From Brettanomyces bruxellensis (Eukaryota > Ascomycota > Pichiomycetes > Pichiales > Pichiaceae), in assembly GCF_011074885.1 (NCBI RefSeq), contig NC_054686.1, forward strand, positions 682,001 to 746,000: 64,000 nucleotides of DNA. Reading direction: 5' to 3'. The notes under the pieces are model-generated. The model did not search any database. It saw nothing but the letters and a program-made list of their open reading frames with translations, and was not told the DNA's origin. Positions within the stretch are counted from its first letter, which is position 1. The number at the start of each line of letters is the position of its first letter. Made by a program: the position numbers and the translations under genes. Below are positions 1 through 64,000 of the stretch, piece by piece.

Positions 1-31
1 TAATGGAATTTGAACGAGAAGCAAACTTATA

Positions 32-1426
32 ATGACTCCAAATTATTTTCCTGTTCCTAAACCATCCAAATCATACTGGATCGAGAATGCCGATTCAAGG
101 TTGCAACATTACCGAGATAAGCGGGGCATACCAGATAAAGCCGATACTGTCATTATTGGTTCAGGATTTACAGGTACCGCTGTCGCTGCCGGCCTTCTTT
201 TGGAAAGGAGATTTAAGGGAAATGTAGTGATGCTTGAAGCACGTGATGTTTGTTCTGGAGCAACCGGAAGAAACGGTGGTCATCTTAGGGCATATTACTA
301 TGAAAATCATTCGACTTATGTTGAACGATATGGGGAAAAGATTGCTGCAGACATCGCTATTTTCGAAGAGAATTGCATCAAAAGTCTTGAGGATATTTTG
401 TCAAAGTACAAGATTGATTGTCTTTTGGACAAAAGACTGAACTGTGATACGTTTCAAACAGAGTCTGTTTCCAAGAGGATGATGCACGATTATTATTCTT
501 TTATGAGTAACAAATACGTGCCAAAGAAAATGAAGCAGAAGGTTCATATATACTTTGGGCAGCAGGCAGAAAATACGTCGAGCCATAAAAGTACAAATTG
601 TTGTGTTTTCTGCCCTACTGCTTCAGTGTGGCCTTATAAGCTTGCTTGTTCATTGTTGGAGCACTGTGTAGATAAAGGGCTTAATTTGCAAACAAACACA
701 GCTGTTACCGATGTTCAGTACCTTCGGGATGTTGAAAAATGGTTTCTCGAGACTCCAAGAGGGAATATTATTGCCAACAAAGTGGTAATTGCAACCAATG
801 CGTATACTGCTGCTATTCTACCCGAATTTAAAGGTGTGATAGTTCCAGTCAAAGGATGCGTTTCACATTTAAAACCCGCTGATCATTCTATTAAGAAGCT
901 TCCTTACAACTATTACCACGCTTATCCAATGGAAGGTGACTACGTGACTGCAAGATCCGACGGTTCCATAATTATAGGCGGAGGAGGGAAGACGTATCTA
1001 AAGTATCCAGAAAGTTCCGAAATGATAAACACGGTAGATGATTCTGTTGTTCCAAGGAAGGTGGCTAGTTATTTTAACGGCTATGCGAACCGGAACTATA
1101 TTCTCTACAAGAACAAGAAATATGTTAATGATTATACTTGGACTGGATGCATGGGTTACACAAATGATGGGCTACCTTTTGTTGGTGATCTAACTAATTT
1201 TGGACGGCCAAACATGTACATATCTGCTGGGTATACTGGGCATGGAATGCCTAGAATTTGGACATGTGGCGCGTATCTTGCAGATCTTATCGCCAATTCA
1301 TTTCGTAAAACGCATATTCCAGAAGTTTACAAGATTACACCTGAACGAATGACCAGGTCACACTTTGGGTATTTTGACGATCTTGTCCGAATTGATCCCA
1401 GAAATATGATTCTCGCAAAATTTTAG
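32..1426 (+). CDS. FAD-dependent oxidoreductase, DAO family
   Basis: A 464-residue protein of the D-amino-acid oxidase/glycine oxidase-like FAD superfamily. It opens with a Rossmann dinucleotide fold: the GxGxxG motif is GSGFTG at residues 43-48. Glu69, at the end of the second strand, would bind the ribose of FAD, and GATGRNGGH follows at 76-84. Near the C-terminus, TNDGLPFVGDL and SAGYTGHGMPR match the second FAD-contacting segment of this family. No signal peptide or membrane segment is visible, so a cytosolic flavoenzyme oxidising an amine or amino acid is the likely role; the substrate cannot be read from sequence. The ATG at 32 is the first in frame. Only 31 bases precede it, so the promoter is outside the window. 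It converges on SSZ1 with a 50-base gap. I do not recognise a named yeast orthologue. Confidence 0.85.
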   Translation: MTPNYFPVPKPSKSYWIENADSRLQHYRDKRGIPDKADTVIIGSGFTGTAVAAGLLLERRFKGNVVMLEARDVCSGATGRNGGHLRAYYYENHSTYVERYGEKIAADIAIFEENCIKSLEDILSKYKIDCLLDKRLNCDTFQTESVSKRMMHDYYSFMSNKYVPKKMKQKVHIYFGQQAENTSSHKSTNCCVFCPTASVWPYKLACSLLEHCVDKGLNLQTNTAVTDVQYLRDVEKWFLETPRGNIIANKVVIATNAYTAAILPEFKGVIVPVKGCVSHLKPADHSIKKLPYNYYHAYPMEGDYVTARSDGSIIIGGGGKTYLKYPESSEMINTVDDSVVPRKVASYFNGYANRNYILYKNKKYVNDYTWTGCMGYTNDGLPFVGDLTNFGRPNMYISAGYTGHGMPRIWTCGAYLADLIANSFRKTHIPEVYKITPERMTRSHFGYFDDLVRIDPRNMILAKF

Positions 1427-1476
1427 ACAAATACTAATATATTTATTTATAGCGAAAAAAAAAACAAGACTTTTCT

Positions 1477-3078
1477 TTAAGCTTCAATGACACCTTTGGA
1501 GGCAACTTTACCACTTCTTGCAGCCAACTGAATCTTTCCCTCCTTTCTGATGTTGACCACAACTTCAACCTTTGCACCTTTACCAGCGCCTCTAAGTGCA
1601 AGTTGGGCCAAAAGCTTTGATGGTTTGTAAACAACCTCTCTAATGATATCTGGCTCATCCTCAGAATCATCATCCTCTTCATCTTCATCCTCAGATTCTT
1701 CTTCCGGCTCCTCAACTGTCTCCTTTATGGTTCTCTCACCCTCGTAGAGTTCAATAAACACATCATCTGCAGATGCCTCCAAAGAGATAACTCTCTTGAT
1801 TGGATACACCGTGTTGCGAGGCAGAACAGTGATGAATTCACCATCAGCACCCTTAAGCCCTATTGGCTTGCTCAATTGCTTGGTCTCAACAACATCCGCA
1901 CTCAATGATTGCTTAATAACGTCGTCATCGAAGGTGGATATTAGATAAGCCTGCAATGCAGCACCCCTACTGTTCAACTCGTTTGGATTAGGAAGCTTTG
2001 AGTCCAGAGATGGAGCAATAATCTTGGTGCTCTCAGGGAAAATGAACTCCAAGTTTCTGGCAATCTTTGGAACGTTTGAACTACCACCAGCAAGAAGAAC
2101 AGAGTCAATATCTAATGTTTCCAAGCCGGCCTTCTTGATAGCATCTTCAATAAAAGCTGCCATCTTGGAGAAAACCTGGCGACCAACAACCTCGAATCTC
2201 ATTCTATTTATGGTGTTGTTGTAGTCGAAACCCTCAGCCAAGGCATCAACGGATATAGGAGCGGACTCAACGTTTGAGAGTGTCTTTTTGCTGATGATAG
2301 AAGCAGAGTTTAATTTAGCCCACGACTTCTTAGTACCAAGAGCGTCCACCTTGTACTTACTCTTGAAGTCTTTGGCAACGAAATCCATCAATGCGAGGTC
2401 AAGCTTGTTTCCACCTAACTCGTAGGTATGTGCACTTGATAAAAGTGTGAAGATTCCTCCTCTAACAGCAATAACAGAGACATCGGATCTGATACCACCA
2501 AAGTCGGCAACAACGTAGACCTTATCATTGTTGAGCTCCTTCTCGGAGGTCAAATGTGACAATAAAGCAGCACTTGGCTCGCTTATCGTCTGTCTAATGT
2601 TCAAACCAGACTGTTTTGCAAGATTGATCAAAAGAGCCTTCTGCTCTTCGGTGAAGTTCTCTGGGACAGACAAGACAACATCCTCAATCTTTTCACCCAA
2701 GTAATCCTCTGCATCCTTTGCAATCTTTTTCAAGTGTCTCTTTGTGACTTCTTCAACGGTAATCTTGTTTCCATTGATCTCGTATCCGACCTTTCCATCA
2801 ACATTTATTGGTTTGGCTGAGTGCTGTGAGTATGTAGTGTCAATCTTCTCGAATGGAACACCAATGAAATCTCTGAAGTTCACTATGGTATTCTCAGCAT
2901 TTCTGATAAGTTGGCCAATAGCCTGAGATCCATGATACTCATCCTGTCCAAGATATGATAAAGCTGAAGCGATGAATCTGTCTCCATCTGGATCGGCGAT
3001 AACTTCCAACTTTCCGTCTTCTCTGACGTAAGCGATCGATGTTGTCGTGTTACCAAAAGCAATTCCGACGGCTGCCAT
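1477..3078 (-). CDS. SSZ1: Ssz1, atypical Hsp70 of the ribosome-associated complex
   Basis: A 533-residue Hsp70-like protein, close to the length of yeast Ssz1 (538). It begins with the phosphate-loop strand VGIAFGNTTTSIAY, has the actin-like ATPase core (VVADFGG; VLLAGGSSNVPKI) and a shortened substrate-binding part without the usual lid. An acidic stretch (EESEDEDEEDDDSEDE) interrupts the C-terminal domain. In yeast Ssz1 pairs with the J-protein Zuo1 as the ribosome-associated complex, which stimulates the Ssb Hsp70s on nascent chains. The frame stays open to a TTG at 3126, but the ATG at 3078 gives the family-typical N-terminus, so I start there. An RRPE-like AATTTTTCA at 3256-3264 upstream would fit co-regulation with ribosome biogenesis genes (inference). 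Confidence 0.95.
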   Translation of the reverse strand: MAAVGIAFGNTTTSIAYVREDGKLEVIADPDGDRFIASALSYLGQDEYHGSQAIGQLIRNAENTIVNFRDFIGVPFEKIDTTYSQHSAKPINVDGKVGYEINGNKITVEEVTKRHLKKIAKDAEDYLGEKIEDVVLSVPENFTEEQKALLINLAKQSGLNIRQTISEPSAALLSHLTSEKELNNDKVYVVADFGGIRSDVSVIAVRGGIFTLLSSAHTYELGGNKLDLALMDFVAKDFKSKYKVDALGTKKSWAKLNSASIISKKTLSNVESAPISVDALAEGFDYNNTINRMRFEVVGRQVFSKMAAFIEDAIKKAGLETLDIDSVLLAGGSSNVPKIARNLEFIFPESTKIIAPSLDSKLPNPNELNSRGAALQAYLISTFDDDVIKQSLSADVVETKQLSKPIGLKGADGEFITVLPRNTVYPIKRVISLEASADDVFIELYEGERTIKETVEEPEEESEDEDEEDDDSEDEPDIIREVVYKPSKLLAQLALRGAGKGAKVEVVVNIRKEGKIQLAARSGKVASKGVIEA

Positions 3079-3674
3079 TTTTACGGTTAATGTTCTGTTT
3101 GCTGTTTGCACTGGAATACGTTCCAATAACTTAAATGCGTTGAGCCTGTTTCTGTTTTACTAGATGGTTGAAGATTCAAGATTTACGGTAAAAAATTTTT
3201 TTTTTCAAAAAACTTTAGTTCGAGAAAAAGGCTGTGCTTGACTTGCAATTCATTGAATTTTTCAGGCGGAACGGGGAATCAGGCAGCGCTGAGCAACAAA
3301 TACCAGTTGGATAATTGGTGTACTGCTGTATGTGGTAACAGCCACAAACTGTAAGCAACCATTTCAAACGGCAGTTCAATGTTGGTAAAGTTGCAAAATG
3401 TTAGATGTTCATGATACCTGAAGGAATAGGAATTTGTGCAGATTAAGTATTTGAAGTTGGGTACGAGCAAAATTTTCAATCCACATTTTATTGACGCAGA
3501 CCAATGTTGTTATCACCTGATGTACGTAAAGCAACATCATATATTGCTGATACATGATATCTCCACGCAAAGTAGAAAATGATCAAGTATATTTACGAGA
3601 AGCATAATTAAAGGCAATCTACCACTCATATTGTACTAATACAACATTCTATTAACACATATATACAACAATCC
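3079..3674. other. Intergenic region, SSZ1 upstream / CTK1 downstream
   Basis: About 600 bases between the SSZ1 start and the CTK1 stop (both minus strand), so it is the SSZ1 promoter plus the CTK1 terminator. It holds a T-rich tract near 3190-3205 and AATTTTTCA at 3256-3264. A 66-codon minus-strand frame (3279-3479) has no recognisable features. No RNA gene seen. Confidence 0.6.
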
Positions 3675-5306
3675 TCATTGCTGTGCAGCCTCTTCTCTTT
3701 CCTTAGCTTCTCTCTCTTTACGTTTCTTTTTGGCCTCAAATTCATGCCATTCACCGTTCAAATTTTTCAAAAATTCAAGATTCGATTCCCTGGGCTCCTC
3801 TCTAAAATAAGGATGCTTGAGTGCATTCTCTGCCGTAATCCTCTTTTCCGGATTCATCTCCAATAGAGATTTGGCCAAATTAAAGCATTCGGGGCTCAGA
3901 AGATTCCCAAACTTCTTCCAAAACTTGGATTCAGTGTGATAATTAGGCCTTAACATTTCAAACCATGGAAGCTTGTCTGCATCTGGCCAATCAGATGTTC
4001 GTAGGGTACCCATGACATCGTATATCTTCCAGAGTTGGTCAACTTCGTTTGTACCTTGAAAGACTGCACGCCGTGTAAATAACTCAAGTAAAAGGCATCC
4101 AATTCCCCATATGTCTATCTCTCTTCCATAACTAGTGGATCCTAACAATATTTCCGGTGGTCTGTACCAAAGTGTAATGACCCTGTTGGTGTAATTTGGA
4201 GATTCAACTTTCGGATCAATATTTTTCATAGATCTAGCTAATCCAAAGTCCGTGATTTTAAGCACGCCTTTATTACTGATAAGAATATTCGAACCTTTGA
4301 TATCTCTATGGATTACACGCTTCCTGTGCAAATAACTGATTCCCTCGAGAAGTTGATGAAACATGTTTTTCTTCTCTCCATCCGTAATAGTAATATCGTG
4401 CTGCTGTAGTATTCCGGAAAGATCATGATTCATATATGGGAACACCATGAAAACTTGGTTGTTTTCAATCATCATCTCAGATAGGCCAACTATATTCTTG
4501 TTGTCGAAGGATTGCAAAAGTCCAATCTCTCTGTTTGCTGTGATAGGAAATCCCTCTCTCTCTGTTTCTAGCCTTAATCTTTTCAACGCAACAAGTGCAC
4601 CAGTGACCCTATTTCTGGCTTTATAAACCTTGCCATATGTTCCCTCTCCGACTTGCTGTATTCTTTCATATATTGGTCCTTTTATTTTTGACTCTTCCAT
4701 GAACTTTATAATTTCCGGCTGTGACGGCTTTGCATCCATAAATCTATTATCATTTGACCTTTCGTAGTCCTTCATAACATTTTTGTGCTTCACACGTTGT
4801 GCCAAACGCTTGAAAGGTGGACCTGGCGTGCTTGTTTTCTCGATATGTCTTTTCTTCTCCATAGACTTTGGTCCTGTAGGTAAAGAGGGCGGTCCCTGTG
4901 ACGGTTTTCGATTTATATCATGAGTATCCTTTCTAGCTCTTCTGTCTGCTTCCTCGCTGTCTCTAAATTCATTATCATATCTATCCCTTGGTCGCAATGC
5001 CCGATTTTCAAACCTTGCTTCCCTCCTTCCGTTTCTTGGTGGTGCTCTGTCTGGCATGTAATTCTGCCTTGAATGTCCCCTAACAGGAGGCCCAGACGTT
5101 CTTTCAATATCACCATATCTTGACTCCTCATATCTATCATACTCTCTATATCTGGAATACTGGTACTCTCTTCCCTGTGATCGATAATAGTCGATGTCAT
5201 CATCTTCATACTCTTGATCTCTGTATCTCCTTTTAGTAGGTCTGAAATTTCTGCTCCTTCCATTATTCCTTCCCTGCATCGGTCTCGTACCTCTTTGATT
5301 CCCCAT
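3675..5306 (-). CDS. CTK1: Ctk1, RNA polymerase II CTD Ser2 kinase
   Basis: A 543-residue cyclin-dependent kinase, catalytic subunit of CTDK-I, which phosphorylates Ser2 of the RNA polymerase II C-terminal repeat. The first ~210 residues are Arg/Tyr/Asp-rich and disordered, as in yeast Ctk1. The kinase domain follows: glycine loop GEGTYG at 220-225, catalytic Lys in VALKRLR at 242, a PITANRE helix in place of PSTAIRE at 254-260, HRD at 333-335, DFG at 353-355, and activation-loop Thr373 before TLWYRPPE. The sequence after the T-loop (YTNRVITLWYRPPE, FQGTNE) is Ctk1-like rather than Bur1-like. The C-terminus is a short Lys/Glu tail. The open frame reaches a GTG at 5315; I start at the ATG at 5306. 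Confidence 0.92.
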   Translation of the reverse strand: MGNQRGTRPMQGRNNGRSRNFRPTKRRYRDQEYEDDDIDYYRSQGREYQYSRYREYDRYEESRYGDIERTSGPPVRGHSRQNYMPDRAPPRNGRREARFENRALRPRDRYDNEFRDSEEADRRARKDTHDINRKPSQGPPSLPTGPKSMEKKRHIEKTSTPGPPFKRLAQRVKHKNVMKDYERSNDNRFMDAKPSQPEIIKFMEESKIKGPIYERIQQVGEGTYGKVYKARNRVTGALVALKRLRLETEREGFPITANREIGLLQSFDNKNIVGLSEMMIENNQVFMVFPYMNHDLSGILQQHDITITDGEKKNMFHQLLEGISYLHRKRVIHRDIKGSNILISNKGVLKITDFGLARSMKNIDPKVESPNYTNRVITLWYRPPEILLGSTSYGREIDIWGIGCLLLELFTRRAVFQGTNEVDQLWKIYDVMGTLRTSDWPDADKLPWFEMLRPNYHTESKFWKKFGNLLSPECFNLAKSLLEMNPEKRITAENALKHPYFREEPRESNLEFLKNLNGEWHEFEAKKKRKEREAKEREEAAQQ

Positions 5307-5880
5307 TTCTTGCACTGAGTAAGTTGCTGGTCCAATATCAGGTCAATAACAATACAAAGAAATCTATGATGAAGATGTTGTCAGAATACGTAAACAAGGC
5401 AATTATACTGATGAACCTGTTCACAAACCTGTATTATATATCTATCACAAAGCTAAAATCTCGTGGCAAATGTATGATGATCAGAGAGACATAGTCCTTA
5501 TACTATTGATAAAATTCAAGTATCAAGATAAAAAAGGGTGAAAAGTAATGAATCTTTGAGTGGTGCTCGGAAATAAAATAGAACAAAAAATTTACTGGGG
5601 ACGATCGTCTCATCTTGTAGCTGGAAAATGCATTAATAAATTTCCACTGATCGACTGATTTGATAGGTCTTACCTAGAATAATAAGCAAGAGTGAGGGGG
5701 AAAGAAAAAAAAAAAAATAGCCTTTATGCACATTTCATTTCCATTCTAATCGGATCACCTCAAGCTAAGATTCTAATTATTCCGTCTAGTTTCTTTTAAC
5801 GCATCATCTTTTTTGATACATAAACCTCTGTTAAATATAATATACCCTTGTTTGTGGGGCAAATTATTTTGAAATCATCG
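5307..5880. promoter_or_regulatory. Divergent promoter region, CTK1 / DUF1748 gene
   Basis: About 570 bases between the 5' ends of CTK1 (minus) and the small spliced gene (plus). AT-rich, with an A-rich tract at 5704-5718. No further gene is evident. Confidence 0.5.
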
Positions 5881-6166
5881 ATGACATTCGTAAGTATATG
5901 TTTGTCAGTTTTGCCTCAGATAAAGGTCAATAACTAACATGGCGAGGCTCTAGATATCACAAACACTACATATAGGATTAGATCTTGCACTTATTGCCGG
6001 GTTCTTTGCAGGAGTGAAGAAGAGTACCGGATTACAACCAAATTTTGGACTGATCGAACAACCAGATGTTCAGAAATACAGCAAGAAGTATTTTGAGTTA
6101 GGCGACAAGATCTACAACAAGTCAGTTGATTGGATGGGCGAATCTAAATATTTCATTAGGAAATAG
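5881..6166 (+). CDS. Small DUF1748 protein, spliced (2 exons)
   Basis: A two-exon gene too short to show as an ordinary ORF. Exon 1 is 5881-5889 (three codons, M-T-F). The intron is 5890-5953 (64 bases), with donor GTAAGTAT, branch-point-like AACTAAC at 5932-5938 and acceptor CTCTAG. Exon 2 is 5954-6166, ending in TAG. The join is phase 0 and gives a 73-residue protein. The mature sequence follows the fungal DUF1748 pattern as I recall it (a short protein such as S. cerevisiae YIL156W-B): H-x3-D-x8-AGVKKSTG-x2-P, then a KYxxLGDKIY-like segment and a C-terminal SKYFIRK. One hydrophobic helix spans about residues 10-22. Function is unknown; a small membrane-associated, possibly mitochondrial, protein is a guess. 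It converges on BAS1. Confidence 0.75.
5890..5953 (+). other. Spliceosomal intron of the DUF1748 gene
   Basis: 64-base intron: 5' splice site GTAAGTAT, branch-point-like AACTAAC about 15 bases before the acceptor CTCTAG. It is the only intron in the window with all three signals in a frame-preserving position. Confidence 0.75.
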
Positions 6167-6381
6167 TCGAGTTGTGGAATCATTATGGTGCTTGTTATAA
6201 TTTCATCTGGCAGCCGACAGCGGCATGCAATATATTCCTCCTGTATCCATGCTATTTATACTTAATTTTTTTTAACAATTATGCAATTCTATAAACGAAT
6301 ATAGATAGCACGAAATGTGACTTTGATAAAAAGAAAAGCGACAGCTTATTACCAACACAAAAGAAGGACAAGAAATAGTAA

Positions 6382-8508
6382 TTAGGAGGGGTTAAATGGC
6401 ATCACATAACCAAACTCACTATCAGCATGCGGAGACCGTTTACTCCCCGAATGCGGTTTATTCGGAAAAACGTTGTAATACATTCCATACTGGTTGGTGT
6501 AATTTTCCATCTCCTCCTCCTCCTCCTCCTCGGCATCATTCTTGGGGAAACCATCAAACTTGTTGGTGGCTGGAACTGGCATCTGCCGTTTGCTTTCTGT
6601 AGTTTCACCATTTCTCGCACTTTCTTCCCCACTCGCAGGCATTACTTTTTGTTCACTATACGTATCCGTTTCTGCTGCCTCCAGATAATGCACGGGATGA
6701 TGCTGCGAAACCGGTCTTCCTCCACTTTGTGGCTTTGGTTGTGTTATTGATCTGAGTGTCTCCCAAAAATCAAGTCCTTCCTCTTCTAAATCATCGCTGT
6801 TTGCACTGTTGGTATCGATAGGGACGCCTTTACGACTGGAAATTGGATTTCCATCACCTTGCTGCCTACTGCTTCCATCCTGGCTCATTTCTGCACTATC
6901 CTTGACCAGCTGTTGACGTCTCGGCAACGTATTTCCAACGCTGTTTGATCTATGTACGCTGCTTCTCTCTTGGCTCATCTTTTGCGATGCATTTTCCGTA
7001 CTGTGCGATCTCACAAACGTTTCCGGTCTCTGCTGCCCACTTACCAGTGAACGTTTGTCTCTGTTGGGAAACATGGGTATCAAGGATGAAGGACTGTTGC
7101 TTCCCCCTGCTCCCATCTGGTATTGTATAAGAGCATCAGGAACAACTCCATTTGGAGAGGATACAGATCGTTTGTCTCCGGAAAGTTCCTTTTCCTGCTG
7201 ATCCTGTGGACTGGTTGAGGGCTCCTTGACACTACCAGGTGATGAAGATGTAAGTTTGGGTACCTCGGTTAGCGGTGGAAGGTAGTTGAAGTGCGAAAAT
7301 CTGCTGACGGATGCTTGTGGGTCTGGCACCGGTGATGCCGGACTGTAATGATGATGAATGTGCTGATGAACCGTTAGTGTAACCCCATTATACTTGGCAA
7401 GCTCGATCAGCTTGTGGGCAACACTTGCCGTGGAGATCTGGCCCGAAAACTGCGTTAATTCCTCGTTTGTGCGTGGGTCAAGCAGTGCATATCGCCAGTG
7501 TGTGTATGAACGTGTCGGTGGACACGTGTTATGCCCCAGGATGTTCATCGACGCACCAGAACCAGAGCTTGTGGATGAAGACGGGCTGCTCACTGAAGCA
7601 TATGATGAGGATGTGCTTGGTGAGTATGATTGAGCAATGCCTGTCGCATTACCTTTCTTTGAAGCTGCTTGCTGAAACTGTGGTGAATGTTTAGCCGAAA
7701 TTGCAGATCTATCTCCAGTCTCGGCCTTCACGGATGTAGAAACCTGTAATTTCTCGCTCTTCTTGCTCTTCTTGCTGGCCTCGAACGTGTAAAGCCGATT
7801 TCCGTTCTTATCCAACACTCCGACGGCCTTCATTATATCTTCATTTGCACTTCCTTTGGCCACATCCGTAATAATACGGCGCCACCTGTTTCTGCACGTG
7901 AGACTTGGACGACCTTTGAGCGATTTGGAAATGGCCCTCCACTTAGTTCCGCATTTCTTCACTCCGTGTATTAATTTAAGATCTTCTTCCTCTGTCCAAG
8001 GCTTTAGTCTTTCCTTTGGATCCGTGTTGAGGACCTCAGTAAATCGCTTTGAGCACTGGTCCTCGTTTCTTCCCTTTATCAGCGTTGCCACCTTCTGCCA
8101 CGACGATCCGTATTTCTTGTACGCCTTAACAAGTTGTGCGTCCTCTTCTTTAGTCCATTTACCTTTCCGAAGACGAGGGTTCAGAGATGAGGACCATCTC
8201 TTTCTGCATTCCTTGGACTTTCTACCGTCCAATCCCGCGCTTATTTGCACCCAGTCGATCTCAGAAATATCGATGTCCTCCTTGTTGTATCGCTCTAGAT
8301 TGTGCTTGTCCAAAAATGCCTGAATCACCATAGCTTTCAATAGCCTGTCTTCAGACGGCGTCCAAGATCTCCTCTGTTTTTTTCTAAATATGTGATATCC
8401 CAACGATTCAGAGAGTGCCAAGTGGTCCAAAGTTCCCGAAGATGTTTTACACAGAATCGGATGCTTTGGAACCGGTGCAGTCTTAGCTGCTTTCGTCTTG
8501 GGTGCCAT
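6382..8508 (-). CDS. BAS1: Bas1, Myb-type activator of purine and histidine genes
   Basis: A 708-residue transcription factor. Three Myb repeats lie at about residues 46-107, 114-160 and 167-215, with GKWTKEED and LKPWTEEED opening repeats 2 and 3. The segment at 338-390, including the HQHIHHHY cluster, matches the Bas1 region that interacts with the homeodomain partner Bas2/Pho2 under AICAR/SAICAR control. Short blocks HFNYLPP (about 406) and GLDFWETLRS (about 578), and a PFNPS-like end, are also shared with yeast Bas1, which makes orthology firm. Between them the protein is Ser/Gln/Asn-rich. A run of seven GAG codons (6511-6531) gives an acidic stretch. Bas1 with Pho2 drives ADE and HIS genes. 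PRS1, supplier of the PRPP these pathways use, lies 33 kb away in the window. Confidence 0.95.
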   Translation of the reverse strand: MAPKTKAAKTAPVPKHPILCKTSSGTLDHLALSESLGYHIFRKKQRRSWTPSEDRLLKAMVIQAFLDKHNLERYNKEDIDISEIDWVQISAGLDGRKSKECRKRWSSSLNPRLRKGKWTKEEDAQLVKAYKKYGSSWQKVATLIKGRNEDQCSKRFTEVLNTDPKERLKPWTEEEDLKLIHGVKKCGTKWRAISKSLKGRPSLTCRNRWRRIITDVAKGSANEDIMKAVGVLDKNGNRLYTFEASKKSKKSEKLQVSTSVKAETGDRSAISAKHSPQFQQAASKKGNATGIAQSYSPSTSSSYASVSSPSSSTSSGSGASMNILGHNTCPPTRSYTHWRYALLDPRTNEELTQFSGQISTASVAHKLIELAKYNGVTLTVHQHIHHHYSPASPVPDPQASVSRFSHFNYLPPLTEVPKLTSSSPGSVKEPSTSPQDQQEKELSGDKRSVSSPNGVVPDALIQYQMGAGGSNSPSSLIPMFPNRDKRSLVSGQQRPETFVRSHSTENASQKMSQERSSVHRSNSVGNTLPRRQQLVKDSAEMSQDGSSRQQGDGNPISSRKGVPIDTNSANSDDLEEEGLDFWETLRSITQPKPQSGGRPVSQHHPVHYLEAAETDTYSEQKVMPASGEESARNGETTESKRQMPVPATNKFDGFPKNDAEEEEEEEMENYTNQYGMYYNVFPNKPHSGSKRSPHADSEFGYVMPFNPS
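6511..6531 (-). repeat. GAG trinucleotide repeat (poly-Glu) in BAS1
   Basis: Seven CTC units on the plus strand, read as seven GAG codons in BAS1, making a Glu7 run near the C-terminus. It is a likely site of length variation. Confidence 0.9.
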
Positions 8509-9268
8509 AATATCTCTGCTTAATTAAGCCAGGTTCAGGTTTCTTTTTCACTCAGATCGTGTATGTCAAATGGGAGTGAAACCAAAACTGAGGTGCTGGC
8601 TGTAGACGATATCTGAGGTGTTGTGGATTATTCTGAGTGTAGTATACGATGCGTGAATGGAAATGTATAAGGGAAAGCTATAAGCATATCTAGTATGACT
8701 GGTTTTCTGAATAGACGGAGAAAAAAAGGAGGAGCTTTTACTGATTTGAAATTTTTTTTTTTTTTTTTTTTTTTTGAGGTAAGAAAAACAATACTTGTAA
8801 ACAATGCTAGGGCCCACTGATTGGCAATCGGAAAAAGTTCTATGTACAAGCCGTTTACTGGGCGCAAGCATCAACGTTAGATATTCTGTTTGAAATTACC
8901 GAATGCACAAACAAAGCATAATTTACAAAATTATACATCTACATTCGAAAGCTCATTAACAGGTATTAATTAAAGAAACTTTATCAAAGAAACCGTGCTT
9001 TTAAATAGAACCGTAAAAATAAAAAAAAATCAAACCCAATTTTGTGTGTATCCGTGAGTAGGATGTGAACGTAACATAAAAAAACCGCTGAATCAACAGT
9101 AATGAAAAGGAAAGGAAAATCAAGGGGTGAAAAAGAAAAAAAGCAAAAAAAGACAGGGTGATTAAAACGACTCAACGTAACTTGAAACTAAGTATCGCAT
9201 GATATCATAATAGTGTAGAGTATGCATGAAAGTCATCATCAGCGATCTAAGCATGCCAGAAATTGGTA
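8509..9268. promoter_or_regulatory. BAS1 promoter / Ada-like gene terminator region
   Basis: 760 bases between the BAS1 start and the stop of the next minus-strand gene. It contains a run of 24 T at 8752-8775, about 245 bases upstream of BAS1 (A-run on the sense strand), the kind of poly(dA:dT) tract that excludes nucleosomes. Minus-strand frames across the T run (8566-8874, 8628-8867) are low complexity and not believable genes. Confidence 0.6.
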
Positions 9269-11080
9269 TTAACTAAACTGGGAACCCCTGTAGAAAGAAG
9301 AAAAATGCAAACCAGACATAACAGGATCCTGAATCTTATTATCATTCTGCATATTCTGCTTCTTTTGCACCGGATCCGAGGGTAGCAGGTTGAGATCGAT
9401 CTGACTTGCTGTAATTTGAGGTTCGTTGTATGCCCCAAAGTTGAAGCCTGTTGAAGTATCGGTTAGTGTATCCGTACCTGGCGCAACTGCCATGAGTTCG
9501 GCGAAGTTTATGTTGTTATTAGCTGAGTCGGCGGGAGTAACCATTGCATCACTTGCAGACTCGCTTTCGGGCGAAATAAAATAGAAGTATGGAGCGTCTG
9601 CATTGAGAGCACTCTGATCATCGTTGCGGGCAATGGAAAGACCGGCAAAAACGTCATTTGTTTCTCCTGAGGTGTACTCATATGTTGGCGAGGCACTCAT
9701 GCTCATATTGGAGCCAATGCTTAGCGACTCGTTGTTTTGTGAGGTGCGAGACTCGTGATGGTCCGTACCCAAACTGCGGGGCGACATCTCCGTCAAGTCG
9801 GAGGAAATGAAGTCAAGACTGGTTGGGCTTGAGTTTGAAGGCTGCGAAACGTAAGACCGAAATGGATTGGCAAAGGATGTGATGTTGTTCTCGGAAAGCG
9901 TCGAAAGATTCGACATGTCCGATTCCCTTGAGACCATATCGTTGCTGGTGATAGATGAAGTCGTCATCGGTTCGATTTCCGACATCTGCGAATTTCTTGA
10001 CGATGCAACCGAGGATCTGGCCTTCTTGTATGGTGCACCAACCGAGGAAAATGACTTCCTCTTTTCTGCAGCCATGGCAAGAGAAGATGTCATTCCGTCA
10101 TTGGGTGTCCTTGGAAGGTTATGCGAAGATCTAGAAATTTGCATCGATCGTGATCCGATACCTTTAACGTCTATATGGTTCATGGTTCCATTCATTCTGT
10201 TTGGAACAACTGACATAGAATGTCTGCGGACCTGCCGACCTTTCTCACCAGCAGAATGTATGGATTCGTACTGCAGTTGGTGCTCCTCCTCATTGGCCAG
10301 GGTTGGGTTTGCGATTCTTGTGTTTATCACAATTACCCTTCTCCCGGGCACACCCTTCGAGTGTTTTCTGATGTAAGAGTAGCACCTATCACCGTAGTTC
10401 TTGGGTGTGAGCCCTGTGACATTCTTGAAAACTCTGTGGAAATGCCAAGGACTAAGTCTAGATTTGGCCGCCAACTCTTTAAACCCCAACACTCCTCCTC
10501 TTCTTCTGCGTTTTTTCCCGGTAGTCATGAGAATTGAGTTCTTTCTTTCACCCTCGGGACACGAAACCTCGAGGACTGTAGAACTGGCAGCTAATGCAAT
10601 ATGCCTGCATGCTATCGTTATCAACTGCAATCTGTCAAGCTCGTTCTTCGATAAACTGATAGAACTGTGAGGCGATGGGCCACTGCTGCTTTTGCGTTCC
10701 TTCAAGTGCGATGTCTCTGACTTGCTTTCTGGGTATTTCTTCATGGAAGGAAGTGGCTCAAAGCCAATTTCTTTATTCACGGCAGTCACTGTGTTTAGCA
10801 GAAGGTCCAAGTTGACGTTAACATGACTTCCATCACGATAATTCACTGGTTTATTCTGCAAATCTGGAAAGCAGAATTCGCATGGAACGAATCCCTGAGC
10901 CATTGCAGTGTCAACAGAGTTGTAAAATCTAAGGTCTTGGTCTTTGTAGTTCAATATCCCCATATCGCAGTTTGGTCGACAGCACTTTCCTTTCGTGGCA
11001 TGACACACAACAAACTTATCAGCTGCAAACGGGTCTTTGAAGCGAAATGCTGTGATTTTCTGCTGATTTGTGTTATACAT
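9269..11080 (-). CDS. Ada-type zinc domain + AraC-type HTH transcription factor
   Basis: A 603-residue putative regulator. Residues 8-75 match the N-terminal zinc domain of bacterial Ada: Cys34, Cys38, Cys67 and Cys70, spaced C-x3-C-x28-C-x2-C, inside KCCRPNC and VPCEFCFPD; E. coli Ada has C-x3-C-x26-C-x2-C. Residues 140-235 carry an AraC-like helix-turn-helix (FKELAAKSRLSPWHFHRVFK, then TGLTPKNYGDR), the same order as Ada. The C-terminal O6-methylguanine methyltransferase of Ada, with its PCHR site, is absent. About 350 Ser/Asn/Thr-rich acidic residues follow instead, typical of a eukaryotic activation region. In bacterial Ada the residue equivalent to Cys34 takes a methyl group from DNA methylphosphotriesters and switches on DNA binding; whether that holds here is inference. 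The frame opens at a TTG (11092); the first ATG is at 11080. Confidence 0.85.
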   Translation of the reverse strand: MYNTNQQKITAFRFKDPFAADKFVVCHATKGKCCRPNCDMGILNYKDQDLRFYNSVDTAMAQGFVPCEFCFPDLQNKPVNYRDGSHVNVNLDLLLNTVTAVNKEIGFEPLPSMKKYPESKSETSHLKERKSSSGPSPHSSISLSKNELDRLQLITIACRHIALAASSTVLEVSCPEGERKNSILMTTGKKRRRRGGVLGFKELAAKSRLSPWHFHRVFKNVTGLTPKNYGDRCYSYIRKHSKGVPGRRVIVINTRIANPTLANEEEHQLQYESIHSAGEKGRQVRRHSMSVVPNRMNGTMNHIDVKGIGSRSMQISRSSHNLPRTPNDGMTSSLAMAAEKRKSFSSVGAPYKKARSSVASSRNSQMSEIEPMTTSSITSNDMVSRESDMSNLSTLSENNITSFANPFRSYVSQPSNSSPTSLDFISSDLTEMSPRSLGTDHHESRTSQNNESLSIGSNMSMSASPTYEYTSGETNDVFAGLSIARNDDQSALNADAPYFYFISPESESASDAMVTPADSANNNINFAELMAVAPGTDTLTDTSTGFNFGAYNEPQITASQIDLNLLPSDPVQKKQNMQNDNKIQDPVMSGLHFSSFYRGSQFS

Positions 11081-11178
11081 CTTTGCTGTCAAATTTACTT
11101 TCGTTCTGAGACTGAGTTAATCTCTAGGTCAATTGTAAATCTTTGAACACAGATATAACGTAATATCCAGTGAGCTTG

Positions 11179-11211
11179 CACTCAATTAACGATAATGCTC
11201 TCAATTGAGTG
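11179..11211. promoter_or_regulatory. Inverted repeat upstream of the Ada-like gene
   Basis: CACTCAATT at 11179-11187 is repeated in inverse as AATTGAGTG at 11203-11211. The right half lies in the 10-base perfect palindrome CTCAATTGAG (11200-11209). It sits about 100-130 bases upstream of the ATG, where an operator or autoregulatory site would be expected. Role inferred only. Confidence 0.4.
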
Positions 11212-13938
11212 TTTCGTCACAGTTATGGTTTGAAACACAATGCCCGTCTTCTAAAAATGATTGCGCTTAGTTAGAAGGGGAACAAAAAAAATATATATAT
11301 AAAAAATTCAATCACCAGTAGTAAGGTTAAATTAAATGTAATATATTTCTTTTTCAATGTGGAGTTTTTCAAGCAGTCGTAACCAATAGAATAAAGGAGA
11401 AAAAGAAATGGTGGTATTCAATCTCTAGCCAAATAAATATTCAAACAGCTAAATGAGAAAGTCAAGTCTAATTCCAAACCCGAGGTAACAAAACTGGCGG
11501 GACCCCTTTTTAAACATACACGGGAAAGACTATTTATATATTTAAAGATGTGTATGTGAAGAATTATTCCAATAGAAGAGAATAGATTACCTAGGTGCAT
11601 GTTAGATTAAAGAAATATGTACAATAAGCGGATTTTGATGTAGCTGGGTGAAGTTTTCACTTCTCAATGTTTCAGCGTGTACGTCACCAATGCAAAATTG
11701 ACGCACCTTTTTGTTTTTCTTTGAAAAAGCGAAAAAAAAGAAAAAGTGGAAAACAACAGGTATGAAGAAAGAAGAATAATGGAAAGCAGAAACTAAACAA
11801 TCATCTAAAATAGTCAGATTGTTCGAAAGTACCTGCAGATCATAATCACACGCCGCACATTAATATATGAATTTTTTGGATCTTTCCGTTTCCAGTTAAT
11901 GCATACAATACAGAACAATAGTTTCAACTACTCTCTGAGGGGACAGAAAAGCAGAATAATCAGTCAACGATTCTTATTGTTTTCGGCCCCTATTTTCTCC
12001 TTTTATTGGAACATATAAAAAAAATTGCTCTGAGTTCACACATGTAAATATTCATCTACACACGGAAGAAAAAAAAAAAAATAAATAAAAAATGAGATGA
12101 AAAACATGAATGATTAACGCCTTCCTTCATCTACGCTGGCTTTCAGCCCACTTAGGAGTGGGGTAGAATGTAAGCATAAATTTTGTTTTATCTGTTTCTA
12201 AAAACTGTACAAGCAGAGCATATACATTCCATTCGTCCATATACTTTAGGTTCGCTCGCTTCTTAACGGATCTAGGCCGAAAAGCCATTAATAAAGTATA
12301 ATACAAAGTTTTTATTTTTCTGCCATTCTATTCATAATTTGAACCATAGTTTTTTTGTCGGTCTGCGCTTTCGCTCCGAATCATACCCAAAAAAGAGGGG
12401 GAAAAAAATTTCTACCTATTTTACGAATGCAGGGTCGGTGGGGTGACGACCATCAAGCAGAAGTATGCTGGAATGATGACAGTGGGGAAAAAATAAACAT
12501 ATTTCATGAAAGCATAGCCGTGTGTGTTGATTGAAACAATTGTTCATGTTTTTCCATATCTCCATTTAGAAAGACTACGATGTGTTCCAAGCATGAGAAA
12601 AAATAATCTGTGTAATCAATTGGGCATGAATTTTCCTTCAAAGGTTCACCAATTCATCCCTAATAACTGATCTCAAGCCCCATTCGTATCAATTTACATA
12701 ATGGTTTAATAATCTTTCTTTATTTTCACGATGCATCAATTAATCTGGGCCATAGAAGAAACCACACTTTTCCAACATGGTCTAGGCTTGAATGATTTCG
12801 AACCATGTGGAGCAAAAGAACAAACTTAAAAAGCTTATCTTTGTTCTCTACTATCATTTTCGTATTCTATTTTACACCATTTCATGGGGGTGCCCAAGAT
12901 ATGATTACCCTTATGGGCGAATATGCTCACGTTTTCAAATCGACTTGTGTTATCCATTAAACATCCGAAAAATGAATATGAAAGCGAACTGCTGAAACAA
13001 ATTCATAAATTGAATTTTTTGTATTATTTTCCAAATATTAAGCCATATGTTGTGGGACGCCACGCCTTGATTAATGCAGACCCTCCCAATAACCATTAAG
13101 CATTTTCATGATTAAAAGTCTTTTTGGGTAATTGGGGTGCCCAGCGCGGATGCCCGCCCTTCCCACGGCTTCCTAAAAGGGCCGAAATATGAAAAAGTCC
13201 GTAATTAACTCACTATTCGCGGAAATATGGCCGGAATTGTAAGAGTAGACGTATTGAAATAAAAATGAATAATAACAAAATAATGTAGAAACAAAGAAAC
13301 ACAACAGAAGAATGATTTTGATTGATCGGTCTACGTATGGCTGACGCGGTTTAAATACGAGTTTTGGATGTTACATTATCTTGTTTATGTGGAATATTTT
13401 TCAGAGAAGTATTCTATGCAGTATAAAGAAATTTGTTGCAAGCACTGAGGTAATTTGAATTGCGTTAGATAAAAAATAATAATAATAATTGTAGCAACAC
13501 AAAGAAAAAGTTCAACACATAATTGAATTTTCAAATAAAAGGTTCCTTAAACATTTAAGAATAATACGGGAAAATTGCAATTGTACACTTACTCCCGACT
13601 TTGACGAATCGCTAGCTCTATAATGTTACGGTACCAGGCATCCCCACTTTGTTCGTCTGGGGCTCGAGCGGTTTGAAATCTTTATTTTATAAATTATGGG
13701 TTTACTATTATTAACACCTTCTGCTAGGAATTCCAGAAGTTTTTTTGGGGCGAAACGCGGCTGTATTGGAGTGAAATTTCATCTATTTATAACGTCTTCC
13801 GTTATTTTAGTATTCTAAAAATACACGGCAGTAAGCTGTACTGAGGGGTTCCGAGTTGAAAGAATGTCGATACTTTTCCAAGTGTTACCTATAAACTGAA
13901 ATGCATCAGCTAAAAGAGACCGTTGTAATCTGTTTTGC

Positions 13939-14046
13939 GTCATACACTAGTTATTACGGGTTATGACGTACTAGCAGTGCGGTAAAATATGACAGAAATA
14001 TGTACTGTCATTACACTCGTTTCTTGCCGAATGTCAAGTGTATGAC
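13939..14046. promoter_or_regulatory. Cluster of GTCATACACT elements
   Basis: GTCATACACT at 13939-13948, its exact reverse complement AGTGTATGAC at 14037-14046, and a one-insertion copy GTCATTACACT at 14007-14017. The last two could form a hairpin of about 10 pairs. TATGACG at 13962-13968 also mirrors the CGTCATA of the first copy. Likely protein-binding sites; binder unknown. Confidence 0.35.
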
Positions 14047-15463
14047 TGACATTCTCATCACAAATAATATTTCCATTGAAAGAAAAAGAACAAATGCAAA
14101 GATCCTAATGACAGCCTTTTTTGCTTGCGCTGACAGGAACGGATCAGGGTCTTCCAAAGTGAGAAAGAAAAGAAAGTGAAGGAACCTTTTTAAAGAAACG
14201 CAAAATAATGATCTTCCATCACCGTTACAACTACAGAAAACGGATAGATTTGCCAGAAAGGTTTGATAGAGTAGTCACATAAATTAAAATAGCTGATAAA
14301 TGCAGAAAAGCCGCATTTTAACGAAGATAAAATAAATCACCAGCTGCTCTAAAAGGCCTGTAAAAGAATGAGACGTGATCTGTTTCATAGTTGTTCAAAC
14401 TAAGATATGATTTTACACTTTTAAAGAGATGAAACATGAGTAGGCTGAATGTTATCATATGCATAACAATAGTATTGACACATTCTAGTTTTCAATCCGT
14501 CACTGAGATTCTACCGTTTGTATTACGCAGGGTACTGATGAGTATGAAATTATAATTTTCATATTCGGACTTCCGCCTTCTCGTTGTCTGAGATCTACGG
14601 AAAAAGCTGTTGTAGTCATATGTTACACTGATACATTACAATAAGTAAGTAAGTATATTTTTTAGGTTCTTTCTTCCGTCGTATTCTTATACAAACTGTA
14701 TGCGATTATTTTTTACGGTCGACTACGCCCGCACGGCGTGAAGTACATTATTCAATTATGCAACTCCGCCTATTATTGGAGTTACTGGTTCACTTATTCT
14801 GCAAATATTATTATTTTTTCCACGACGACGTATCAGCCAATTATGTGCATGCTTAAGAACGTCCCAACATATTTCGATTGTCACTCGGTTCTAGTGCATC
14901 TCCTATTGTGCTGCTTGTTTATTTATGCTTGTTATCCGGAAGTTCTTCGGATTTTAGGAAAGTTTTTTTTTATTTCCAATCAAGCTCGCTCCAGATGCTG
15001 AATCCTACCATAATTAAATACTCTATTTCGGAATTTGCATTTATATTTCCTCAGGGTCAAACAAATACGCGAATGTTTTTCTATTCAGCGAATAAATAAA
15101 TCGATAATGCCGTGGCTCCATCGGATTTTTATGTCTATTCTCAAACATTATCATCCTTCCTATTGGCACCCGCACCCCGCCTTCAATAGTTGAGGTAAAA
15201 GCAGTTTTTCCCCACTTCTGCATTGTTCCTGCCTCACTACTGAGTCATACGCACCAGCCAGCAAACGCTTCTCCTCTTTCTGAATCGGATCTCCCGTTTT
15301 AATCTCTTTCTTCTGTCTTTTCGATTTTCATCAAAGTCTGGCTCACTTTAGCAAAATAAAATTAATGCACTTCTATTCGTAATTCTGCTTGTAGTTTATG
15401 ATGTCACAACATGGCATACTGACGACATCAGACTTGTAAATTGTCAACGCTACAAATAGCTAT

Positions 15464-17038
15464 TCACATGGCATACTCTTCTGAGAAGAACCGGCACTTC
15501 TGGCTTTTCGTGATCTGCTCGCAGTCTGAAACAAGCTCCTTTGGCCCGCATGCCAATATCCATTTGTTGGCGTAGTCTATTGTTTGGGCTAAGTTCGGTC
15601 TTAAAATACTCTCGAGGTCCGGACGGCCGATATACTTCACATTATTCTCTTCAGACTGCTTTTTGCCATTCCTTCCAGAGGCCGTGTTACTGACATCTGT
15701 GCCATTCAATGATTGTAGCTCTAAGTCACTGCTGCTGTTTGGAGCCATTGCAATAGAAGCACTTGCAGATTCGAGTGTTGGATCCTCACCCAATGAAGCA
15801 CCTTGCTGGTCTTGATCACCGGAACCTCTCGTAACAAACACTTCAATACCGGTTATACCGAGTTCCCTCAAAATATACAAGTCCTCATCCTTAGGAGTGA
15901 TCCACACAAGCTTTAACTTCAAGTCGGTAGACCCGATTGCCAGTTTTCTTTTGAAATATGTGAAAATTGGAATACCGAACGAAATTCCAGACCCTCCACA
16001 CACGATGTTCACATTTTCGGCAGTACTGAAAAACATTTCCGGTAGGGAAGACTCGAAATACGGCTGTATTGTGTATGTTTCACCGAGTATAATCTTAAAT
16101 TTACTCTCTTTCAAAAGAAGACTCATGTAGTTCCCCGAAGAATCGCATTCTCCAGTGATAGTATATGGATGTGAAGGACCCAGCCAGAACACCGAAGATC
16201 TTAAGCCTGGCGCCAATCGGCAATGGCTACCGCTGGTAATGAAATCTGGAAGGAGCTTACGTGGAACATGAACAATCTTGAGATCTGACCCATCATGTTC
16301 CACAACATTATCGATGGTTATTGTCCGAATACTTCTGAACTTGATAACCTGCTGATAGGCAATCATGAGAATGTCAATAACGGCAATTGGGAAGACCCCT
16401 GGTCTTGCATGTAGTATGATTCCAAATATAAAGAGGTAAACAGTAATATTGTGGATAACATAGAAGTACCGGTAGAGCCTATGTCTAATTGGACCCCAGT
16501 TGACCACTGCTAGGACTACACAAAAGAGAAATATAACGTAGCCTAAAAAGTTGAGAGCCCGGAATATCTTGTACGACTCAGAGGTTCCCCATTTGATCAA
16601 ATAGCCGACTCCGTGTGCTAAAGCAAAAAGAACAACCGTTCGCGATGTCCACAGATGCAACTTCAGAGTATCCAAGTAGTTATCAAGGTGAAAGGGGCAT
16701 GGTCTCAAGCTAAGAAATATAGAAAGTGGAGTGAGTGAATAAGATATTCTGCCAAATCGCTTGATATGAACATTGAAGTGTTCAGTGTTGAGATTAAAGA
16801 ACTCCACAACGATGCTTACTAGGAATAGAATAACTGCATAATATGCGACTGGAATATCCACTAGCCCAAGTTTCGAAGTTGATCGCCTGGAATTTTCCCA
16901 TGCACGCTTATGATAGAATAAAGCAACTTCTCTGTATGCTATGTAAAGAACAGATAGCCCTATGATGACATATCCGTACTTAATGTTGACCTTATGCAAA
17001 TGACCGTGTCGTTTGACGAGCGAGGTAACTTCAACCAT
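15464..17038 (-). CDS. AIM14: Aim14/Yno1-like NADPH oxidase, ferric-reductase family
   Basis: A 524-residue membrane flavocytochrome (yeast Aim14/Yno1 is 570). Several hydrophobic segments in the first ~230 residues form the ferric-reductase transmembrane domain, with His residues (LWTSRTVVLFALAHGVGYL; YVIHNITVYLFIFGIILHARPG) suited to bind heme. The FAD-binding part has HPYTITGE at the usual HPFT position. The NADPH-binding part has the CGGSGISFGIP glycine motif, an acidic/Ser spacer of about 80 residues, and ends in EEYAM. The opening VKRHGHLHKVNIKYGY resembles the start of Aim14. In yeast this ER protein makes superoxide from NADPH and influences actin and apoptosis. Start ATG at 17038, in a 650-base divergent promoter shared with the next gene. 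Confidence 0.9.
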   Translation of the reverse strand: MVEVTSLVKRHGHLHKVNIKYGYVIIGLSVLYIAYREVALFYHKRAWENSRRSTSKLGLVDIPVAYYAVILFLVSIVVEFFNLNTEHFNVHIKRFGRISYSLTPLSIFLSLRPCPFHLDNYLDTLKLHLWTSRTVVLFALAHGVGYLIKWGTSESYKIFRALNFLGYVIFLFCVVLAVVNWGPIRHRLYRYFYVIHNITVYLFIFGIILHARPGVFPIAVIDILMIAYQQVIKFRSIRTITIDNVVEHDGSDLKIVHVPRKLLPDFITSGSHCRLAPGLRSSVFWLGPSHPYTITGECDSSGNYMSLLLKESKFKIILGETYTIQPYFESSLPEMFFSTAENVNIVCGGSGISFGIPIFTYFKRKLAIGSTDLKLKLVWITPKDEDLYILRELGITGIEVFVTRGSGDQDQQGASLGEDPTLESASASIAMAPNSSSDLELQSLNGTDVSNTASGRNGKKQSEENNVKYIGRPDLESILRPNLAQTIDYANKWILACGPKELVSDCEQITKSQKCRFFSEEYAM

Positions 17039-17690
17039 TTTAGATCTAATCGTTCTGCTTCCTTTTCACCGAATAATTCCCTTATTCAGGCGGATGATGT
17101 TGAATTGTCGAATAGATTATAGCATGGCTTAGAAGTTTTAACAGCCAATCAACAGCCGATCGAACATTATTCAGCCCCTCGGGAAAAAAAAAATAATTGA
17201 ATGAAAATAGAAGTAAAACCGAGAACTCCAACCGATCTGCTTAAGTTAACCGGCGAGATGCTTGGGACCATTAGAATAGTGAGGTAAAATGAATATTCAG
17301 AAATCTCTATGAGTTTTTAATAGTATTCATATACGAAATTTATTCATGCCAAGGTTTGTAAAGGTATTTTTACATCTGCCCTATGACCTTTCTGGGGAAA
17401 TCTGACTTTAACTAAACCCGAGATGTTCCTTGTTAGGCGTAAATTTCTCTTTTGATTTGCCAACCCTATTTTGACCCGCGACATCAACTGTGATACGGTA
17501 AGGATAAAAATATTTTTTCGAAGGGATTGTGCTTCCAAAAAAATATATATATGTATCTTGTAGTTCTTTTGTGTCTCCAAAGGTGTAAAAAGCACCCTTA
17601 AATTAGACTTTAATTGAACTTTGATGAATTTAGTTTTTTGGTTTAATCTTGATACATATTTGTCACCCCAAGAGAAGATTTCTGCTCAAG
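17039..17690. promoter_or_regulatory. Divergent promoter, AIM14 / secreted basic protein
   Basis: About 650 bases between two divergent 5' ends. AT-rich, with an A-run near 17184-17193 and TATATATATG at 17545-17554. A minus-strand frame of 83 codons (17344-17595) has no recognisable features. Confidence 0.5.
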
Positions 17691-18776
17691 ATGAAGAAGT
17701 ACCTTAAATTACTTTTCCCCTTAATATGTCTCCTCCTTACAATGCCGGTACATCCAACCAGCACAAAAACACCAAGCAGTGTGCCTGCATCGTTTCTTTG
17801 GTGTGTAAACTCATTTGCTCATAAGATGCCAAAAAAACTAAATGATTACGAAGGGATCTGCGCTCAAAGGGATCCTTTTTTAAAATGTTTGGTGGATAAA
17901 TGTGAGTATGGAAACTATCTTTCTGCCAGAGATCACTTCTTAGGCACATGTATAAACATGGTGCCAAAATTGGTTAATGATAAAAGATATAAATTCTTTC
18001 GTCAGTTTTCTAAAGGCCATAGAGATTTTTGGAATGAGGAAACCAGAGGCAGAAAGGATGCGATCAGGGGTTATTACAAGCTAAAGGATTCTGTTAGATA
18101 TTATTCTAATAGCTCCAACACAGACAATGATGTTCAATACGGAGAACCAAATGTAACCTCAAGTTTATTGACGGGCAATAATGGGGTGGCACAAGCTTAC
18201 GGTGATTCGTTACTTGAAAGGAGAAGGTTCGAAAACAGAGTGCCTCCGTATTCGCCCGAGGATGAAAATGATGACGAGAAAGGGAATGACGATAAGGAAA
18301 ATGAAGAGGAAGAAAATGAAAACTGTGATGAAGAAATCGAGCAGCAAAAAATGATAACAGCCGATCCTATCTCAGGGGTCGAAACATACGAGCCAAATAA
18401 AGAAATACCAGTTAATACAAAGAAGGGATTTGAACAGAAGATCAGTATAAAATCCGAGAAAAACGGTAATTCCATCATTTCTTTCAACTTTGATGATGGG
18501 GAGAATCAACAGGGTGAGGACACGGCAGAATTCAAAGGTCCAGGTGCTAAATTAACAAAAGATGAGGAGCAAAAGCTCGACGAGCTTTTTGGCACTGAGC
18601 CAAAAGTGGCTCCACGAAAGAAGATAAGACGTAGAAAGAAAGGACATGCCTTCAAGCTTAGGAATAAGAAGAAGAAAATTTACAAGTCGCAAAGGGAAAG
18701 AAAATACAAAATGAGGGATGCCGAGAAGAATTCGGGAGGCCCCTTGGCCCAGGCAAAGAGAATGCTATTTGGCTAA
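17691..18776 (+). CDS. Putative secretory-pathway protein with Cys-rich N-terminus and basic tail
   Basis: A 361-residue protein I do not recognise. Residues 1-23 form a classic signal peptide (KK then LKLLFPLICLLLTMP). A compact region follows with Cys at 38, 57, 66, 71 and 87 (FLWCVNSF, ICAQRDPFLKCLVDKC, FLGTC), likely disulphide-bonded. The middle is low complexity with a strongly acidic run (about 190-220). The last 60 residues are very basic (KKIRRRKKGHAFKLRNKKKK). N-linked sites (NSS, NVT) are present. The mixture of signal peptide, acidic spacer and Arg/Lys tail would suit a luminal or cell-wall protein with proteolytic processing. The TTG at 17649 was rejected because the ATG at 17691 directly begins the signal peptide. 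Confidence 0.7.
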   Translation: MKKYLKLLFPLICLLLTMPVHPTSTKTPSSVPASFLWCVNSFAHKMPKKLNDYEGICAQRDPFLKCLVDKCEYGNYLSARDHFLGTCINMVPKLVNDKRYKFFRQFSKGHRDFWNEETRGRKDAIRGYYKLKDSVRYYSNSSNTDNDVQYGEPNVTSSLLTGNNGVAQAYGDSLLERRRFENRVPPYSPEDENDDEKGNDDKENEEEENENCDEEIEQQKMITADPISGVETYEPNKEIPVNTKKGFEQKISIKSEKNGNSIISFNFDDGENQQGEDTAEFKGPGAKLTKDEEQKLDELFGTEPKVAPRKKIRRRKKGHAFKLRNKKKKIYKSQRERKYKMRDAEKNSGGPLAQAKRMLFG

Positions 18777-18931
18777 GAATGAAAAGGTACTGATACTGAG
18801 AATGGTAGATCTGATTCAGTATTATTAGTAAACAAACGCAGGCCACCACAGCTATATATATAAAGAAATCACGAGCAAATAAGTAAACACTAATCGGAGA
18901 TATTCAAATTAATTAATATGGGTATGACGAC

Positions 18932-20719
18932 TTACCTGGAGGCAGTGTCAGGGTGCGTATCCTGAGGTAGATGAGGCATAATCAAGTCATCAACAAATAT
19001 AGGGCTCATTTCGGCATTCTGGTGGACTGTGGATACACTTTCTCTCCTCCTCATCTGTGATGATGGCGAAGCTATCGTAGGTTCAAAATCAGGAATGCAT
19101 TCTGAAGGAGGCTCGCTGTAAAAACGCCTTGAGCGAGATGATCCCTGTTGATTATTATTGGATTCATTACCACCAGCAGTCTCGTTCGGATACTCAAGAG
19201 AATCCAAATGTATATCAACACCTTCCATGCGTGTGGTGAGATTCATACTCATACTTCTTACAATCTTCCTTCCGTGTCTGGTAGCCCGACATCTTTTGCA
19301 TGACTTGAAACCTTGATCTGCACCGCTTAAAAGCCTTCCACACTTATTGCACATGCCCGTTTGTCTCCTGATCTCCCTGATTAACTTCTCCCTCTTCCGG
19401 CACTTACTACAAACTTTGTACTTGCCCGATAAATCATCATTAGGACCAGAACAATGAACACACTTGCCCTCAGTCGCCCTTCTGTGCTTTCTTAGTCGAA
19501 GGGCACTGCGGCATTGTCGGCATTGGACATAATTGGTTTCTTCTAAACCTAGTTGAGCTCCACATCTCCGACACAACCCCACTTTGTTTCGAATTTTCAA
19601 CTGCCACCTTTTAGATCTTCCTCTTTGAAGTTTCCGGCAGTGCATGCAGTTTCGATAACTTCTGGTGCCCATCTGTGCAAATGTCTTCTTACACCGGTTA
19701 CATACACCGGTTGGATACTTTGACAGGTTCTCCGAAAACATATCTGCCTCCTCTTCCTTCACACGTTCCTTCACCGACTTTCTTTTTCTGTGCAACTTCT
19801 TACCGTCTGGCTTCAATTTCTTCACCAGACTGGCCTCATCAGCACATCCTTCCACCAACAACGACTCTTTGAGATCTGCCCTTGGCCCTGTTGCCGCCTT
19901 TATCTCACCTCCTAATTCCAAAGACGATGATTCAGGAACAGAGAAGTTCCGGCCGATGGCCATCGAATCCATACTATTCAAGTTTGTGTAGGAACTAGAA
20001 AACGCATTTCGTATGTTGTTGATGCTATCGTTAATGCTCAAATCAGCATCTTCGGATTCAAAGGTGTCCGGCAAACTGAAACTGCTGGGACTGTTTGCAT
20101 TTTCGTTTCTACGTGTGAGTTCGTCAGTTGATGTCTGAGGGAAGTAGAGTGGCGCATCAGCACTATACTGTGGCTGGGCTAGATCAAGCTGATACTTCAT
20201 CGGTAGGTTCGAAAACAGTTCGTCCTGCTTGTTGTACGGGATAAGATCGAACTGTAAAGATGGATCTAGCTGATACTTCTCTTGAATAACATTATCCGGA
20301 AACATCTGTGAGTACTGCCTTGAATCTTGTTGATCGTGAGACTGGTCTGATGACTGCTGCTGAAGAACATGCTGAAGAACATGCTGATTTTGCTGTTGAT
20401 TCTGCTGTTGACTTTGTTGATGATTGAGTCTTTTCTGTTGCCGAAACTGCTGCCGAAATTGTTGATCCATCTGCCGATATTGATTTTGATCTTGTTGGCG
20501 ATACTGTACATTCTGCTGATGATATTGTTGTTGATTCTGTTGATTTTGTTGATGATATTGCTGTTGGTTCTGCTGCTGATTCTGTTGAATCTGTTGCTGA
20601 ATCCACTGTTTGTTCCGTTGCTGAATCCATTTCCGATTCTGCTGCTTGCCTAGCTCTTGCAGACGCCCTTCAAAAAATGGGTCATCGTTAGCCTCACCAG
20701 TATTCTGCAGTGAATCCAT
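18932..20719 (-). CDS. Gln-rich protein with four tandem CxxC-CxxC zinc modules
   Basis: A 595-residue protein without a named relative that I can recall. Residues 25-130 are Gln/Asn-rich. Residues 305-325 are basic. Four regular modules follow: C340-C343/C358-C361, C383-C386/C400-C403, C420-C423/C437-C440 and C457-C460/C474-C477. Each is CxxC-x13 or 14-CxxC(R/K) with Arg/Lys-rich linkers, so each should bind one zinc, and the block is strongly positive. This is not GATA spacing (x17-18). The architecture (Gln-rich activation region plus basic zinc array) suggests a DNA- or RNA-binding regulator; a relation to lineage-restricted fungal regulators such as Wor3 should be tested, not assumed. 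The stop codon lies inside a perfect splice donor, so the true C-terminus may be spliced. ATG at 20719. Confidence 0.8.
   Translation of the reverse strand: MDSLQNTGEANDDPFFEGRLQELGKQQNRKWIQQRNKQWIQQQIQQNQQQNQQQYHQQNQQNQQQYHQQNVQYRQQDQNQYRQMDQQFRQQFRQQKRLNHQQSQQQNQQQNQHVLQHVLQQQSSDQSHDQQDSRQYSQMFPDNVIQEKYQLDPSLQFDLIPYNKQDELFSNLPMKYQLDLAQPQYSADAPLYFPQTSTDELTRRNENANSPSSFSLPDTFESEDADLSINDSINNIRNAFSSSYTNLNSMDSMAIGRNFSVPESSSLELGGEIKAATGPRADLKESLLVEGCADEASLVKKLKPDGKKLHRKRKSVKERVKEEEADMFSENLSKYPTGVCNRCKKTFAQMGTRSYRNCMHCRKLQRGRSKRWQLKIRNKVGLCRRCGAQLGLEETNYVQCRQCRSALRLRKHRRATEGKCVHCSGPNDDLSGKYKVCSKCRKREKLIREIRRQTGMCNKCGRLLSGADQGFKSCKRCRATRHGRKIVRSMSMNLTTRMEGVDIHLDSLEYPNETAGGNESNNNQQGSSRSRRFYSEPPSECIPDFEPTIASPSSQMRRRESVSTVHQNAEMSPIFVDDLIMPHLPQDTHPDTASR
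20369..20650 (-). repeat. CAA/CAG-rich low-complexity tract
   Basis: Imperfect CAA/CAG/AAT codon repetition encoding the Gln/Asn-rich N-terminus of the zinc-module protein. It produces long spurious open frames on both strands. Confidence 0.8.
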
Positions 20720-21202
20720 CTTGGCTTGAAAAAAACAAAAAGCTGCTTAGTTGTAGTTAATTAAATAATATTGCAGGACTTCAAATATACGCCTGCGTTC
20801 ATACTATATATTGGTCATCTAGTTACTTAGTAAGCACGGTTTGAGATCTCTTAGAAGTGTGTACCTGAAAAGATCGAACAATTCTGATTGACAAAATATG
20901 GATGTCCCCTTTACAGAAAACAATAGGCCTCGGCTTTTGCTGACACCCCTTCCCCGCTAACGAAACGATATTCACTCGAATGGTAGCCTATATAGTGAAA
21001 GATAAACATATACATTCCGAAATCTGCGGTTAGTCGTGAAGATTACATATTGCACGTTTTTTTTATTTTTTATTTTTTTTTTTATTTTTTTTTATATTAT
21101 CTCTACTCATTTGAACACACATCATAGTTTAAAGGGTACCACACTTATATGTCCAATGTACCTGTGAACACAATTGATTAGTAATTTCTGTGACAAAGCG
21201 CG
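20720..21202. promoter_or_regulatory. Divergent promoter, zinc-module gene / UTR4
   Basis: 483 bases between two divergent starts. A T-rich tract of about 40 bases (21057-21095) lies roughly 110-145 bases before UTR4, next to TTATATTAT. No other feature seen. Confidence 0.5.
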
Positions 21203-21976
21203 ATGACCTCCAAATTTAACTCTGTTATCTTGGATATAGAAGGGACAATATGTCCCGTTTCGTTTGTCAAGGATACACTATTCCCATACTTCCTGGAGCA
21301 CTTAGAGGAGTATCTCTCAAAGATTGAATTTCCATTGGGCAACACCACAAGCAATTTGCAGAATGCAGAATTGGCTGGGATCCTTGATAAGTTTCCAACT
21401 GAATATTCTTGTGGCAAAGCCACACTTGAGAAGTATATCAGGGAATTAGTTAAGAATGATGTGAAAGACCCGGTTTTAAAGGAGTTGCAAGGATATGTGT
21501 GGAAAACGGGATACAATTCAGGGGAAATTCTTGCCCCATTGTATGACGATGCGATTGAAGCAATAAAGCATTGGTCGGTTACACTTTCGGGGGGATTATA
21601 TATTTATTCCTCCGGTTCAATTGAAGCACAGAAGCTTCTACTCTCACATGTGAAAATTTCCAAAAGTGGGCATCCGCTAAATGTGGCAAACTTGAATGGA
21701 CTTCTTTCTGGATACTTTGATACAACAAATGCAGGAAGCAAAATTCAGATCGCTAGTTACAGGAGGATACTTCAAAAGATAGGATATGGTTTGGAGACGG
21801 AATCGCAACTCAAGTACTCCAGTATTTTGTTTTTAAGTGACAACCCGGCAGAGGTTGAGGCAGCTATTCAGGCTGGTATGACAAGCTATTTGGTGTACAG
21901 AGCAGGCAACCGAGAAATACCGCATGAAATACAGCAAAGAGTTAAAGTGATTACAAATTTTGCGCAGCTATTTTGA
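21203..21976 (+). CDS. UTR4: Utr4, enolase-phosphatase E1 (methionine salvage)
   Basis: A 257-residue HAD-family enzyme (yeast Utr4 is 227). It catalyses enolisation and dephosphorylation of 2,3-diketo-5-methylthiopentyl-1-phosphate in the methionine salvage pathway. The HAD nucleophile motif is DIEGT with Asp11 and Glu13. Motif II is YSSGSIEAQKLLL, and motif IV is FLSDNPAEVEAA. Start ATG at 21203. It converges on RAD23 with 188 bases between stops, the same pair and orientation as in S. cerevisiae (YEL038W/YEL037C). Confidence 0.94.
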   Translation: MTSKFNSVILDIEGTICPVSFVKDTLFPYFLEHLEEYLSKIEFPLGNTTSNLQNAELAGILDKFPTEYSCGKATLEKYIRELVKNDVKDPVLKELQGYVWKTGYNSGEILAPLYDDAIEAIKHWSVTLSGGLYIYSSGSIEAQKLLLSHVKISKSGHPLNVANLNGLLSGYFDTTNAGSKIQIASYRRILQKIGYGLETESQLKYSSILFLSDNPAEVEAAIQAGMTSYLVYRAGNREIPHEIQQRVKVITNFAQLF

Positions 21977-22164
21977 ACATCTGCAATTCAGAATTGTACG
22001 ATGAATAGCAATAACATACAGCAAAGACTTGAAATATATTGGAGTAAAAGAGATTAAAACTTAAGATAAAGAGAGACGACAATATAAAAGCAGGAAAGAA
22101 CAGTAACTAAAAGCATAACCTTCGTAGAAATAGATACACGTGCAGCAAAAGCAAAGATATCTCA

Positions 22165-23430
22165 CTAATCAGCATGATCACTGAACAATAAATTGGCTGC
22201 CATCTCCTCGTTTTTATCACAGGCAAAGTAAACTTGTATGACCAGACTACGGTCGAATCCAAGCTCACATAATCTATTTATTGCCGCATTTTCCTCAGGT
22301 GTGACCTCAATACGAGGAACATTGGCCTCCTCTCCATCTTCGGCATCATCAACATCACCGCTTCCCTCTAAGTACTCCTTAGGGATGCCCAAACTCTCAG
22401 CTAGGGCATCTTGGTCTCCACTGGTGATATATCTCATAAATGCCTCAGGGTTTCTTTGTATAACCTCTGCAAGCTGCGGATTCGATGCTGCCATCTGCTG
22501 GAGAACAATCTCGGCCATCTCCGGCCTCTGCTGAAGAAGCTCTCGCAGAGATCCCATGTAATCACCCTCTTGTGAATTTTCGCCTGTATTTTGTCCCTGG
22601 GCCGCAGCAGCGGCTCTTTCAAACAAATTCTGCGAATTTGGATTGGCCGGCGTTTGTGCTGTCGTTGCTGTGGCATTTGTATTTTCAACATTCTCAGCTA
22701 TTTTCACTGGTTCTTCGCTTTTTCCTGAAGATCCAGCCTCTGTATTTCCTTCAGAAGCATTCTTGGGAGCAGTTTCCTGCTCCTCATCCACAGTACCTGT
22801 AGATTTCTCGGTTGCAGCCTCGGCTAAAGGTTCAGCTGCTGGTGCAGGTGGTGCAGGTGCCGATGCTTGATGATGGCTTTCTGGAATTCCGTTTAAAAGA
22901 TACTCAACGGCTCTATCCGGATTGTTGAATGCCGCAGTCAACGCTCTTTCGACCTGCTCTCTTTCAAAACCCATGCCCATTATATTCTGAACAGCAGTCT
23001 GCCTTGCTCGGCCAATGGCAAACGTAGATTCTGTAAATTCTTCTGCCCCCGTAGAAGATTCCTGGTTTTCTGCCGGTATTTGTGCTGGTAGCGATGCTGC
23101 GTTTGAAGTTGATGATGATTCAACTGCTGCATTTTCAGATGAGGTCTCGGCTTTACCAGCTGCAGCTTGTGCTTCAGGCTTGGGCTCAGGCTTTGACTTC
23201 TGCTTTCTTAACTTGCTCTTCATGAATATGATCTGATCTCCATCCTTGACGTTGAAAAACTCGAATGTTTTGTCATCCTTGAGGATTTTTCCAGAATACA
23301 CAAACTTCAGCTGACCTGGCTGGCAGTCCTGTGCAGCAGAAAGCTTTTCCTTACCGGACAAAATGCTATCAGAAGGTTCTACTTCTATGGGGAATTTTTC
23401 CTTCTTGAAATTCTTAAAAATGACCTTCAT
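22165..23430 (-). CDS. RAD23: Rad23, ubiquitin-receptor and NER factor
   Basis: A 421-residue protein with the full Rad23 layout: ubiquitin-like domain (1-74), UBA1 (139-181), Rad4/XPC-binding segment (285-335: [25 protein letters not shown]) and UBA2 (376-417), joined by Ala/Glu/Ser/Pro linkers. Rad23 stabilises Rad4 at DNA lesions in nucleotide excision repair and carries ubiquitinated substrates to the proteasome through its UBL. Start ATG at 23430, in a 475-base promoter shared with PRP39 that includes a T23 run. No Rpn4 PACE element (GGTGGCAAA) was seen. Confidence 0.96.
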
Positions 23431-23905
23431 CTTTTATAAATGCGTGAAAACACAAAGCGTCGTACAGACCCTAAACAAAAAAGGGCTTCAACTATTCAGA
23501 GGATCTATTATAAGGGCTTGAAAGTTCCTTGAAAATACATCTGTCTTCAGATATATCGGTAAGAGGCGAATTTAAGTTAAAGCGAGGAAATGGGAAAAAC
23601 TCTCTTGGATCAGTATTCTCTCTCATTTGCATCTCAAGTTTTATTTTATTTCACCGAACACACTTTTTTTTTTTTTTTTTTTTTTTCTGATGAGGGGACG
23701 GGGACGAACTTGCGTTGCGAGTCCTTTGCAATCGACTTAAATACCTTACTCCATTTAATGCGTCGATCGACGAGCAGATTAAATATTTTCAACGGTAAAG
23801 TCTTGCTCAGTTTATCTTTCACTGTTGAATACCTGATACGAATGAACCTGTAAGTTTTAAAAGAACATTTATCTGTTTACCATTATTCAAAAGAATCACA
23901 AGAAT
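23431..23905. promoter_or_regulatory. Divergent promoter, RAD23 / PRP39
   Basis: 475 bases between divergent starts, with a run of 23 T at 23664-23686, a probable nucleosome-depleting element serving both genes. Confidence 0.6.
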
Positions 23906-25876
23906 ATGATAGCCTCAAATGACAGGCCTAAATTGGGCTGTATTTCACGATATTCCATGTGGTTAACCCTACAAAAAGAAGTTGAAAGCGAACCTGAAGA
24001 CTTTTCAAAATGGACCAAGCTTATAGATGAGATAGAACAGCAGGTTGCTCAGAATACAAATGAGATCAGCTCTAGCCATGATGTAAAGAAAGTGATTCAC
24101 TATGATTTTGACAGGCTTCTCGGTAGATATCCATTTCTAAGCCAAGTTTGGAAACAATATGTCACCATTGAGTACACATTATCTGGACTTGAGTCGTCTG
24201 CAAAGGTGTTAGAGAGAGCTGTGAAAGATTTCCCACAGTCTTTAGATTTATGGCTTGATTACATAAATATCAACATAACAAACAAACTTCTGCCAGCTGA
24301 TGGGATCAGATCGCTATTTCAGAAAGCATTGAAATTGGTCGGTAGGCAGTTTATGGCTCATCCTATCTGGGATCTATACATTGAATGGGAAGAACAAAAT
24401 TCGGGCCACAATTCAAATGAATACTTGAACATATATTTACAAATAATATGGATCCCATTATACGAATATGCAAGATATTTTGAAGCATTTACTGATCTAC
24501 GTTCACATTTTACAATCAGAGATCTTATACCGGAAAACACGAGTAATACCGTGCTTTCTAATGTTTTGGATCAGTTAAAAATAAACGGTACAAATTGGGA
24601 TGAGTTGGACGATGAGAAATTGCAGACATTGATTGATACATACTTTAAAGCAATTTTTGCAAGAACTCAAAAGGGCACAAACGAAAGATGGAAGTACGAA
24701 AGTGCTATAACACGATTACAATTTGAACCAAAACCTGTGTCAGATGAAGATTTTAAATGCTGGGCGGACTATCTAGATTTCGAAGAGAAAAATGGTGATA
24801 TTGAACAGATAATCTGCCTTTACGAGCGTTGCTTGATAACAGAATGCCAGTACCAAAGTGTATGGATGAGATATATCCGCTTTTTGATACAAAACACAAC
24901 CAACGAAGACAAAGTCTTACAATGCTTCAATAATGCAATAAATCGATTCCTGTTAAAAACAGATCTCAAAATCAGATATATGTTCTCCAAGTATTATGAG
25001 CTAAAACTGCATGATACTGAAAAGGCTGAAAATATCTTACTTGAAGTGGTGAAGCAAAATCCAGCTGAATATGAGCCTGTGGGACGGATTTTCAGGTTGA
25101 TATATAGGCACGCAAAGGATAAAGACATAATAATAAAGGATGCTCTTGCATGCGTGATGAACATCCATTTGGATATGACCAAAAAAGATAACATATCTAA
25201 TCCAAGAAAAAAAAGAAGAGTGGATGCTTCTGTTACAGAAATAAAATCAGCTAAATTGGCAAACCTTACGCATATTTTGAATTTCAAAAACTGCTCACAG
25301 TTGGTGGTAGAAGTCGGAAAGATATATTGGCTTGATCGCCACTCCATCAAGGAGACACGTGAAGTATTGATCAAGTTCTTCAACTTCCGTATTATGCGTT
25401 CAAGTGAACCGTATTGGCTTTTTTTCGTCAAGTTTGAAATGTGCGAAGGAAACACACACAACTTGACAAACATAGTGAACTACATCAAATTTTATAGCGA
25501 GATGTCAATAACTGTTACTAACACAATATTATCTGAGTACAACAGTTACATGCTGAAAAATGGAACTACTGAGCAAATATCAAATATATCCCGCGAGCTT
25601 ATCAGAAATACCTTAGAATGTGATATGGAATCATCAACAGCAATGAAGCATTTCTTAAAAGCTCGTTTGGATCGTGACTTGAATGAAAAGGCTGTCAATA
25701 AGCGGTTGATTTCTGAAAATGGTCATCCTTCGGGAGTTGCGGAGGCCAGACCTCTAATTTCCAACCAAATTGATTACGAACTTGGAATTTCAGAACTAGG
25801 AACAGCACCGATTCCAAGATTTAGTCAAGTTGAACGTGCAAATGCTACGGTACGGTTTGCACACCAGGATGAATGA
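23906..25876 (+). CDS. PRP39: Prp39, U1 snRNP HAT-repeat splicing factor
   Basis: A 656-residue all-helical protein (yeast Prp39 is 629) made of half-a-TPR (HAT) repeats, recognisable by repeated W-x-xY/F and P-x-x-xW patterns (FPQSLDLWLDYINI, HPIWDLYIEWE, CKCWADYLDFEE-like, YQSVWMRYIRFL, SSEPYWLFFVKFE). Near the C-terminus, RPLISNQIDYELG and TAPIPRFSQVERAN match the conserved end of Prp39 rather than Prp42. A basic patch (PRKKRRVD) at about residue 433 looks like a nuclear localisation signal. In yeast Prp39 with Prp42 joins U1 snRNP to the 5' splice site. ATG at 23906. Confidence 0.9.
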   Translation: MIASNDRPKLGCISRYSMWLTLQKEVESEPEDFSKWTKLIDEIEQQVAQNTNEISSSHDVKKVIHYDFDRLLGRYPFLSQVWKQYVTIEYTLSGLESSAKVLERAVKDFPQSLDLWLDYININITNKLLPADGIRSLFQKALKLVGRQFMAHPIWDLYIEWEEQNSGHNSNEYLNIYLQIIWIPLYEYARYFEAFTDLRSHFTIRDLIPENTSNTVLSNVLDQLKINGTNWDELDDEKLQTLIDTYFKAIFARTQKGTNERWKYESAITRLQFEPKPVSDEDFKCWADYLDFEEKNGDIEQIICLYERCLITECQYQSVWMRYIRFLIQNTTNEDKVLQCFNNAINRFLLKTDLKIRYMFSKYYELKLHDTEKAENILLEVVKQNPAEYEPVGRIFRLIYRHAKDKDIIIKDALACVMNIHLDMTKKDNISNPRKKRRVDASVTEIKSAKLANLTHILNFKNCSQLVVEVGKIYWLDRHSIKETREVLIKFFNFRIMRSSEPYWLFFVKFEMCEGNTHNLTNIVNYIKFYSEMSITVTNTILSEYNSYMLKNGTTEQISNISRELIRNTLECDMESSTAMKHFLKARLDRDLNEKAVNKRLISENGHPSGVAEARPLISNQIDYELGISELGTAPIPRFSQVERANATVRFAHQDE

Positions 25877-25960
25877 AGTATTCTATAGAATATAGAGAAT
25901 GTAATTTTAGGAAGTAACGTAAATAAAAAAAGCGAAGAAAAATCGAACAAAAATTGAGAC

Positions 25961-27766
25961 TCAAATAGTATCCGTTTCCCTACCAATAACCTTAAGATCA
26001 TGCCTGATCATAGCTTTGTCCGTGCACCGGCTATCACCATACACCTCCATTATAGTCAATTTAGGTGCTATTCTCGACCAAATGGCAAGAACAGAATCAT
26101 CCACAGATCTGACAAATCCGATATCCAGAGATGTAAGGAGAGGAAAGCGCGTACCCCTTGATAATTTCAGAAATAGTTTCTTTGTTATCAGCTTGACGGA
26201 ATTTAAAGTCAACTCCACCAATGTCCGGCAGCTGTGATTTAATGCTGTATATAAGGACATATCAGTCAATTGCAAACACCGGGTGAGGTTTAGATCCATT
26301 AAGCCACCATTTATAGACCAATCACTGAAAAGTTGTGTGATGCCATTATCAGTAATTAATGGCAACTGCTGAAGAGAGAGCTTAGTGAGAACAGGACAGA
26401 ATGGTTTTATTCCTGAAATCAAGAACTGATCAGTCAAACCCGAGCATCCATCCAATATAAGGGTCTCAATATGATCGCCATTCGTGGCAAGAAGATTCAC
26501 TATCATATCATCGTCTATAAGATCCTTTGTGTGGGGATATGATATCTCTAAATACCTAATGTTGTGAAGGTAATATGGTAGCAGATCATAAACAGGCTTT
26601 GAATCAAATCCATCAAGACGATTTAACGTCAATTTCTCAAGATTTGAACCAGCATTATCAAGAAGAGCGATAAGAGAATCAGAAGTAAATCTGTGAGTGT
26701 TCCTAAGATGAAAAGCTTTTAAATTCTTACCGACTGGACTGTCAAAAAACTCCTGCCAAACGGCATTATTGATCAAAAACGGTCCGTTTAAAGACAAAGA
26801 CCGAAGATTTGAGCACTTCTGTCCGTAATAAAGCAAATTATCTTTATGTAGCTGACCACACATATTCAGCGTTAGAGATTCAAGCTTGGGGCAGTATGAA
26901 GGTATCCTATCCAAGGCACCCTTGTCAATCCTGGAGCAATCCCAGAACTCGAGGTCTTTGAGAGAAGGATCTAAAAAGAGTTCCATAGTCTTGCTATTGA
27001 GAGATCTGTTCTTTGCCAATATACGACTTATCCTCTTTTTGTTTCTCAAACCAATGTCTCCCAAAACGCTCACATCATCGATATTATCTGTAATGATCTT
27101 TATGCAGAAATCCTGTAGAGTTGGAAGCCTATAAGTCTGTTTATCAAGTAAAGCAGCAGCCACCAATTTTCTCTTTTTTCTTGCATCTATTTCTTTCCGT
27201 CTGGCTAATCGTTCTTGCCTAATTGCCATTTTTGTACACGAAGGGCATAAATATCCAACCCTTCCGTACTTTTCCATCTTCTTCGAGTATACAGATATGA
27301 TAAACTCTTTATCACACTCTAGGCAATAGTTCTTTCCCACATCTCCATCGATGTTATTGTTTCCGTTTTCGGCACCAACACCATTTGGAAAATCATCATC
27401 ATTATCACCACTTTCTGCCCTTCTTCTCTTTCGTCTCGCTTTTTCTCTAATCATTGCAATTTCTTCATTATCCTCATCGCCTTCAAACACTTCCTCATCG
27501 GAATCAAGTTCATTTTCCGGCAATTCAACTTCCACCGATTGTGTATTTGTGCTACTTTCTTGATCATTCTCATTCTGTTCGGCCGAAATCTGTCTCCCCC
27601 TTTCTAACATTTCCTGTTCTCTTCTCACATTTTCTTCATATCTTAGCCTGACTGACTCGGCACTAATACCTTGCTCTCGAAGAAATGACGTAAGAGCACT
27701 ACTAGGTCCTTTCACACCTCCATCATCATTTAGTCTACTTGTTCTAGTTTGTCTTCTTCTCGGCAT
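25961..27766 (-). CDS. RAD7: Rad7, global-genome NER, LRR protein
   Basis: A 601-residue protein (yeast Rad7 is 565). The opening contains PSSALTSFLREQGISAESVRL, a typical Rad7 N-terminal segment, followed by an acidic disordered region (68-125). A Cys4 finger lies at C148-C151/C174-C177. From about 210 onward come leucine-rich repeats of the F-box/SCF-LRR type (LESLTLNMCGQL, LETLILDGCSGLTDQFL, LMDLNLTRCLQLTD). Rad7 with Rad16 and Abf1 locates damage in non-transcribed chromatin and works with Elc1-Cul3 in a ubiquitin ligase. ATG at 27766. A run of 23 A at 27864-27886 lies about 100 bases upstream. Confidence 0.94.
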   Translation of the reverse strand: MPRRRQTRTSRLNDDGGVKGPSSALTSFLREQGISAESVRLRYEENVRREQEMLERGRQISAEQNENDQESSTNTQSVEVELPENELDSDEEVFEGDEDNEEIAMIREKARRKRRRAESGDNDDDFPNGVGAENGNNNIDGDVGKNYCLECDKEFIISVYSKKMEKYGRVGYLCPSCTKMAIRQERLARRKEIDARKKRKLVAAALLDKQTYRLPTLQDFCIKIITDNIDDVSVLGDIGLRNKKRISRILAKNRSLNSKTMELFLDPSLKDLEFWDCSRIDKGALDRIPSYCPKLESLTLNMCGQLHKDNLLYYGQKCSNLRSLSLNGPFLINNAVWQEFFDSPVGKNLKAFHLRNTHRFTSDSLIALLDNAGSNLEKLTLNRLDGFDSKPVYDLLPYYLHNIRYLEISYPHTKDLIDDDMIVNLLATNGDHIETLILDGCSGLTDQFLISGIKPFCPVLTKLSLQQLPLITDNGITQLFSDWSINGGLMDLNLTRCLQLTDMSLYTALNHSCRTLVELTLNSVKLITKKLFLKLSRGTRFPLLTSLDIGFVRSVDDSVLAIWSRIAPKLTIMEVYGDSRCTDKAMIRHDLKVIGRETDTI

Positions 27767-28026
27767 CTTGCTATCTGCTTGATCCTAAATAGCTAGTATT
27801 ATGGAAATACCATACAGTAATGACAATGAATAGAACCGATCAGAGAGATCCAATAAAGCGATGAAAAAAAAAAAAAAAAAAAAAAATCTCGCCGGTTCTT
27901 CTCATCATATCTATTATCAAGCATACAATTAACGCCCAGAGTGTATACATTATAGCGAAACCCATTTATTTAAACATATCCAAATTAAATAATAAAAGCA
28001 GAGAAAATCAAGGAAAATCCACTAAG

Positions 28027-29358
28027 TTATTTCTTATACGGAGGCGGTGCACCTCCATCCCTCAGGTAAAATATCGATTCCGATCTTGCAGTGAAAACCT
28101 TACTCTTTTTATCATGCTTGCAAGCATTTGATAGTGTCATGTCGAATACAGCACTGGACCGGCACAGAAAAATATTACCAACACGTCCATAAACCATTGC
28201 AGGCTGTGCAAAATAGCAGAGCATCGGGGAAGTGGTGGCTCTTTGAAAATCCGATAATGATAAATTAATCTCATAAACACCGGCTTCTTTATTGAATTGG
28301 AAATCCTTGACATCAAAAGAAAGTGATCCTTCCTTGAACCGCAGAGCCATCAATGGCTGCATGTTTTGTGTTGTATAAGCTTTGCCACAAACGTTCATAT
28401 CGACCTGATAGAAGTCAGACAACTTTAATTCATTAACATTAAACTTTCCTAATCCCGTGCTTTGTCCGTTAAAAGCAAAATCGGTCCCGAGCTCACCATC
28501 AGCATCTACTTTAAACTTCAGGCCCACGGCATTGGTAAAAGGACCTAGTATATTAATCGCATTTGGAACACTAAACACACATGATATCTCAACATCCTGA
28601 GCCAATTGATCGTACACTCCTTTCCGATAATTCTCATTCCACAAGCCAAGTATACGTTTGGTGTACCTATGCGATTTCTGTATTGGACTTGGAACAAGCA
28701 TCTTCTTTGAGCGATCATACACGAAATCTTTCACTTTCGACTTGAATTTGTTGCTTATAACGTAATTCTTCATACCAATAGGACCATCGATCTTTGTTTC
28801 CGGTGCACCCTGATAGGCCAACAAGCTTGGCCATTCCAGCTGCTGATAGCTTGAACCATTTGGGCCCTGATATTGTATTTGTACATAAACACTGTAGACA
28901 ACAGCAATTGATGCCTGATTATCACCTGTTCCACCAATGTTGGAACAGCTACTAGGGAGATATGTTGTCTCAAATGGGAAATGATAGTGAAACGATTGGT
29001 TCATGACTGTTCCCTTCTTGACAAGTCCGCCAATTACAGCATTTTGAGCACCTGGATCGGCATTTAAATCCTGTTGCTGTTCAAAGAGTTTATACGTGTC
29101 TGTAATTGTGTGCCGTTGCGTAGTTTGTGTATTTAAAAAATCCCCCGCCGAAACCTCAGTGGCTTCAAAGAAATATCCATCAACAGTACCCTTAAATCCG
29201 TACTTAATTCCGGTAACATTATGAACGTCTTTCATGACTCTCACATTCAGAGAGCCGGTCACGTCCGGATAAAAGGGACCGAAGCATCTATATGGAGATG
29301 ATTCGAAGTTAAACGAGACGTCTAAGTCTTTATACTGCAAACCAAAAAATCCACCCAT
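28027..29358 (-). CDS. Arrestin-like protein with C-terminal PPPY motif
   Basis: A 443-residue protein that looks like a fungal alpha-arrestin. The N-terminal half has the arrestin beta-sandwich pattern: YPDVTGSLNVRVMKDV, then GIKYGFKGTVDGYF, the characteristic HYHFPFETTYLPSSC (compare G-x-hxFPFxFxLPxxLP) and SIAVVYSVYVQIQY. The C-terminal half is a second beta-rich part. The protein ends GAPPPYKK, a PPxY motif that would bind WW domains of Rsp5-type ubiquitin ligases; alpha-arrestins use this to target plasma-membrane transporters for endocytosis. I cannot assign a specific S. cerevisiae ART. The open frame starts at a GTG (29364); the ATG at 29358 is used. Confidence 0.7.
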   Translation of the reverse strand: MGGFFGLQYKDLDVSFNFESSPYRCFGPFYPDVTGSLNVRVMKDVHNVTGIKYGFKGTVDGYFFEATEVSAGDFLNTQTTQRHTITDTYKLFEQQQDLNADPGAQNAVIGGLVKKGTVMNQSFHYHFPFETTYLPSSCSNIGGTGDNQASIAVVYSVYVQIQYQGPNGSSYQQLEWPSLLAYQGAPETKIDGPIGMKNYVISNKFKSKVKDFVYDRSKKMLVPSPIQKSHRYTKRILGLWNENYRKGVYDQLAQDVEISCVFSVPNAINILGPFTNAVGLKFKVDADGELGTDFAFNGQSTGLGKFNVNELKLSDFYQVDMNVCGKAYTTQNMQPLMALRFKEGSLSFDVKDFQFNKEAGVYEINLSLSDFQRATTSPMLCYFAQPAMVYGRVGNIFLCRSSAVFDMTLSNACKHDKKSKVFTARSESIFYLRDGGAPPPYKK

Positions 29359-30663
29359 TATCACTCACCCCTGAATGTTTTAGAAGATAGGCATTCAAAA
29401 TGATCAGAGGATGAATATGCAAGTGACCAAGTCGTAATTGCGAGAACACTGCCGTAATCAGAATTTATGTGTAAATTCCGCCAACTGCGAAAGTGTTAAG
29501 AGTGCGACATCCCGACACCAAACTGTACCACTTCCACAACCAGGTGTGGGAAGTCAATACTATGTACACTATATTCAGGCAGATAACTTGGGGAAAACAG
29601 CCGGAGCAAGTTGTGAAAAAAAAATATTTTGAAAGCGAAGAATGCGGGGTTCTGAAATTCATGCCATTTCTGTTTACAGGTTTCCTGCTATTATGATTAG
29701 CCAAAATGATGCATAAAAAGTATTCTAGAATGACGATTAAAGGGATAAACCTGTGATAAACGGAAGACAATGCTAAATCCTTCTACATTACAAGCAAACT
29801 CCGAGCCACAATAGGTATGCCTTAGCCTGTGAAATAATAAGTATTAAAGCTGAAAGCATGTAGCTGGCTTCCATCCCTTATTTTTCATTGTGATGAGATG
29901 GATACGCTGGTTGGAGAAAAATTAAAGGGAAAAATGTAAAAAAAAAAAAAAAAAAAATTCCAGATCTATAATAAAATTGGACGCACCGGATTACCGATCT
30001 ACACCTATCAGCGAGATTCACTAATAGGGAAGTTCAATAGCAAGCTTGCCGTTTAAAGGTATGCAAGAGAAATGGAGATAACCGAAGTGATCATTCTGTT
30101 GGAGTGACACAAATCCCGCTAACTTTTCTTTTCATCGGTTATTCCTTCTTTGAGAAGCCGGACATAACCATATGTCTTTTTGCTTTTGGTGATTGTCAGA
30201 ATTGTAGTGTCTCTCACTTAGTCTCACACAATTGTAGCAAGAACTCAATTAGGGTAGCTCAAAATAACAGATAAGATAACGCGAACTTGATTTGAGGACA
30301 AAATATCTGTCCCTAGATTTTTTCCCTGCGAAGCGAAATCAAAATTGTCACACCTATTGTTCTGGGAGTGATTTCGGAACTTTTTTCTTGGGCATAAAAC
30401 AATAGATTCAGATCGACAGGAGAAGAATATGCAGCAATGAAAGATTTAGGTGGACAGATGGAATTTTGAATCAATCGAAAAATTCTCAAAGGTGTTTATT
30501 TATAAACGCCATAAATGAATGATCCCTTTTCCTTCATTTTGCTGTACATTTTAAATGAGCACGATCTATTATCAGCTTGCATATTTCATTTTCAAGCCGT
30601 TCTATCAATGCTTACCAAAGTGTGATCATCGGTAGTTTCTTGTCATTTGGAAAGCAGGTGTTC
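29359..30663. promoter_or_regulatory. Divergent intergenic region, arrestin-like gene / MCH1-like gene
   Basis: About 1.3 kb between divergent starts. It includes a run of 21 A at 29938-29958. Small frames at 29438-29770 lack recognisable features. No tRNA-like B box found on either strand. Confidence 0.5.
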
Positions 30664-32208
30664 ATGTTCATGAAGAAGTTGATTAATCCTAAACAGATCA
30701 TCGACCAAGTGTATTCCCGTCATGGTGCATTCCGCCTTTACTTTGTGGCATTTGTGCTATCAGTAATTTCGTGTTTGTCACTAGGAATCCTACAGCTATT
30801 TTCTGTTTTTTCGGGCCCATTTGGAGATATTCTCGGCTACTCGCAGCCAGTAATCAATCGGATTATCATCTGTCAGACGGCAGGATTGAGCTTGTTCACA
30901 CCACTATGTGGATATATTGCCGATGCAAAAGGTATCTGGATCTTGTGCATGATGGCATTGGGTGGCTATCTAGTTGGCTTTAATATTGTGTTAGAAGTTG
31001 TCAGATATCAATTGGATCACCGTCTCATGTATCTGGCATTTCTCATATTGGGCTGTTCGCATTCATCACTTTTATTCTCATCACTTCTAAACTCTGCGAA
31101 AGCCTTTGGAAAGTATTACAAGACCCTTTCCATTAGCACTCCGAACATGATGGTCGCATTTTCCAGCTTTTTGCAAATTCATATACTTGGGTATATGTTT
31201 AAAAACACACAGCATCCAACAGAAAACTTCATAGGGATATTAAACTTCTTCTTTTACTCGTTGCTTTCTTCCACAGTAATATCGCTCATTGCCTGCATTT
31301 TAACTGATTTAGTTGTCAGCAGAGAGGAGGAGGAAGGTGTGAGTGAGGAAGAAGAGCAATTTAGTAATTTTGCAGCTTCCCCCCTCCTAACTGGAGCTGG
31401 TGCAGTTATTCATTCACCAACTGGATCGATTATTGGATCACCAAGATCATGGTACGTGACAGAACAACCTCCTATTCTTAGTCTTGATGATGAAATTTCA
31501 ATGCTTTCTTCAGAAACGTCTGAGCATTTAACGGCTGCCGATATATACCGTTCAGATCTAAGCTACTCAACTAAGATTGGACTATTTTTCAGGGATTACT
31601 TAATGTATCCTTTAATATGCTGTTGTCTTATGTCTATCGGAGCCACAGAATTTTTTGTGGCTAATATCGGTTCTATTATCAAGAGTCTGAACAATAGTGA
31701 CTTGGAAGGTCCACTTCAGGTTTTTTCAATCACCGCAACATTGACCAGATTCTTGATCATGACATTAACAGATTACATCTGTACTAAATTCTCAATTTCC
31801 AGATTGACCATCTTTCTCTCGATGGTTGTTGCATGCGGTTTATCGCACTTTTATTTATCATTGGTCCCAGTTGCCAACATACACTTTGACGTTATCGTTG
31901 TCTTTAACGCAATATTAAATTCGGCTGTTTTCACTTTATTCCCGGCCATTCTTGCATCAATATACGGACTCGACATCTTGGGAACTACATGGGGATTGTT
32001 TTCTTTTGCTGCTATAATCGGCAATCTATTTTTCAACCTACTTTTTAGTTTTGATTTTTCCACAAATTGTACTCAGACATCAACACAAGCAATTCATATA
32101 TGCTCTTCCTTAACATTTTTCACAGGTGGTTGCATTTTAGTTAGTCTTGGAATTTTGCTATTTTGCTTGAAGCACAGATATATAAAAAGGGCTCCAGAAT
32201 TCTTTTGA
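30664..32208 (+). CDS. MCH1: MFS transporter, Mch1-like
   Basis: A 514-residue major-facilitator protein of the Mch1 type (yeast Mch1 is 486). About 12 hydrophobic segments are present, with a central acidic hydrophilic loop (EEEEGVSEEEEQFSNFAASPLL) between the sixth and seventh. LSLGILQLFSVFSGPFGDILGYS in TM1 and TPLCGYIADAKGIW in TM2/3 match the Mch1 pattern, as does IGATEFFVANIGSIIKSL after the loop. Mch1 is named for monocarboxylate-porter similarity, but yeast Mch1 does not clearly carry monocarboxylates, and its substrate is unknown. The frame opens at a TTG (30577); ATG 30664 (next at 30670) gives a normal cytosolic N-terminus. Confidence 0.82.
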   Translation: MFMKKLINPKQIIDQVYSRHGAFRLYFVAFVLSVISCLSLGILQLFSVFSGPFGDILGYSQPVINRIIICQTAGLSLFTPLCGYIADAKGIWILCMMALGGYLVGFNIVLEVVRYQLDHRLMYLAFLILGCSHSSLLFSSLLNSAKAFGKYYKTLSISTPNMMVAFSSFLQIHILGYMFKNTQHPTENFIGILNFFFYSLLSSTVISLIACILTDLVVSREEEEGVSEEEEQFSNFAASPLLTGAGAVIHSPTGSIIGSPRSWYVTEQPPILSLDDEISMLSSETSEHLTAADIYRSDLSYSTKIGLFFRDYLMYPLICCCLMSIGATEFFVANIGSIIKSLNNSDLEGPLQVFSITATLTRFLIMTLTDYICTKFSISRLTIFLSMVVACGLSHFYLSLVPVANIHFDVIVVFNAILNSAVFTLFPAILASIYGLDILGTTWGLFSFAAIIGNLFFNLLFSFDFSTNCTQTSTQAIHICSSLTFFTGGCILVSLGILLFCLKHRYIKRAPEFF

Positions 32209-32611
32209 CGGGGTGCTCATATTTATTTATATTAATAATTCTTCCAGGATTCTCTATAATTTTTGAAAATGTAGTATATTTTATAAACAATAGGAAGAGA
32301 TCGCATGATATTTCAATTTCGCTGCTATGATTGCCTCCAGGCAGAGAAAAATTGCAAGATAAGAATCCCACAACATTACATTTCTCCCTTATCTTTTTTT
32401 TTTTTTTTAAATCATTTATTTATCCTTCCTTATTTTGATTGCATGCTTCGGATCATAACCCATGCTCCCTTCAAGTAGTATACCCTTCTTCACAAATTAA
32501 AAACCAGCACAATTATCTTGTGTATTGGTAATCCTATCTTTTTCTTTAAAAGATCCATCGTCATTTTTGAAAAAAAAATAGAGATAGATCATTGAGCAAA
32601 TCACGTAAATC
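32209..32611. promoter_or_regulatory. MCH1-like terminator and PIB1 promoter
   Basis: About 400 bases, AT-rich, with T12-type tracts near 32395-32408. No gene seen. Confidence 0.4.
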
Positions 32612-33746
32612 ATGTCAGAAGTAATGACACAACAAGTATCAACAGAAACAGGCTCGTCATCCATACATTCGAACATTTCAAACGCAGGCTTTGCATATTC
32701 TCCCTTATATTCTTCTTCACATTCATCACCACATTCATCACCACATTCATCATCACATTCATCATCACATTCTTCACATTCTTCACCCCATTCTTCCGCA
32801 AATTCTTCCGCAAATTCTTCCCCACATTCAATGGCTGTATCTCATCCCAATACAGTTCCTCCATCTTTAAATGAATCCGGGGTACCAATATGGCAATCTG
32901 ATGATGATATTGATCATTGTGCCCTTTGTGGGAAACCGTTTACTTTTTTTGTGAGACGACATCATTGCAGATTATGTGGCAGAATATGCTGTGCTTCATG
33001 TGCATCAAATTTCATGAGGTATTTACCAAACACTTATGTTGNTTTCTCCACCATCACAAATATTCTTAGAAAGCCCTCATGTTCCACATAGGACTTGTAA
33101 TGAGTGTGCTGAAGAGTTGGATATGATTAGGCATGCATTGCGAGAAGGAAGCAGTTCGATTTTGAATGATTCATCAGGAAACAGCCTACTTTCCAGAGAA
33201 AATAAATCTGCGGCAGCTTTACCTAATATGTTAATTAAGACCACACCAGAACATGTGACCACCACAGAGATGTCAAAAAGTTCTAGTCAAGTTACACTTA
33301 CAAACGATGCCCAAACTGGACAAGGGTCTTCTAATGGGCCAATCCATAAACCATATTCTGGAAGCCAAACGCGTGCAAATCATAAAATCATACATGAAGA
33401 TCCTACATGCCCTGTTTGCGGAAAGTTTCTAGGCTTTCTAAATGAAGCACAGAGAGAAAATCATACGAGCCAGTGTCTAGAATCGCAAGATTTTTCATGT
33501 TCTCCTCAAAGCAGACGGACATACAATCGAATGTTGGTGTCGACAATCCCGAAAGATGCAAATGTCGACAAGCTACAATTAAACGAGGACAACGAATGCA
33601 TTATTTGCATGGAAGAGTTTAAGCCCGGCGATAAAATAGGGCGTCTAGAATGTCTTTGCTGCTTTCATTATAAATGTATTCGAGATTGGTTCAAGCATAA
33701 AGGACGCTGCGAGTGCCCGGTCCACATTCTCCACTATGACAGCTGA
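32612..33746 (+). CDS. PIB1: Pib1-like FYVE-RING ubiquitin ligase, frame broken at an ambiguous base
   Basis: About 377 residues in total, in two overlapping frames. The first frame (from ATG 32612) has a Ser/His repeat region (residues 31-73) and the first part of a FYVE finger, including the PI3P-binding signature RRHHCR at 115-120. The second, shifted by one base after the N at 33042, completes the FYVE zinc ligands (TCNECAEEL), then carries a C2HC-like finger (CPVCGKFLGF...HTSQC) and a C-terminal RING (CIICMEEF...CFHYKC...CECPVH). Treating the N as an extra base makes one continuous protein, so an assembly error is far more likely than a true pseudogene. Yeast Pib1 is an endosomal/vacuolar E3 that binds PI3P. 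Confidence 0.88.
32711..32829 (+). repeat. 12-base minisatellite encoding SSPH/SSSH repeats
   Basis: Degenerate tandem units of CACATTCATCAC type, in frame with PIB1, encoding a Ser-Ser-x-His array that shifts to Ser-Ser-Ala-Asn units. Copy number is expected to vary among strains. Confidence 0.85.
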
Positions 33747-35657
33747 CGATACATCCCTACACAGCAGAATACAAAGGTGATCTACTGATCCTTGCCGTGA
33801 AGTATTATTAACAATTGATTAGTCATAGCTTAAATGTTTGCAAAACGATGAAATATTTGAAATTTGATTATTTCACTTGAATTGAAGTGTGTGTTCTCTG
33901 ATTGTGTAAGTAGCTTCCACTCCGGACACTGGCATTTATCTTAAATTTAAAATTTAAATGAGAAAGCCATGACATTTGCTACATTACATGGGCAGCATCA
34001 ATAAAGAGAATAATCATTTAGCTAACTCCATCAGTTTCAGTTTTGTTCCTCCACTCTTTCACTATGTTCGATGCTCATTTCCCTGAATACCATATCGTCA
34101 TTCCGCAGCTTGGTAATTTTGATTCTACATTTTCATTTTATTTTTTCGATCTTTCTTTCTCAATTCTCTTTTTTTTTTACGTTCTCTGATGGTCAGAATA
34201 AGCGCTCTAATATATTCTATAGGTTCGATTTTAATATTGTATGTGATATTGATCAGTGTGTAAGTTGTATTAGTAGTACATATTAGTAGTACATATTAGT
34301 AGTGAGTGCAGAAAGTCGGATTAATTGATTACACGTATTTACCAAAATATTCTAAGAAAAGGTAATATGATTAAAGGAGAGTTTTTGTTCATCCAGTCAA
34401 GAAACAGGCTAGACCACAGATCATTCCATGCTCATTCATACATATTGCAATACTGCCAGAAAATATGGATCTTACCATATTTTTTCAGAGAGTATCAAAA
34501 ATGAATTGTTCGTTTAATTTGAATGACGAAAACTAGAGAAAGACACTAGAAACTTATATTATGGTAAAAATTACAACAATACTGCTGGTGAAATAAAATT
34601 TCCGTTTCAGGCCTAATTAATTGCATGCAAATTATTTCGCTCCACGAGGATTCAAAGGAGAAGCCGGAAGAATGGTGTGTCACAACAAGCAAAAAAACAG
34701 GGCGATAAAAATTTCAAAGGAGTATGTTCTTTTTCACTATGTTGATTTCTTTGTTTGTTTTAACCTTACGTGGTTTGGTTACCGTTTCGCACTATAAATT
34801 ATTTGGCGGTGAACGGATGATTACGTAGAACCTTACAATTTTCCCCATCACGGTAATTTGGACTGAAAACAATAATGATAATAGTAATTATGAGTGCAAA
34901 TTTCAACATTCCCATTTATTTTTTATTTTGTAGAACTCTGAAATGTTTTAGATACAAGATATGTCCATATTTCATATCCCATTGAGGCGCATGAAGATCT
35001 TTTCTGAGTTTAAAATTCCAAATACCGTAAACCAAATTGTAGTAAAGATTGCACTAGAAGCATACTGTTTATTACCTATGAAGGTGAAAGATGTGATACA
35101 CGATATTAAAAGGGGCGGGTGGAAAGCCGAAGATCTAAAGGGTGAAAAAAAAAAAAAATAGCATTACGCGACGACGAAAAATAATTGATTACAGTAGCAT
35201 GTAGATACACGTAAGAGGAAAAATGTGACAATGCAGAATGCAAAGTATTATTCTGAAAGCGGTTATCCGGCTTCGTGGAGCGTTGTACCTGTGGCCCAAG
35301 ACATTTCAGCATGGTATTGTTTTTTTACATTCAAAAGGAGGTACCCCTGTTAGCATTATTTTTTGGCGACTTCAATCTTGGAGAAGAAACTAGATCATCT
35401 GATGGTATGATGGTTAATAATAAGCCAGTTTCGCACATTCCTTGTGCTTCGATCGTTTTTCATGTTTTGCTTTTTTTAACGTTGCTCCTCAATCGAACTC
35501 TATAATCGTTGATTCACGGACTGAGGAATCTTTGCACTCCCTGTCAGATTTATCAGATAAAAAAAAGTACCTAACTATACCCATACAGCTTCCAGCAAGC
35601 AGCGTTGAAAAGAATACCATAGTGTTAGAATATCAAAATTTCACATAAGCACCAGAT
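33747..35657. promoter_or_regulatory. 1.9 kb intergenic region upstream of the GIC-like gene
   Basis: Gap between PIB1 and the CRIB effector, both plus strand, so chiefly promoter of the latter. It contains a 13-base tandem repeat at 34268-34303, T-rich tracts and an ACGCGA element at 35166-35171 reminiscent of MCB/SCB cell-cycle sites. Frames at 34071-34286, 34961-35161 and 35275-35505 are 66-76 codons without recognisable domains. Confidence 0.5.
34268..34303 (+). repeat. 13-base tandem repeat (TATTAGTAGTACA)
   Basis: Two complete identical copies of TATTAGTAGTACA followed by a partial third (TATTAGTAGT). Intergenic. Confidence 0.85.
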
Positions 35658-36929
35658 ATGCCGAGAACTGCAGTTCAGCCACAGTCACTCTGGCTTGATG
35701 AGCCAGAAAGAAAGAAGAAGAGCTACTTCAAGCGCAAAATGAACAAACTCAGACACCGTTCGCAATCAGCACCAAGAAGTATAAGTGCACCTTTTGGATT
35801 CGATCACGTTGCACATATCGACTCGGATATCAGCTATGGGTTGGATAAGGCATTCCACCAAGCAGATATCTCCGCTATAAAAATTCCCACACAGGATGCA
35901 CAAATCAGCGTTGCCGTTTGTGACAAATACGCAAACAAGCCACTTCCACGTTCACATGAAAGCATTCCGGCAAGTACGCAGCCAGATTCTGCCTCCAAAA
36001 GAAGCTCGTTTGCAGCATATTCGTCCTATCGTACAATTCCAACATCAACATCATGCTCCCGGGACTTATCCACGGTTGCAACCCGAACATTATCAACTGA
36101 TTTGCTGCGCCACACCAGTATGGCCTCCACTAGTTCGAGCATGGTTGCCAACTCACTGTTTACTCGAAGTTCAATGAGCTCTCCAAGAACATCTGCATGC
36201 TCTTCACCGATGTCTGCCGCCGGAAAACGCAGGAGTAGCAGCATTGCCTGCCATTACGTCAGGGACAGCAGCATTCCCAGTGGCTTATACAGCATTCCTC
36301 AGGAACTCGAAGCTGGCTTCGAAGATATGAGTGGATCTGCTTCTGCAGCTGTTTCCGGCAAGCATTCTAGTGGAGGAAGTGACATCAGCTGCTTGAGCCA
36401 GGTGTTGTCCGTGTATGGGGACAGCTGTTTAAATGGAGATTCACCTGCCAAATTGAAGGAGCTTGCAGAAAAACACCAGTTGAAATATGCCAACTATCTA
36501 GACATGGCGGGGGATTCGGAGGAAACAGACGATGAGACGATAACTTTGAAAAAACTTGATATCAAAGACATCCACACATTCCGTTCTAGTATCGATTCTT
36601 CCATGGGGTACGAAATGAGATGTAAAATCTTGTCTGAGTACAGGCGTGCCAACAAGTTCAAAGTGAAATCGAAGAAAAGCATGATTTTGCCTTCTCAAAA
36701 GGGTGTCTGCCTTCTTAAGGACACGAGTGAGGACAGCAATTCTTCGATGCATAGTGAAAGTTCGGACCAGAATTCTGCTTGTAGTGACAAATCTTCAGTG
36801 TCACTCAACACCAAAGAATCATCAATCCAGGACATTTTGGGAGAAATAGGCTTATGCCAGTCTGAGGAGCCCGAGTCTCGTGAAGAGCTCGACGGGGCTT
36901 TTCAAAGTCTGACTGTTTGTGACAATTGA
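35658..36929 (+). CDS. Gic1/Gic2-like Cdc42 effector (CRIB domain)
   Basis: A 423-residue, Ser-rich, largely disordered protein. Two short signatures identify it. Near the N-terminus, SLWLDEPE (10-17) resembles the SIWLDEDEE opening of yeast Gic1/Gic2. At 42-53, ISAPFGFDHVAH fits the CRIB consensus ISxPx(2-4)FxHxxH, which binds GTP-loaded Cdc42. A Lys/Arg-rich stretch (KKKSYFKRKMNKLRHR, 19-34) lies just before it, as in Gic2, where it binds PI(4,5)P2. The rest has Ser-rich phosphorylation-prone blocks and acidic patches. Gic proteins link Cdc42 to septin and actin polarisation during bud emergence. The 1.9 kb upstream region would suit a cell-cycle-regulated gene. Paralogue status (Gic1 or Gic2) is not meaningful outside the WGD lineage. 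Confidence 0.8.
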   Translation: MPRTAVQPQSLWLDEPERKKKSYFKRKMNKLRHRSQSAPRSISAPFGFDHVAHIDSDISYGLDKAFHQADISAIKIPTQDAQISVAVCDKYANKPLPRSHESIPASTQPDSASKRSSFAAYSSYRTIPTSTSCSRDLSTVATRTLSTDLLRHTSMASTSSSMVANSLFTRSSMSSPRTSACSSPMSAAGKRRSSSIACHYVRDSSIPSGLYSIPQELEAGFEDMSGSASAAVSGKHSSGGSDISCLSQVLSVYGDSCLNGDSPAKLKELAEKHQLKYANYLDMAGDSEETDDETITLKKLDIKDIHTFRSSIDSSMGYEMRCKILSEYRRANKFKVKSKKSMILPSQKGVCLLKDTSEDSNSSMHSESSDQNSACSDKSSVSLNTKESSIQDILGEIGLCQSEEPESREELDGAFQSLTVCDN

Positions 36930-37317
36930 TTGATTTGTAGAGAATATTCTTATAACTGTTTACATTATGGGGCTAGTGCCAGGCAAGGGGGCAAAACATG
37001 ATCATTCAACTGTTTGCCGTGGTTCAGCTTTTTCTAACGCCATTATGATTCGCCATTTTGGTACCATGTCTTAGTGCTTCTTCTTATTTTCTTAAAAACA
37101 TTCTAGTCCTAATAAGAATTTTGTGGGTACTCAACTTGTAATTTGTGTGGATTAAAACAATTGTAATGTAGCGAAAAATAATGGAAAAAAAAAGATGAAG
37201 TGAAGTGCCAAATAAAAGGTGCTATCGTAATACAACATACTCTCAGCAGATTATTATTGTCGGAACACACCTTATTTTTTGTTTACTATTGCATTCCCAC
37301 TCATTAAATCACTTAGC
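36930..37317. promoter_or_regulatory. Intergenic region, GIC-like gene / VMA22
   Basis: About 390 bases, terminator of the GIC-like gene and promoter of VMA22. Nothing specific seen. Confidence 0.4.
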
Positions 37318-37986
37318 ATGCTCGATCTATATAGCGCAACCAACAAAGATGACCTTCTTGATTCATATTCAGATCCTACTGTTCAACTACAACCTTGCGA
37401 TAAGCTTACTGTCGAATTACTTGAATTACTAGATAGGTATCACCAAACATACAAGGCAATGACAGAAAACATGAGAGAGGCGTATTCAGATATTGAGCGT
37501 GGAAACTTTGTTGGCCTTTCATTTTCACACTTTGGAAGTGATATGTGGGATTATAGACCATCTGCTGCCAGCTTAACTATAAAACTTCAGAATAATGCTC
37601 CTACTTTGGAGAAAAGAGGGATAACCAAAACAAAAAAGAAAGCTGATAATACAAAGTTAGAGAGTACTGATTTGAAATCGGAAAATGAGGAAAAAACATC
37701 AGATCAAGTGGGGAAGGCAACAGATTTCGAACAGACATCGACAAATACTCATAATAGATATAATAAGAATACGTGTTTCACAGAGTTAACAATTTCAGAA
37801 GATGACCCACTCCCAGTTAGGGAACCATTGAAGATGTTTAACGGCGGAATAGTTCCAACAGCAATCAGAAGAGCACAAAAAGATATGAGGACTGCGATGA
37901 ATTATGTACCACAAGTAAGCATACTCAAGACACAGATAGAAAAATTGTTAGATGAACTAGAAAAGAACAAGAACACAAAAGAGTGA
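37318..37986 (+). CDS. VMA22: Vma22-like V-ATPase assembly factor
   Basis: A 222-residue protein (yeast Vma22 is 181; human relative CCDC115). The N-terminal helix VELLELLDRYHQTYKAMTEN and the following DIERGNFVG, then FGSDMWDYRPSAASLTIKL, parallel Vma22 (compare YWDETYIGQL). A charged low-complexity linker follows, and then the conserved end: DPLPVREPLKMFNGGIVPTAIRRAQ with a coiled coil, matching DPILMFGGVLSVPSSLRQSQ in yeast. Vma22 works in the ER with Vma12 and Vma21 to assemble the V0 sector. The frame is open from a TTG at 37279; ATG 37318 is chosen. Its stop is 62 bases from the convergent MATE gene stop. Confidence 0.85.
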   Translation: MLDLYSATNKDDLLDSYSDPTVQLQPCDKLTVELLELLDRYHQTYKAMTENMREAYSDIERGNFVGLSFSHFGSDMWDYRPSAASLTIKLQNNAPTLEKRGITKTKKKADNTKLESTDLKSENEEKTSDQVGKATDFEQTSTNTHNRYNKNTCFTELTISEDDPLPVREPLKMFNGGIVPTAIRRAQKDMRTAMNYVPQVSILKTQIEKLLDELEKNKNTKE

Positions 37987-38048
37987 ATAAGAGCGCAACA
38001 CAAACTATACATAAATGTATATATGTATATATTCATACTATTATGCGA

Positions 38049-40019
38049 TCATGCAGATTCATTTCTCCGAATGGCATCTTCAACAAGTTTGCGGTAGTCT
38101 GCATGCAGAACAAAGTACCACTGAGTTGTTCCGATAATGAAAAGAGCCAATCCAACACCACTCCAAAGACCCAGAAGTCCCAATGGATGCGATTTTGGAT
38201 ATAGGAAAGCCAACACAGCACCAATCGGTATTCCGATTAAATAATATGAGATCAAATTAGCGTAACCTCCTATTTTCTGCATGCCTTGTCCACGGAGACA
38301 GCCTGCAGAAGTTGCATTCAAAGCATCGAATATTTGGATGAATGCGATTACTGGGAAGACGTGCGAAACCACCTTGATGACGTCAGCGTCGTTGGAGAAC
38401 CAATCAGCTATTCTGTACCTACCGAAGAATATAAATGAGCAATTGAACAATCCCACAAATCCAGTGAAGGCGAAAACAACTTTGGCAGTAACGTGGGCCG
38501 CATCGGGAAGCTGTGCTCCAAGAAAGTTTGCAATACGTGTTGAAGCGGCAATTGAGACACCATAAGGAACTTGATAAGTCAATGAGGCCATTGTTGCAAC
38601 AACAGATTGTGCGGCCAAAACGGTTGTGCCAAGATAACTTGCCAAAAAGGTCAGAATCTCAAAACTGAGGAACTCAGAAACGATCATGATCAAGTTCGGA
38701 ATACTCAACCAGATCAACTCGCCCCAGTTTCGGAATATCTTCTTGGGGTGGATTCCATTCCAGCATTTTCTTGGATTCATCTCACTCTTCGTATAGACAG
38801 TATACAGGAAAAGGCCAAGTGCCATTAGAGTATAATTAAATGCCACGGCCATGGGTGCTCCAATGTATCCGAATCCGAGTTTCCAGACGAACGTGTAATT
38901 CATAATTGCGTTAAGAGGTGCACAGACGAAAAGCACATATGTGGAAGCATCAAATATTCCCTGTGCTTGTAGGAACCTCTTGCCTGTTTCAAATAAAACG
39001 TAGCCTGGAATTCCAAACGACGTGACCTTGAGGTACTGTGCTGCATAATGAGCACTTTCAGGGTCAGGTAGAATTGTGAGGAGTACTCTTTCCGCATAGA
39101 GCCACCACAATGTGCACACAACAACCATAACGCAAAGAATTAACGTGACACAACGTTGGAAGATAAGCCCGACCAATTTAAACTTGCGAGCACCGTAAGC
39201 TTGAGGAAGAAAGGTGTCCAACGACGATGCAAGACCTGCAATAACAGCAATAGCGGTCATGTTAGAGCTCATCATACCAAGTGTGACACCAGCCAAGGCC
39301 TTTGGCGAAATGTGGCCCACGGCAAACACAGAACAAACACCAAGAGAACTCTGTAAAAGAAACGTAATAATGAGCGGAATGGATGAAGTAAATATTGTTT
39401 TGAATTCGAATGCTGGCGTGGTTTGTATTTTGCCGGACCTTATAGCCTCCTGCCAGTTTTGATCTATAACAGAGGCATCCTCAGGTTCTATTTCCTGTTT
39501 CGTAGCGACCCGACTTAGGGCACCATATGAAGGAACTCGCATTATCCTTGTTGGTATAAGTTCCGATGCCTGAACACCTTCACGAGGAGTGGCAGAAATC
39601 GTCGAATATCTTCTTACTGGGATCCCGTTTCTTTCAAGGAGATCCGCTTCCTCTGAAAGTATCTGCTTTGTTGTTTTTCTTCCCAGATGTCTTCCTGATG
39701 CAACAGATGTAGCAACAGACGTGGAGTGCGTTATTGGAGGTAATGTCAAGTCATTTCTTGATTGGGATTGCAATGGCTGAGAAGATTCAGCTTCAACTGC
39801 ATTTGCAAGTAGTGTTCTTTGCTCTTCCTCATCTTGGGTATCTTCCTCGTTATCTTCTCCTTCTGAAGTCGAATCCATACCGTCAAGTGCATTTTCAAGT
39901 TGTGATGAGTTTCTCTCAATGAAATCCTGAGGAATAAAAAGACTTGTCCTTCCCAAAGAACCCGCAACAGACGTTGAAGCTCTCCGATCAGCTGTAGTAA
40001 AGCTGAACTTCCCTGACAT
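38049..40019 (-). CDS. MATE-family multidrug/toxin antiporter (Erc1/YDR338C-like)
   Basis: A 656-residue protein with a disordered acidic N-terminus (about 200 residues) and about 12 transmembrane segments in two MatE halves. Typical pieces: FKTIFTSSIPLIITFLLQSSLGVCSVFAVGHI, LASSLDTFLPQAYGARK (QAYGA is the family hallmark), FLQAQGIFDASTYVL and SAGCLRGQGMQKIG. S. cerevisiae has two such proteins, Erc1 (ethionine resistance) and YDR338C; the long N-terminal tail is nearer YDR338C. Probably a proton-coupled drug or metabolite exporter of the vacuole or plasma membrane. The frame opens at TTG 40058; the ATG at 40019 is used. Three tandem CTATTTCAAA-type units sit 50-80 bases upstream. Confidence 0.85.
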   Translation of the reverse strand: MSGKFSFTTADRRASTSVAGSLGRTSLFIPQDFIERNSSQLENALDGMDSTSEGEDNEEDTQDEEEQRTLLANAVEAESSQPLQSQSRNDLTLPPITHSTSVATSVASGRHLGRKTTKQILSEEADLLERNGIPVRRYSTISATPREGVQASELIPTRIMRVPSYGALSRVATKQEIEPEDASVIDQNWQEAIRSGKIQTTPAFEFKTIFTSSIPLIITFLLQSSLGVCSVFAVGHISPKALAGVTLGMMSSNMTAIAVIAGLASSLDTFLPQAYGARKFKLVGLIFQRCVTLILCVMVVVCTLWWLYAERVLLTILPDPESAHYAAQYLKVTSFGIPGYVLFETGKRFLQAQGIFDASTYVLFVCAPLNAIMNYTFVWKLGFGYIGAPMAVAFNYTLMALGLFLYTVYTKSEMNPRKCWNGIHPKKIFRNWGELIWLSIPNLIMIVSEFLSFEILTFLASYLGTTVLAAQSVVATMASLTYQVPYGVSIAASTRIANFLGAQLPDAAHVTAKVVFAFTGFVGLFNCSFIFFGRYRIADWFSNDADVIKVVSHVFPVIAFIQIFDALNATSAGCLRGQGMQKIGGYANLISYYLIGIPIGAVLAFLYPKSHPLGLLGLWSGVGLALFIIGTTQWYFVLHADYRKLVEDAIRRNESA

Positions 40020-40766
40020 GGTTTCTTTTTCTCTTTTTGCGTCTACGAATGTTCTCAACAGTCAAATTAACTATTTCAAACTATTTCAGACTATTTCAAA
40101 ATTTACGGATAGTGTCCGTGAGTTCCGCCAAAAATTTCCACACGGTAAACTTGAGTGTTCAGAAGATATGCATACAGTCGCAGATGTTCTTACAAACCAA
40201 ATATTTCGTGTGACAGGATTAAAATTTCACATCCAGTAAATAAACGATTTGCATCGACCGCTTTTCATCTCATTCGAGCTAAAAAATACCGACGATACGC
40301 TATTATTTATTTTTCTTCTTCCACCATCCGAATTAGGAATTTCCAGCAGTGCGCTTAGCTCTGAAAAGATGTCACATTCCTTACCATACTTTTCGCACCT
40401 CTATGTACTGTACTTGATCTACCAACTATCAACATATATCAAAAATTTTGCAAATATGTTGCTAATGATTACTTTTACCAATTTGCAAAGATCACACACT
40501 ACAGTCAGATGTAATAATTTATGTCCTTCACAATGCCTGTTCTTAGACTATGATATACATCTCTGCACCACAAACATCTGCAGCCTGGCTATGCTAATCG
40601 CCCTCAAGACTTTTTCTCAATGTAATATCTCCTTATCTAAGAAATATTTCTACAGCCGATTAGCCGACGGATTAGAGAATCGGAACACCAAAGCTTTTCT
40701 CGTAATAACATTTCTGCAGTTCTCATTCAAGGCCATTTGACTTATTTCATCTTAATTTAACAAAGC
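40020..40766. promoter_or_regulatory. Divergent intergenic region, MATE gene / small membrane gene
   Basis: About 750 bases. It holds the CTATTTCAAA triplet at 40071-40100. A plus-strand frame of 163 codons (124 from the ATG at 40369) is AT-rich and has no family features; I treat it as chance. Confidence 0.45.
40071..40100. repeat. Three tandem 10-base units CTATTTCA(A/G)A
   Basis: CTATTTCAAA, CTATTTCAGA, CTATTTCAAA, helically phased (10 bases) and close to the MATE gene start. Possible regulator-binding array. Confidence 0.8.
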
Positions 40767-40997
40767 ATGCTTTTTAACAAGAGATTCGGACGATTTATTC
40801 TCTTTGCTTCATTTCTCCTTTTCATTATAGGAAGTTCTATATTTTTTTACCGGGAAAGTATTGATGTTGATGCACTTCAAGGAAAACTAAATGGCATTCC
40901 TCAATGGATGAAGGATCAAATAGGCACTAAAGCATCTGATGAGATGAATAATGTTAATAATGAACCCGCTGAAAATGCAAATAAACCAGCATTATAA
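40767..40997 (+). CDS. Small single-pass membrane protein, unknown
   Basis: A 76-residue frame with a basic start (NKRFGR), one strong hydrophobic helix (residues 9-27, FILFASFLLFIIGSSIFFY) and an acidic, Asn-rich C-terminal tail containing GIPQWMKDQIG. This is a signal-anchor or small organelle-membrane layout. I cannot name a relative. Clear ATG in a short AT-rich leader; it is followed 800 bases later by PRS1 on the same strand. Confidence 0.5.
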   Translation: MLFNKRFGRFILFASFLLFIIGSSIFFYRESIDVDALQGKLNGIPQWMKDQIGTKASDEMNNVNNEPAENANKPAL

Positions 40998-41435
40998 CTT
41001 CACATCTGATATCCCAGGGATATCTCTTCTAAACGAAATTCCACAGATTTGTTGCTTCTTTTTAATTTTTGAAAGACGTATTCCACTGAAATTTGTTGAC
41101 CTTGCAAATGCTTTGGTTGGCATGCTTTAGTCGAAAGCTTTAGTCGATATACGCAGCATTCACATATTTTCTCAACTCTTGGTTATTTATGTATATTTTT
41201 TGGGTTTACACAGTCGATTTGTTTCAATTGCTTTTTTGTCTCTTTTTACTTCTTCCCATTATTATCAAGGTATTTGCGAATTATGACTGTGTTGGATAAG
41301 ACGGAAATGTACTTTACAATAGAAGCATTTGTTCTATCACAAAAATCGTCGAAATCACGTGATTAACCGTATCTACGGTAGGTAAGGATGCTACGGTAAA
41401 CGGCGGTGATTTATTTCATAGCAATTTTTTTGGTG

Positions 41436-41470
<35 letters not shown>

Positions 41471-41814
41471 CCCGTAATCACTAAAAATTTTTTTGTGGTT
41501 TCAAGGTATCTTCATGCAGTTAAACCACTCTTTATTTTAAGCTATAATGCAGCTGGGAAATAAGGCTTGTTTTTCCACAAATCTTCACAGCTGATCTATT
41601 AGGAACTGACTAGCATCACACTCTACGGTTAGAAATTGTATTGTGCAAACCACTATAAGATAGTTTTTTTGTGCAACATTATCTACATTTACCACACCAG
41701 ATTCTTAGTTTAGAGGCATCGCAAGTCATTCGCCTCTTATTTCGCAACCTGTCGTCCGTACAAACAGCTCTCCCTTTGAAAGCAGAATATTCTGCACAGG
41801 AAAAAGAAGACTTC
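40998..41814. promoter_or_regulatory. PRS1 promoter region
   Basis: About 800 bases upstream of the chosen PRS1 ATG. It contains the 12-base palindrome AATCACGTGATT, three CTACGGT(A/T)-type motifs and a run of 29 A at 41436-41464. The last 144 bases (41671-41814) are an open in-frame extension of PRS1. Confidence 0.55.
41353..41364. promoter_or_regulatory. AATCACGTGATT palindrome (E-box)
   Basis: Perfect 12-base palindrome around CACGTG. RTCACGTG is the preferred site of Cbf1 and resembles Pho4 sites. About 450 bases before PRS1. Confidence 0.5.
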
Positions 41815-43104
41815 ATGAGAAAGTGTAAAGTTTTCGTTGGAAACTCCCATCCAAAGTTGGGAAAGCTCGTTTGTGAGCGTCTCGGAATTGAACCTGCACC
41901 AGCAACGCTCAAGAAGTTCTCCAACGGTGAGACTTCCGTTCAGATTGGCGTTTCCGTGAGAGATGAAGATGTCTACATCATACAATCGGGATCTCCCGAG
42001 ACCAATGACCACATCATGGAACTTCTGATCTTGATATCGGCATGCCAGGGTGGTTCAGCAGCTAAGATCACAGCCGTGATTCCAAGCTTTCCATATGCAA
42101 AGCAGTCCAAGATGAAGAAGCACAGAGGTGCCATCACCGCCCGGATGTTGGCCAATCTTCTAATCATGGCAGGTGCCGATCACGTTATCTCTATGGACTT
42201 GCATGCCTCGCAGATGCAAGGTTTCTTTAGAAAGCCGGTGGATAACCTGTATGCAGGCCCTACGTTGGCCTCGTGGATTCGCCACAACATCCCGGATTAC
42301 CAGGATGCTGTTGTTGTGTCGAAGAACCCCGGTGGAGCCAAGAGAGTGACTACTCTTGCCGATCAGTTGAACATCAACTTTGCCATGATCCACACAGATA
42401 AGGAGAGAAGCAAGGAGAGCTATGGCCACTCAAAGCCAAGCCAGCAGGTCAGCACTGTTGAGGCAAACGGCCAGGTTGAGCAGGATGAGGTTATCTGCTC
42501 TACCGATGTTCAGACTGCAAGAATTGTGAAAGGTCATGTTCTTGATGAAGAAGCTTCTGAGGAGGCTGCCGAGGCTTACGCTGCAAAGGCTTTCAAGAAG
42601 AAGGCACGTGCCAGAAGCTCGTTTGTTTCTGGTGACGACAAGACTTTCAGACCTTCCCTGATCCACAAGGAGTCTGAAATCACGTATGACAACAACAATT
42701 CCGATGATGAGGACGAACCCGAGTTCAGTGCCTCCGAGAAGGTGATAACCTTGGTTGGAAATGTTCAGGACAAGCCTGCCATCATTGTGGATGACATGAT
42801 TGACAGACATGCTGCCTTCATTGCTGCTGCCGAGCACCTCCGGAAGAATTGTGGTGCAAAGAAGTGCTACGTTGTTGCCACCCACGGTATCTTTGCTGAT
42901 GACTGCTTGGAGAGACTTGACAGCTGTCCGTACATAGATGGAATAATTGTTACGAATACGTATCCAATTCCGGACGCGGCGGCCAAGAAGTGCAAGAAGC
43001 TTACGGTTATTGATGTCTCTCCAATCTTTGCTGAGTGTATCAGGAGAGATCATTTCGGTGAATCCATCAGTGTTCTTTTCAACTCTCTTGCTTCTGTTGT
43101 TTGA
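41815..43104 (+). CDS. PRS1: Prs1, ribose-phosphate pyrophosphokinase subunit
   Basis: A 429-residue PRPP synthetase of the Prs1 type (yeast Prs1 is 427). It makes 5-phosphoribosyl-1-pyrophosphate from ribose-5-phosphate and ATP for purine, pyrimidine, His and Trp synthesis. MRKCKVFVGNSHPKLG matches the start of yeast Prs1, so I use the ATG at 41815; the frame is open back to 41671, and an N-terminal extension is possible. Catalytic-core pieces: FSNGETSVQIGVSVRDEDV, KMKKHRGAITARMLANLL, DLHASQMQGFF, VVVSKNPGGAKRVT and the PRPP loop IIVDDMIDRHAAFIAAAEHL. A non-homologous insert of about 110 residues (about 205-315, acidic and Lys-rich) interrupts the core, as in yeast Prs1, where it links to cell-integrity signalling. 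The CTG at 42025 encodes a conserved Leu. Confidence 0.95.
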   Translation: MRKCKVFVGNSHPKLGKLVCERLGIEPAPATLKKFSNGETSVQIGVSVRDEDVYIIQSGSPETNDHIMELLILISACQGGSAAKITAVIPSFPYAKQSKMKKHRGAITARMLANLLIMAGADHVISMDLHASQMQGFFRKPVDNLYAGPTLASWIRHNIPDYQDAVVVSKNPGGAKRVTTLADQLNINFAMIHTDKERSKESYGHSKPSQQVSTVEANGQVEQDEVICSTDVQTARIVKGHVLDEEASEEAAEAYAAKAFKKKARARSSFVSGDDKTFRPSLIHKESEITYDNNNSDDEDEPEFSASEKVITLVGNVQDKPAIIVDDMIDRHAAFIAAAEHLRKNCGAKKCYVVATHGIFADDCLERLDSCPYIDGIIVTNTYPIPDAAAKKCKKLTVIDVSPIFAECIRRDHFGESISVLFNSLASVV

Positions 43105-43624
43105 ATATATTCAATACAGTTTCGCTTTTGTTTTTTGGCTTGTTTAGTAATCATTCAGCCTGCCTTCAACTTACGTTTAATCTGCATTCGACATACATTT
43201 AATCTTCAATCTACCAAACTTCAATTTACAAATATTCGACCTTCAATCTACAAATCTTCGACCTTCAATCTACCAACCTTCAACATACCGATCTTCAATC
43301 CACCAACCTTCAATCTAAATTCAACCAATGTTGCAGTTTATTGGAACTGCAGTGCTTATCGCCATACTCAGGTGGTTTGTATTAACGGAGCATTGGAATA
43401 CTGATAATTATAATTTCCTGTATGATTGTGCATGCACTCTTTGACCGTTTAGGTCTATAAAGAATATACTTGCACAGCCAAAGGTACATTACTAGTCTTG
43501 TCATTTGTAAAATATTTCCATAGAGAACAAATTCCGAATTTATCTCGAGACATTGGTTAAGGTACATATATATATCGCAAAGTTTACTTAGAATACAAAA
43601 GCCAAAAAAAAAGCATATATCACC
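43105..43624. other. PRS1/VIP1 convergent intergenic region
   Basis: 520 bases between convergent stops. It contains a degenerate 15-base tandem repeat at 43204-43322. No gene seen. Confidence 0.5.
43204..43322 (+). repeat. 15-base tandem repeat (consensus CTTCAATCTACCAAC) downstream of PRS1
   Basis: Seven 15-base units start at 43204, 43219, 43241, 43263, 43278, 43293 and 43308, with a 7-base spacer (A/C)TTCGAC after the second and third. Divergence between units is modest. It lies 100-220 bases past the PRS1 stop, so it could be in the 3' UTR. Confidence 0.85.
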
Positions 43625-46600
43625 TCATGGCTTTTCCCGAACCAATGGACTCGTGATGTTAACCGGAGTAAACTTCTTTGGCAAAGAAACCCTGCTGAAT
43701 CTGCTCTTCAACTTCTGAAGAACTAAATCCATGTCTAAATGCCTAGTCAAGTTTATTCTCCTGATGCACGAGATGTAATGACGATCATCTAATTGCACAT
43801 CCAACGGATCCTGTGTATGGCAACCTGGCGAGAGTGACAGTCTGATAGAATGGCGTTTCTCACCGCTATCTTCCGATTCGTAGAGTTCAAACACAATCTG
43901 CGATAGATAGTCGAACTCCGGCAACGCATTTCTAGCAATCTTCATTGGAATGTCGGACTCATAAATCACATTAAGCAAAGTGTAGATATGCGACTCTTTC
44001 GTGAAGTATATCCTTGTTGCTGCTCTGTCCGTCTCCTTGATCTCGGCGATGTCATGAAGTATCTGCTTCGATAATGGCAGAGACGTTAGCAAGCCAATAT
44101 CCAACTTTTCGTTGTCTTCTATTCCGTATTCTTGAGGACATATAAAGTCAAATAGCACCTTCGAGAGCCTGTACAACTCCCTCAGCATGTCGTACTTTGG
44201 ATCGTCAAATGGTGAGTGTGCATCTGCCTTTGAGTTGGTTGTGTAGCTAGAGGACAAAACCCAACCTATGGAACCTGCTGGGTTTTTGGCGGGATCCAAA
44301 ACCGAATCCTTCACCTTGAAGTCGTTCATTGCGAGCACGTTTATTGGATATTGCTTGACTAAAGAATGCGAGAGGGTATCCTTGCCCTCGTTATCGTCAT
44401 CCTCAAACACTTTGAGCAAGAACTCTCTGTTGTGTAAAGCATCGTATTTCATGGTATCATAAAGCTCCGAAATCTTGGAAGGATGGACTTTATCAACTGT
44501 GACAAACTCCTGGAATAGCTTATCCCAGCGTTCTTTGAAAAGATATGGGTCCTCTCCGCAGCACCAATAGTTTTGAAAGCTGTTGACATCTTTCGTGGCG
44601 AAATTCTTCTCCATGATTTTATGGTGGTAGATCATGAGTTCCACAACACGCTTAATAACCACAAATGGTTCCGGCATCTGAACGGGCCAAGCAAATTGTG
44701 GTGGTGCCTCCTTTCCTTGTCTCAACAACGGCTTCAACTTCTTCTTCACCTTATCCATTAGATCTTTGGCAGCATTGGAATCGTCCAATAAATCCTTCCT
44801 AACCTGTAGGAAGTCATCAGGAAGCGTTTTCACATCCAAGAATGCCTTTGAGAACAACTGCGATGAGGCCAAGACCCTTCTTTCCGAAGACGTGTAGACA
44901 CGAACATCTTCCAGTGCTTTCTGATTCAACAACTGTATATCCTGCCTAAACTGCTCACCCAAGTCTGTGGCCTGGTATCTGGCTGAATGAGTTGGTTCTC
45001 CGCCCCACTTGAGAATAAGCTGCACCTTTTCAATCTCGTTCTCCTGGTTTAAAGCAGGCTTTAACTGAACTTTTGTGCCGGGGAAGTACATTTTCTTCTC
45101 CAACGCGGTAGCCAACTGTTTCAACTTCTTTCCATTCTCGAGGTGCTGTTTTTGCGCCACGTGAACCGTCTCCAACACAACTTTCAAGTCTCTGACCTCT
45201 CGGATGATCACCTCCTCCTTATATCCCTTTAATAGAGATATGAATATCGGAGACTTGAACGAATACTTGAACTTCTGCTTTGGTGTTCTGTCTGCGTGCC
45301 GAACAACGCAAACAAAGCCTTTGAAGACCCACTTTTGCTTTTTTTCCTCTAGTGGGCCACCCAGTGGTAGTTCGAGATCTCTCTGCTTCTTAGCCTCGAC
45401 AAACATGTTTCTGAGGATTTCTGCGCACTTGTCATAGTAGTCGTTGTTATTCTTGACAAACGAAAATCCATTCACATCAATCACAAAGCTCTTCCCGTTT
45501 GTTCTTAGCATGTCAAACCCACATATTGTCTGCTGAAAGAAAGTAGCTACTCTTCGTGCCATGTCAGCCTCGCTTTTCGAAAAATGCGTGATGTATCTTA
45601 TTTCCTTACCGTACGTGTTTCTTCTAACTATTCCGTCCACGACTGGTGACTTTCTAGTCTCGGCATGACAATAGTTGGGACCTACAGTGTAAGCCTTGAC
45701 ATCCTGGAAATTGTCCGTGTCGATAAACTTTTCGTAGATGTACGAGCCGCTGGTTCTGATCATGTTCAACGTTGGATCGAACTCGGACGACTTGTTGCCG
45801 ATCTTCCTAAAGAGTCTTCTTCCACCACCGCCGTTTTTCTTCGGGTAGTAAACGAAGATATTGTGATCTTCACCATCGACCGGCTTCTCGACAAACGGCT
45901 TCTTCATGATCTGGCCGTTCACCTCCAAAGTGTCGTCGTCGATCATCCTCCATTTGGGTTCTGGAACTTCGTCGCACGGGATGTTTATAGCTTCAAGTTT
46001 CTCCTTTAGGTCATCATCAACTTGCGGACCCCCGTCTCTCGAAATGACTAATCTGTAGGGGGTTGGAACATGGGCTGCCTTTAGGATGCTGAGACAAAGC
46101 CGCCTGTCCCATAGTGCCTTCTGCATCACAAGATCGTTCAAAAGAAACGGTTTTCTTAAATTTGCATAGGCAATGGCTTTTTCTAGCGGAAATCCCGTCG
46201 AGAAAAAGGATATCAAGAAGTCGCACGTCGGCCAATTCTCGATCGACTCATCTAGAATAACCTTATCGCCAAAAATGACCGTCTCGAACTCACCGTGAGC
46301 AATAAGCCGGTTAAGAATCTGCCGGCAAGGCTTACTGAGCACTTTGCTGTCCATGGCGCAAACTCCAATAGTTCCCACCTTCGGCTTGCGCGGGAACTTG
46401 GGCTCTGGCAGGGAAGCCGAAAAGGAACGAGGCTTCGATTTGATAGACGTCATCTGGATGGCATTCATGCTGGATTTGGAAGATGGGTTGGAATCAACCG
46501 AAGATGGTGAAGAGGCAATTGCACTTCCGGTCGCAGTTCCAGCACTTGAATCCATTGCATTTGCAACCCCCCTCGCAGGAGCATTCTTTGAAATACTAAG

Positions 46601-46930
46601 TGAACTAATGTTGGATGCTGTCCTTGAAAGAGGATCCTGGGATGGACTCACCACTTCAGACTTTGATAGAACTGGCGAGAAGTCATGAAGCATCGGTGCA
46701 ATAGATGCGACTGCTTTTCTGTGCTGTTCCAAGGATTCTGCTGTCAATGGATCCCCGGGCTTTTCTATTTCTTCTGAGATGCTTGCTGAATGTGTTGCTT
46801 CTTTAAACGAGTCGATCGATCCACATGAAGTGGTTGACAGCCTTCTAGATGCGTTCATATCAACTGAATGGCAACTTTTTCTTCCTTCACTTGGTTTTCC
46901 TGGTGGCACTGTACTTGGACTTTCCGACAT
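43625..46930 (-). CDS. VIP1: Vip1, inositol hexakisphosphate/pyrophosphate kinase
   Basis: A 1101-residue PPIP5K-type enzyme (yeast Vip1 is 1146). Residues 1-180 are Ser-rich and disordered. A RimK/ATP-grasp kinase domain spans about 185-515 (KPKVGTIGVCAMDSKV; KKPFVEKPVDGEDHN; FVIDVNGFSFVKN with the metal-binding Asp485). A histidine-acid-phosphatase-like domain begins with VVRHADRTPKQ (RHADRTP at 544-550) and runs to about 1085. The kinase half makes 1-InsP7 and 1,5-InsP8; the phosphatase half opposes it. Products signal phosphate status through SPX proteins and Pho81. ATG at 46930. It is divergent from UTP21, as in S. cerevisiae (YLR410W/YLR409C). Confidence 0.96.
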   Translation of the reverse strand: MSESPSTVPPGKPSEGRKSCHSVDMNASRRLSTTSCGSIDSFKEATHSASISEEIEKPGDPLTAESLEQHRKAVASIAPMLHDFSPVLSKSEVVSPSQDPLSRTASNISSLSISKNAPARGVANAMDSSAGTATGSAIASSPSSVDSNPSSKSSMNAIQMTSIKSKPRSFSASLPEPKFPRKPKVGTIGVCAMDSKVLSKPCRQILNRLIAHGEFETVIFGDKVILDESIENWPTCDFLISFFSTGFPLEKAIAYANLRKPFLLNDLVMQKALWDRRLCLSILKAAHVPTPYRLVISRDGGPQVDDDLKEKLEAINIPCDEVPEPKWRMIDDDTLEVNGQIMKKPFVEKPVDGEDHNIFVYYPKKNGGGGRRLFRKIGNKSSEFDPTLNMIRTSGSYIYEKFIDTDNFQDVKAYTVGPNYCHAETRKSPVVDGIVRRNTYGKEIRYITHFSKSEADMARRVATFFQQTICGFDMLRTNGKSFVIDVNGFSFVKNNNDYYDKCAEILRNMFVEAKKQRDLELPLGGPLEEKKQKWVFKGFVCVVRHADRTPKQKFKYSFKSPIFISLLKGYKEEVIIREVRDLKVVLETVHVAQKQHLENGKKLKQLATALEKKMYFPGTKVQLKPALNQENEIEKVQLILKWGGEPTHSARYQATDLGEQFRQDIQLLNQKALEDVRVYTSSERRVLASSQLFSKAFLDVKTLPDDFLQVRKDLLDDSNAAKDLMDKVKKKLKPLLRQGKEAPPQFAWPVQMPEPFVVIKRVVELMIYHHKIMEKNFATKDVNSFQNYWCCGEDPYLFKERWDKLFQEFVTVDKVHPSKISELYDTMKYDALHNREFLLKVFEDDDNEGKDTLSHSLVKQYPINVLAMNDFKVKDSVLDPAKNPAGSIGWVLSSSYTTNSKADAHSPFDDPKYDMLRELYRLSKVLFDFICPQEYGIEDNEKLDIGLLTSLPLSKQILHDIAEIKETDRAATRIYFTKESHIYTLLNVIYESDIPMKIARNALPEFDYLSQIVFELYESEDSGEKRHSIRLSLSPGCHTQDPLDVQLDDRHYISCIRRINLTRHLDMDLVLQKLKSRFSRVSLPKKFTPVNITSPLVREKP

Positions 46931-47765
46931 TTCGCAAGTTGGTCCTGATACACGAGGTAGGTATCACAGAACACGTTGATAATGAATTTGTTAAGATGAA
47001 GATGGAGGTTGGTAGGAAGTTTGCGAAAAAGAGGGGGAAAGCAAAAAAGAAAAAAAAAAAAAAAAAATGCGTCTGAAAAAATTAATATAATCATTAAATC
47101 ATAGCTAATGCAGTTCCCTATTTCTATCCTAATTAAATCAAGCCTATAAAAGCCGTGCAGCGAAAAGAAGGCAGATGAATCCAGCCCCACTAATTGCACC
47201 ACATGCACTATTGCCGATGTCAGAATCGGACATATATTATATGACACGACGAATTAATGCAGTCCTTTTTGCTTATTTTTCTCTTCCTTTGCTTTCCATA
47301 TTTAAAATACAACTTATTTCAGGCAGGTTCTCTCCATCTGTATTTACACACTTCATCTTATTCTTACTGCAAATTTATGTTTTCTTTTTTTTTTCCCCCA
47401 GTCCTTATCAATCCTATTCCTTTAATGCGTTGCACAGCCGTAAATGATATCCATCGAATTTGCTGGACATGGACATTTTTATGATTTCTATGAAAACGGG
47501 TTGTCTTTATTTAGTTTATTTGCTTTCAATGCATACTCTTTAAATCAATTTATTACATTCTGTATTCATTTCCCCATAACCAGCTTATGGTTCCTGTTTA
47601 CTCGTATTTTTTTTTTGTATTTTTTTTTGTGTGCACTGCCTGGATTGAACCTCGCTAAATTTTCCAGTGAAAAATTTTAGACAATATTTAGTGTCAGTAT
47701 GATGGACAGTACACCTGATATATAGTAACACACAAAACACTCAAAGAACCACTATCAACTATAAA
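46931..47765. promoter_or_regulatory. Divergent promoter, VIP1 / UTP21
   Basis: 835 bases between two divergent starts. A run of 18 A at 47050-47067 lies about 120 bases from VIP1. A perfect RRPE lies about 90 bases from UTP21. A 90-codon plus-strand frame (47175-47447) is hydrophobic by T-richness and not convincing. Confidence 0.6.
47668..47678 (+). promoter_or_regulatory. RRPE element (TGAAAAATTTT)
   Basis: Exact match to the rRNA-processing element bound by Stb3 in yeast, 88 bases before the UTP21 ATG. Fits the ribosome-biogenesis role of the gene. No PAC (GATGAG) partner found nearby. Confidence 0.6.
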
Positions 47766-50588
47766 ATGACTGCATCTATAAGCTTTTCTGAGAAACGACA
47801 AAAGATCCCGTCGTTGAAGGGGAAAAACGAGGCTGTGAGGTACTCGAGGATCTTTTCACCTTTCCGAACTATAGGTCTGGTTTCTGATGGTAAACCATTT
47901 GCAATTGGAACACTAGGTCAGACTTTTTACATAGTGACGATCGTTGGCCACTCTTTCCAGATTTTTGATGCTGCCACCTTGCATTTGTTATTTGTGTCGT
48001 CAACGCAAACCAAATCGGAGATCAACTGTGTGGAAGCACACTTCGAGTACGTGTATTGTGCGTATGGAAATAGTGTTGCGATATTTAAACGAGGCAGACT
48101 CCAGCACGAGATTCATCTTCCAGATAACAAATCAGTCATAATCAAAATTCTTGTCTTTGGTGATTACTTGCTTGCGATCACATCATCCAGCATTTTCGTT
48201 TATGAGAAAAAAAGCACACACGACAAATATGCCACCGAGCTGTACACGGAGATTCCAGTCAACAAATCGTATGGAAATATCATTGATGCGGTCCATCTTC
48301 CGACATACTTGAATAAAGTTGTTATTGCAACTTCGACGATGCTATTATTGATCAACATCAGGTCCACGAAGACGATATATGTGACGGAGAACGGCTTGTT
48401 TGATGGTATCACGTGCCTTGAAGCCTCACCAGCGTTGGACGTTCTTGCTATTGGTAATGATAATGGCAAGGTCACGCTGTTTAATATAAGGAAAGCCCGT
48501 GTCTTGCAAAAGATTTCAACCGGTTCCAACAGCATCATCACATCCATTTCGTTCAGAACCGACGGACCGTCACATTTAGTCTGTTCGTTGAGGTCGGGAG
48601 CATTGTTCTTCTACGATATGGAAAGAAGAGCACGTGTTCATGTCATGCAAAAGGCACACAAGGAGGCCTATGGTGGAGCAACAAGGGCCTCGTTTTTGAA
48701 CGGTCAGCCAATAGTTGTCTCTACCGGTTCCGATAACAGCTTGAAAGAGTTTGTGTTTGATCCTGTGCTATCATCAACCGATTCGTCTGTTGTGTCTCCA
48801 CCACGGTATCTCAGATCTCGTGGAGGCCATTCTGCCCCACCTTGTTCTATCATCTTTGCAGACGACAGTTCGCATTACATCGAATCTGCATCCAGAGACC
48901 ACACTTTTTGGATGTTCTCTCTCCGTAAAGATGCCCAGTCGCAGGAACTTTCCCAGAAGCGGTCCAAGATGAGGGACGGCAAGCGTGTTGCTGGTGTGGT
49001 GTCGCAGTACAGCGGAAAATTTGCGCCGATAACGATGATTGCACAGGAAAATGCCCGGGAGGGTGCCTGGGACAATATAGTGACAGCCCACCAGCAGGAA
49101 ACGTTTGCCAGAACGTGGGACTCGAGAAGAAGGAAGGTGGGAAAGTATGAGCTTCCCACGATTGACCACGGCAATGTGTCCTCGGTTGCAATGACGCAAT
49201 GTGGAAATTTTGCACTTGTTGGCTCGAGTCTTGGAGGAATAGGCGTGTACAATATGCAGAGTGGGAAAATCAGGAAGCTTTACCGGTTGCATAAGAAGCC
49301 GGTTACTGGAATAGCCGTTGATGGAATGAATAGAAAGATGGTGTCGTGTGGCTTGGATGGAATTGTTGGTTTCTACGACTTTTCCGAATCCAAATACTTG
49401 GGAAAGCTCACCCTTGAGGCACCTATCACACAGATGGTCTACCAGAGATCGTCCGATCTCATTGCCGCCGCATTGGATGATATGTCGATTGTCATAATAG
49501 ATGCATCCACGCAAAGAATAGTCAGGCATCTATACGGACATACTAACCGAATCACAGCCATGGATTTCACACCAGATGGTCGTTGGTTGGTCTCTGCATC
49601 CTTAGATGCAACGATTAGAACCTGGGATCTACCAACCGGAGGATGTATTGATGGTATAAAGTTGTCGAATGTGGCCACGTGTCTCAAAATATCCCCACAG
49701 GGAGAATATATGGCAACTGCGCACATCGGGGGAGTTGGAATTTCACTATGGACCAACAAATCGCAATTCCATCCTGTTTCCACCAAAAGCATCGAAGACG
49801 AATCCGAGTTTGCGAACATGATGCTTCCAAACGTGAGTGGTGAAGGAGGAGCATCTGTTCTTGAAGGGGCCTTTACACAAGCAGATCAAGATACTCAGTC
49901 TGGTGTTTACATCTCTCCCGAGCAGTTGGATCAGAGTCTTGTTACATTGTCACATTGCTCTAGGACAAAATTTAGCACTTTGCTACATTTAGATACCATT
50001 AAGGAAAGAAACAAGCCTACAGAGCCCGTCAAGAAGCCGGAATCAGCTCCTTTCTTTATGCAAATCAGTGCAGATTCAAACGGAACACAGGCCGAAACAG
50101 AGAAGCATTCTGAAGATGCCGAGAAGGATGCTTCATCTAGAATTTTGGATATTAAAGACACCGCATCGGCTGCCTTCGAATCCCGATTTACCAAATTGTT
50201 AAGGCAGGCAGCCGAATCACCAACAAGGGACTATTCTGCATTTATTGAATATCTAATAGACCTTTCACCAGCTTCCACCGATTTGGAAATAAAGTCTCTT
50301 TCTTTCAAGACTCCATTTGATGAGGCTACTTGGTTCCTCGAGGCCCTAATTCAGGGATTTAACGAAAAGAAGAGCTTTGAATTGCTCGTAGCAATTTATT
50401 CAATGTTTCTAAGGCAGCATGGAGATATCATATATGAAATGAGAAATAACGCCGAAGAAGATGTTATCACTACAAGGTTCCTTGAGAAATTAGATGAGTG
50501 CGATAAAGTCACCTCAAGCGAAACTTCCGGCTTGGACAAGCTTACAAAGTATTGTGCAGGTGTTGTTGACTTTGTTATGGCTGCATGA
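47766..50588 (+). CDS. UTP21: Utp21, SSU processome (UTP-B) WD-repeat protein
   Basis: A 940-residue protein, practically the length of yeast Utp21 (939). Two WD40 propellers occupy about residues 1-650 (FRTIGLVSDGKPFAIGTLG at the start; ITAMDFTPDGRWLVSASLDATIRTWDLPTGG near the end). The C-terminal Utp21 domain (about 700-938) is helical (FTKLLRQAAESPTRDYSAFIEYLIDLSP). Utp21 is a UTP-B subunit of the small-subunit processome, needed for U3-dependent processing of the 18S pre-rRNA in the nucleolus. ATG at 47766. Confidence 0.96.
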   Translation: MTASISFSEKRQKIPSLKGKNEAVRYSRIFSPFRTIGLVSDGKPFAIGTLGQTFYIVTIVGHSFQIFDAATLHLLFVSSTQTKSEINCVEAHFEYVYCAYGNSVAIFKRGRLQHEIHLPDNKSVIIKILVFGDYLLAITSSSIFVYEKKSTHDKYATELYTEIPVNKSYGNIIDAVHLPTYLNKVVIATSTMLLLINIRSTKTIYVTENGLFDGITCLEASPALDVLAIGNDNGKVTLFNIRKARVLQKISTGSNSIITSISFRTDGPSHLVCSLRSGALFFYDMERRARVHVMQKAHKEAYGGATRASFLNGQPIVVSTGSDNSLKEFVFDPVLSSTDSSVVSPPRYLRSRGGHSAPPCSIIFADDSSHYIESASRDHTFWMFSLRKDAQSQELSQKRSKMRDGKRVAGVVSQYSGKFAPITMIAQENAREGAWDNIVTAHQQETFARTWDSRRRKVGKYELPTIDHGNVSSVAMTQCGNFALVGSSLGGIGVYNMQSGKIRKLYRLHKKPVTGIAVDGMNRKMVSCGLDGIVGFYDFSESKYLGKLTLEAPITQMVYQRSSDLIAAALDDMSIVIIDASTQRIVRHLYGHTNRITAMDFTPDGRWLVSASLDATIRTWDLPTGGCIDGIKLSNVATCLKISPQGEYMATAHIGGVGISLWTNKSQFHPVSTKSIEDESEFANMMLPNVSGEGGASVLEGAFTQADQDTQSGVYISPEQLDQSLVTLSHCSRTKFSTLLHLDTIKERNKPTEPVKKPESAPFFMQISADSNGTQAETEKHSEDAEKDASSRILDIKDTASAAFESRFTKLLRQAAESPTRDYSAFIEYLIDLSPASTDLEIKSLSFKTPFDEATWFLEALIQGFNEKKSFELLVAIYSMFLRQHGDIIYEMRNNAEEDVITTRFLEKLDECDKVTSSETSGLDKLTKYCAGVVDFVMAA

Positions 50589-50659
50589 AGCACTTTTATA
50601 AAGATGTACTTTTAATTAATTGATCTATGTATCTATGGTAGTACGTTAATCACCTGATG

Positions 50660-53600
50660 CTAATGCTGATTATGCGAACAGCTATAGTGTGCAATTTCGC
50701 CTCCTGAAAGAATGCATAAAATTGACGATGGCTCAAATCCCTTGTGGCATATTCCGCATAGAGAAGAAGATGTCATTCTGAAATGTGGCTTTTTGAGGCT
50801 AAGAAGTTGGCTTTTTGAATCAATGAGTTTGACGCGGGTAAGTTCGCTTTCCAGTCCAGAGTGAACTGACTGTTGGCTTAAGAGTCTCAATTTTGTTTCC
50901 ACGAATTTCATAACTGTCCCAACTGTTATATTTCCAGGGAGACGCTCGAGTATGTGTGTTAAATCCAAAAATTCAAGTCTCTTGTCATTTAGCAAATGTA
51001 TTGTATTATCGGCATCACGTTCAACAAGGTATCTGTCGAGTAGTTTGAAAAGAAGATCTGTTCCTAGTTCCGTTTCTTCTTTTCGCACTCTTAGGCAATA
51101 TTCAATAGCTCCTTTATTGTCGTGTAAGTTAACAAGAAAAACCGATAATGCTTCCTCGTGTCTTCCAAGCGAAAATAGTGGTTCAGCCTTAAGTTTATAT
51201 AGCAAGGTCTTCGAATTTTCGTCCAAGTTCCCGTTTATAAGACTTTCAATTTCTTTCAAGCATGCTTCCTCATCGTATGAACCTGTTTGAAGAATTTCCT
51301 TGAGCTTTTTAAACACTTCACTAATGTCTTGCTTATTCATGTAGAGATTGATTAATGAGTTCACGAATTCTGGAGTCTTTTCATTGGTATCGAAAATAAT
51401 GTATTCGAGATAATTTTGCTCTATCTCGGCCCATTGATGCTTATGGACATATGCAAGGATTTGGCTTTTATCTAAACTTTCGGAAGCATCTGTGTCATTC
51501 ATAAAAATAATCTTGAAGTACCCTGGATCAAGTTCTATTAACTCCTGTGAGTACTTCAGTATTAAGTCCAATTCGCTATTACCCAACTTCTGTAAGTACC
51601 TGACCATGTATTCAGCATTGAAAAGTAATGACAAATAACTGCTTCCCTCATCTATGTTTATCGTATCTTCTCGATGAAAGCACAGGTGATCCAAAAGCTT
51701 TAAAGCCTTCTCATGTCGACTTCTAATGTAATAAAAGTCTATCAATTCACTAAACATATGATTTTCCAGACACTCGGACTCAACCAGCTTGAAATCGCAA
51801 AAATTTGGAATCCGAAGAAATGGTCCAATCATCTTTGGATTCGAGTTCAGATAGCATTTGAATAAGCTGTCGTCAATAATCTGCAAATTATCGGGTGTGG
51901 AGTATTGTTCATATGTTCGCAGATGCTCGTATAAATCCAAAGATATAGTGTATCCTCTCCATTGGAATTTGGGCTGGTCCGGGTCCAACAATCTTGTTAG
52001 CTTTCTTCTTGTGTCGGTAAGGTACAAAATAAGCTGATTTATCAAATAGTCCTCATCCTTTTTAGCTTTGGGGTCTTTCTTTTTCTTGTTATGTATCTTG
52101 TGATTCTTCTGCGCTTTTTGCTCATTGAAAATACCCAACTTCTGCTTTATTTGCTTTGAAAGATTCTGTAAAACAAAATGGGGGGATGCAATATATTCAA
52201 TAAAAAGATTTATTGCCTTGTCATATTTGCCCTCATCCATAAGATCCCTAGCACGCAATAGCTGAAGCTTTCTGAGCTTCATAAACTTGTATTGTCTTGC
52301 CGGTAAACTATTCTCTATCGAGGAAATGTTATTATTATCCTGCTCATCTTCGTCTAAAAGTAGTGGATTTAGCTTTTCTAGCAAATTTATTGCATTGCTG
52401 TAATCCTTTTTCCGTTCGAACTGCCTCAACTGGCAGTTATAGTCTGTTTTGTAAAATTTGTAAACCCCTTTTGTACTGATTAAAAGCATGTTTAAAGAAT
52501 TGAACTGAATGCCTAAAGCAGCGCCCAATGCTTTGGGCCCAGATATGTTTATTCTCTCAATCAAATCATAGTCCTCAAGACTATGGACCTCGACCGAATT
52601 TCCATAAACAGTTATTATATAGGGAAACCAATACTTCAGAGTTACCAATTTCCGAAAGCTGCTACCACCAGAGCTGAAATGAGATGTTTGCTCTACTATC
52701 ATGGGATTCTTAAAGCTCTCAGAACGTGGATTTTGTCTTAGAACTATGGGCTCAAAGTCAGCATTAAGCTTAATTAGCAGGTTATTCTTAAGTATGACCA
52801 ACTGTTTGTCATTTGTGGTCTTGAATGATTCGTTTAAATAGTCAGTGGCAGTTCTGAAGAAGAATGAGGAAGACCTGGAACTTTGCTGAGGAGATCCTAA
52901 TTCATCCACAAACTGAAGTTGAAGTGGGGTGGAGGCACCGTTTCTGAGATTTAATTTGACGAAATCGCCGCTCTCAAAGCCAATTAGTAAAATATTACTG
53001 TTTAGAAAATTCATGTGTACGACTTTATCGTGAAATACAAACTCGGATCTTCCCTTGAATCCTTTGTAATGCCATGAAAGTATCACCACACGTTTCTTTG
53101 CCGCCAGGGCAGTATAGCTGGAATATGTGAGCTTCTTACTGAATCGCCTGTCTTGGGCAAAAGATGGACCTTGCGAATATTTCACCGTCGCTAAGGAAAT
53201 GGAGTCGTTATCTTCGTTATCGTATTCATCATCTTCCTCGGGGACTTTATCATCAACATCAAGATCCTCAAATGCAGTACGAGGCTTTCCAATAACATCG
53301 TCTATCTGCTTTGGTATGTCACTCCACGTCTCCATTAGGGAGTGCTTGTAATCGCTATATTGGTGTACAAGACTTATGCCGTGCCCAGTATCATACGAAT
53401 AGAGATACACAACCCCTTTGATCAATATAAATGTGTAGTTTAGTGGCTCTAAAAGGCAAATTTGCGATGCGGGTCCATCCAGTTTGTAGCTATGCAACAG
53501 TATGGCTTCCTCCTCGCCAATTGAAGTTGGGTCAAAGCTTTTTGTTCTTTTATCTTCATGTACATTTGTCGGCACTTGTGCTTCCTTGTCTAGATCTTGG

Positions 53601-53812
53601 TTGGCTGAGGATTGTTCAGAATTGCTGCGAGACCTGCTTTTCGAGAATTGTGATGATGCTTTTGGTAGCTGATAAAGAAGAAGCCGGCCATCTGAAAGTG
53701 AAATGTAAAGCACGTTATCAGAAGAAAGTGCGGAAGCAGTAATTCCCAAACTTGAACTCTCTGCGAGCTCACTAATTTTGAGAGATGACTCGAGAGCAAT
53801 TGCCTCAATCAT
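50660..53812 (-). CDS. VAM6: Vps39/Vam6, HOPS complex subunit
   Basis: A 1050-residue protein, the same size as yeast Vam6/Vps39 (1049). An N-terminal CNH-like beta-propeller covers about residues 1-440, with a Ser/Asp/Glu-rich insertion around 195-215. Alpha-solenoid clathrin-type repeats follow to about 1000 (RLTRLLDPDQPKFQWRGYTISL; RSRHEKALKLLDHLC; HEEALSVFLVNLHDNKGAIEYC). The end holds a Cys/His finger-like motif (CGICHKGFEPSSILC...HYSCSH). In yeast Vps39 binds Rab Ypt7 and helps HOPS tether vacuoles, endosomes and mitochondria. It keeps its S. cerevisiae position downstream of RXT3, with two genes between. Confidence 0.93.
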   Translation of the reverse strand: MIEAIALESSLKISELAESSSLGITASALSSDNVLYISLSDGRLLLYQLPKASSQFSKSRSRSNSEQSSANQDLDKEAQVPTNVHEDKRTKSFDPTSIGEEEAILLHSYKLDGPASQICLLEPLNYTFILIKGVVYLYSYDTGHGISLVHQYSDYKHSLMETWSDIPKQIDDVIGKPRTAFEDLDVDDKVPEEDDEYDNEDNDSISLATVKYSQGPSFAQDRRFSKKLTYSSYTALAAKKRVVILSWHYKGFKGRSEFVFHDKVVHMNFLNSNILLIGFESGDFVKLNLRNGASTPLQLQFVDELGSPQQSSRSSSFFFRTATDYLNESFKTTNDKQLVILKNNLLIKLNADFEPIVLRQNPRSESFKNPMIVEQTSHFSSGGSSFRKLVTLKYWFPYIITVYGNSVEVHSLEDYDLIERINISGPKALGAALGIQFNSLNMLLISTKGVYKFYKTDYNCQLRQFERKKDYSNAINLLEKLNPLLLDEDEQDNNNISSIENSLPARQYKFMKLRKLQLLRARDLMDEGKYDKAINLFIEYIASPHFVLQNLSKQIKQKLGIFNEQKAQKNHKIHNKKKKDPKAKKDEDYLINQLILYLTDTRRKLTRLLDPDQPKFQWRGYTISLDLYEHLRTYEQYSTPDNLQIIDDSLFKCYLNSNPKMIGPFLRIPNFCDFKLVESECLENHMFSELIDFYYIRSRHEKALKLLDHLCFHREDTINIDEGSSYLSLLFNAEYMVRYLQKLGNSELDLILKYSQELIELDPGYFKIIFMNDTDASESLDKSQILAYVHKHQWAEIEQNYLEYIIFDTNEKTPEFVNSLINLYMNKQDISEVFKKLKEILQTGSYDEEACLKEIESLINGNLDENSKTLLYKLKAEPLFSLGRHEEALSVFLVNLHDNKGAIEYCLRVRKEETELGTDLLFKLLDRYLVERDADNTIHLLNDKRLEFLDLTHILERLPGNITVGTVMKFVETKLRLLSQQSVHSGLESELTRVKLIDSKSQLLSLKKPHFRMTSSSLCGICHKGFEPSSILCILSGGEIAHYSCSHNQH

Positions 53813-54099
53813 ATGTATTCTGGGTAGTTAGATTGTGTGAATAAGTACAAATATGGCGTAAATGCCTAATTAACCAAGGGATTGGCTCATTCTTGATACC
53901 AACTGAACACAAGCTTTCTACTTTTTATTCATTCTTGACCGGATAATTTATCTTTACATTTTATTTCGTTTTAATTTTTTTTTTTTTTCTTCGAAGTTTA
54001 TTTCTGTCTTAGTTCATTCTGCCCTACTTCATTTTTAACATCACATTGCACCGTATAGCAACTGAGTCAATTGATCCCCAAAACAGCCAACTGTCGAAA

Positions 54100-54711
54100 A
54101 TGTCTTCCGAAGAGACCCTTAGAGAGCAACTTCGGCAATCGTATAACTTGCGGAAGCAGAATGCCGTGCTGGTATCAAAATATAAGAAATACCTGACAAA
54201 GTCACTATCCACATTCACAGATGTCAATGCATCCCACTATAAAAAGCACACAAGCAGCACGGATCGCGTTAATTCTAGCGGCAGTGCTTCGAGCATGCAG
54301 CTAGCAAATAGTACAAACGCTTCATCAAGGGCGATTTCGGCAGAGCAGGTGGAGAATAGTACATTAGTGGACAAACCGGCCTCAGAGCAGGAAACACCGC
54401 TCTACTCGAAGGTTGAGGTTATTTATGGCAATCAGAGGCAAATCAGAAAACAGGAAAGACTCATCTCGGAGCATCTGGAGGAGCTGGCATCCGCAGAAAG
54501 TGAACTAGAGAAGCAGTTGACAAAGACAAAGCACAGACTAAGGAGAAGCCGTTTGATCAAGTACAGCAAGGATTCCAAGTTGGAAGATCTTGTACAAACA
54601 CAGGCAGAGAGGCTGGACCGCCAAATACGAATTTTGGAGTGCTCGATGCACACCGTGGAAAGGGATAAGGCAGTACCAGCTGTTTCTGCCAAAAGGGGAT
54701 GGTTTCAATAG
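54100..54711 (+). CDS. Coiled-coil protein, unknown
   Basis: A 203-residue protein with two charged helical regions, at about 1-40 (EETLREQLRQSYNLRKQNAVLVSKYKKYL) and about 105-185 (RQIRKQERLISEHLEELASAESELEKQL, then KHRLRRSRLIKYSKDSKLEDLVQTQAERLDRQI). They are separated by a Ser/Asn/Thr-rich linker. Heptad-like Leu/Ile spacing suggests coiled coil. I do not recognise a family. The frame is open from a TTG at 54046; ATG 54100 is used. It converges on the Gag1-like gene. Both lie between VAM6 and RXT3. Confidence 0.6.
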   Translation: MSSEETLREQLRQSYNLRKQNAVLVSKYKKYLTKSLSTFTDVNASHYKKHTSSTDRVNSSGSASSMQLANSTNASSRAISAEQVENSTLVDKPASEQETPLYSKVEVIYGNQRQIRKQERLISEHLEELASAESELEKQLTKTKHRLRRSRLIKYSKDSKLEDLVQTQAERLDRQIRILECSMHTVERDKAVPAVSAKRGWFQ

Positions 54712-54800
54712 GAGGCAACCGTCTCGCAAGTATTAATTTATTAAGCAAGCGGAAAAAAATAAAAAATCAAATTAGGCATATTATAAAAAGGTTGTTACCA

Positions 54801-55703
54801 TCAACGCGTTCTCTGATTGGCCAGCGCCGAATGCTTATTAAGATAGCTCTCATAGGCCCAATCAGTGGTTAGCACCTTGATCAAGTCCTTCAAGTTCATG
54901 GGCTGCTTCAAAGCCCGGCCCTGTAAAACGAGATTCTGGTACACGATGGGGTAGTCCCGCTTCATCACGTGACTGCGTAATTCGTGCTCACGCATTCTCT
55001 TCATTAGTTTGACTTTGCCCTGGATATCGCTGTACTCGGGTGACGGCTTTAGCCACTCTCTATTCTGGGCATTCCACAGGTCTTCGCCACCTGTGAATGG
55101 TGTAAGGGAGGAATCTATAGAATTCTCATGGTCCTCCTTTGCCCTTTTAGTGGAGACCTCGTTCAGACTGCTGTCCAAAATGCTTGAGTCTTTTTCCAGA
55201 GTCGCCGACTTCACGTCTGATGCCTGTATGGTTTGTGGTGTAGTGTTGTTCGAGAGTACGTCCGAGTTGCTGATATCTTTTGACACGGCAGGTCCACACC
55301 TGCATTTATTCTCGGGACACTTGCAAGTTTTGCAGTTGCCCTTGTCACCGTTTGGTGCCACATTGCCTCTGCTGCTGTCTGCTTTCACTCCTTGGCGTGT
55401 TGATCCATCACCATCATCAAAAAGCTCCTCTGTAATCTCATCGGAGTCAAGACAGACGTCAGATATGAAACGCAGCCGGTCCATAATCCTAGACCACGTC
55501 ATCCATGCCTTGAAGATGAACCTGCGAATCGTAGATGGCTCTGTCTTACCCTCGGTCACTGTTTCTTGCCTCTTTGCGCCCCCTTGAACAGTTTTTGTAA
55601 CAGTCTTTGGAGTTTCTGTGGCGACTATACATGATGAAGGCAAAACTTCCTGTTTGTCGATATCCTGAGTTGCGACATTCCGATGCTGTACTATCTCTGA
55701 CAT
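54801..55703 (-). CDS. Gag1-like clamp/DUF4050-like protein with a Cys cluster
   Basis: A 300-residue protein. The C-terminal region (about 208-292: LWNAQNREWLKPSP, then YPIVYQNLVLQGRALKQPMNLKDLIKVLTTDWAYE) resembles, from memory, the fungal DUF4050 / Gag1-like clamp domain, whose S. pombe member acts on the Gtr-TORC1 pathway. This is a moderate-confidence assignment. Unusually, residues 124-137 form a dense cysteine cluster, CKTCKCPENKCRCG, with metallothionein-like CxxCxC and CxC spacing that could bind metal. A basic helix (RRFIFKAWMTWSRIMDRL, 60-77) is amphipathic and might associate with membranes. Everything else is Ser/Thr/Asp-rich. Confidence 0.65.
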   Translation of the reverse strand: MSEIVQHRNVATQDIDKQEVLPSSCIVATETPKTVTKTVQGGAKRQETVTEGKTEPSTIRRFIFKAWMTWSRIMDRLRFISDVCLDSDEITEELFDDGDGSTRQGVKADSSRGNVAPNGDKGNCKTCKCPENKCRCGPAVSKDISNSDVLSNNTTPQTIQASDVKSATLEKDSSILDSSLNEVSTKRAKEDHENSIDSSLTPFTGGEDLWNAQNREWLKPSPEYSDIQGKVKLMKRMREHELRSHVMKRDYPIVYQNLVLQGRALKQPMNLKDLIKVLTTDWAYESYLNKHSALANQRTR

Positions 55704-56564
55704 TTAATTGTGCTCTATGTGGGTGTGTATTTATAAGTCTAATGGTATGTATAAAGCCGTTCCAAACGGAAATTGGCTTTTCAAATGTCCAGATGAAAAC
55801 TGCTTTTCGACGAATGCATATACAGGCCGTATCAGCGTGTTTGACGATGCATGCACTGTTTTAATTCTGTTTTCCAGCCGAAATAGTATAAAAAAAAATG
55901 AAGGTTTGACCCTTTACACCTTCAAATGTAATGACATAGTGTTTAACGATAAGCGTACTTCATTCTCAGGGTCGGCTAAAATGTAAAAAAATTAGGATCA
56001 AAAATAATTTAAATAAAAAATTAGACAAAACAAAAACAAAGTAAATTAAGTGAGCTAAAAAATAGCCTAAATGAATGCCAAAAAAAAAAAAAACTAAAAA
56101 AGCCCGACATGGCAGAAGTCGGAATTCATCATGCGGCTCAAAGAGGTAAGATGTCATGTCAAAAGAAGGGATGAAGAGATGGAGATTAACATTTGAACCA
56201 CAATATTGATTATTAGCAATTTTGTCTCCTAGAATATCCCATCAATTTTGACAGCCCAATGCAATTATGCACTTATTAGTATTATTTTGAACAGTAGTGT
56301 AGCTAATATAAACAGCAATCTAAAGATTGCACAGACAGGCTTGAATCTGAAGATAGTTTTTTGGGTTTAATTTTTTTTGTCCCCGTCATCACTTTTTTGT
56401 AACTTTTGTCACTTCCTGTTCTCACGGCGCTAAAAAGTAGCCTGACCAAAATCCAGCCAGTCTCAATAACTTTATACACGGAATAATACAAAAAAACGGA
56501 AAAAATTAATTTAAAGACGTCACAATAGCATACAAAACTTTTAAAATACAATCGTTCAAACACC
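55704..56564. promoter_or_regulatory. Intergenic region, Gag1-like promoter / RXT3 terminator
   Basis: About 860 bases, strongly A-rich between 55980 and 56100. A plus-strand frame (ATG near 55717, stop 55986) contains NWLFKCPDENCFSTNAYTG, but no family is evident and it overlaps the likely promoter. No RNA gene seen. Confidence 0.45.
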
Positions 56565-58550
56565 TTATATGTGAGAGAACTTCCTTCCGCCCGTCCACTG
56601 ACCGGCTTTCTCTCTTTCCTGGCTATTCCCACTATTAGCATCTAGTCTTTGCTCTGGATCTTTTTGATCTCTGACTTTCTGAGTAATTTCCAGTCTTTCG
56701 TTGAGCATCTTCTTCCTGAAAGCTCCGTAACGAGACACACCGCTAAAGTTAATGCCCTCGCCAAGTTTGCACCACCGAACTCCGTACACCGCTATCGAGC
56801 AACCATCGTGGTTTTTCCAGCTTCGAGAATAATAGTTGTTTCTGTAGCAGCCCTTATACTCTTTCAAAGTTGGGAGAATCACCAATGTTACTATTAAATC
56901 GGCCGCGGCCTCTTCAGAGACTGCACTTCCTGTAATGTTGTGCAAATTTTCGCTGTTTCCAGGCGTGATTGGCCCGGAATAGCTCGTAAACTGGTAATTC
57001 ATCGATGTGGCATTTGCATCCAAATCCCGGGTCTGCTCCTTTTCCTGCCTTTTCGAGATTTTGCGGACCTTCCGCCGGGTCGGGTCCTGGGAATGGAGAA
57101 TCCCGCAGTGGTACAAAATTGCCACTATGTCCGAGTCGTCCGTGTACACATCCGTGCCCCATATCCTCTTGTCGTAAACGTTGGAGTTGTCGAACATCTC
57201 GTGGTACGGGACATAAACATCTATAGTGCAGTTCGTGTAATGGCTGATTAGGCTGGGGAGAAGCTCCACACGCTTATTCACAAGGATTCCGTACTCCTTC
57301 CTCTGTTTTTCCACTTCCTCCGACCGTGCTTTATCAAGTGCTAATTTTTCTGTGTCCTGCTCGGATAGGTTTGTCCAGTGCCTTATCAATGATGGGTACG
57401 TTGGATAGTCGGTATAGATAACGGATCCGATTCTCTTCCGTGGGTAGCCGGCGGCAATGTTGAGAATATCGCGTGAGCTGACTGTGACTTTCCGTTTGTG
57501 GAAAGGCTGCGATGCCAGCAACATTGATTGGTCGAGAATCGTGGTCTGGTTCATCGTGGTTGAGTTTTCGGCAATTGTCGAATCGTTCTGCACCGTTGAG
57601 TTGCTCTCATTTGCTATGGCTGGTCTTTGCACTGTACTGCTAGCCCCATTTTCTTTGCCTGATTTGTGCGACTCCTTGGTTGAACTCGAGGCCAGTGCGT
57701 GTTCTGCAGATCCCGGGTTGTGCACATAAACTTTGTGGTGGTGATGATCTCCATGAGGCTCGTGAACAATGTGAATGTGGCCTCCATCTTTCAACAGTGA
57801 TTGAGCCTCTTTAATTCTCTCGCCTAGGTCCTCGCTTTTGTGGCGGTAATGGTGGTGTGACTGGTGGTGATGCTGCACGTTCGATCCCGGGGCCTGCTGC
57901 TCGAGTTTTGCAGCTTTCTGCTCATGATTGTGGTGTGTGTTGTGTGTTTTTGTGCTATTATCACTATGAGGTATTTTTTGGATACTTGGCTCTGCCTGTT
58001 GTTTTAAATGTTGCTGTTGTTGTTGTTGTTGTTGTTGTGTTTGCTGCTTTTGCTGTGGTTGCTGCTTTTGCGGAGGTTGCTTTTCTAGTTGCTCGCTCTT
58101 CACAGATCCAGATCCTACAACACTTGACCCGGTCTGGTGCGCATCATACAGCATGGTATTGCTCGTTTGATAGGCATTTGTGGTGTTAGGCTGAGGAAAG
58201 TAACCAGGTTGACGGGCAGAGTATGGAAATGAGGAAAATTGAGGTTGGCGATTTCGCCCTTTTTGCTCAGTGCCTGCTGGTACAGCAGACTGCATCGTCA
58301 TCATGCTCTCTGAATTTGTCGTAGATTGTTGAAATCCTGATGCTAATGATGAGATTGATGGAAGCCGAAGCTGATTGCCCGATCGAAAACCTGAAAACGA
58401 GGCTGGAAATGTGCTTTGACCTGTTCCCATACCCCCATCCCTTTGCTCACTGTTTGTGTTGTTCTTCATACTCCCGGCCAAAAAGGAAATTGGCGGAAGT
58501 TTGACCGTATTCACATCATTCGAAGAGATATTTGGAAATTGTGCGCTCAT
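56565..58550 (-). CDS. RXT3: Rxt3, Rpd3L histone deacetylase subunit
   Basis: A 661-residue protein, longer than yeast Rxt3 (294) owing to a disordered N-terminus with a Gln-rich block (about 150-185) and His-rich blocks (about 200-275). The Rxt3 domain begins at about 370 (PRKRIGSVIYTDYPTYPS), continues with VELLPSLISHYTNCTIDVYVPYHEMF, and has its hallmark WGTDVYTDDSDIVAILYHCG at 464-483. Its distal part (VTLVILPTLKEYKG; WKNHDGCSIAVYGVRW) also fits. Rxt3 belongs to the large Rpd3 (Sin3-Rpd3L) deacetylase complex that represses transcription. ATG at 58550. In S. cerevisiae RXT3 (YDL076C) lies directly upstream of VAM6 (YDL077C) on the same strand. Confidence 0.92.
   Translation of the reverse strand: MSAQFPNISSNDVNTVKLPPISFLAGSMKNNTNSEQRDGGMGTGQSTFPASFSGFRSGNQLRLPSISSLASGFQQSTTNSESMMTMQSAVPAGTEQKGRNRQPQFSSFPYSARQPGYFPQPNTTNAYQTSNTMLYDAHQTGSSVVGSGSVKSEQLEKQPPQKQQPQQKQQTQQQQQQQQQHLKQQAEPSIQKIPHSDNSTKTHNTHHNHEQKAAKLEQQAPGSNVQHHHQSHHHYRHKSEDLGERIKEAQSLLKDGGHIHIVHEPHGDHHHHKVYVHNPGSAEHALASSSTKESHKSGKENGASSTVQRPAIANESNSTVQNDSTIAENSTTMNQTTILDQSMLLASQPFHKRKVTVSSRDILNIAAGYPRKRIGSVIYTDYPTYPSLIRHWTNLSEQDTEKLALDKARSEEVEKQRKEYGILVNKRVELLPSLISHYTNCTIDVYVPYHEMFDNSNVYDKRIWGTDVYTDDSDIVAILYHCGILHSQDPTRRKVRKISKRQEKEQTRDLDANATSMNYQFTSYSGPITPGNSENLHNITGSAVSEEAAADLIVTLVILPTLKEYKGCYRNNYYSRSWKNHDGCSIAVYGVRWCKLGEGINFSGVSRYGAFRKKMLNERLEITQKVRDQKDPEQRLDANSGNSQEREKAGQWTGGRKFSHI
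58011..58038 (-). repeat. CAA repeat (poly-Gln) in RXT3
   Basis: Uninterrupted TTG/TGT run on the plus strand, read as CAA codons giving about nine Gln in RXT3. Confidence 0.85.
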
Positions 58551-60394
58551 GACTGATGATATATATCTGTAGGCAGTGTTCTAGTTCAAATATCTTGTAC
58601 TGTCGACTAAATGCAATTTAACATATACTATTGTACTCTTTCATCCAATTAAATTCTTTGGTTGAGGCACGATGTTGGTTTCCTGTTAGTGCTGCTCAAA
58701 GATACAGGCACAAAAAATAAATTTCAAGCAGATTTGCAAAATAAAATGTATTTTGATTAACAACCAAAGTTGGCCTGGCAAGCAATTGTATTCGCCCGGT
58801 GTTTCTGTGCGGATAAGCTGATAATGTAAAATCCGGTTTTCACACGTTTCCTGGGCAAACAAATAATTGTGCTTAATGATGGTCTGTGTGCAAAAGATGA
58901 TGATTGAACATAAGATTTGAACGGGGGTATGAAACTTTCCCAAAAAAAAATAAATAAATGAAAGAAAGAAACAAAAATAATATTTTTTGGTCTTGGGAAT
59001 TGTTTGAATTTTTTTTTGTTTTGTTTTTCTCCCATTACGGATTTTGACCGGCTACATTCGTCAGAGTGAAAAAAAAAGTATCACACACCTTAATCAGCTG
59101 TAGGTATTTTGAAATGATTCAAGGATTTCAAAATGATGCTAGTGAAAATAAATTGTCATCATAATAATTTAGTAATATCTCACTCTAATCAAATATTATT
59201 TGTTTGTATTTTATTTATAATACCAACAGGTTCATAATAGCTCAGATTATATTGAGTGACCAACAAATATATGACAAGCACTTTGCAGTGGTATACAATC
59301 AGCATTTAAGTACTTTGTATTCGAAAATAAAAACATTATAAGATTTACATTATGTGAAGTATTTAAGTAACCCGTTCAGATTTTGGAATTTTGTAAATAT
59401 GTCGTTTATATGGGCAAACAGTACCATTATGTTTTAAATAATTGAATGCTCTATTTTCTGTGGGAAAGAAAACTTTCAATTCCTGCAGAGAATGACTTTT
59501 CAATCATCACATAAATTTCATGTTGACGTACCCGTAGAAAAAATAGTAGAAACAAACGTCTTTAAAAGCAGTAAATCCCACAATAGAGTATTGGCTGTTA
59601 TTATTATCAGATCAGATCTGATAGTATTTAAATTATGGTGGATCATCCTCCCGGGAACACCGAATACATTCATTTTACAAAATACGAGCCCTATTTAAGA
59701 ACATAAGGGTGAACCAACTCGGCTATTCGAAGCTAATCCTGTTTTGAAATGGCAGTTGTCATAGTGTGAGAATAAATTAGTTCCATAAACATTTCAATAT
59801 GTGGCAGCTTTGGGAAGAGTACGTGCGGCTTTTCTGAATTGATAAGCGAAGATATTTTTTGGGCAAGTATTTCTGACGTCATGCGGACATTTAGCTACCG
59901 AGTAAATATTTAAATATATCTTCTAGACCTTATGTCAAAAGACAGCCTTAGATATAAAAAAAATCAAAGGATAGGTCTAATTGAGATGCCCTTGGTGTTT
60001 ATAGGTTTACAAAAGCAGAAGAAAGAGCGGGATGCGATGGAAATGCCGGCGGATAAATTACAAAATAAGCGTGCGAGAAATGAAATTGGGGATGATAGGC
60101 AGCCAACAATGGCGGGATGAGAAAATGTACCTGAAAAAAATAAAACGGGGTAGGGGTACCTACGAAGAAATATATATCATCACATTTGACTTGTGTAGCC
60201 TTCTTTAAGCACAATGCTAGTAAGCTGTTAGTTTTTCAACTTTCACCTCGGGTATTTCTGATGCAAGTATCTTCAACAAGTTTTGTGCCGAAAGGATGTA
60301 CAATACTACATGGTAAAAAGTGGGGAAACATCGCAATATGCAGAAACTTGGCAGGTATAAAACAATAAGCCAAGAGAAAGTGGGTGAGTTTGAT
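58551..60394. promoter_or_regulatory. 1.8 kb divergent intergenic region, RXT3 / unknown gene
   Basis: AT-rich region between divergent starts. It contains the perfect palindrome ATCAGATCTGAT at 59611-59622 and a TATA box (TATAAAA) at 60356-60362. A short plus-strand frame at 59932-60120 (62 codons, Lys/Glu/Arg-rich) could be a small gene, but nothing supports it beyond composition. Confidence 0.5.
60356..60362 (+). promoter_or_regulatory. TATA box (TATAAAA)
   Basis: Lies 33 bases before the ATG at 60395 and downstream of an earlier in-frame ATG at 60338. It argues that translation begins at 60395 or 60413. Confidence 0.4.
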
Positions 60395-61186
60395 ATGGTG
60401 AGTTTTTTCAAAATGCCTCCACCAGACACAATATCCGATGCGTTAATAAGAATCCCAAATGAGTCCAAATATCCATTCTATATGACTCGAGCGAATTTCA
60501 AGTCCTGTTCGGATTTCCGGACCGAATCGGCAAAAGAATGTACATTCAACACGGAGATACTCAAATACAGCGGTGCACTATATCTTTTCACAGGCTCTAT
60601 CCAGCTTTACGAAGTTACAATTCATGACATTTTGGATGATCTAAACCGGAACCCCAAAGATGGATATCGGTTGAAACTGGTTATCCGAACATTTGCCGGT
60701 GATTACTGGGGAACAATATGGTACGACTACATGTATTACCGGTGCAAGGACGGGCGGTTAGCGAAAGTTGTGAATAATCTTCGAGAAGGAAGACTGTTCA
60801 CCACAGTTGAGCCGCTTACACGTGACAAATACGTTGTGTTTGTGGATTATGATGCCGAAATAAGCACGAAATCTGAAACGGACATTACCGATGATTATGG
60901 AGGAAGCAGATACAAGGTTGCATTGGGAATGCAACTCTATCAAGGTGACAAGGAGAAATTTGAGCAGCTACTTACAGAATATGAACAGTCGTTGCAAAGT
61001 TTGGCACAATCGCGAGGAATTGATTTCTCATACTTGCAGAATATAAACAGATCAGATGATGATCTTCCGTCCTCAATTGATAGTTTTGCTGACGCAGACA
61101 GCATGATGAATCAAAGTATCAATAGTGATGAGATTGATGAAAGTGATGAAAGTGATGTGAGTGATTTGAGCAATAAAGACACCTAA
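60395..61186 (+). CDS. Unknown protein with Ser/Asp-rich tail, stop codon followed by open frame
   Basis: 263 residues from ATG 60395 (the frame is open from GTG 60320, with another ATG at 60338). The first ~190 residues look folded and alternate hydrophobic and charged strands (GALYLFTGSIQLYEVTIHDIL; YRLKLVIRTFAGDYWGTIWYDYMYYR; DKYVVFVDYDAEI). The tail is Ser/Asp/Glu-rich (DEIDESDESDVSDLS). I recognise no family. The TAA at 61184 is followed in the same frame by 53 sense codons of the same Ser/Asn/Asp/Glu composition before the TAA at 61346. So the protein is probably 53-54 residues longer in the ancestral or correctly read form. Confidence 0.65.
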   Translation: MVSFFKMPPPDTISDALIRIPNESKYPFYMTRANFKSCSDFRTESAKECTFNTEILKYSGALYLFTGSIQLYEVTIHDILDDLNRNPKDGYRLKLVIRTFAGDYWGTIWYDYMYYRCKDGRLAKVVNNLREGRLFTTVEPLTRDKYVVFVDYDAEISTKSETDITDDYGGSRYKVALGMQLYQGDKEKFEQLLTEYEQSLQSLAQSRGIDFSYLQNINRSDDDLPSSIDSFADADSMMNQSINSDEIDESDESDVSDLSNKDT

Positions 61187-61348
61187 AATAATGATAACGA
61201 CAGTAATGAAGGTTATGAAAGCAATGAAAGCGACGGCAGCATTCTATTAAACGAAGAAAACGGAAGTGATGAAAGCTCAATAGATGAGCACAAAAGCTTG
61301 GCCGAACATCACAGCAATGTCAGCAGTCTTACGGATATGCTCGGGTAA
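61187..61348 (+). other. In-frame continuation of the preceding gene past its stop
   Basis: 53 codons plus a second TAA, same frame as the gene ending at 61186. They encode a Ser/Asn/Asp/Glu-rich stretch (NEGYESNESDGS, then HSNVSSLTDMLG) continuous in character with the tail before the stop. Explained by a recent nonsense mutation, a base-call error or readthrough. Confidence 0.7.
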
Positions 61349-61554
61349 TTAAAATATTCTCTAGGTACAATTCCAACACACGGGATATATATACTTACGT
61401 AGCAAAATTATCGAATGTACGTGCTATTAATATATACGGAATTGGACATGCTGATCGGCACTTAGTTGCGACATGTATCAAAATATACATCGGTACCAGT
61501 CAAAAGGCTAGCTGCACAATGCCTAATCAGCAGTGCCATCATCTTCAAGTTTAT

Positions 61555-62148
61555 TCACAAACCCCGCTGCCACATCAACTTTTGCTTCTCCTTCAATATA
61601 CGGGCCTCCTTTGTGTCTTTTGACCATCTCTTGACCACCTTCTTCAAGGCTTTAGCTTCTTTCTTTGCGGTCTTTGGATTTCGCTCGGTTGCAATATTAA
61701 TAAAGAAATCAGACACATGAAACTTTTCCTTCATCTGCTTCCGGGTAGCCCCATTATCCCTCATCTTCTGAAGTTCAAGTACATCTGCTTCTGTAAGTTC
61801 ATATTTTTTGGCCTGTTTCTTCTCAAAAATCGGTGGCATATACTTAATATTATCCTTTATTAGAGTCTGTTCCTCGGGATAGTACAAAGATGAGTTTTTT
61901 CTTGGATCTTCTGGGGGCAGAAATGCCTTTGGAGTGATTTCCGGATTCATTGGTGATGGTGCTGGCTGGTAATATAATCCATCGGGCATATTAGGCTTTA
62001 AATTGAATGCCGATGACTTGCTATTGTATTTATTTGGAACATTAGGAAGCTTGGGAGGAAGTTTACTACTCCCTGCTTTTCCACTCATCAAACATCTCTG
62101 CACACACTTCCCAACGTGCCCTATACAATACGTCCGACTAATAAACAT
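61555..62148 (-). CDS. MRPL20: Mitochondrial large-subunit ribosomal protein MRPL20 (mL58)
   Basis: A 197-residue protein (yeast Mrpl20 is 195). Basic, Ser/Arg-containing N-terminus suited to mitochondrial import (MFISRTYCIGHVGKCVQRCL). The family pattern follows: LPPKLPNVPNKY, YQPAPSPMNPEITPKAFLPPEDPR, a Tyr/Pro linker, then the helix-turn-helix-like ELTEADVLELQKMRDNGATRKQMKEKFHVSDFFI and a Lys-rich C-terminus ending in KEKQKLMWQRGL. The opposite strand has a long spurious frame. The open frame starts at TTG 62214; the ATG at 62148 gives the presequence. Confidence 0.85.
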   Translation of the reverse strand: MFISRTYCIGHVGKCVQRCLMSGKAGSSKLPPKLPNVPNKYNSKSSAFNLKPNMPDGLYYQPAPSPMNPEITPKAFLPPEDPRKNSSLYYPEEQTLIKDNIKYMPPIFEKKQAKKYELTEADVLELQKMRDNGATRKQMKEKFHVSDFFINIATERNPKTAKKEAKALKKVVKRWSKDTKEARILKEKQKLMWQRGL

Positions 62149-62760
62149 CTTCGATAAAAAGGACAATTTGTTGATATTTCTAGGATATGTTTTTGAGAGT
62201 GATTCTATGTTCAAAGATGTTAGTCAGCTAAAGATAAATCTGCCCACTTATGTTAGAGAGAGAAAGAGAAGAAAAATAAAATATTCGCGAGAATCAAAAC
62301 CAGAGCCACGTGGATGTTATCACATGATGCGGCCGATGAACAAATTTTATTTCGCTTCTTTTTTATTTTTATTTTTTTTAACTTCGCGGCTCATGATTGG
62401 CTTGAAAACAAAGAAAGTTTAAATATAAAAAAAAAGTTAAAATTCGTACGGGTCCCAAACAGTAAAGAGTAAATCACCTTTTGACTTTTCCCCAAATAAC
62501 ACTACTTATTCCTCTGGAGAGGTGTATTTTTGATCAAACAATTAGTATTTAGACAAGTATTGCATAATTTACAGTTGCTCTACATAAAGTTTACGAATAG
62601 GACTTTCCTTTGCGTTCCGAGCCCAACATACTTGAATATAAGCACATAGGTTTAACATAACCATTCTGAGACACCAATATATTTATCAACCCAGATAACG
62701 AACTACAGGACATATTACCTTTTGCATCTATTCACATTATAGTACTTGCTCACCCACATA
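62149..62760. promoter_or_regulatory. Divergent promoter, MRPL20 / small membrane gene
   Basis: About 610 bases. CACGTG at 62307-62312 and ATCACATGAT at 62319-62328 are 7 bases apart, an arrangement like a pair of Cbf1-type sites. AT-rich otherwise. Confidence 0.5.
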
Positions 62761-62970
62761 ATGTATATCAGAGCTTCTAGCAGACATACCATTTCCAGGT
62801 CAATATTCTCCACAACATTTCTCGTTGCGTTTACCTTGGCTTTGGCCAACACATTAATGCCTTGCCCAGCAGAAAAGGGCGTTAATAATGAAGCTGCCAA
62901 GGCCACTACAGAAACAAGGCAAATACTCGAGAAAGAGCAAGAACTTAGGAGAAAGCATGGGGAGAAATAG
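62761..62970 (+). CDS. Small membrane protein, possibly mitochondrial
   Basis: 69 residues from ATG 62761. Arg/Ser-rich start (IRASSRHTISRS), one hydrophobic helix (FSTTFLVAFTLALANTL, about 16-32), then MPCPAEKG and a charged helical tail (TRQILEKEQELRRKHGEK). The basic start, single helix and charged tail resemble small mitochondrial inner-membrane proteins. Family not recognised. Its promoter is shared with MRPL20, a mitochondrial ribosomal protein. Confidence 0.55.
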   Translation: MYIRASSRHTISRSIFSTTFLVAFTLALANTLMPCPAEKGVNNEAAKATTETRQILEKEQELRRKHGEK

Positions 62971-63505
62971 TTATTTTTTTATTTATCTATTTCGTCAAGC
63001 TTTTGACAGTGCTTTGAGTTATTGAAAGATAAGTGTGGACTTATCTGATGGGCGTGATTTTTACATAGTACGATCGATGGTTATTTATTCTTTTCATATA
63101 CATACTTAGATGACGTGTAACGTTCGACTTTTCCGCTATTTATTCATTATCGAATCTTCTCTGGTTTGGCTGTAGTAGAGTATTTGGACTGGGCATTACG
63201 TGGGATGCTGTAAAGTGGAGTCGATTTTTTCATGTGGGGTTTAAAAAATTGTACTTAGTGGAAGTGGGTGGGCAGCGCGGATGGAGTGCAAAAAAAAGGT
63301 TTTCAAAATTGGAGTTCAAAGTTGGCCCCAAAATTTTTGCCGAAGAAAAAGCAGAACATAGTGAAAAAGAATTCTGAGTATGTAAAAACGTACGTAAAAA
63401 CATATTTATATATCTCACCGTAAACAAACATCCAAGTACAACCATCTAAGTGTTACCTTTATTTTTCCGTTGATATCAAATACCCCGGCTAGCCTTCGTA
63501 AAGCA
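62971..63505. promoter_or_regulatory. Promoter region of the partial gene at the right edge
   Basis: 535 bases between two plus-strand genes. No clear element; a 71-codon minus-strand frame is unconvincing. Confidence 0.4.
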
Positions 63506-64000
63506 ATGAGTGAGAATTCTGAGGAAAGTGTATCTCCAGCACCCGAAAGCTTGGATGATGCATCTCCTGATAAGCAGATTACACCTTCTACTGTAAAAGA
63601 AGAGGTCGATAGTACGGAAAGCCTGCCTGAAACTACTCAGATGGAAAATAAGGTTTCATCTCCGATAAACGAGAAGCAGCCTGAGCCTTCAGATAAAACT
63701 TTGGTGTCGGATGAATCTTTGGAGCCGGATGAATCTGCAGATGAGTCTCGTATGTCAAATTCTTCAGATGAGTCGGCAGAAAACTCATCAGTGTCAGATG
63801 AATCTTCGGAAAAGTCATCTGCCTCGAGTGAATCATCATCTTCAGAAAAGTCGCCAGTTGGTTCAGATGGCTCGAAGGAGTCTTCAGATGAGATGGAAGT
63901 TACAGAGAAAGACATTGCAGAGAACGAGACTCGGGAGAGTAATAGTACAGGAATTAATACTGCTGAAAAGAAGAGTACAGAGAGTAAGAGTGCAGAAAGT
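63506..64000 (+). CDS. Ser/Glu/Asp-rich protein, N-terminal part only
   Basis: From ATG 63506 the frame stays open to the window edge: 165 residues, all disordered and acidic, with many SSDES, EKSS and SESK units that look like casein kinase 2 targets. Such tails precede very different domains (chromatin, nucleolar, cell-wall or trafficking proteins). No identity can be given from this part. Confidence 0.7.
   Translation, partial: MSENSEESVSPAPESLDDASPDKQITPSTVKEEVDSTESLPETTQMENKVSSPINEKQPEPSDKTLVSDESLEPDESADESRMSNSSDESAENSSVSDESSEKSSASSESSSSEKSPVGSDGSKESSDEMEVTEKDIAENETRESNSTGINTAEKKSTESKSAES

What the first reader, a model, noticed from the sequence alone, without database searches (positions are those of the whole stretch)
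9269..11080. Yeast regulator combining an Ada-type Cys4 sensor with an AraC HTH, without methyltransferase
Seen: Cys34/38/67/70 in the Ada pattern (KCCRPNC...PCEFC) followed by an AraC-like HTH (LSPWHFHRVFKNVTGLTPK), in the order of bacterial Ada. The methyltransferase half is missing and is replaced by a ~350-residue Ser/Asn-rich acidic tail. Known: in E. coli Ada this first Cys repairs methylphosphotriesters and the methylated protein becomes an activator. S. cerevisiae has no Ada-like factor that I know of. Inference: a bacterial-type sensor converted into a eukaryotic transcription factor, possibly alkylation- or metal-responsive.
Basis: partly seen in the sequence, partly recalled or inferred. 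Interest (0 to 1): 0.75.

Follow-up and report, generated by a model that had tools for sequence, protein, structure and literature searches.

The report
Yeast gene regulator from bacterial Ada
A yeast gene switch related to a bacterial sensor of chemically damaged DNA still has that sensor's metal site and DNA-reading helix, but residues around the metal site that are otherwise almost never changed have been lost in its yeast relatives, so it probably now answers to some other signal.

Summary

New here: 17 Ada-domain positions are at least 98% conserved in both 112 bacterial-type and 70 filamentous-type rows. Yeasts keep 11, all four Cys included, but lose V31, T34, R45, N51, R67 and R71; 0 of 133 keep all of the last five. 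In the HTH 7 of 7 are kept. The Ada-to-HTH spacing is longer and holds a basic run. The genome's only MGMT-family hit is a Trp-type alkyltransferase-like protein.

Best reading: a repurposed single-HTH yeast transcription factor, probably no longer an Ada-type alkylation sensor. No binding or activity was tested.

The parts
9269..11080 (-). Whole ORF, 603 aa: Ada-type zinc domain + split single AraC HTH + disordered tail
10862..11056 (-). Ada_Zn_binding domain (residues 9-73)
10979..10981 (-). Cys34, equivalent of the E. coli methyl-accepting Cys38
   Evidence: aligned; Cys in 133 of 133 yeast-type rows
10967..10969 (-). Cys38, equivalent of E. coli Cys42
   Evidence: 133 of 133
10880..10882 (-). 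Cys67, equivalent of E. coli Cys69
   Evidence: 133 of 133
10871..10873 (-). Cys70, equivalent of E. coli Cys72
   Evidence: 130 of 133, Ser in 3
10577..10648 (-). Helix A of the AraC domain (residues 145-168, contains ACRHIALAA)
   Evidence: model helix, block pLDDT 88-94; conserved in 120 homologues
10499..10576 (-). Insert that splits the AraC domain (residues 169-194), ending in the basic run KKRRRR (10499-10516), nuclear-signal-like (inferred)
   Evidence: 19-94 residues, median 33, between the CRHxxxAA motif and the GG in 120 of 120 homologues; run of 4 or more K/R within 45 residues before the HTH motif in 130 of 133 yeast-type, 0 of 69 filamentous-type and 0 of 112 bacterial-type rows measured
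10361..10498 (-). HTH (residues 195-240); recognition helix at about 10415-10450 (PWHFHRVFK region)
   Evidence: HTH_AraC match; near-invariant columns
10292..10342 (-). Conserved segment after the HTH (residues 247-263, RRVIVINTRIANPTLAN)
   Evidence: clearly kept in 4 of 5 near relatives aligned, weaker in P0008; block pLDDT 75-89
9272..10294 (-). Ser/Asn-rich tail (residues 263-603), low model confidence from about residue 284, acidic at 423-542; candidate activation region (inferred)
   Evidence: segments under pLDDT 50 start at 284; composition
9479..9508 (-). Short conserved tail motif NFAELMAVAP (residues 525-534), candidate activation motif (inferred)
   Evidence: kept in P0002, P0003 and P0008, not in P0004 or P0016 (3 of 5 relatives)
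11081..15463 (.). 4,383-base upstream gap, the longest between adjacent main ORFs of the window (next 1,911)
   Evidence: 29 main ORFs picked by me out of the 49 listed, gaps; only ORFs of 40-67 aa found inside it (40 aa or more sought); introns not considered

Best explanation
This is a nuclear, sequence-specific transcription factor of a yeast-wide (Saccharomycotina) family related to Ada/AdaA-type regulators. It reads DNA with a single AraC HTH whose recognition helix closely resembles the one that reads the B box (GCAA) in bacterial Ada; the basic run next to it probably serves nuclear import or backbone contact; the disordered tail probably recruits the transcription machinery. The Ada domain still has the fold and four Cys of the Zn(Cys)4 site but has lost residues otherwise near-invariant around it, so it most likely no longer docks on DNA methylphosphotriesters and takes up their methyl group. 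It is conserved for some other input (protein contact, or direct modification of its thiols). Shown: domains, conservation, selective loss, fold match, one Ada domain in the genome, no catalytic MGMT detected. Inferred: zinc, nuclear location, activation, GCAA preference, loss of methyl transfer.
For: Ada domain and HTH. Fold: block pLDDT 90-98 over model residues 1-100, and N-Ada entries are the only 3 Foldseek hits at E <= 0.001. Selective loss: of 17 Ada-domain columns at least 98% conserved in both 112 bacterial-type and 70 filamentous-type rows, 11 are kept at 90% or more in 133 yeast-type rows (four Cys, R39, P40, F27, F54, A61, G65, P74) and 6 are not (V31 0/133, T34 21, R45 50, N51 7, R67 6, R71 1); in the HTH 7 of 7 are kept. 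All five of T34/R45/N51/R67/R71: 110 of 112, 68 of 70, 0 of 133; two Trichomonascus-type rows 0 of 2; median charge of segments 31-51 + 64-74: +8, +9, 0, -1.5. Thinned to under 70% identity: 9 of 10, 13 of 14, 0 of 62 keep all five, while 59 of 62 yeast-type rows keep all four Cys. The domain is not simply decaying: 74 of 80 residues equal P0002, against 218 of 341 in the tail. Only one MGMT-family hit in the genome, with PWWRV for PCHRV; closest solved sequence is alkyltransferase-like protein 1, 1.5e-16. GCAA B box and its required Arg: PMC10957082 passages; that Arg is kept in 133 of 133.
Against: Cys34 (the methyl acceptor's equivalent), R39 and P40 are kept, so weak or altered methyl transfer is possible. 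The lost positions were not tested as DNA contacts: that role is recalled and inferred from charge and invariance. 50 of 133 yeast-type rows keep R45 and 21 keep T34. C. albicans MGT1 is strongly MMS-induced while S. cerevisiae MGT1 is not (PMC9317300 passages), as expected if an Ada-like factor drove it there, though that induction is partly Rad53-dependent. Two AAT-N6-GCAA (A+B box) sites lie in the 1,137 bases before the MAG1-like ORF, against about 0.34 expected at the window's shuffled rate (Poisson 0.047, found after looking at several loci). No expression, binding or activation data exist for this protein here. The route of descent is open (p-AU 0.40).
Confidence: 0.66

Rival explanations
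1. Retained Ada-type alkylation sensor: Cys34 still accepts methyl groups from DNA phosphotriesters and the methylated protein activates repair genes, as reported for Aspergillus.
For: All four Cys, R39 and P40 kept; Aspergillus precedent (PMC10779285 passages); C. albicans MGT1 is MMS-induced and S. cerevisiae MGT1 is not (PMC9317300 passages); two AAT-N6-GCAA sites before the MAG1-like ORF (weak, post hoc).
Against: T34, N51, R67 and R71 lost in most or nearly all yeast-type rows and the basic charge around the site gone; no PCHR methyltransferase detected in this genome; AAT-N6-GCAA is not enriched in the window (16 against 19.4 expected); the main text of the C. albicans MMS study does not mention ADAEC (0 occurrences; supplements not read; that ADAEC is the orthologue is inferred from its name).
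Confidence: 0.15
2. Direct electrophile, redox or zinc sensor: the Zn(Cys)4 cluster reacts with small electrophiles or loses zinc without touching DNA, changing the factor's activity. (Overlaps with the best explanation, of which it is one specific form.)
For: The four Cys are kept while near-invariant residues around them are lost; an extra Cys at position 26 in 121 of 133 yeast-type and 61 of 70 filamentous-type rows, against 4 of 112 bacterial-type.
Against: No induction or modification data; a purely structural zinc site explains the same conservation.
Confidence: 0.2
3. Recent bacterial gene or assembly contaminant.
For: Bacterial-type domains in a yeast.
Against: A 99% identical protein from another source, a 74% relative and many yeast-named relatives; basic run before the HTH in 0 of 112 bacterial-type rows; on a 1.19-Mb contig beside Myb, kinase and ferric-reductase genes; third-position GC 49.5% lies within the range 23.8-55.5% of the 29 main ORFs.
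Confidence: 0.01

Closest known systems
E. coli Ada, N-terminal half (PDB 1u8b, 1zgw, 1wpk, 1adn)
   Same: Cys4 domain followed by the AraC HTH with SPxHxHRxFK; fold match
   Different: Second HTH and methyltransferase absent; V31, T34, R45, N51, R67 and R71 equivalents changed; 142 residues instead of 42 between the fourth Cys and the HTH motif, with a basic run; long tail
Bacillus subtilis AdaA type (Ada domain + AraC, methyltransferase on another protein); layout recalled, not fetched
   Same: Review PMC10779285 says that B. subtilis has two separate proteins for the two functions (passage)
   Different: Not compared by sequence here
Filamentous-fungal Ada-type proteins (e.g. Pseudogymnoascus P0252, Cercospora P0322) and the reported Aspergillus response
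   Same: Ada domain + single HTH, no second HTH motif and no PCHR (this is how the group was defined)
   Different: 68 of 70 keep all five T34/R45/N51/R67/R71; 42-57 residues between fourth Cys and HTH motif and no basic run, 0 of 69. No Aspergillus sequence was identified among the rows
SaraC of Stereum hirsutum (PMC9769804; abstract, passages and section 5 seen)
   Different: Basidiomycete; authors call it a hypothetical bifunctional regulator/O6-methylguanine methyltransferase and report DNA binding and demethylation in vitro; sequence not compared here
Candida albicans 'Metal binding domain of Ada family protein' (P0060), probably the gene called ADAEC (identity inferred from the name, not tested)
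   Same: Same family and layout
   Different: 27 of 80 residues identical in the Ada domain, 35 of 46 in the HTH

Membership tests
Ada_Zn_binding domain (PF02805) | Profile score above the curated cut-off | tested here: met
   50.1 bits against 23; 58 of 58 members of alignment A2, the window protein included, match at E <= 0.01
Ada_Zn_binding domain (PF02805) | Four Cys ligands | tested here: met
   Cys34/38/67/70; 133, 133, 133 and 130 of 133 yeast-type rows. Zinc itself not tested
Ada_Zn_binding domain (PF02805) | N-Ada fold | tested here: met
Ada methylphosphotriester methyltransferase/regulator | Near-invariant non-ligand residues T34, R45, N51, R67, R71 | tested here: not met
   Window protein has Lys30, Gly41, Asp49, Val65, Phe69 there; 0 of 133 yeast-type rows keep all five. 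That they define the activity is inferred
Ada methylphosphotriester methyltransferase/regulator | Methyl transfer onto the Cys38 equivalent | not testable with these tools
   needs an assay
E. coli-type bifunctional Ada | C-terminal O6-methylguanine methyltransferase with PCHR | tested here: not met
   No PF01035 or PF02870 match up to E 10; PCHR in 0 of 133 yeast-type rows
AraC/XylS family DNA-binding domain | Profile score above cut-off | tested here: inconclusive
   24.8 of 26.6 bits as a whole protein, 28.6 in the genome search; 57 of 58 members of A2 match at E <= 0.01
AraC/XylS family DNA-binding domain | Two HTH motifs | tested here: not met
   HTH_18 matches only positions 1-30 of 80 here, against 1-79 in E. 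coli Ada, where HTH_AraC matches twice
Fungal transcription factor (functional class) | Sequence-specific binding and effect on transcription | not testable with these tools
   inferred from the HTH, basic run and tail

The most novel reading that the evidence does not exclude
A DNA-damage sensor was turned into a general eukaryotic transcription factor in the budding-yeast lineage: its zinc-thiolate switch was kept but cut loose from DNA, so that the cluster now senses cellular electrophiles, redox or zinc (or binds a partner), while the old B-box-reading helix runs a new regulon.
Probability: 0.4. Interest if true: 0.65.

Novelty: new variant of a known kind. Interest (0 to 1): 0.48.

Why it matters
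If right, it is a clear case of a bacterial-type DNA-repair switch rebuilt as a eukaryotic transcription factor, with the sensor's chemistry separated from its old target across a large group of yeasts. It gives a ready contrast (filamentous-type proteins that keep the residues around the zinc site, yeast ones that do not) for testing which residues make Ada an alkylation sensor. It would also give a first mechanism for a conserved but little-studied regulator of Candida-group and methylotrophic yeasts that S. cerevisiae is thought to lack.

Tried and rejected
Single-sequence folding gave mean pLDDT 33.4 and was not used; the 58-row alignment fold was. Ada-box search: AAT-N6-GCAA occurs 16 times in the window against 19.4 expected, one of them at 11083-11095(-) just before the ATG; AAGCGCAA occurs twice against 2.07 expected, one at 11261-11268(-) upstream of the ORF. 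In the seven fetched loci of this genome (L001-L007) the MGT1-like one has no AAGCGCAA, and the MAG1-like one (L005) has two AAT-N6-GCAA sites before its ORF and one within it (about 0.34 expected in 1,137 bases, Poisson 0.047): a weak post hoc lead, not evidence. only showed that one 18-base stretch occurs once in the genome. That the factor drives an MGT1 methyltransferase was rejected for this genome because the only MGMT-family hit is alkyltransferase-like (the search scores only the best candidates). HhH-GPD genes (three, one MAG1-like by my reading of its sequence) and an AlkB-domain gene exist. One origin for the fungal rows was inconclusive: holding the bacterial rows together gave p-AU 0.40; 100 columns, few for 84 rows, with the tool's warning that long branches meet and that the bootstrap had not settled. 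Loss of the Ada domain in Yarrowia-type rows (P0139-P0144 carry no PF02805) was not accepted because a missed first exon is possible. No tRNA and no Rfam hit in the window.

Yeast-type rows = P0001-P0132 and P0136, mostly from unnamed sources; dropped: P0133-P0135, P0138-P0145 and P0147-P0151 (no or partial Ada domain, or not placed). Bacterial-type = second-HTH motif or PCHR (114, of which 112 with an Ada match); filamentous-type = neither (77, of which 70 with an Ada match and 69 with an HTH match); 4 set aside as ambiguous. These groups rest on motifs, not taxonomy, so 'no PCHR, no second HTH' in the filamentous-type group is true by definition. Tree rows: 28 yeast-type rows chosen by hand, 26 filamentous-type and 26 bacterial-type at random, 2 Trichomonascus-type, E. 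coli Ada and the window protein. The five-residue set was picked after seeing the data; the 98%/90% count was added as a rule-based check.

Literature: the ten searches listed no paper that I recognised as a study of this yeast family's function; ADAEC appears in 7 relevant papers of the 8 listed, as expression or promoter-occupancy mentions in the passages read. Searches show only 30 of 1,241 and 30 of 1,955 papers, and the library holds open-licence papers only.

Full report
WHAT IS THERE. The ORF at 9269-11080 on the minus strand encodes 603 aa. Pfam gives Ada_Zn_binding (PF02805) at residues 9-73, 50.1 bits against a cut-off of 23, and HTH_AraC (PF00165) at 201-229, 24.8 bits against 26.6; the six-frame search of the genome puts the latter at 28.6 bits, over the cut-off. 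The genome (13.1 Mb, 9 contigs) has one Ada_Zn_binding match. The 4 PDB sequences that phmmer returns at E <= 1 are all N-Ada. A Brettanomyces naardenensis relative (54% over 44% of the query) suggests a Brettanomyces-like yeast; the species is inferred.

ANATOMY. From N to C terminus: the Ada domain with Cys34/38/67/70; a linker; helix A of the AraC domain (145-168); an insert ending in KKRRRR (189-194); the HTH (195-240); a short conserved segment (247-263); and a tail to 603. Between the CRHxxxAA motif of helix A and the GG before the HTH there are 19-94 residues (median 33) in 120 of 120 homologues. From the fourth Cys to the HTH motif there are 87-223 residues (median 154) in 133 yeast-type rows, 42-57 in 69 filamentous-type, 40-47 in 112 bacterial-type and 42 in E. 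coli Ada; a run of four or more Lys/Arg within 45 residues before the motif is found in 130 of 133, 0 of 69 and 0 of 112, and in 2 of 2 Trichomonascus-type rows. The second HTH is missing: HTH_18 matches positions 1-30 of 80 here and 1-79 in E. coli Ada. PCHR occurs in 0 of 133 yeast-type rows. Residues 253-603 are Ser 17.9% and Asn 8.8%, net -12; the acidity lies in 423-542. A short motif, NFAELMAVAP, is kept in 3 of the 5 relatives aligned.

A YEAST FAMILY. Homologue searches return named relatives from Komagataella, Ogataea, Kuraishia, Pachysolen, Pichia, Wickerhamomyces, Diutina, Metschnikowia, Candida and others. None of the printed names is a Saccharomyces; this is not a formal absence test.

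THE KEY CONTRAST. I sorted retrieved proteins into 133 yeast-type, 112 bacterial-type (second-HTH motif or PCHR) and 70 filamentous-type rows (neither), with E. coli Ada as numbering reference. In the Ada domain 17 columns are at least 98% conserved in both of the last two groups. The yeast-type rows keep 11 at 90% or more: the four Cys, R39, P40, F27, F54, A61, G65, P74. They do not keep six: V31 (0 of 133), T34 (21), R45 (50), N51 (7), R67 (6), R71 (1). In the HTH all 7 such columns are kept. All five of T34, R45, N51, R67 and R71 are present in 110 of 112 bacterial-type, 68 of 70 filamentous-type, 0 of 133 yeast-type and 0 of 2 Trichomonascus-type rows; the median charge of the segments around the site is +8, +9, 0 and -1.5. 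After thinning to under 70% identity the counts are 9 of 10, 13 of 14 and 0 of 62, with 59 of 62 yeast-type rows keeping all four Cys. The domain is not simply decaying: 74 of 80 residues equal the relative P0002, against 218 of 341 in the tail. That the lost residues face DNA in N-Ada is recalled and inferred; two primary papers that I tried were not held. A review names CRPSC and PCKRC as the two motifs that confer methylphosphotriester transfer (PMC10779285 passages); the window protein has CRPNC and PCEFC.

GENOMIC SETTING. The only PF01035 (MGMT family) match in the genome encodes a 141-aa protein with PWWRV in place of PCHRV, whose nearest solved sequence is alkyltransferase-like protein 1 (1.5e-16); the ogt model finds the same place below its cut-off. 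A catalytic O6-methylguanine methyltransferase, the usual partner of an Ada response, was therefore not detected. The 4,383-base gap upstream of the gene is the longest between the 29 main ORFs I picked in the window (next 1,911), which would suit a heavily regulated gene. In C. albicans a gene called ADAEC, probably the orthologue (inferred from its name), is called white-specific and of unknown function, with a long transcribed region upstream (PMC3447688 passages), and is listed as a core Efg1 target (PMC8980467 passage) and in a list of Hsf1 targets (PMC10699808 passage).

HOW IT PROBABLY WORKS. In bacteria the Ada domain reads an A box (AAT) and the HTH a B box (GCAA), the latter through a conserved motif with a required Arg (PMC10957082 passages). 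The yeast-type rows keep that Arg position in 133 of 133, so a GCAA-like site is the prediction. The zinc domain is more likely now a protein-interaction or thiol-chemistry module than a methylphosphotriester acceptor. None of these steps has been shown. Against this reading: the methyl-accepting Cys, R39 and P40 are kept; C. albicans MGT1 is MMS-induced while S. cerevisiae MGT1 is not (PMC9317300 passages); and two A+B-box-like sites lie before the MAG1-like ORF of this genome, a weak post hoc result. The A+B-box pattern is not enriched in the window.

DESCENT. On 100 columns, with the six lost columns removed, the yeast-type rows sit on one side of a branch (100/96) and the filamentous-type rows on one side of another (99/95), the latter placed among bacterial-type rows; a bacterial clade excluding all fungal rows is not rejected (p-AU 0.40), long branches meet, and so one or two acquisitions remain possible.

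KNOWN OR NEW. An AraC-type DNA-binding domain is listed as typical of fungi (PMC5415576 passages); SaraC of Stereum hirsutum has been described (PMC9769804 passages and one section); Aspergillus species are reported to show a methylphosphotriester-repair-mediated adaptive response with the two functions on separate proteins (PMC10779285 passages). The kind is therefore known. The yeast-wide selective loss around the zinc site, the split HTH and the lack of a detected partner methyltransferase here were not seen in print in the searches listed under Tried and rejected.

Noticed in passing
L002:1468-1893 (+), genome contig C9:806152-806439: The genome's only MGMT-family hit is a Trp-type alkyltransferase-like protein (PWWRV), resembling alkyltransferase-like protein 1; no catalytic methyltransferase detected.
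   Followed up: partly
window 11081-15463: 4.4-kb gap upstream of the gene without an ORF of 100 aa or more, over twice the next longest gap between main ORFs in the window.
   Followed up: partly
P0139-P0144, P0149: Yarrowia-type (3 of 6 named) and Blastobotrys relatives have the HTH but no Ada domain match; either a real loss or a missed 5' exon.
   Followed up: no
P0152-P0154, P0171: These filamentous-type proteins carry after the HTH a stretch that looks by eye like the N-terminal domain of the methyltransferase, without the PCHR part; Pfam did not call it in P0171.
   Followed up: no
P0133: A record named for the basidiomycete Cerrena zonata holds a protein of the yeast type (HTH, no Ada domain match); possibly a contaminant or mislabelled assembly.
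   Followed up: no
window 6382-8508 (-): Neighbouring gene is a Myb protein with three matched repeats (resembles Bas1; name recalled).
   Followed up: no
L010, contig C9:1360837-1361481 (-): One AlkB-type 2OG-Fe(II) oxygenase domain match (PF13532, 88.4 bits, 438-aa frame) in this yeast genome.
   Followed up: no
L005:863, 1019 and 2048: Three AAT-N6-GCAA matches at a MAG1-like gene, two before its ORF; a weak, post hoc lead.
   Followed up: partly
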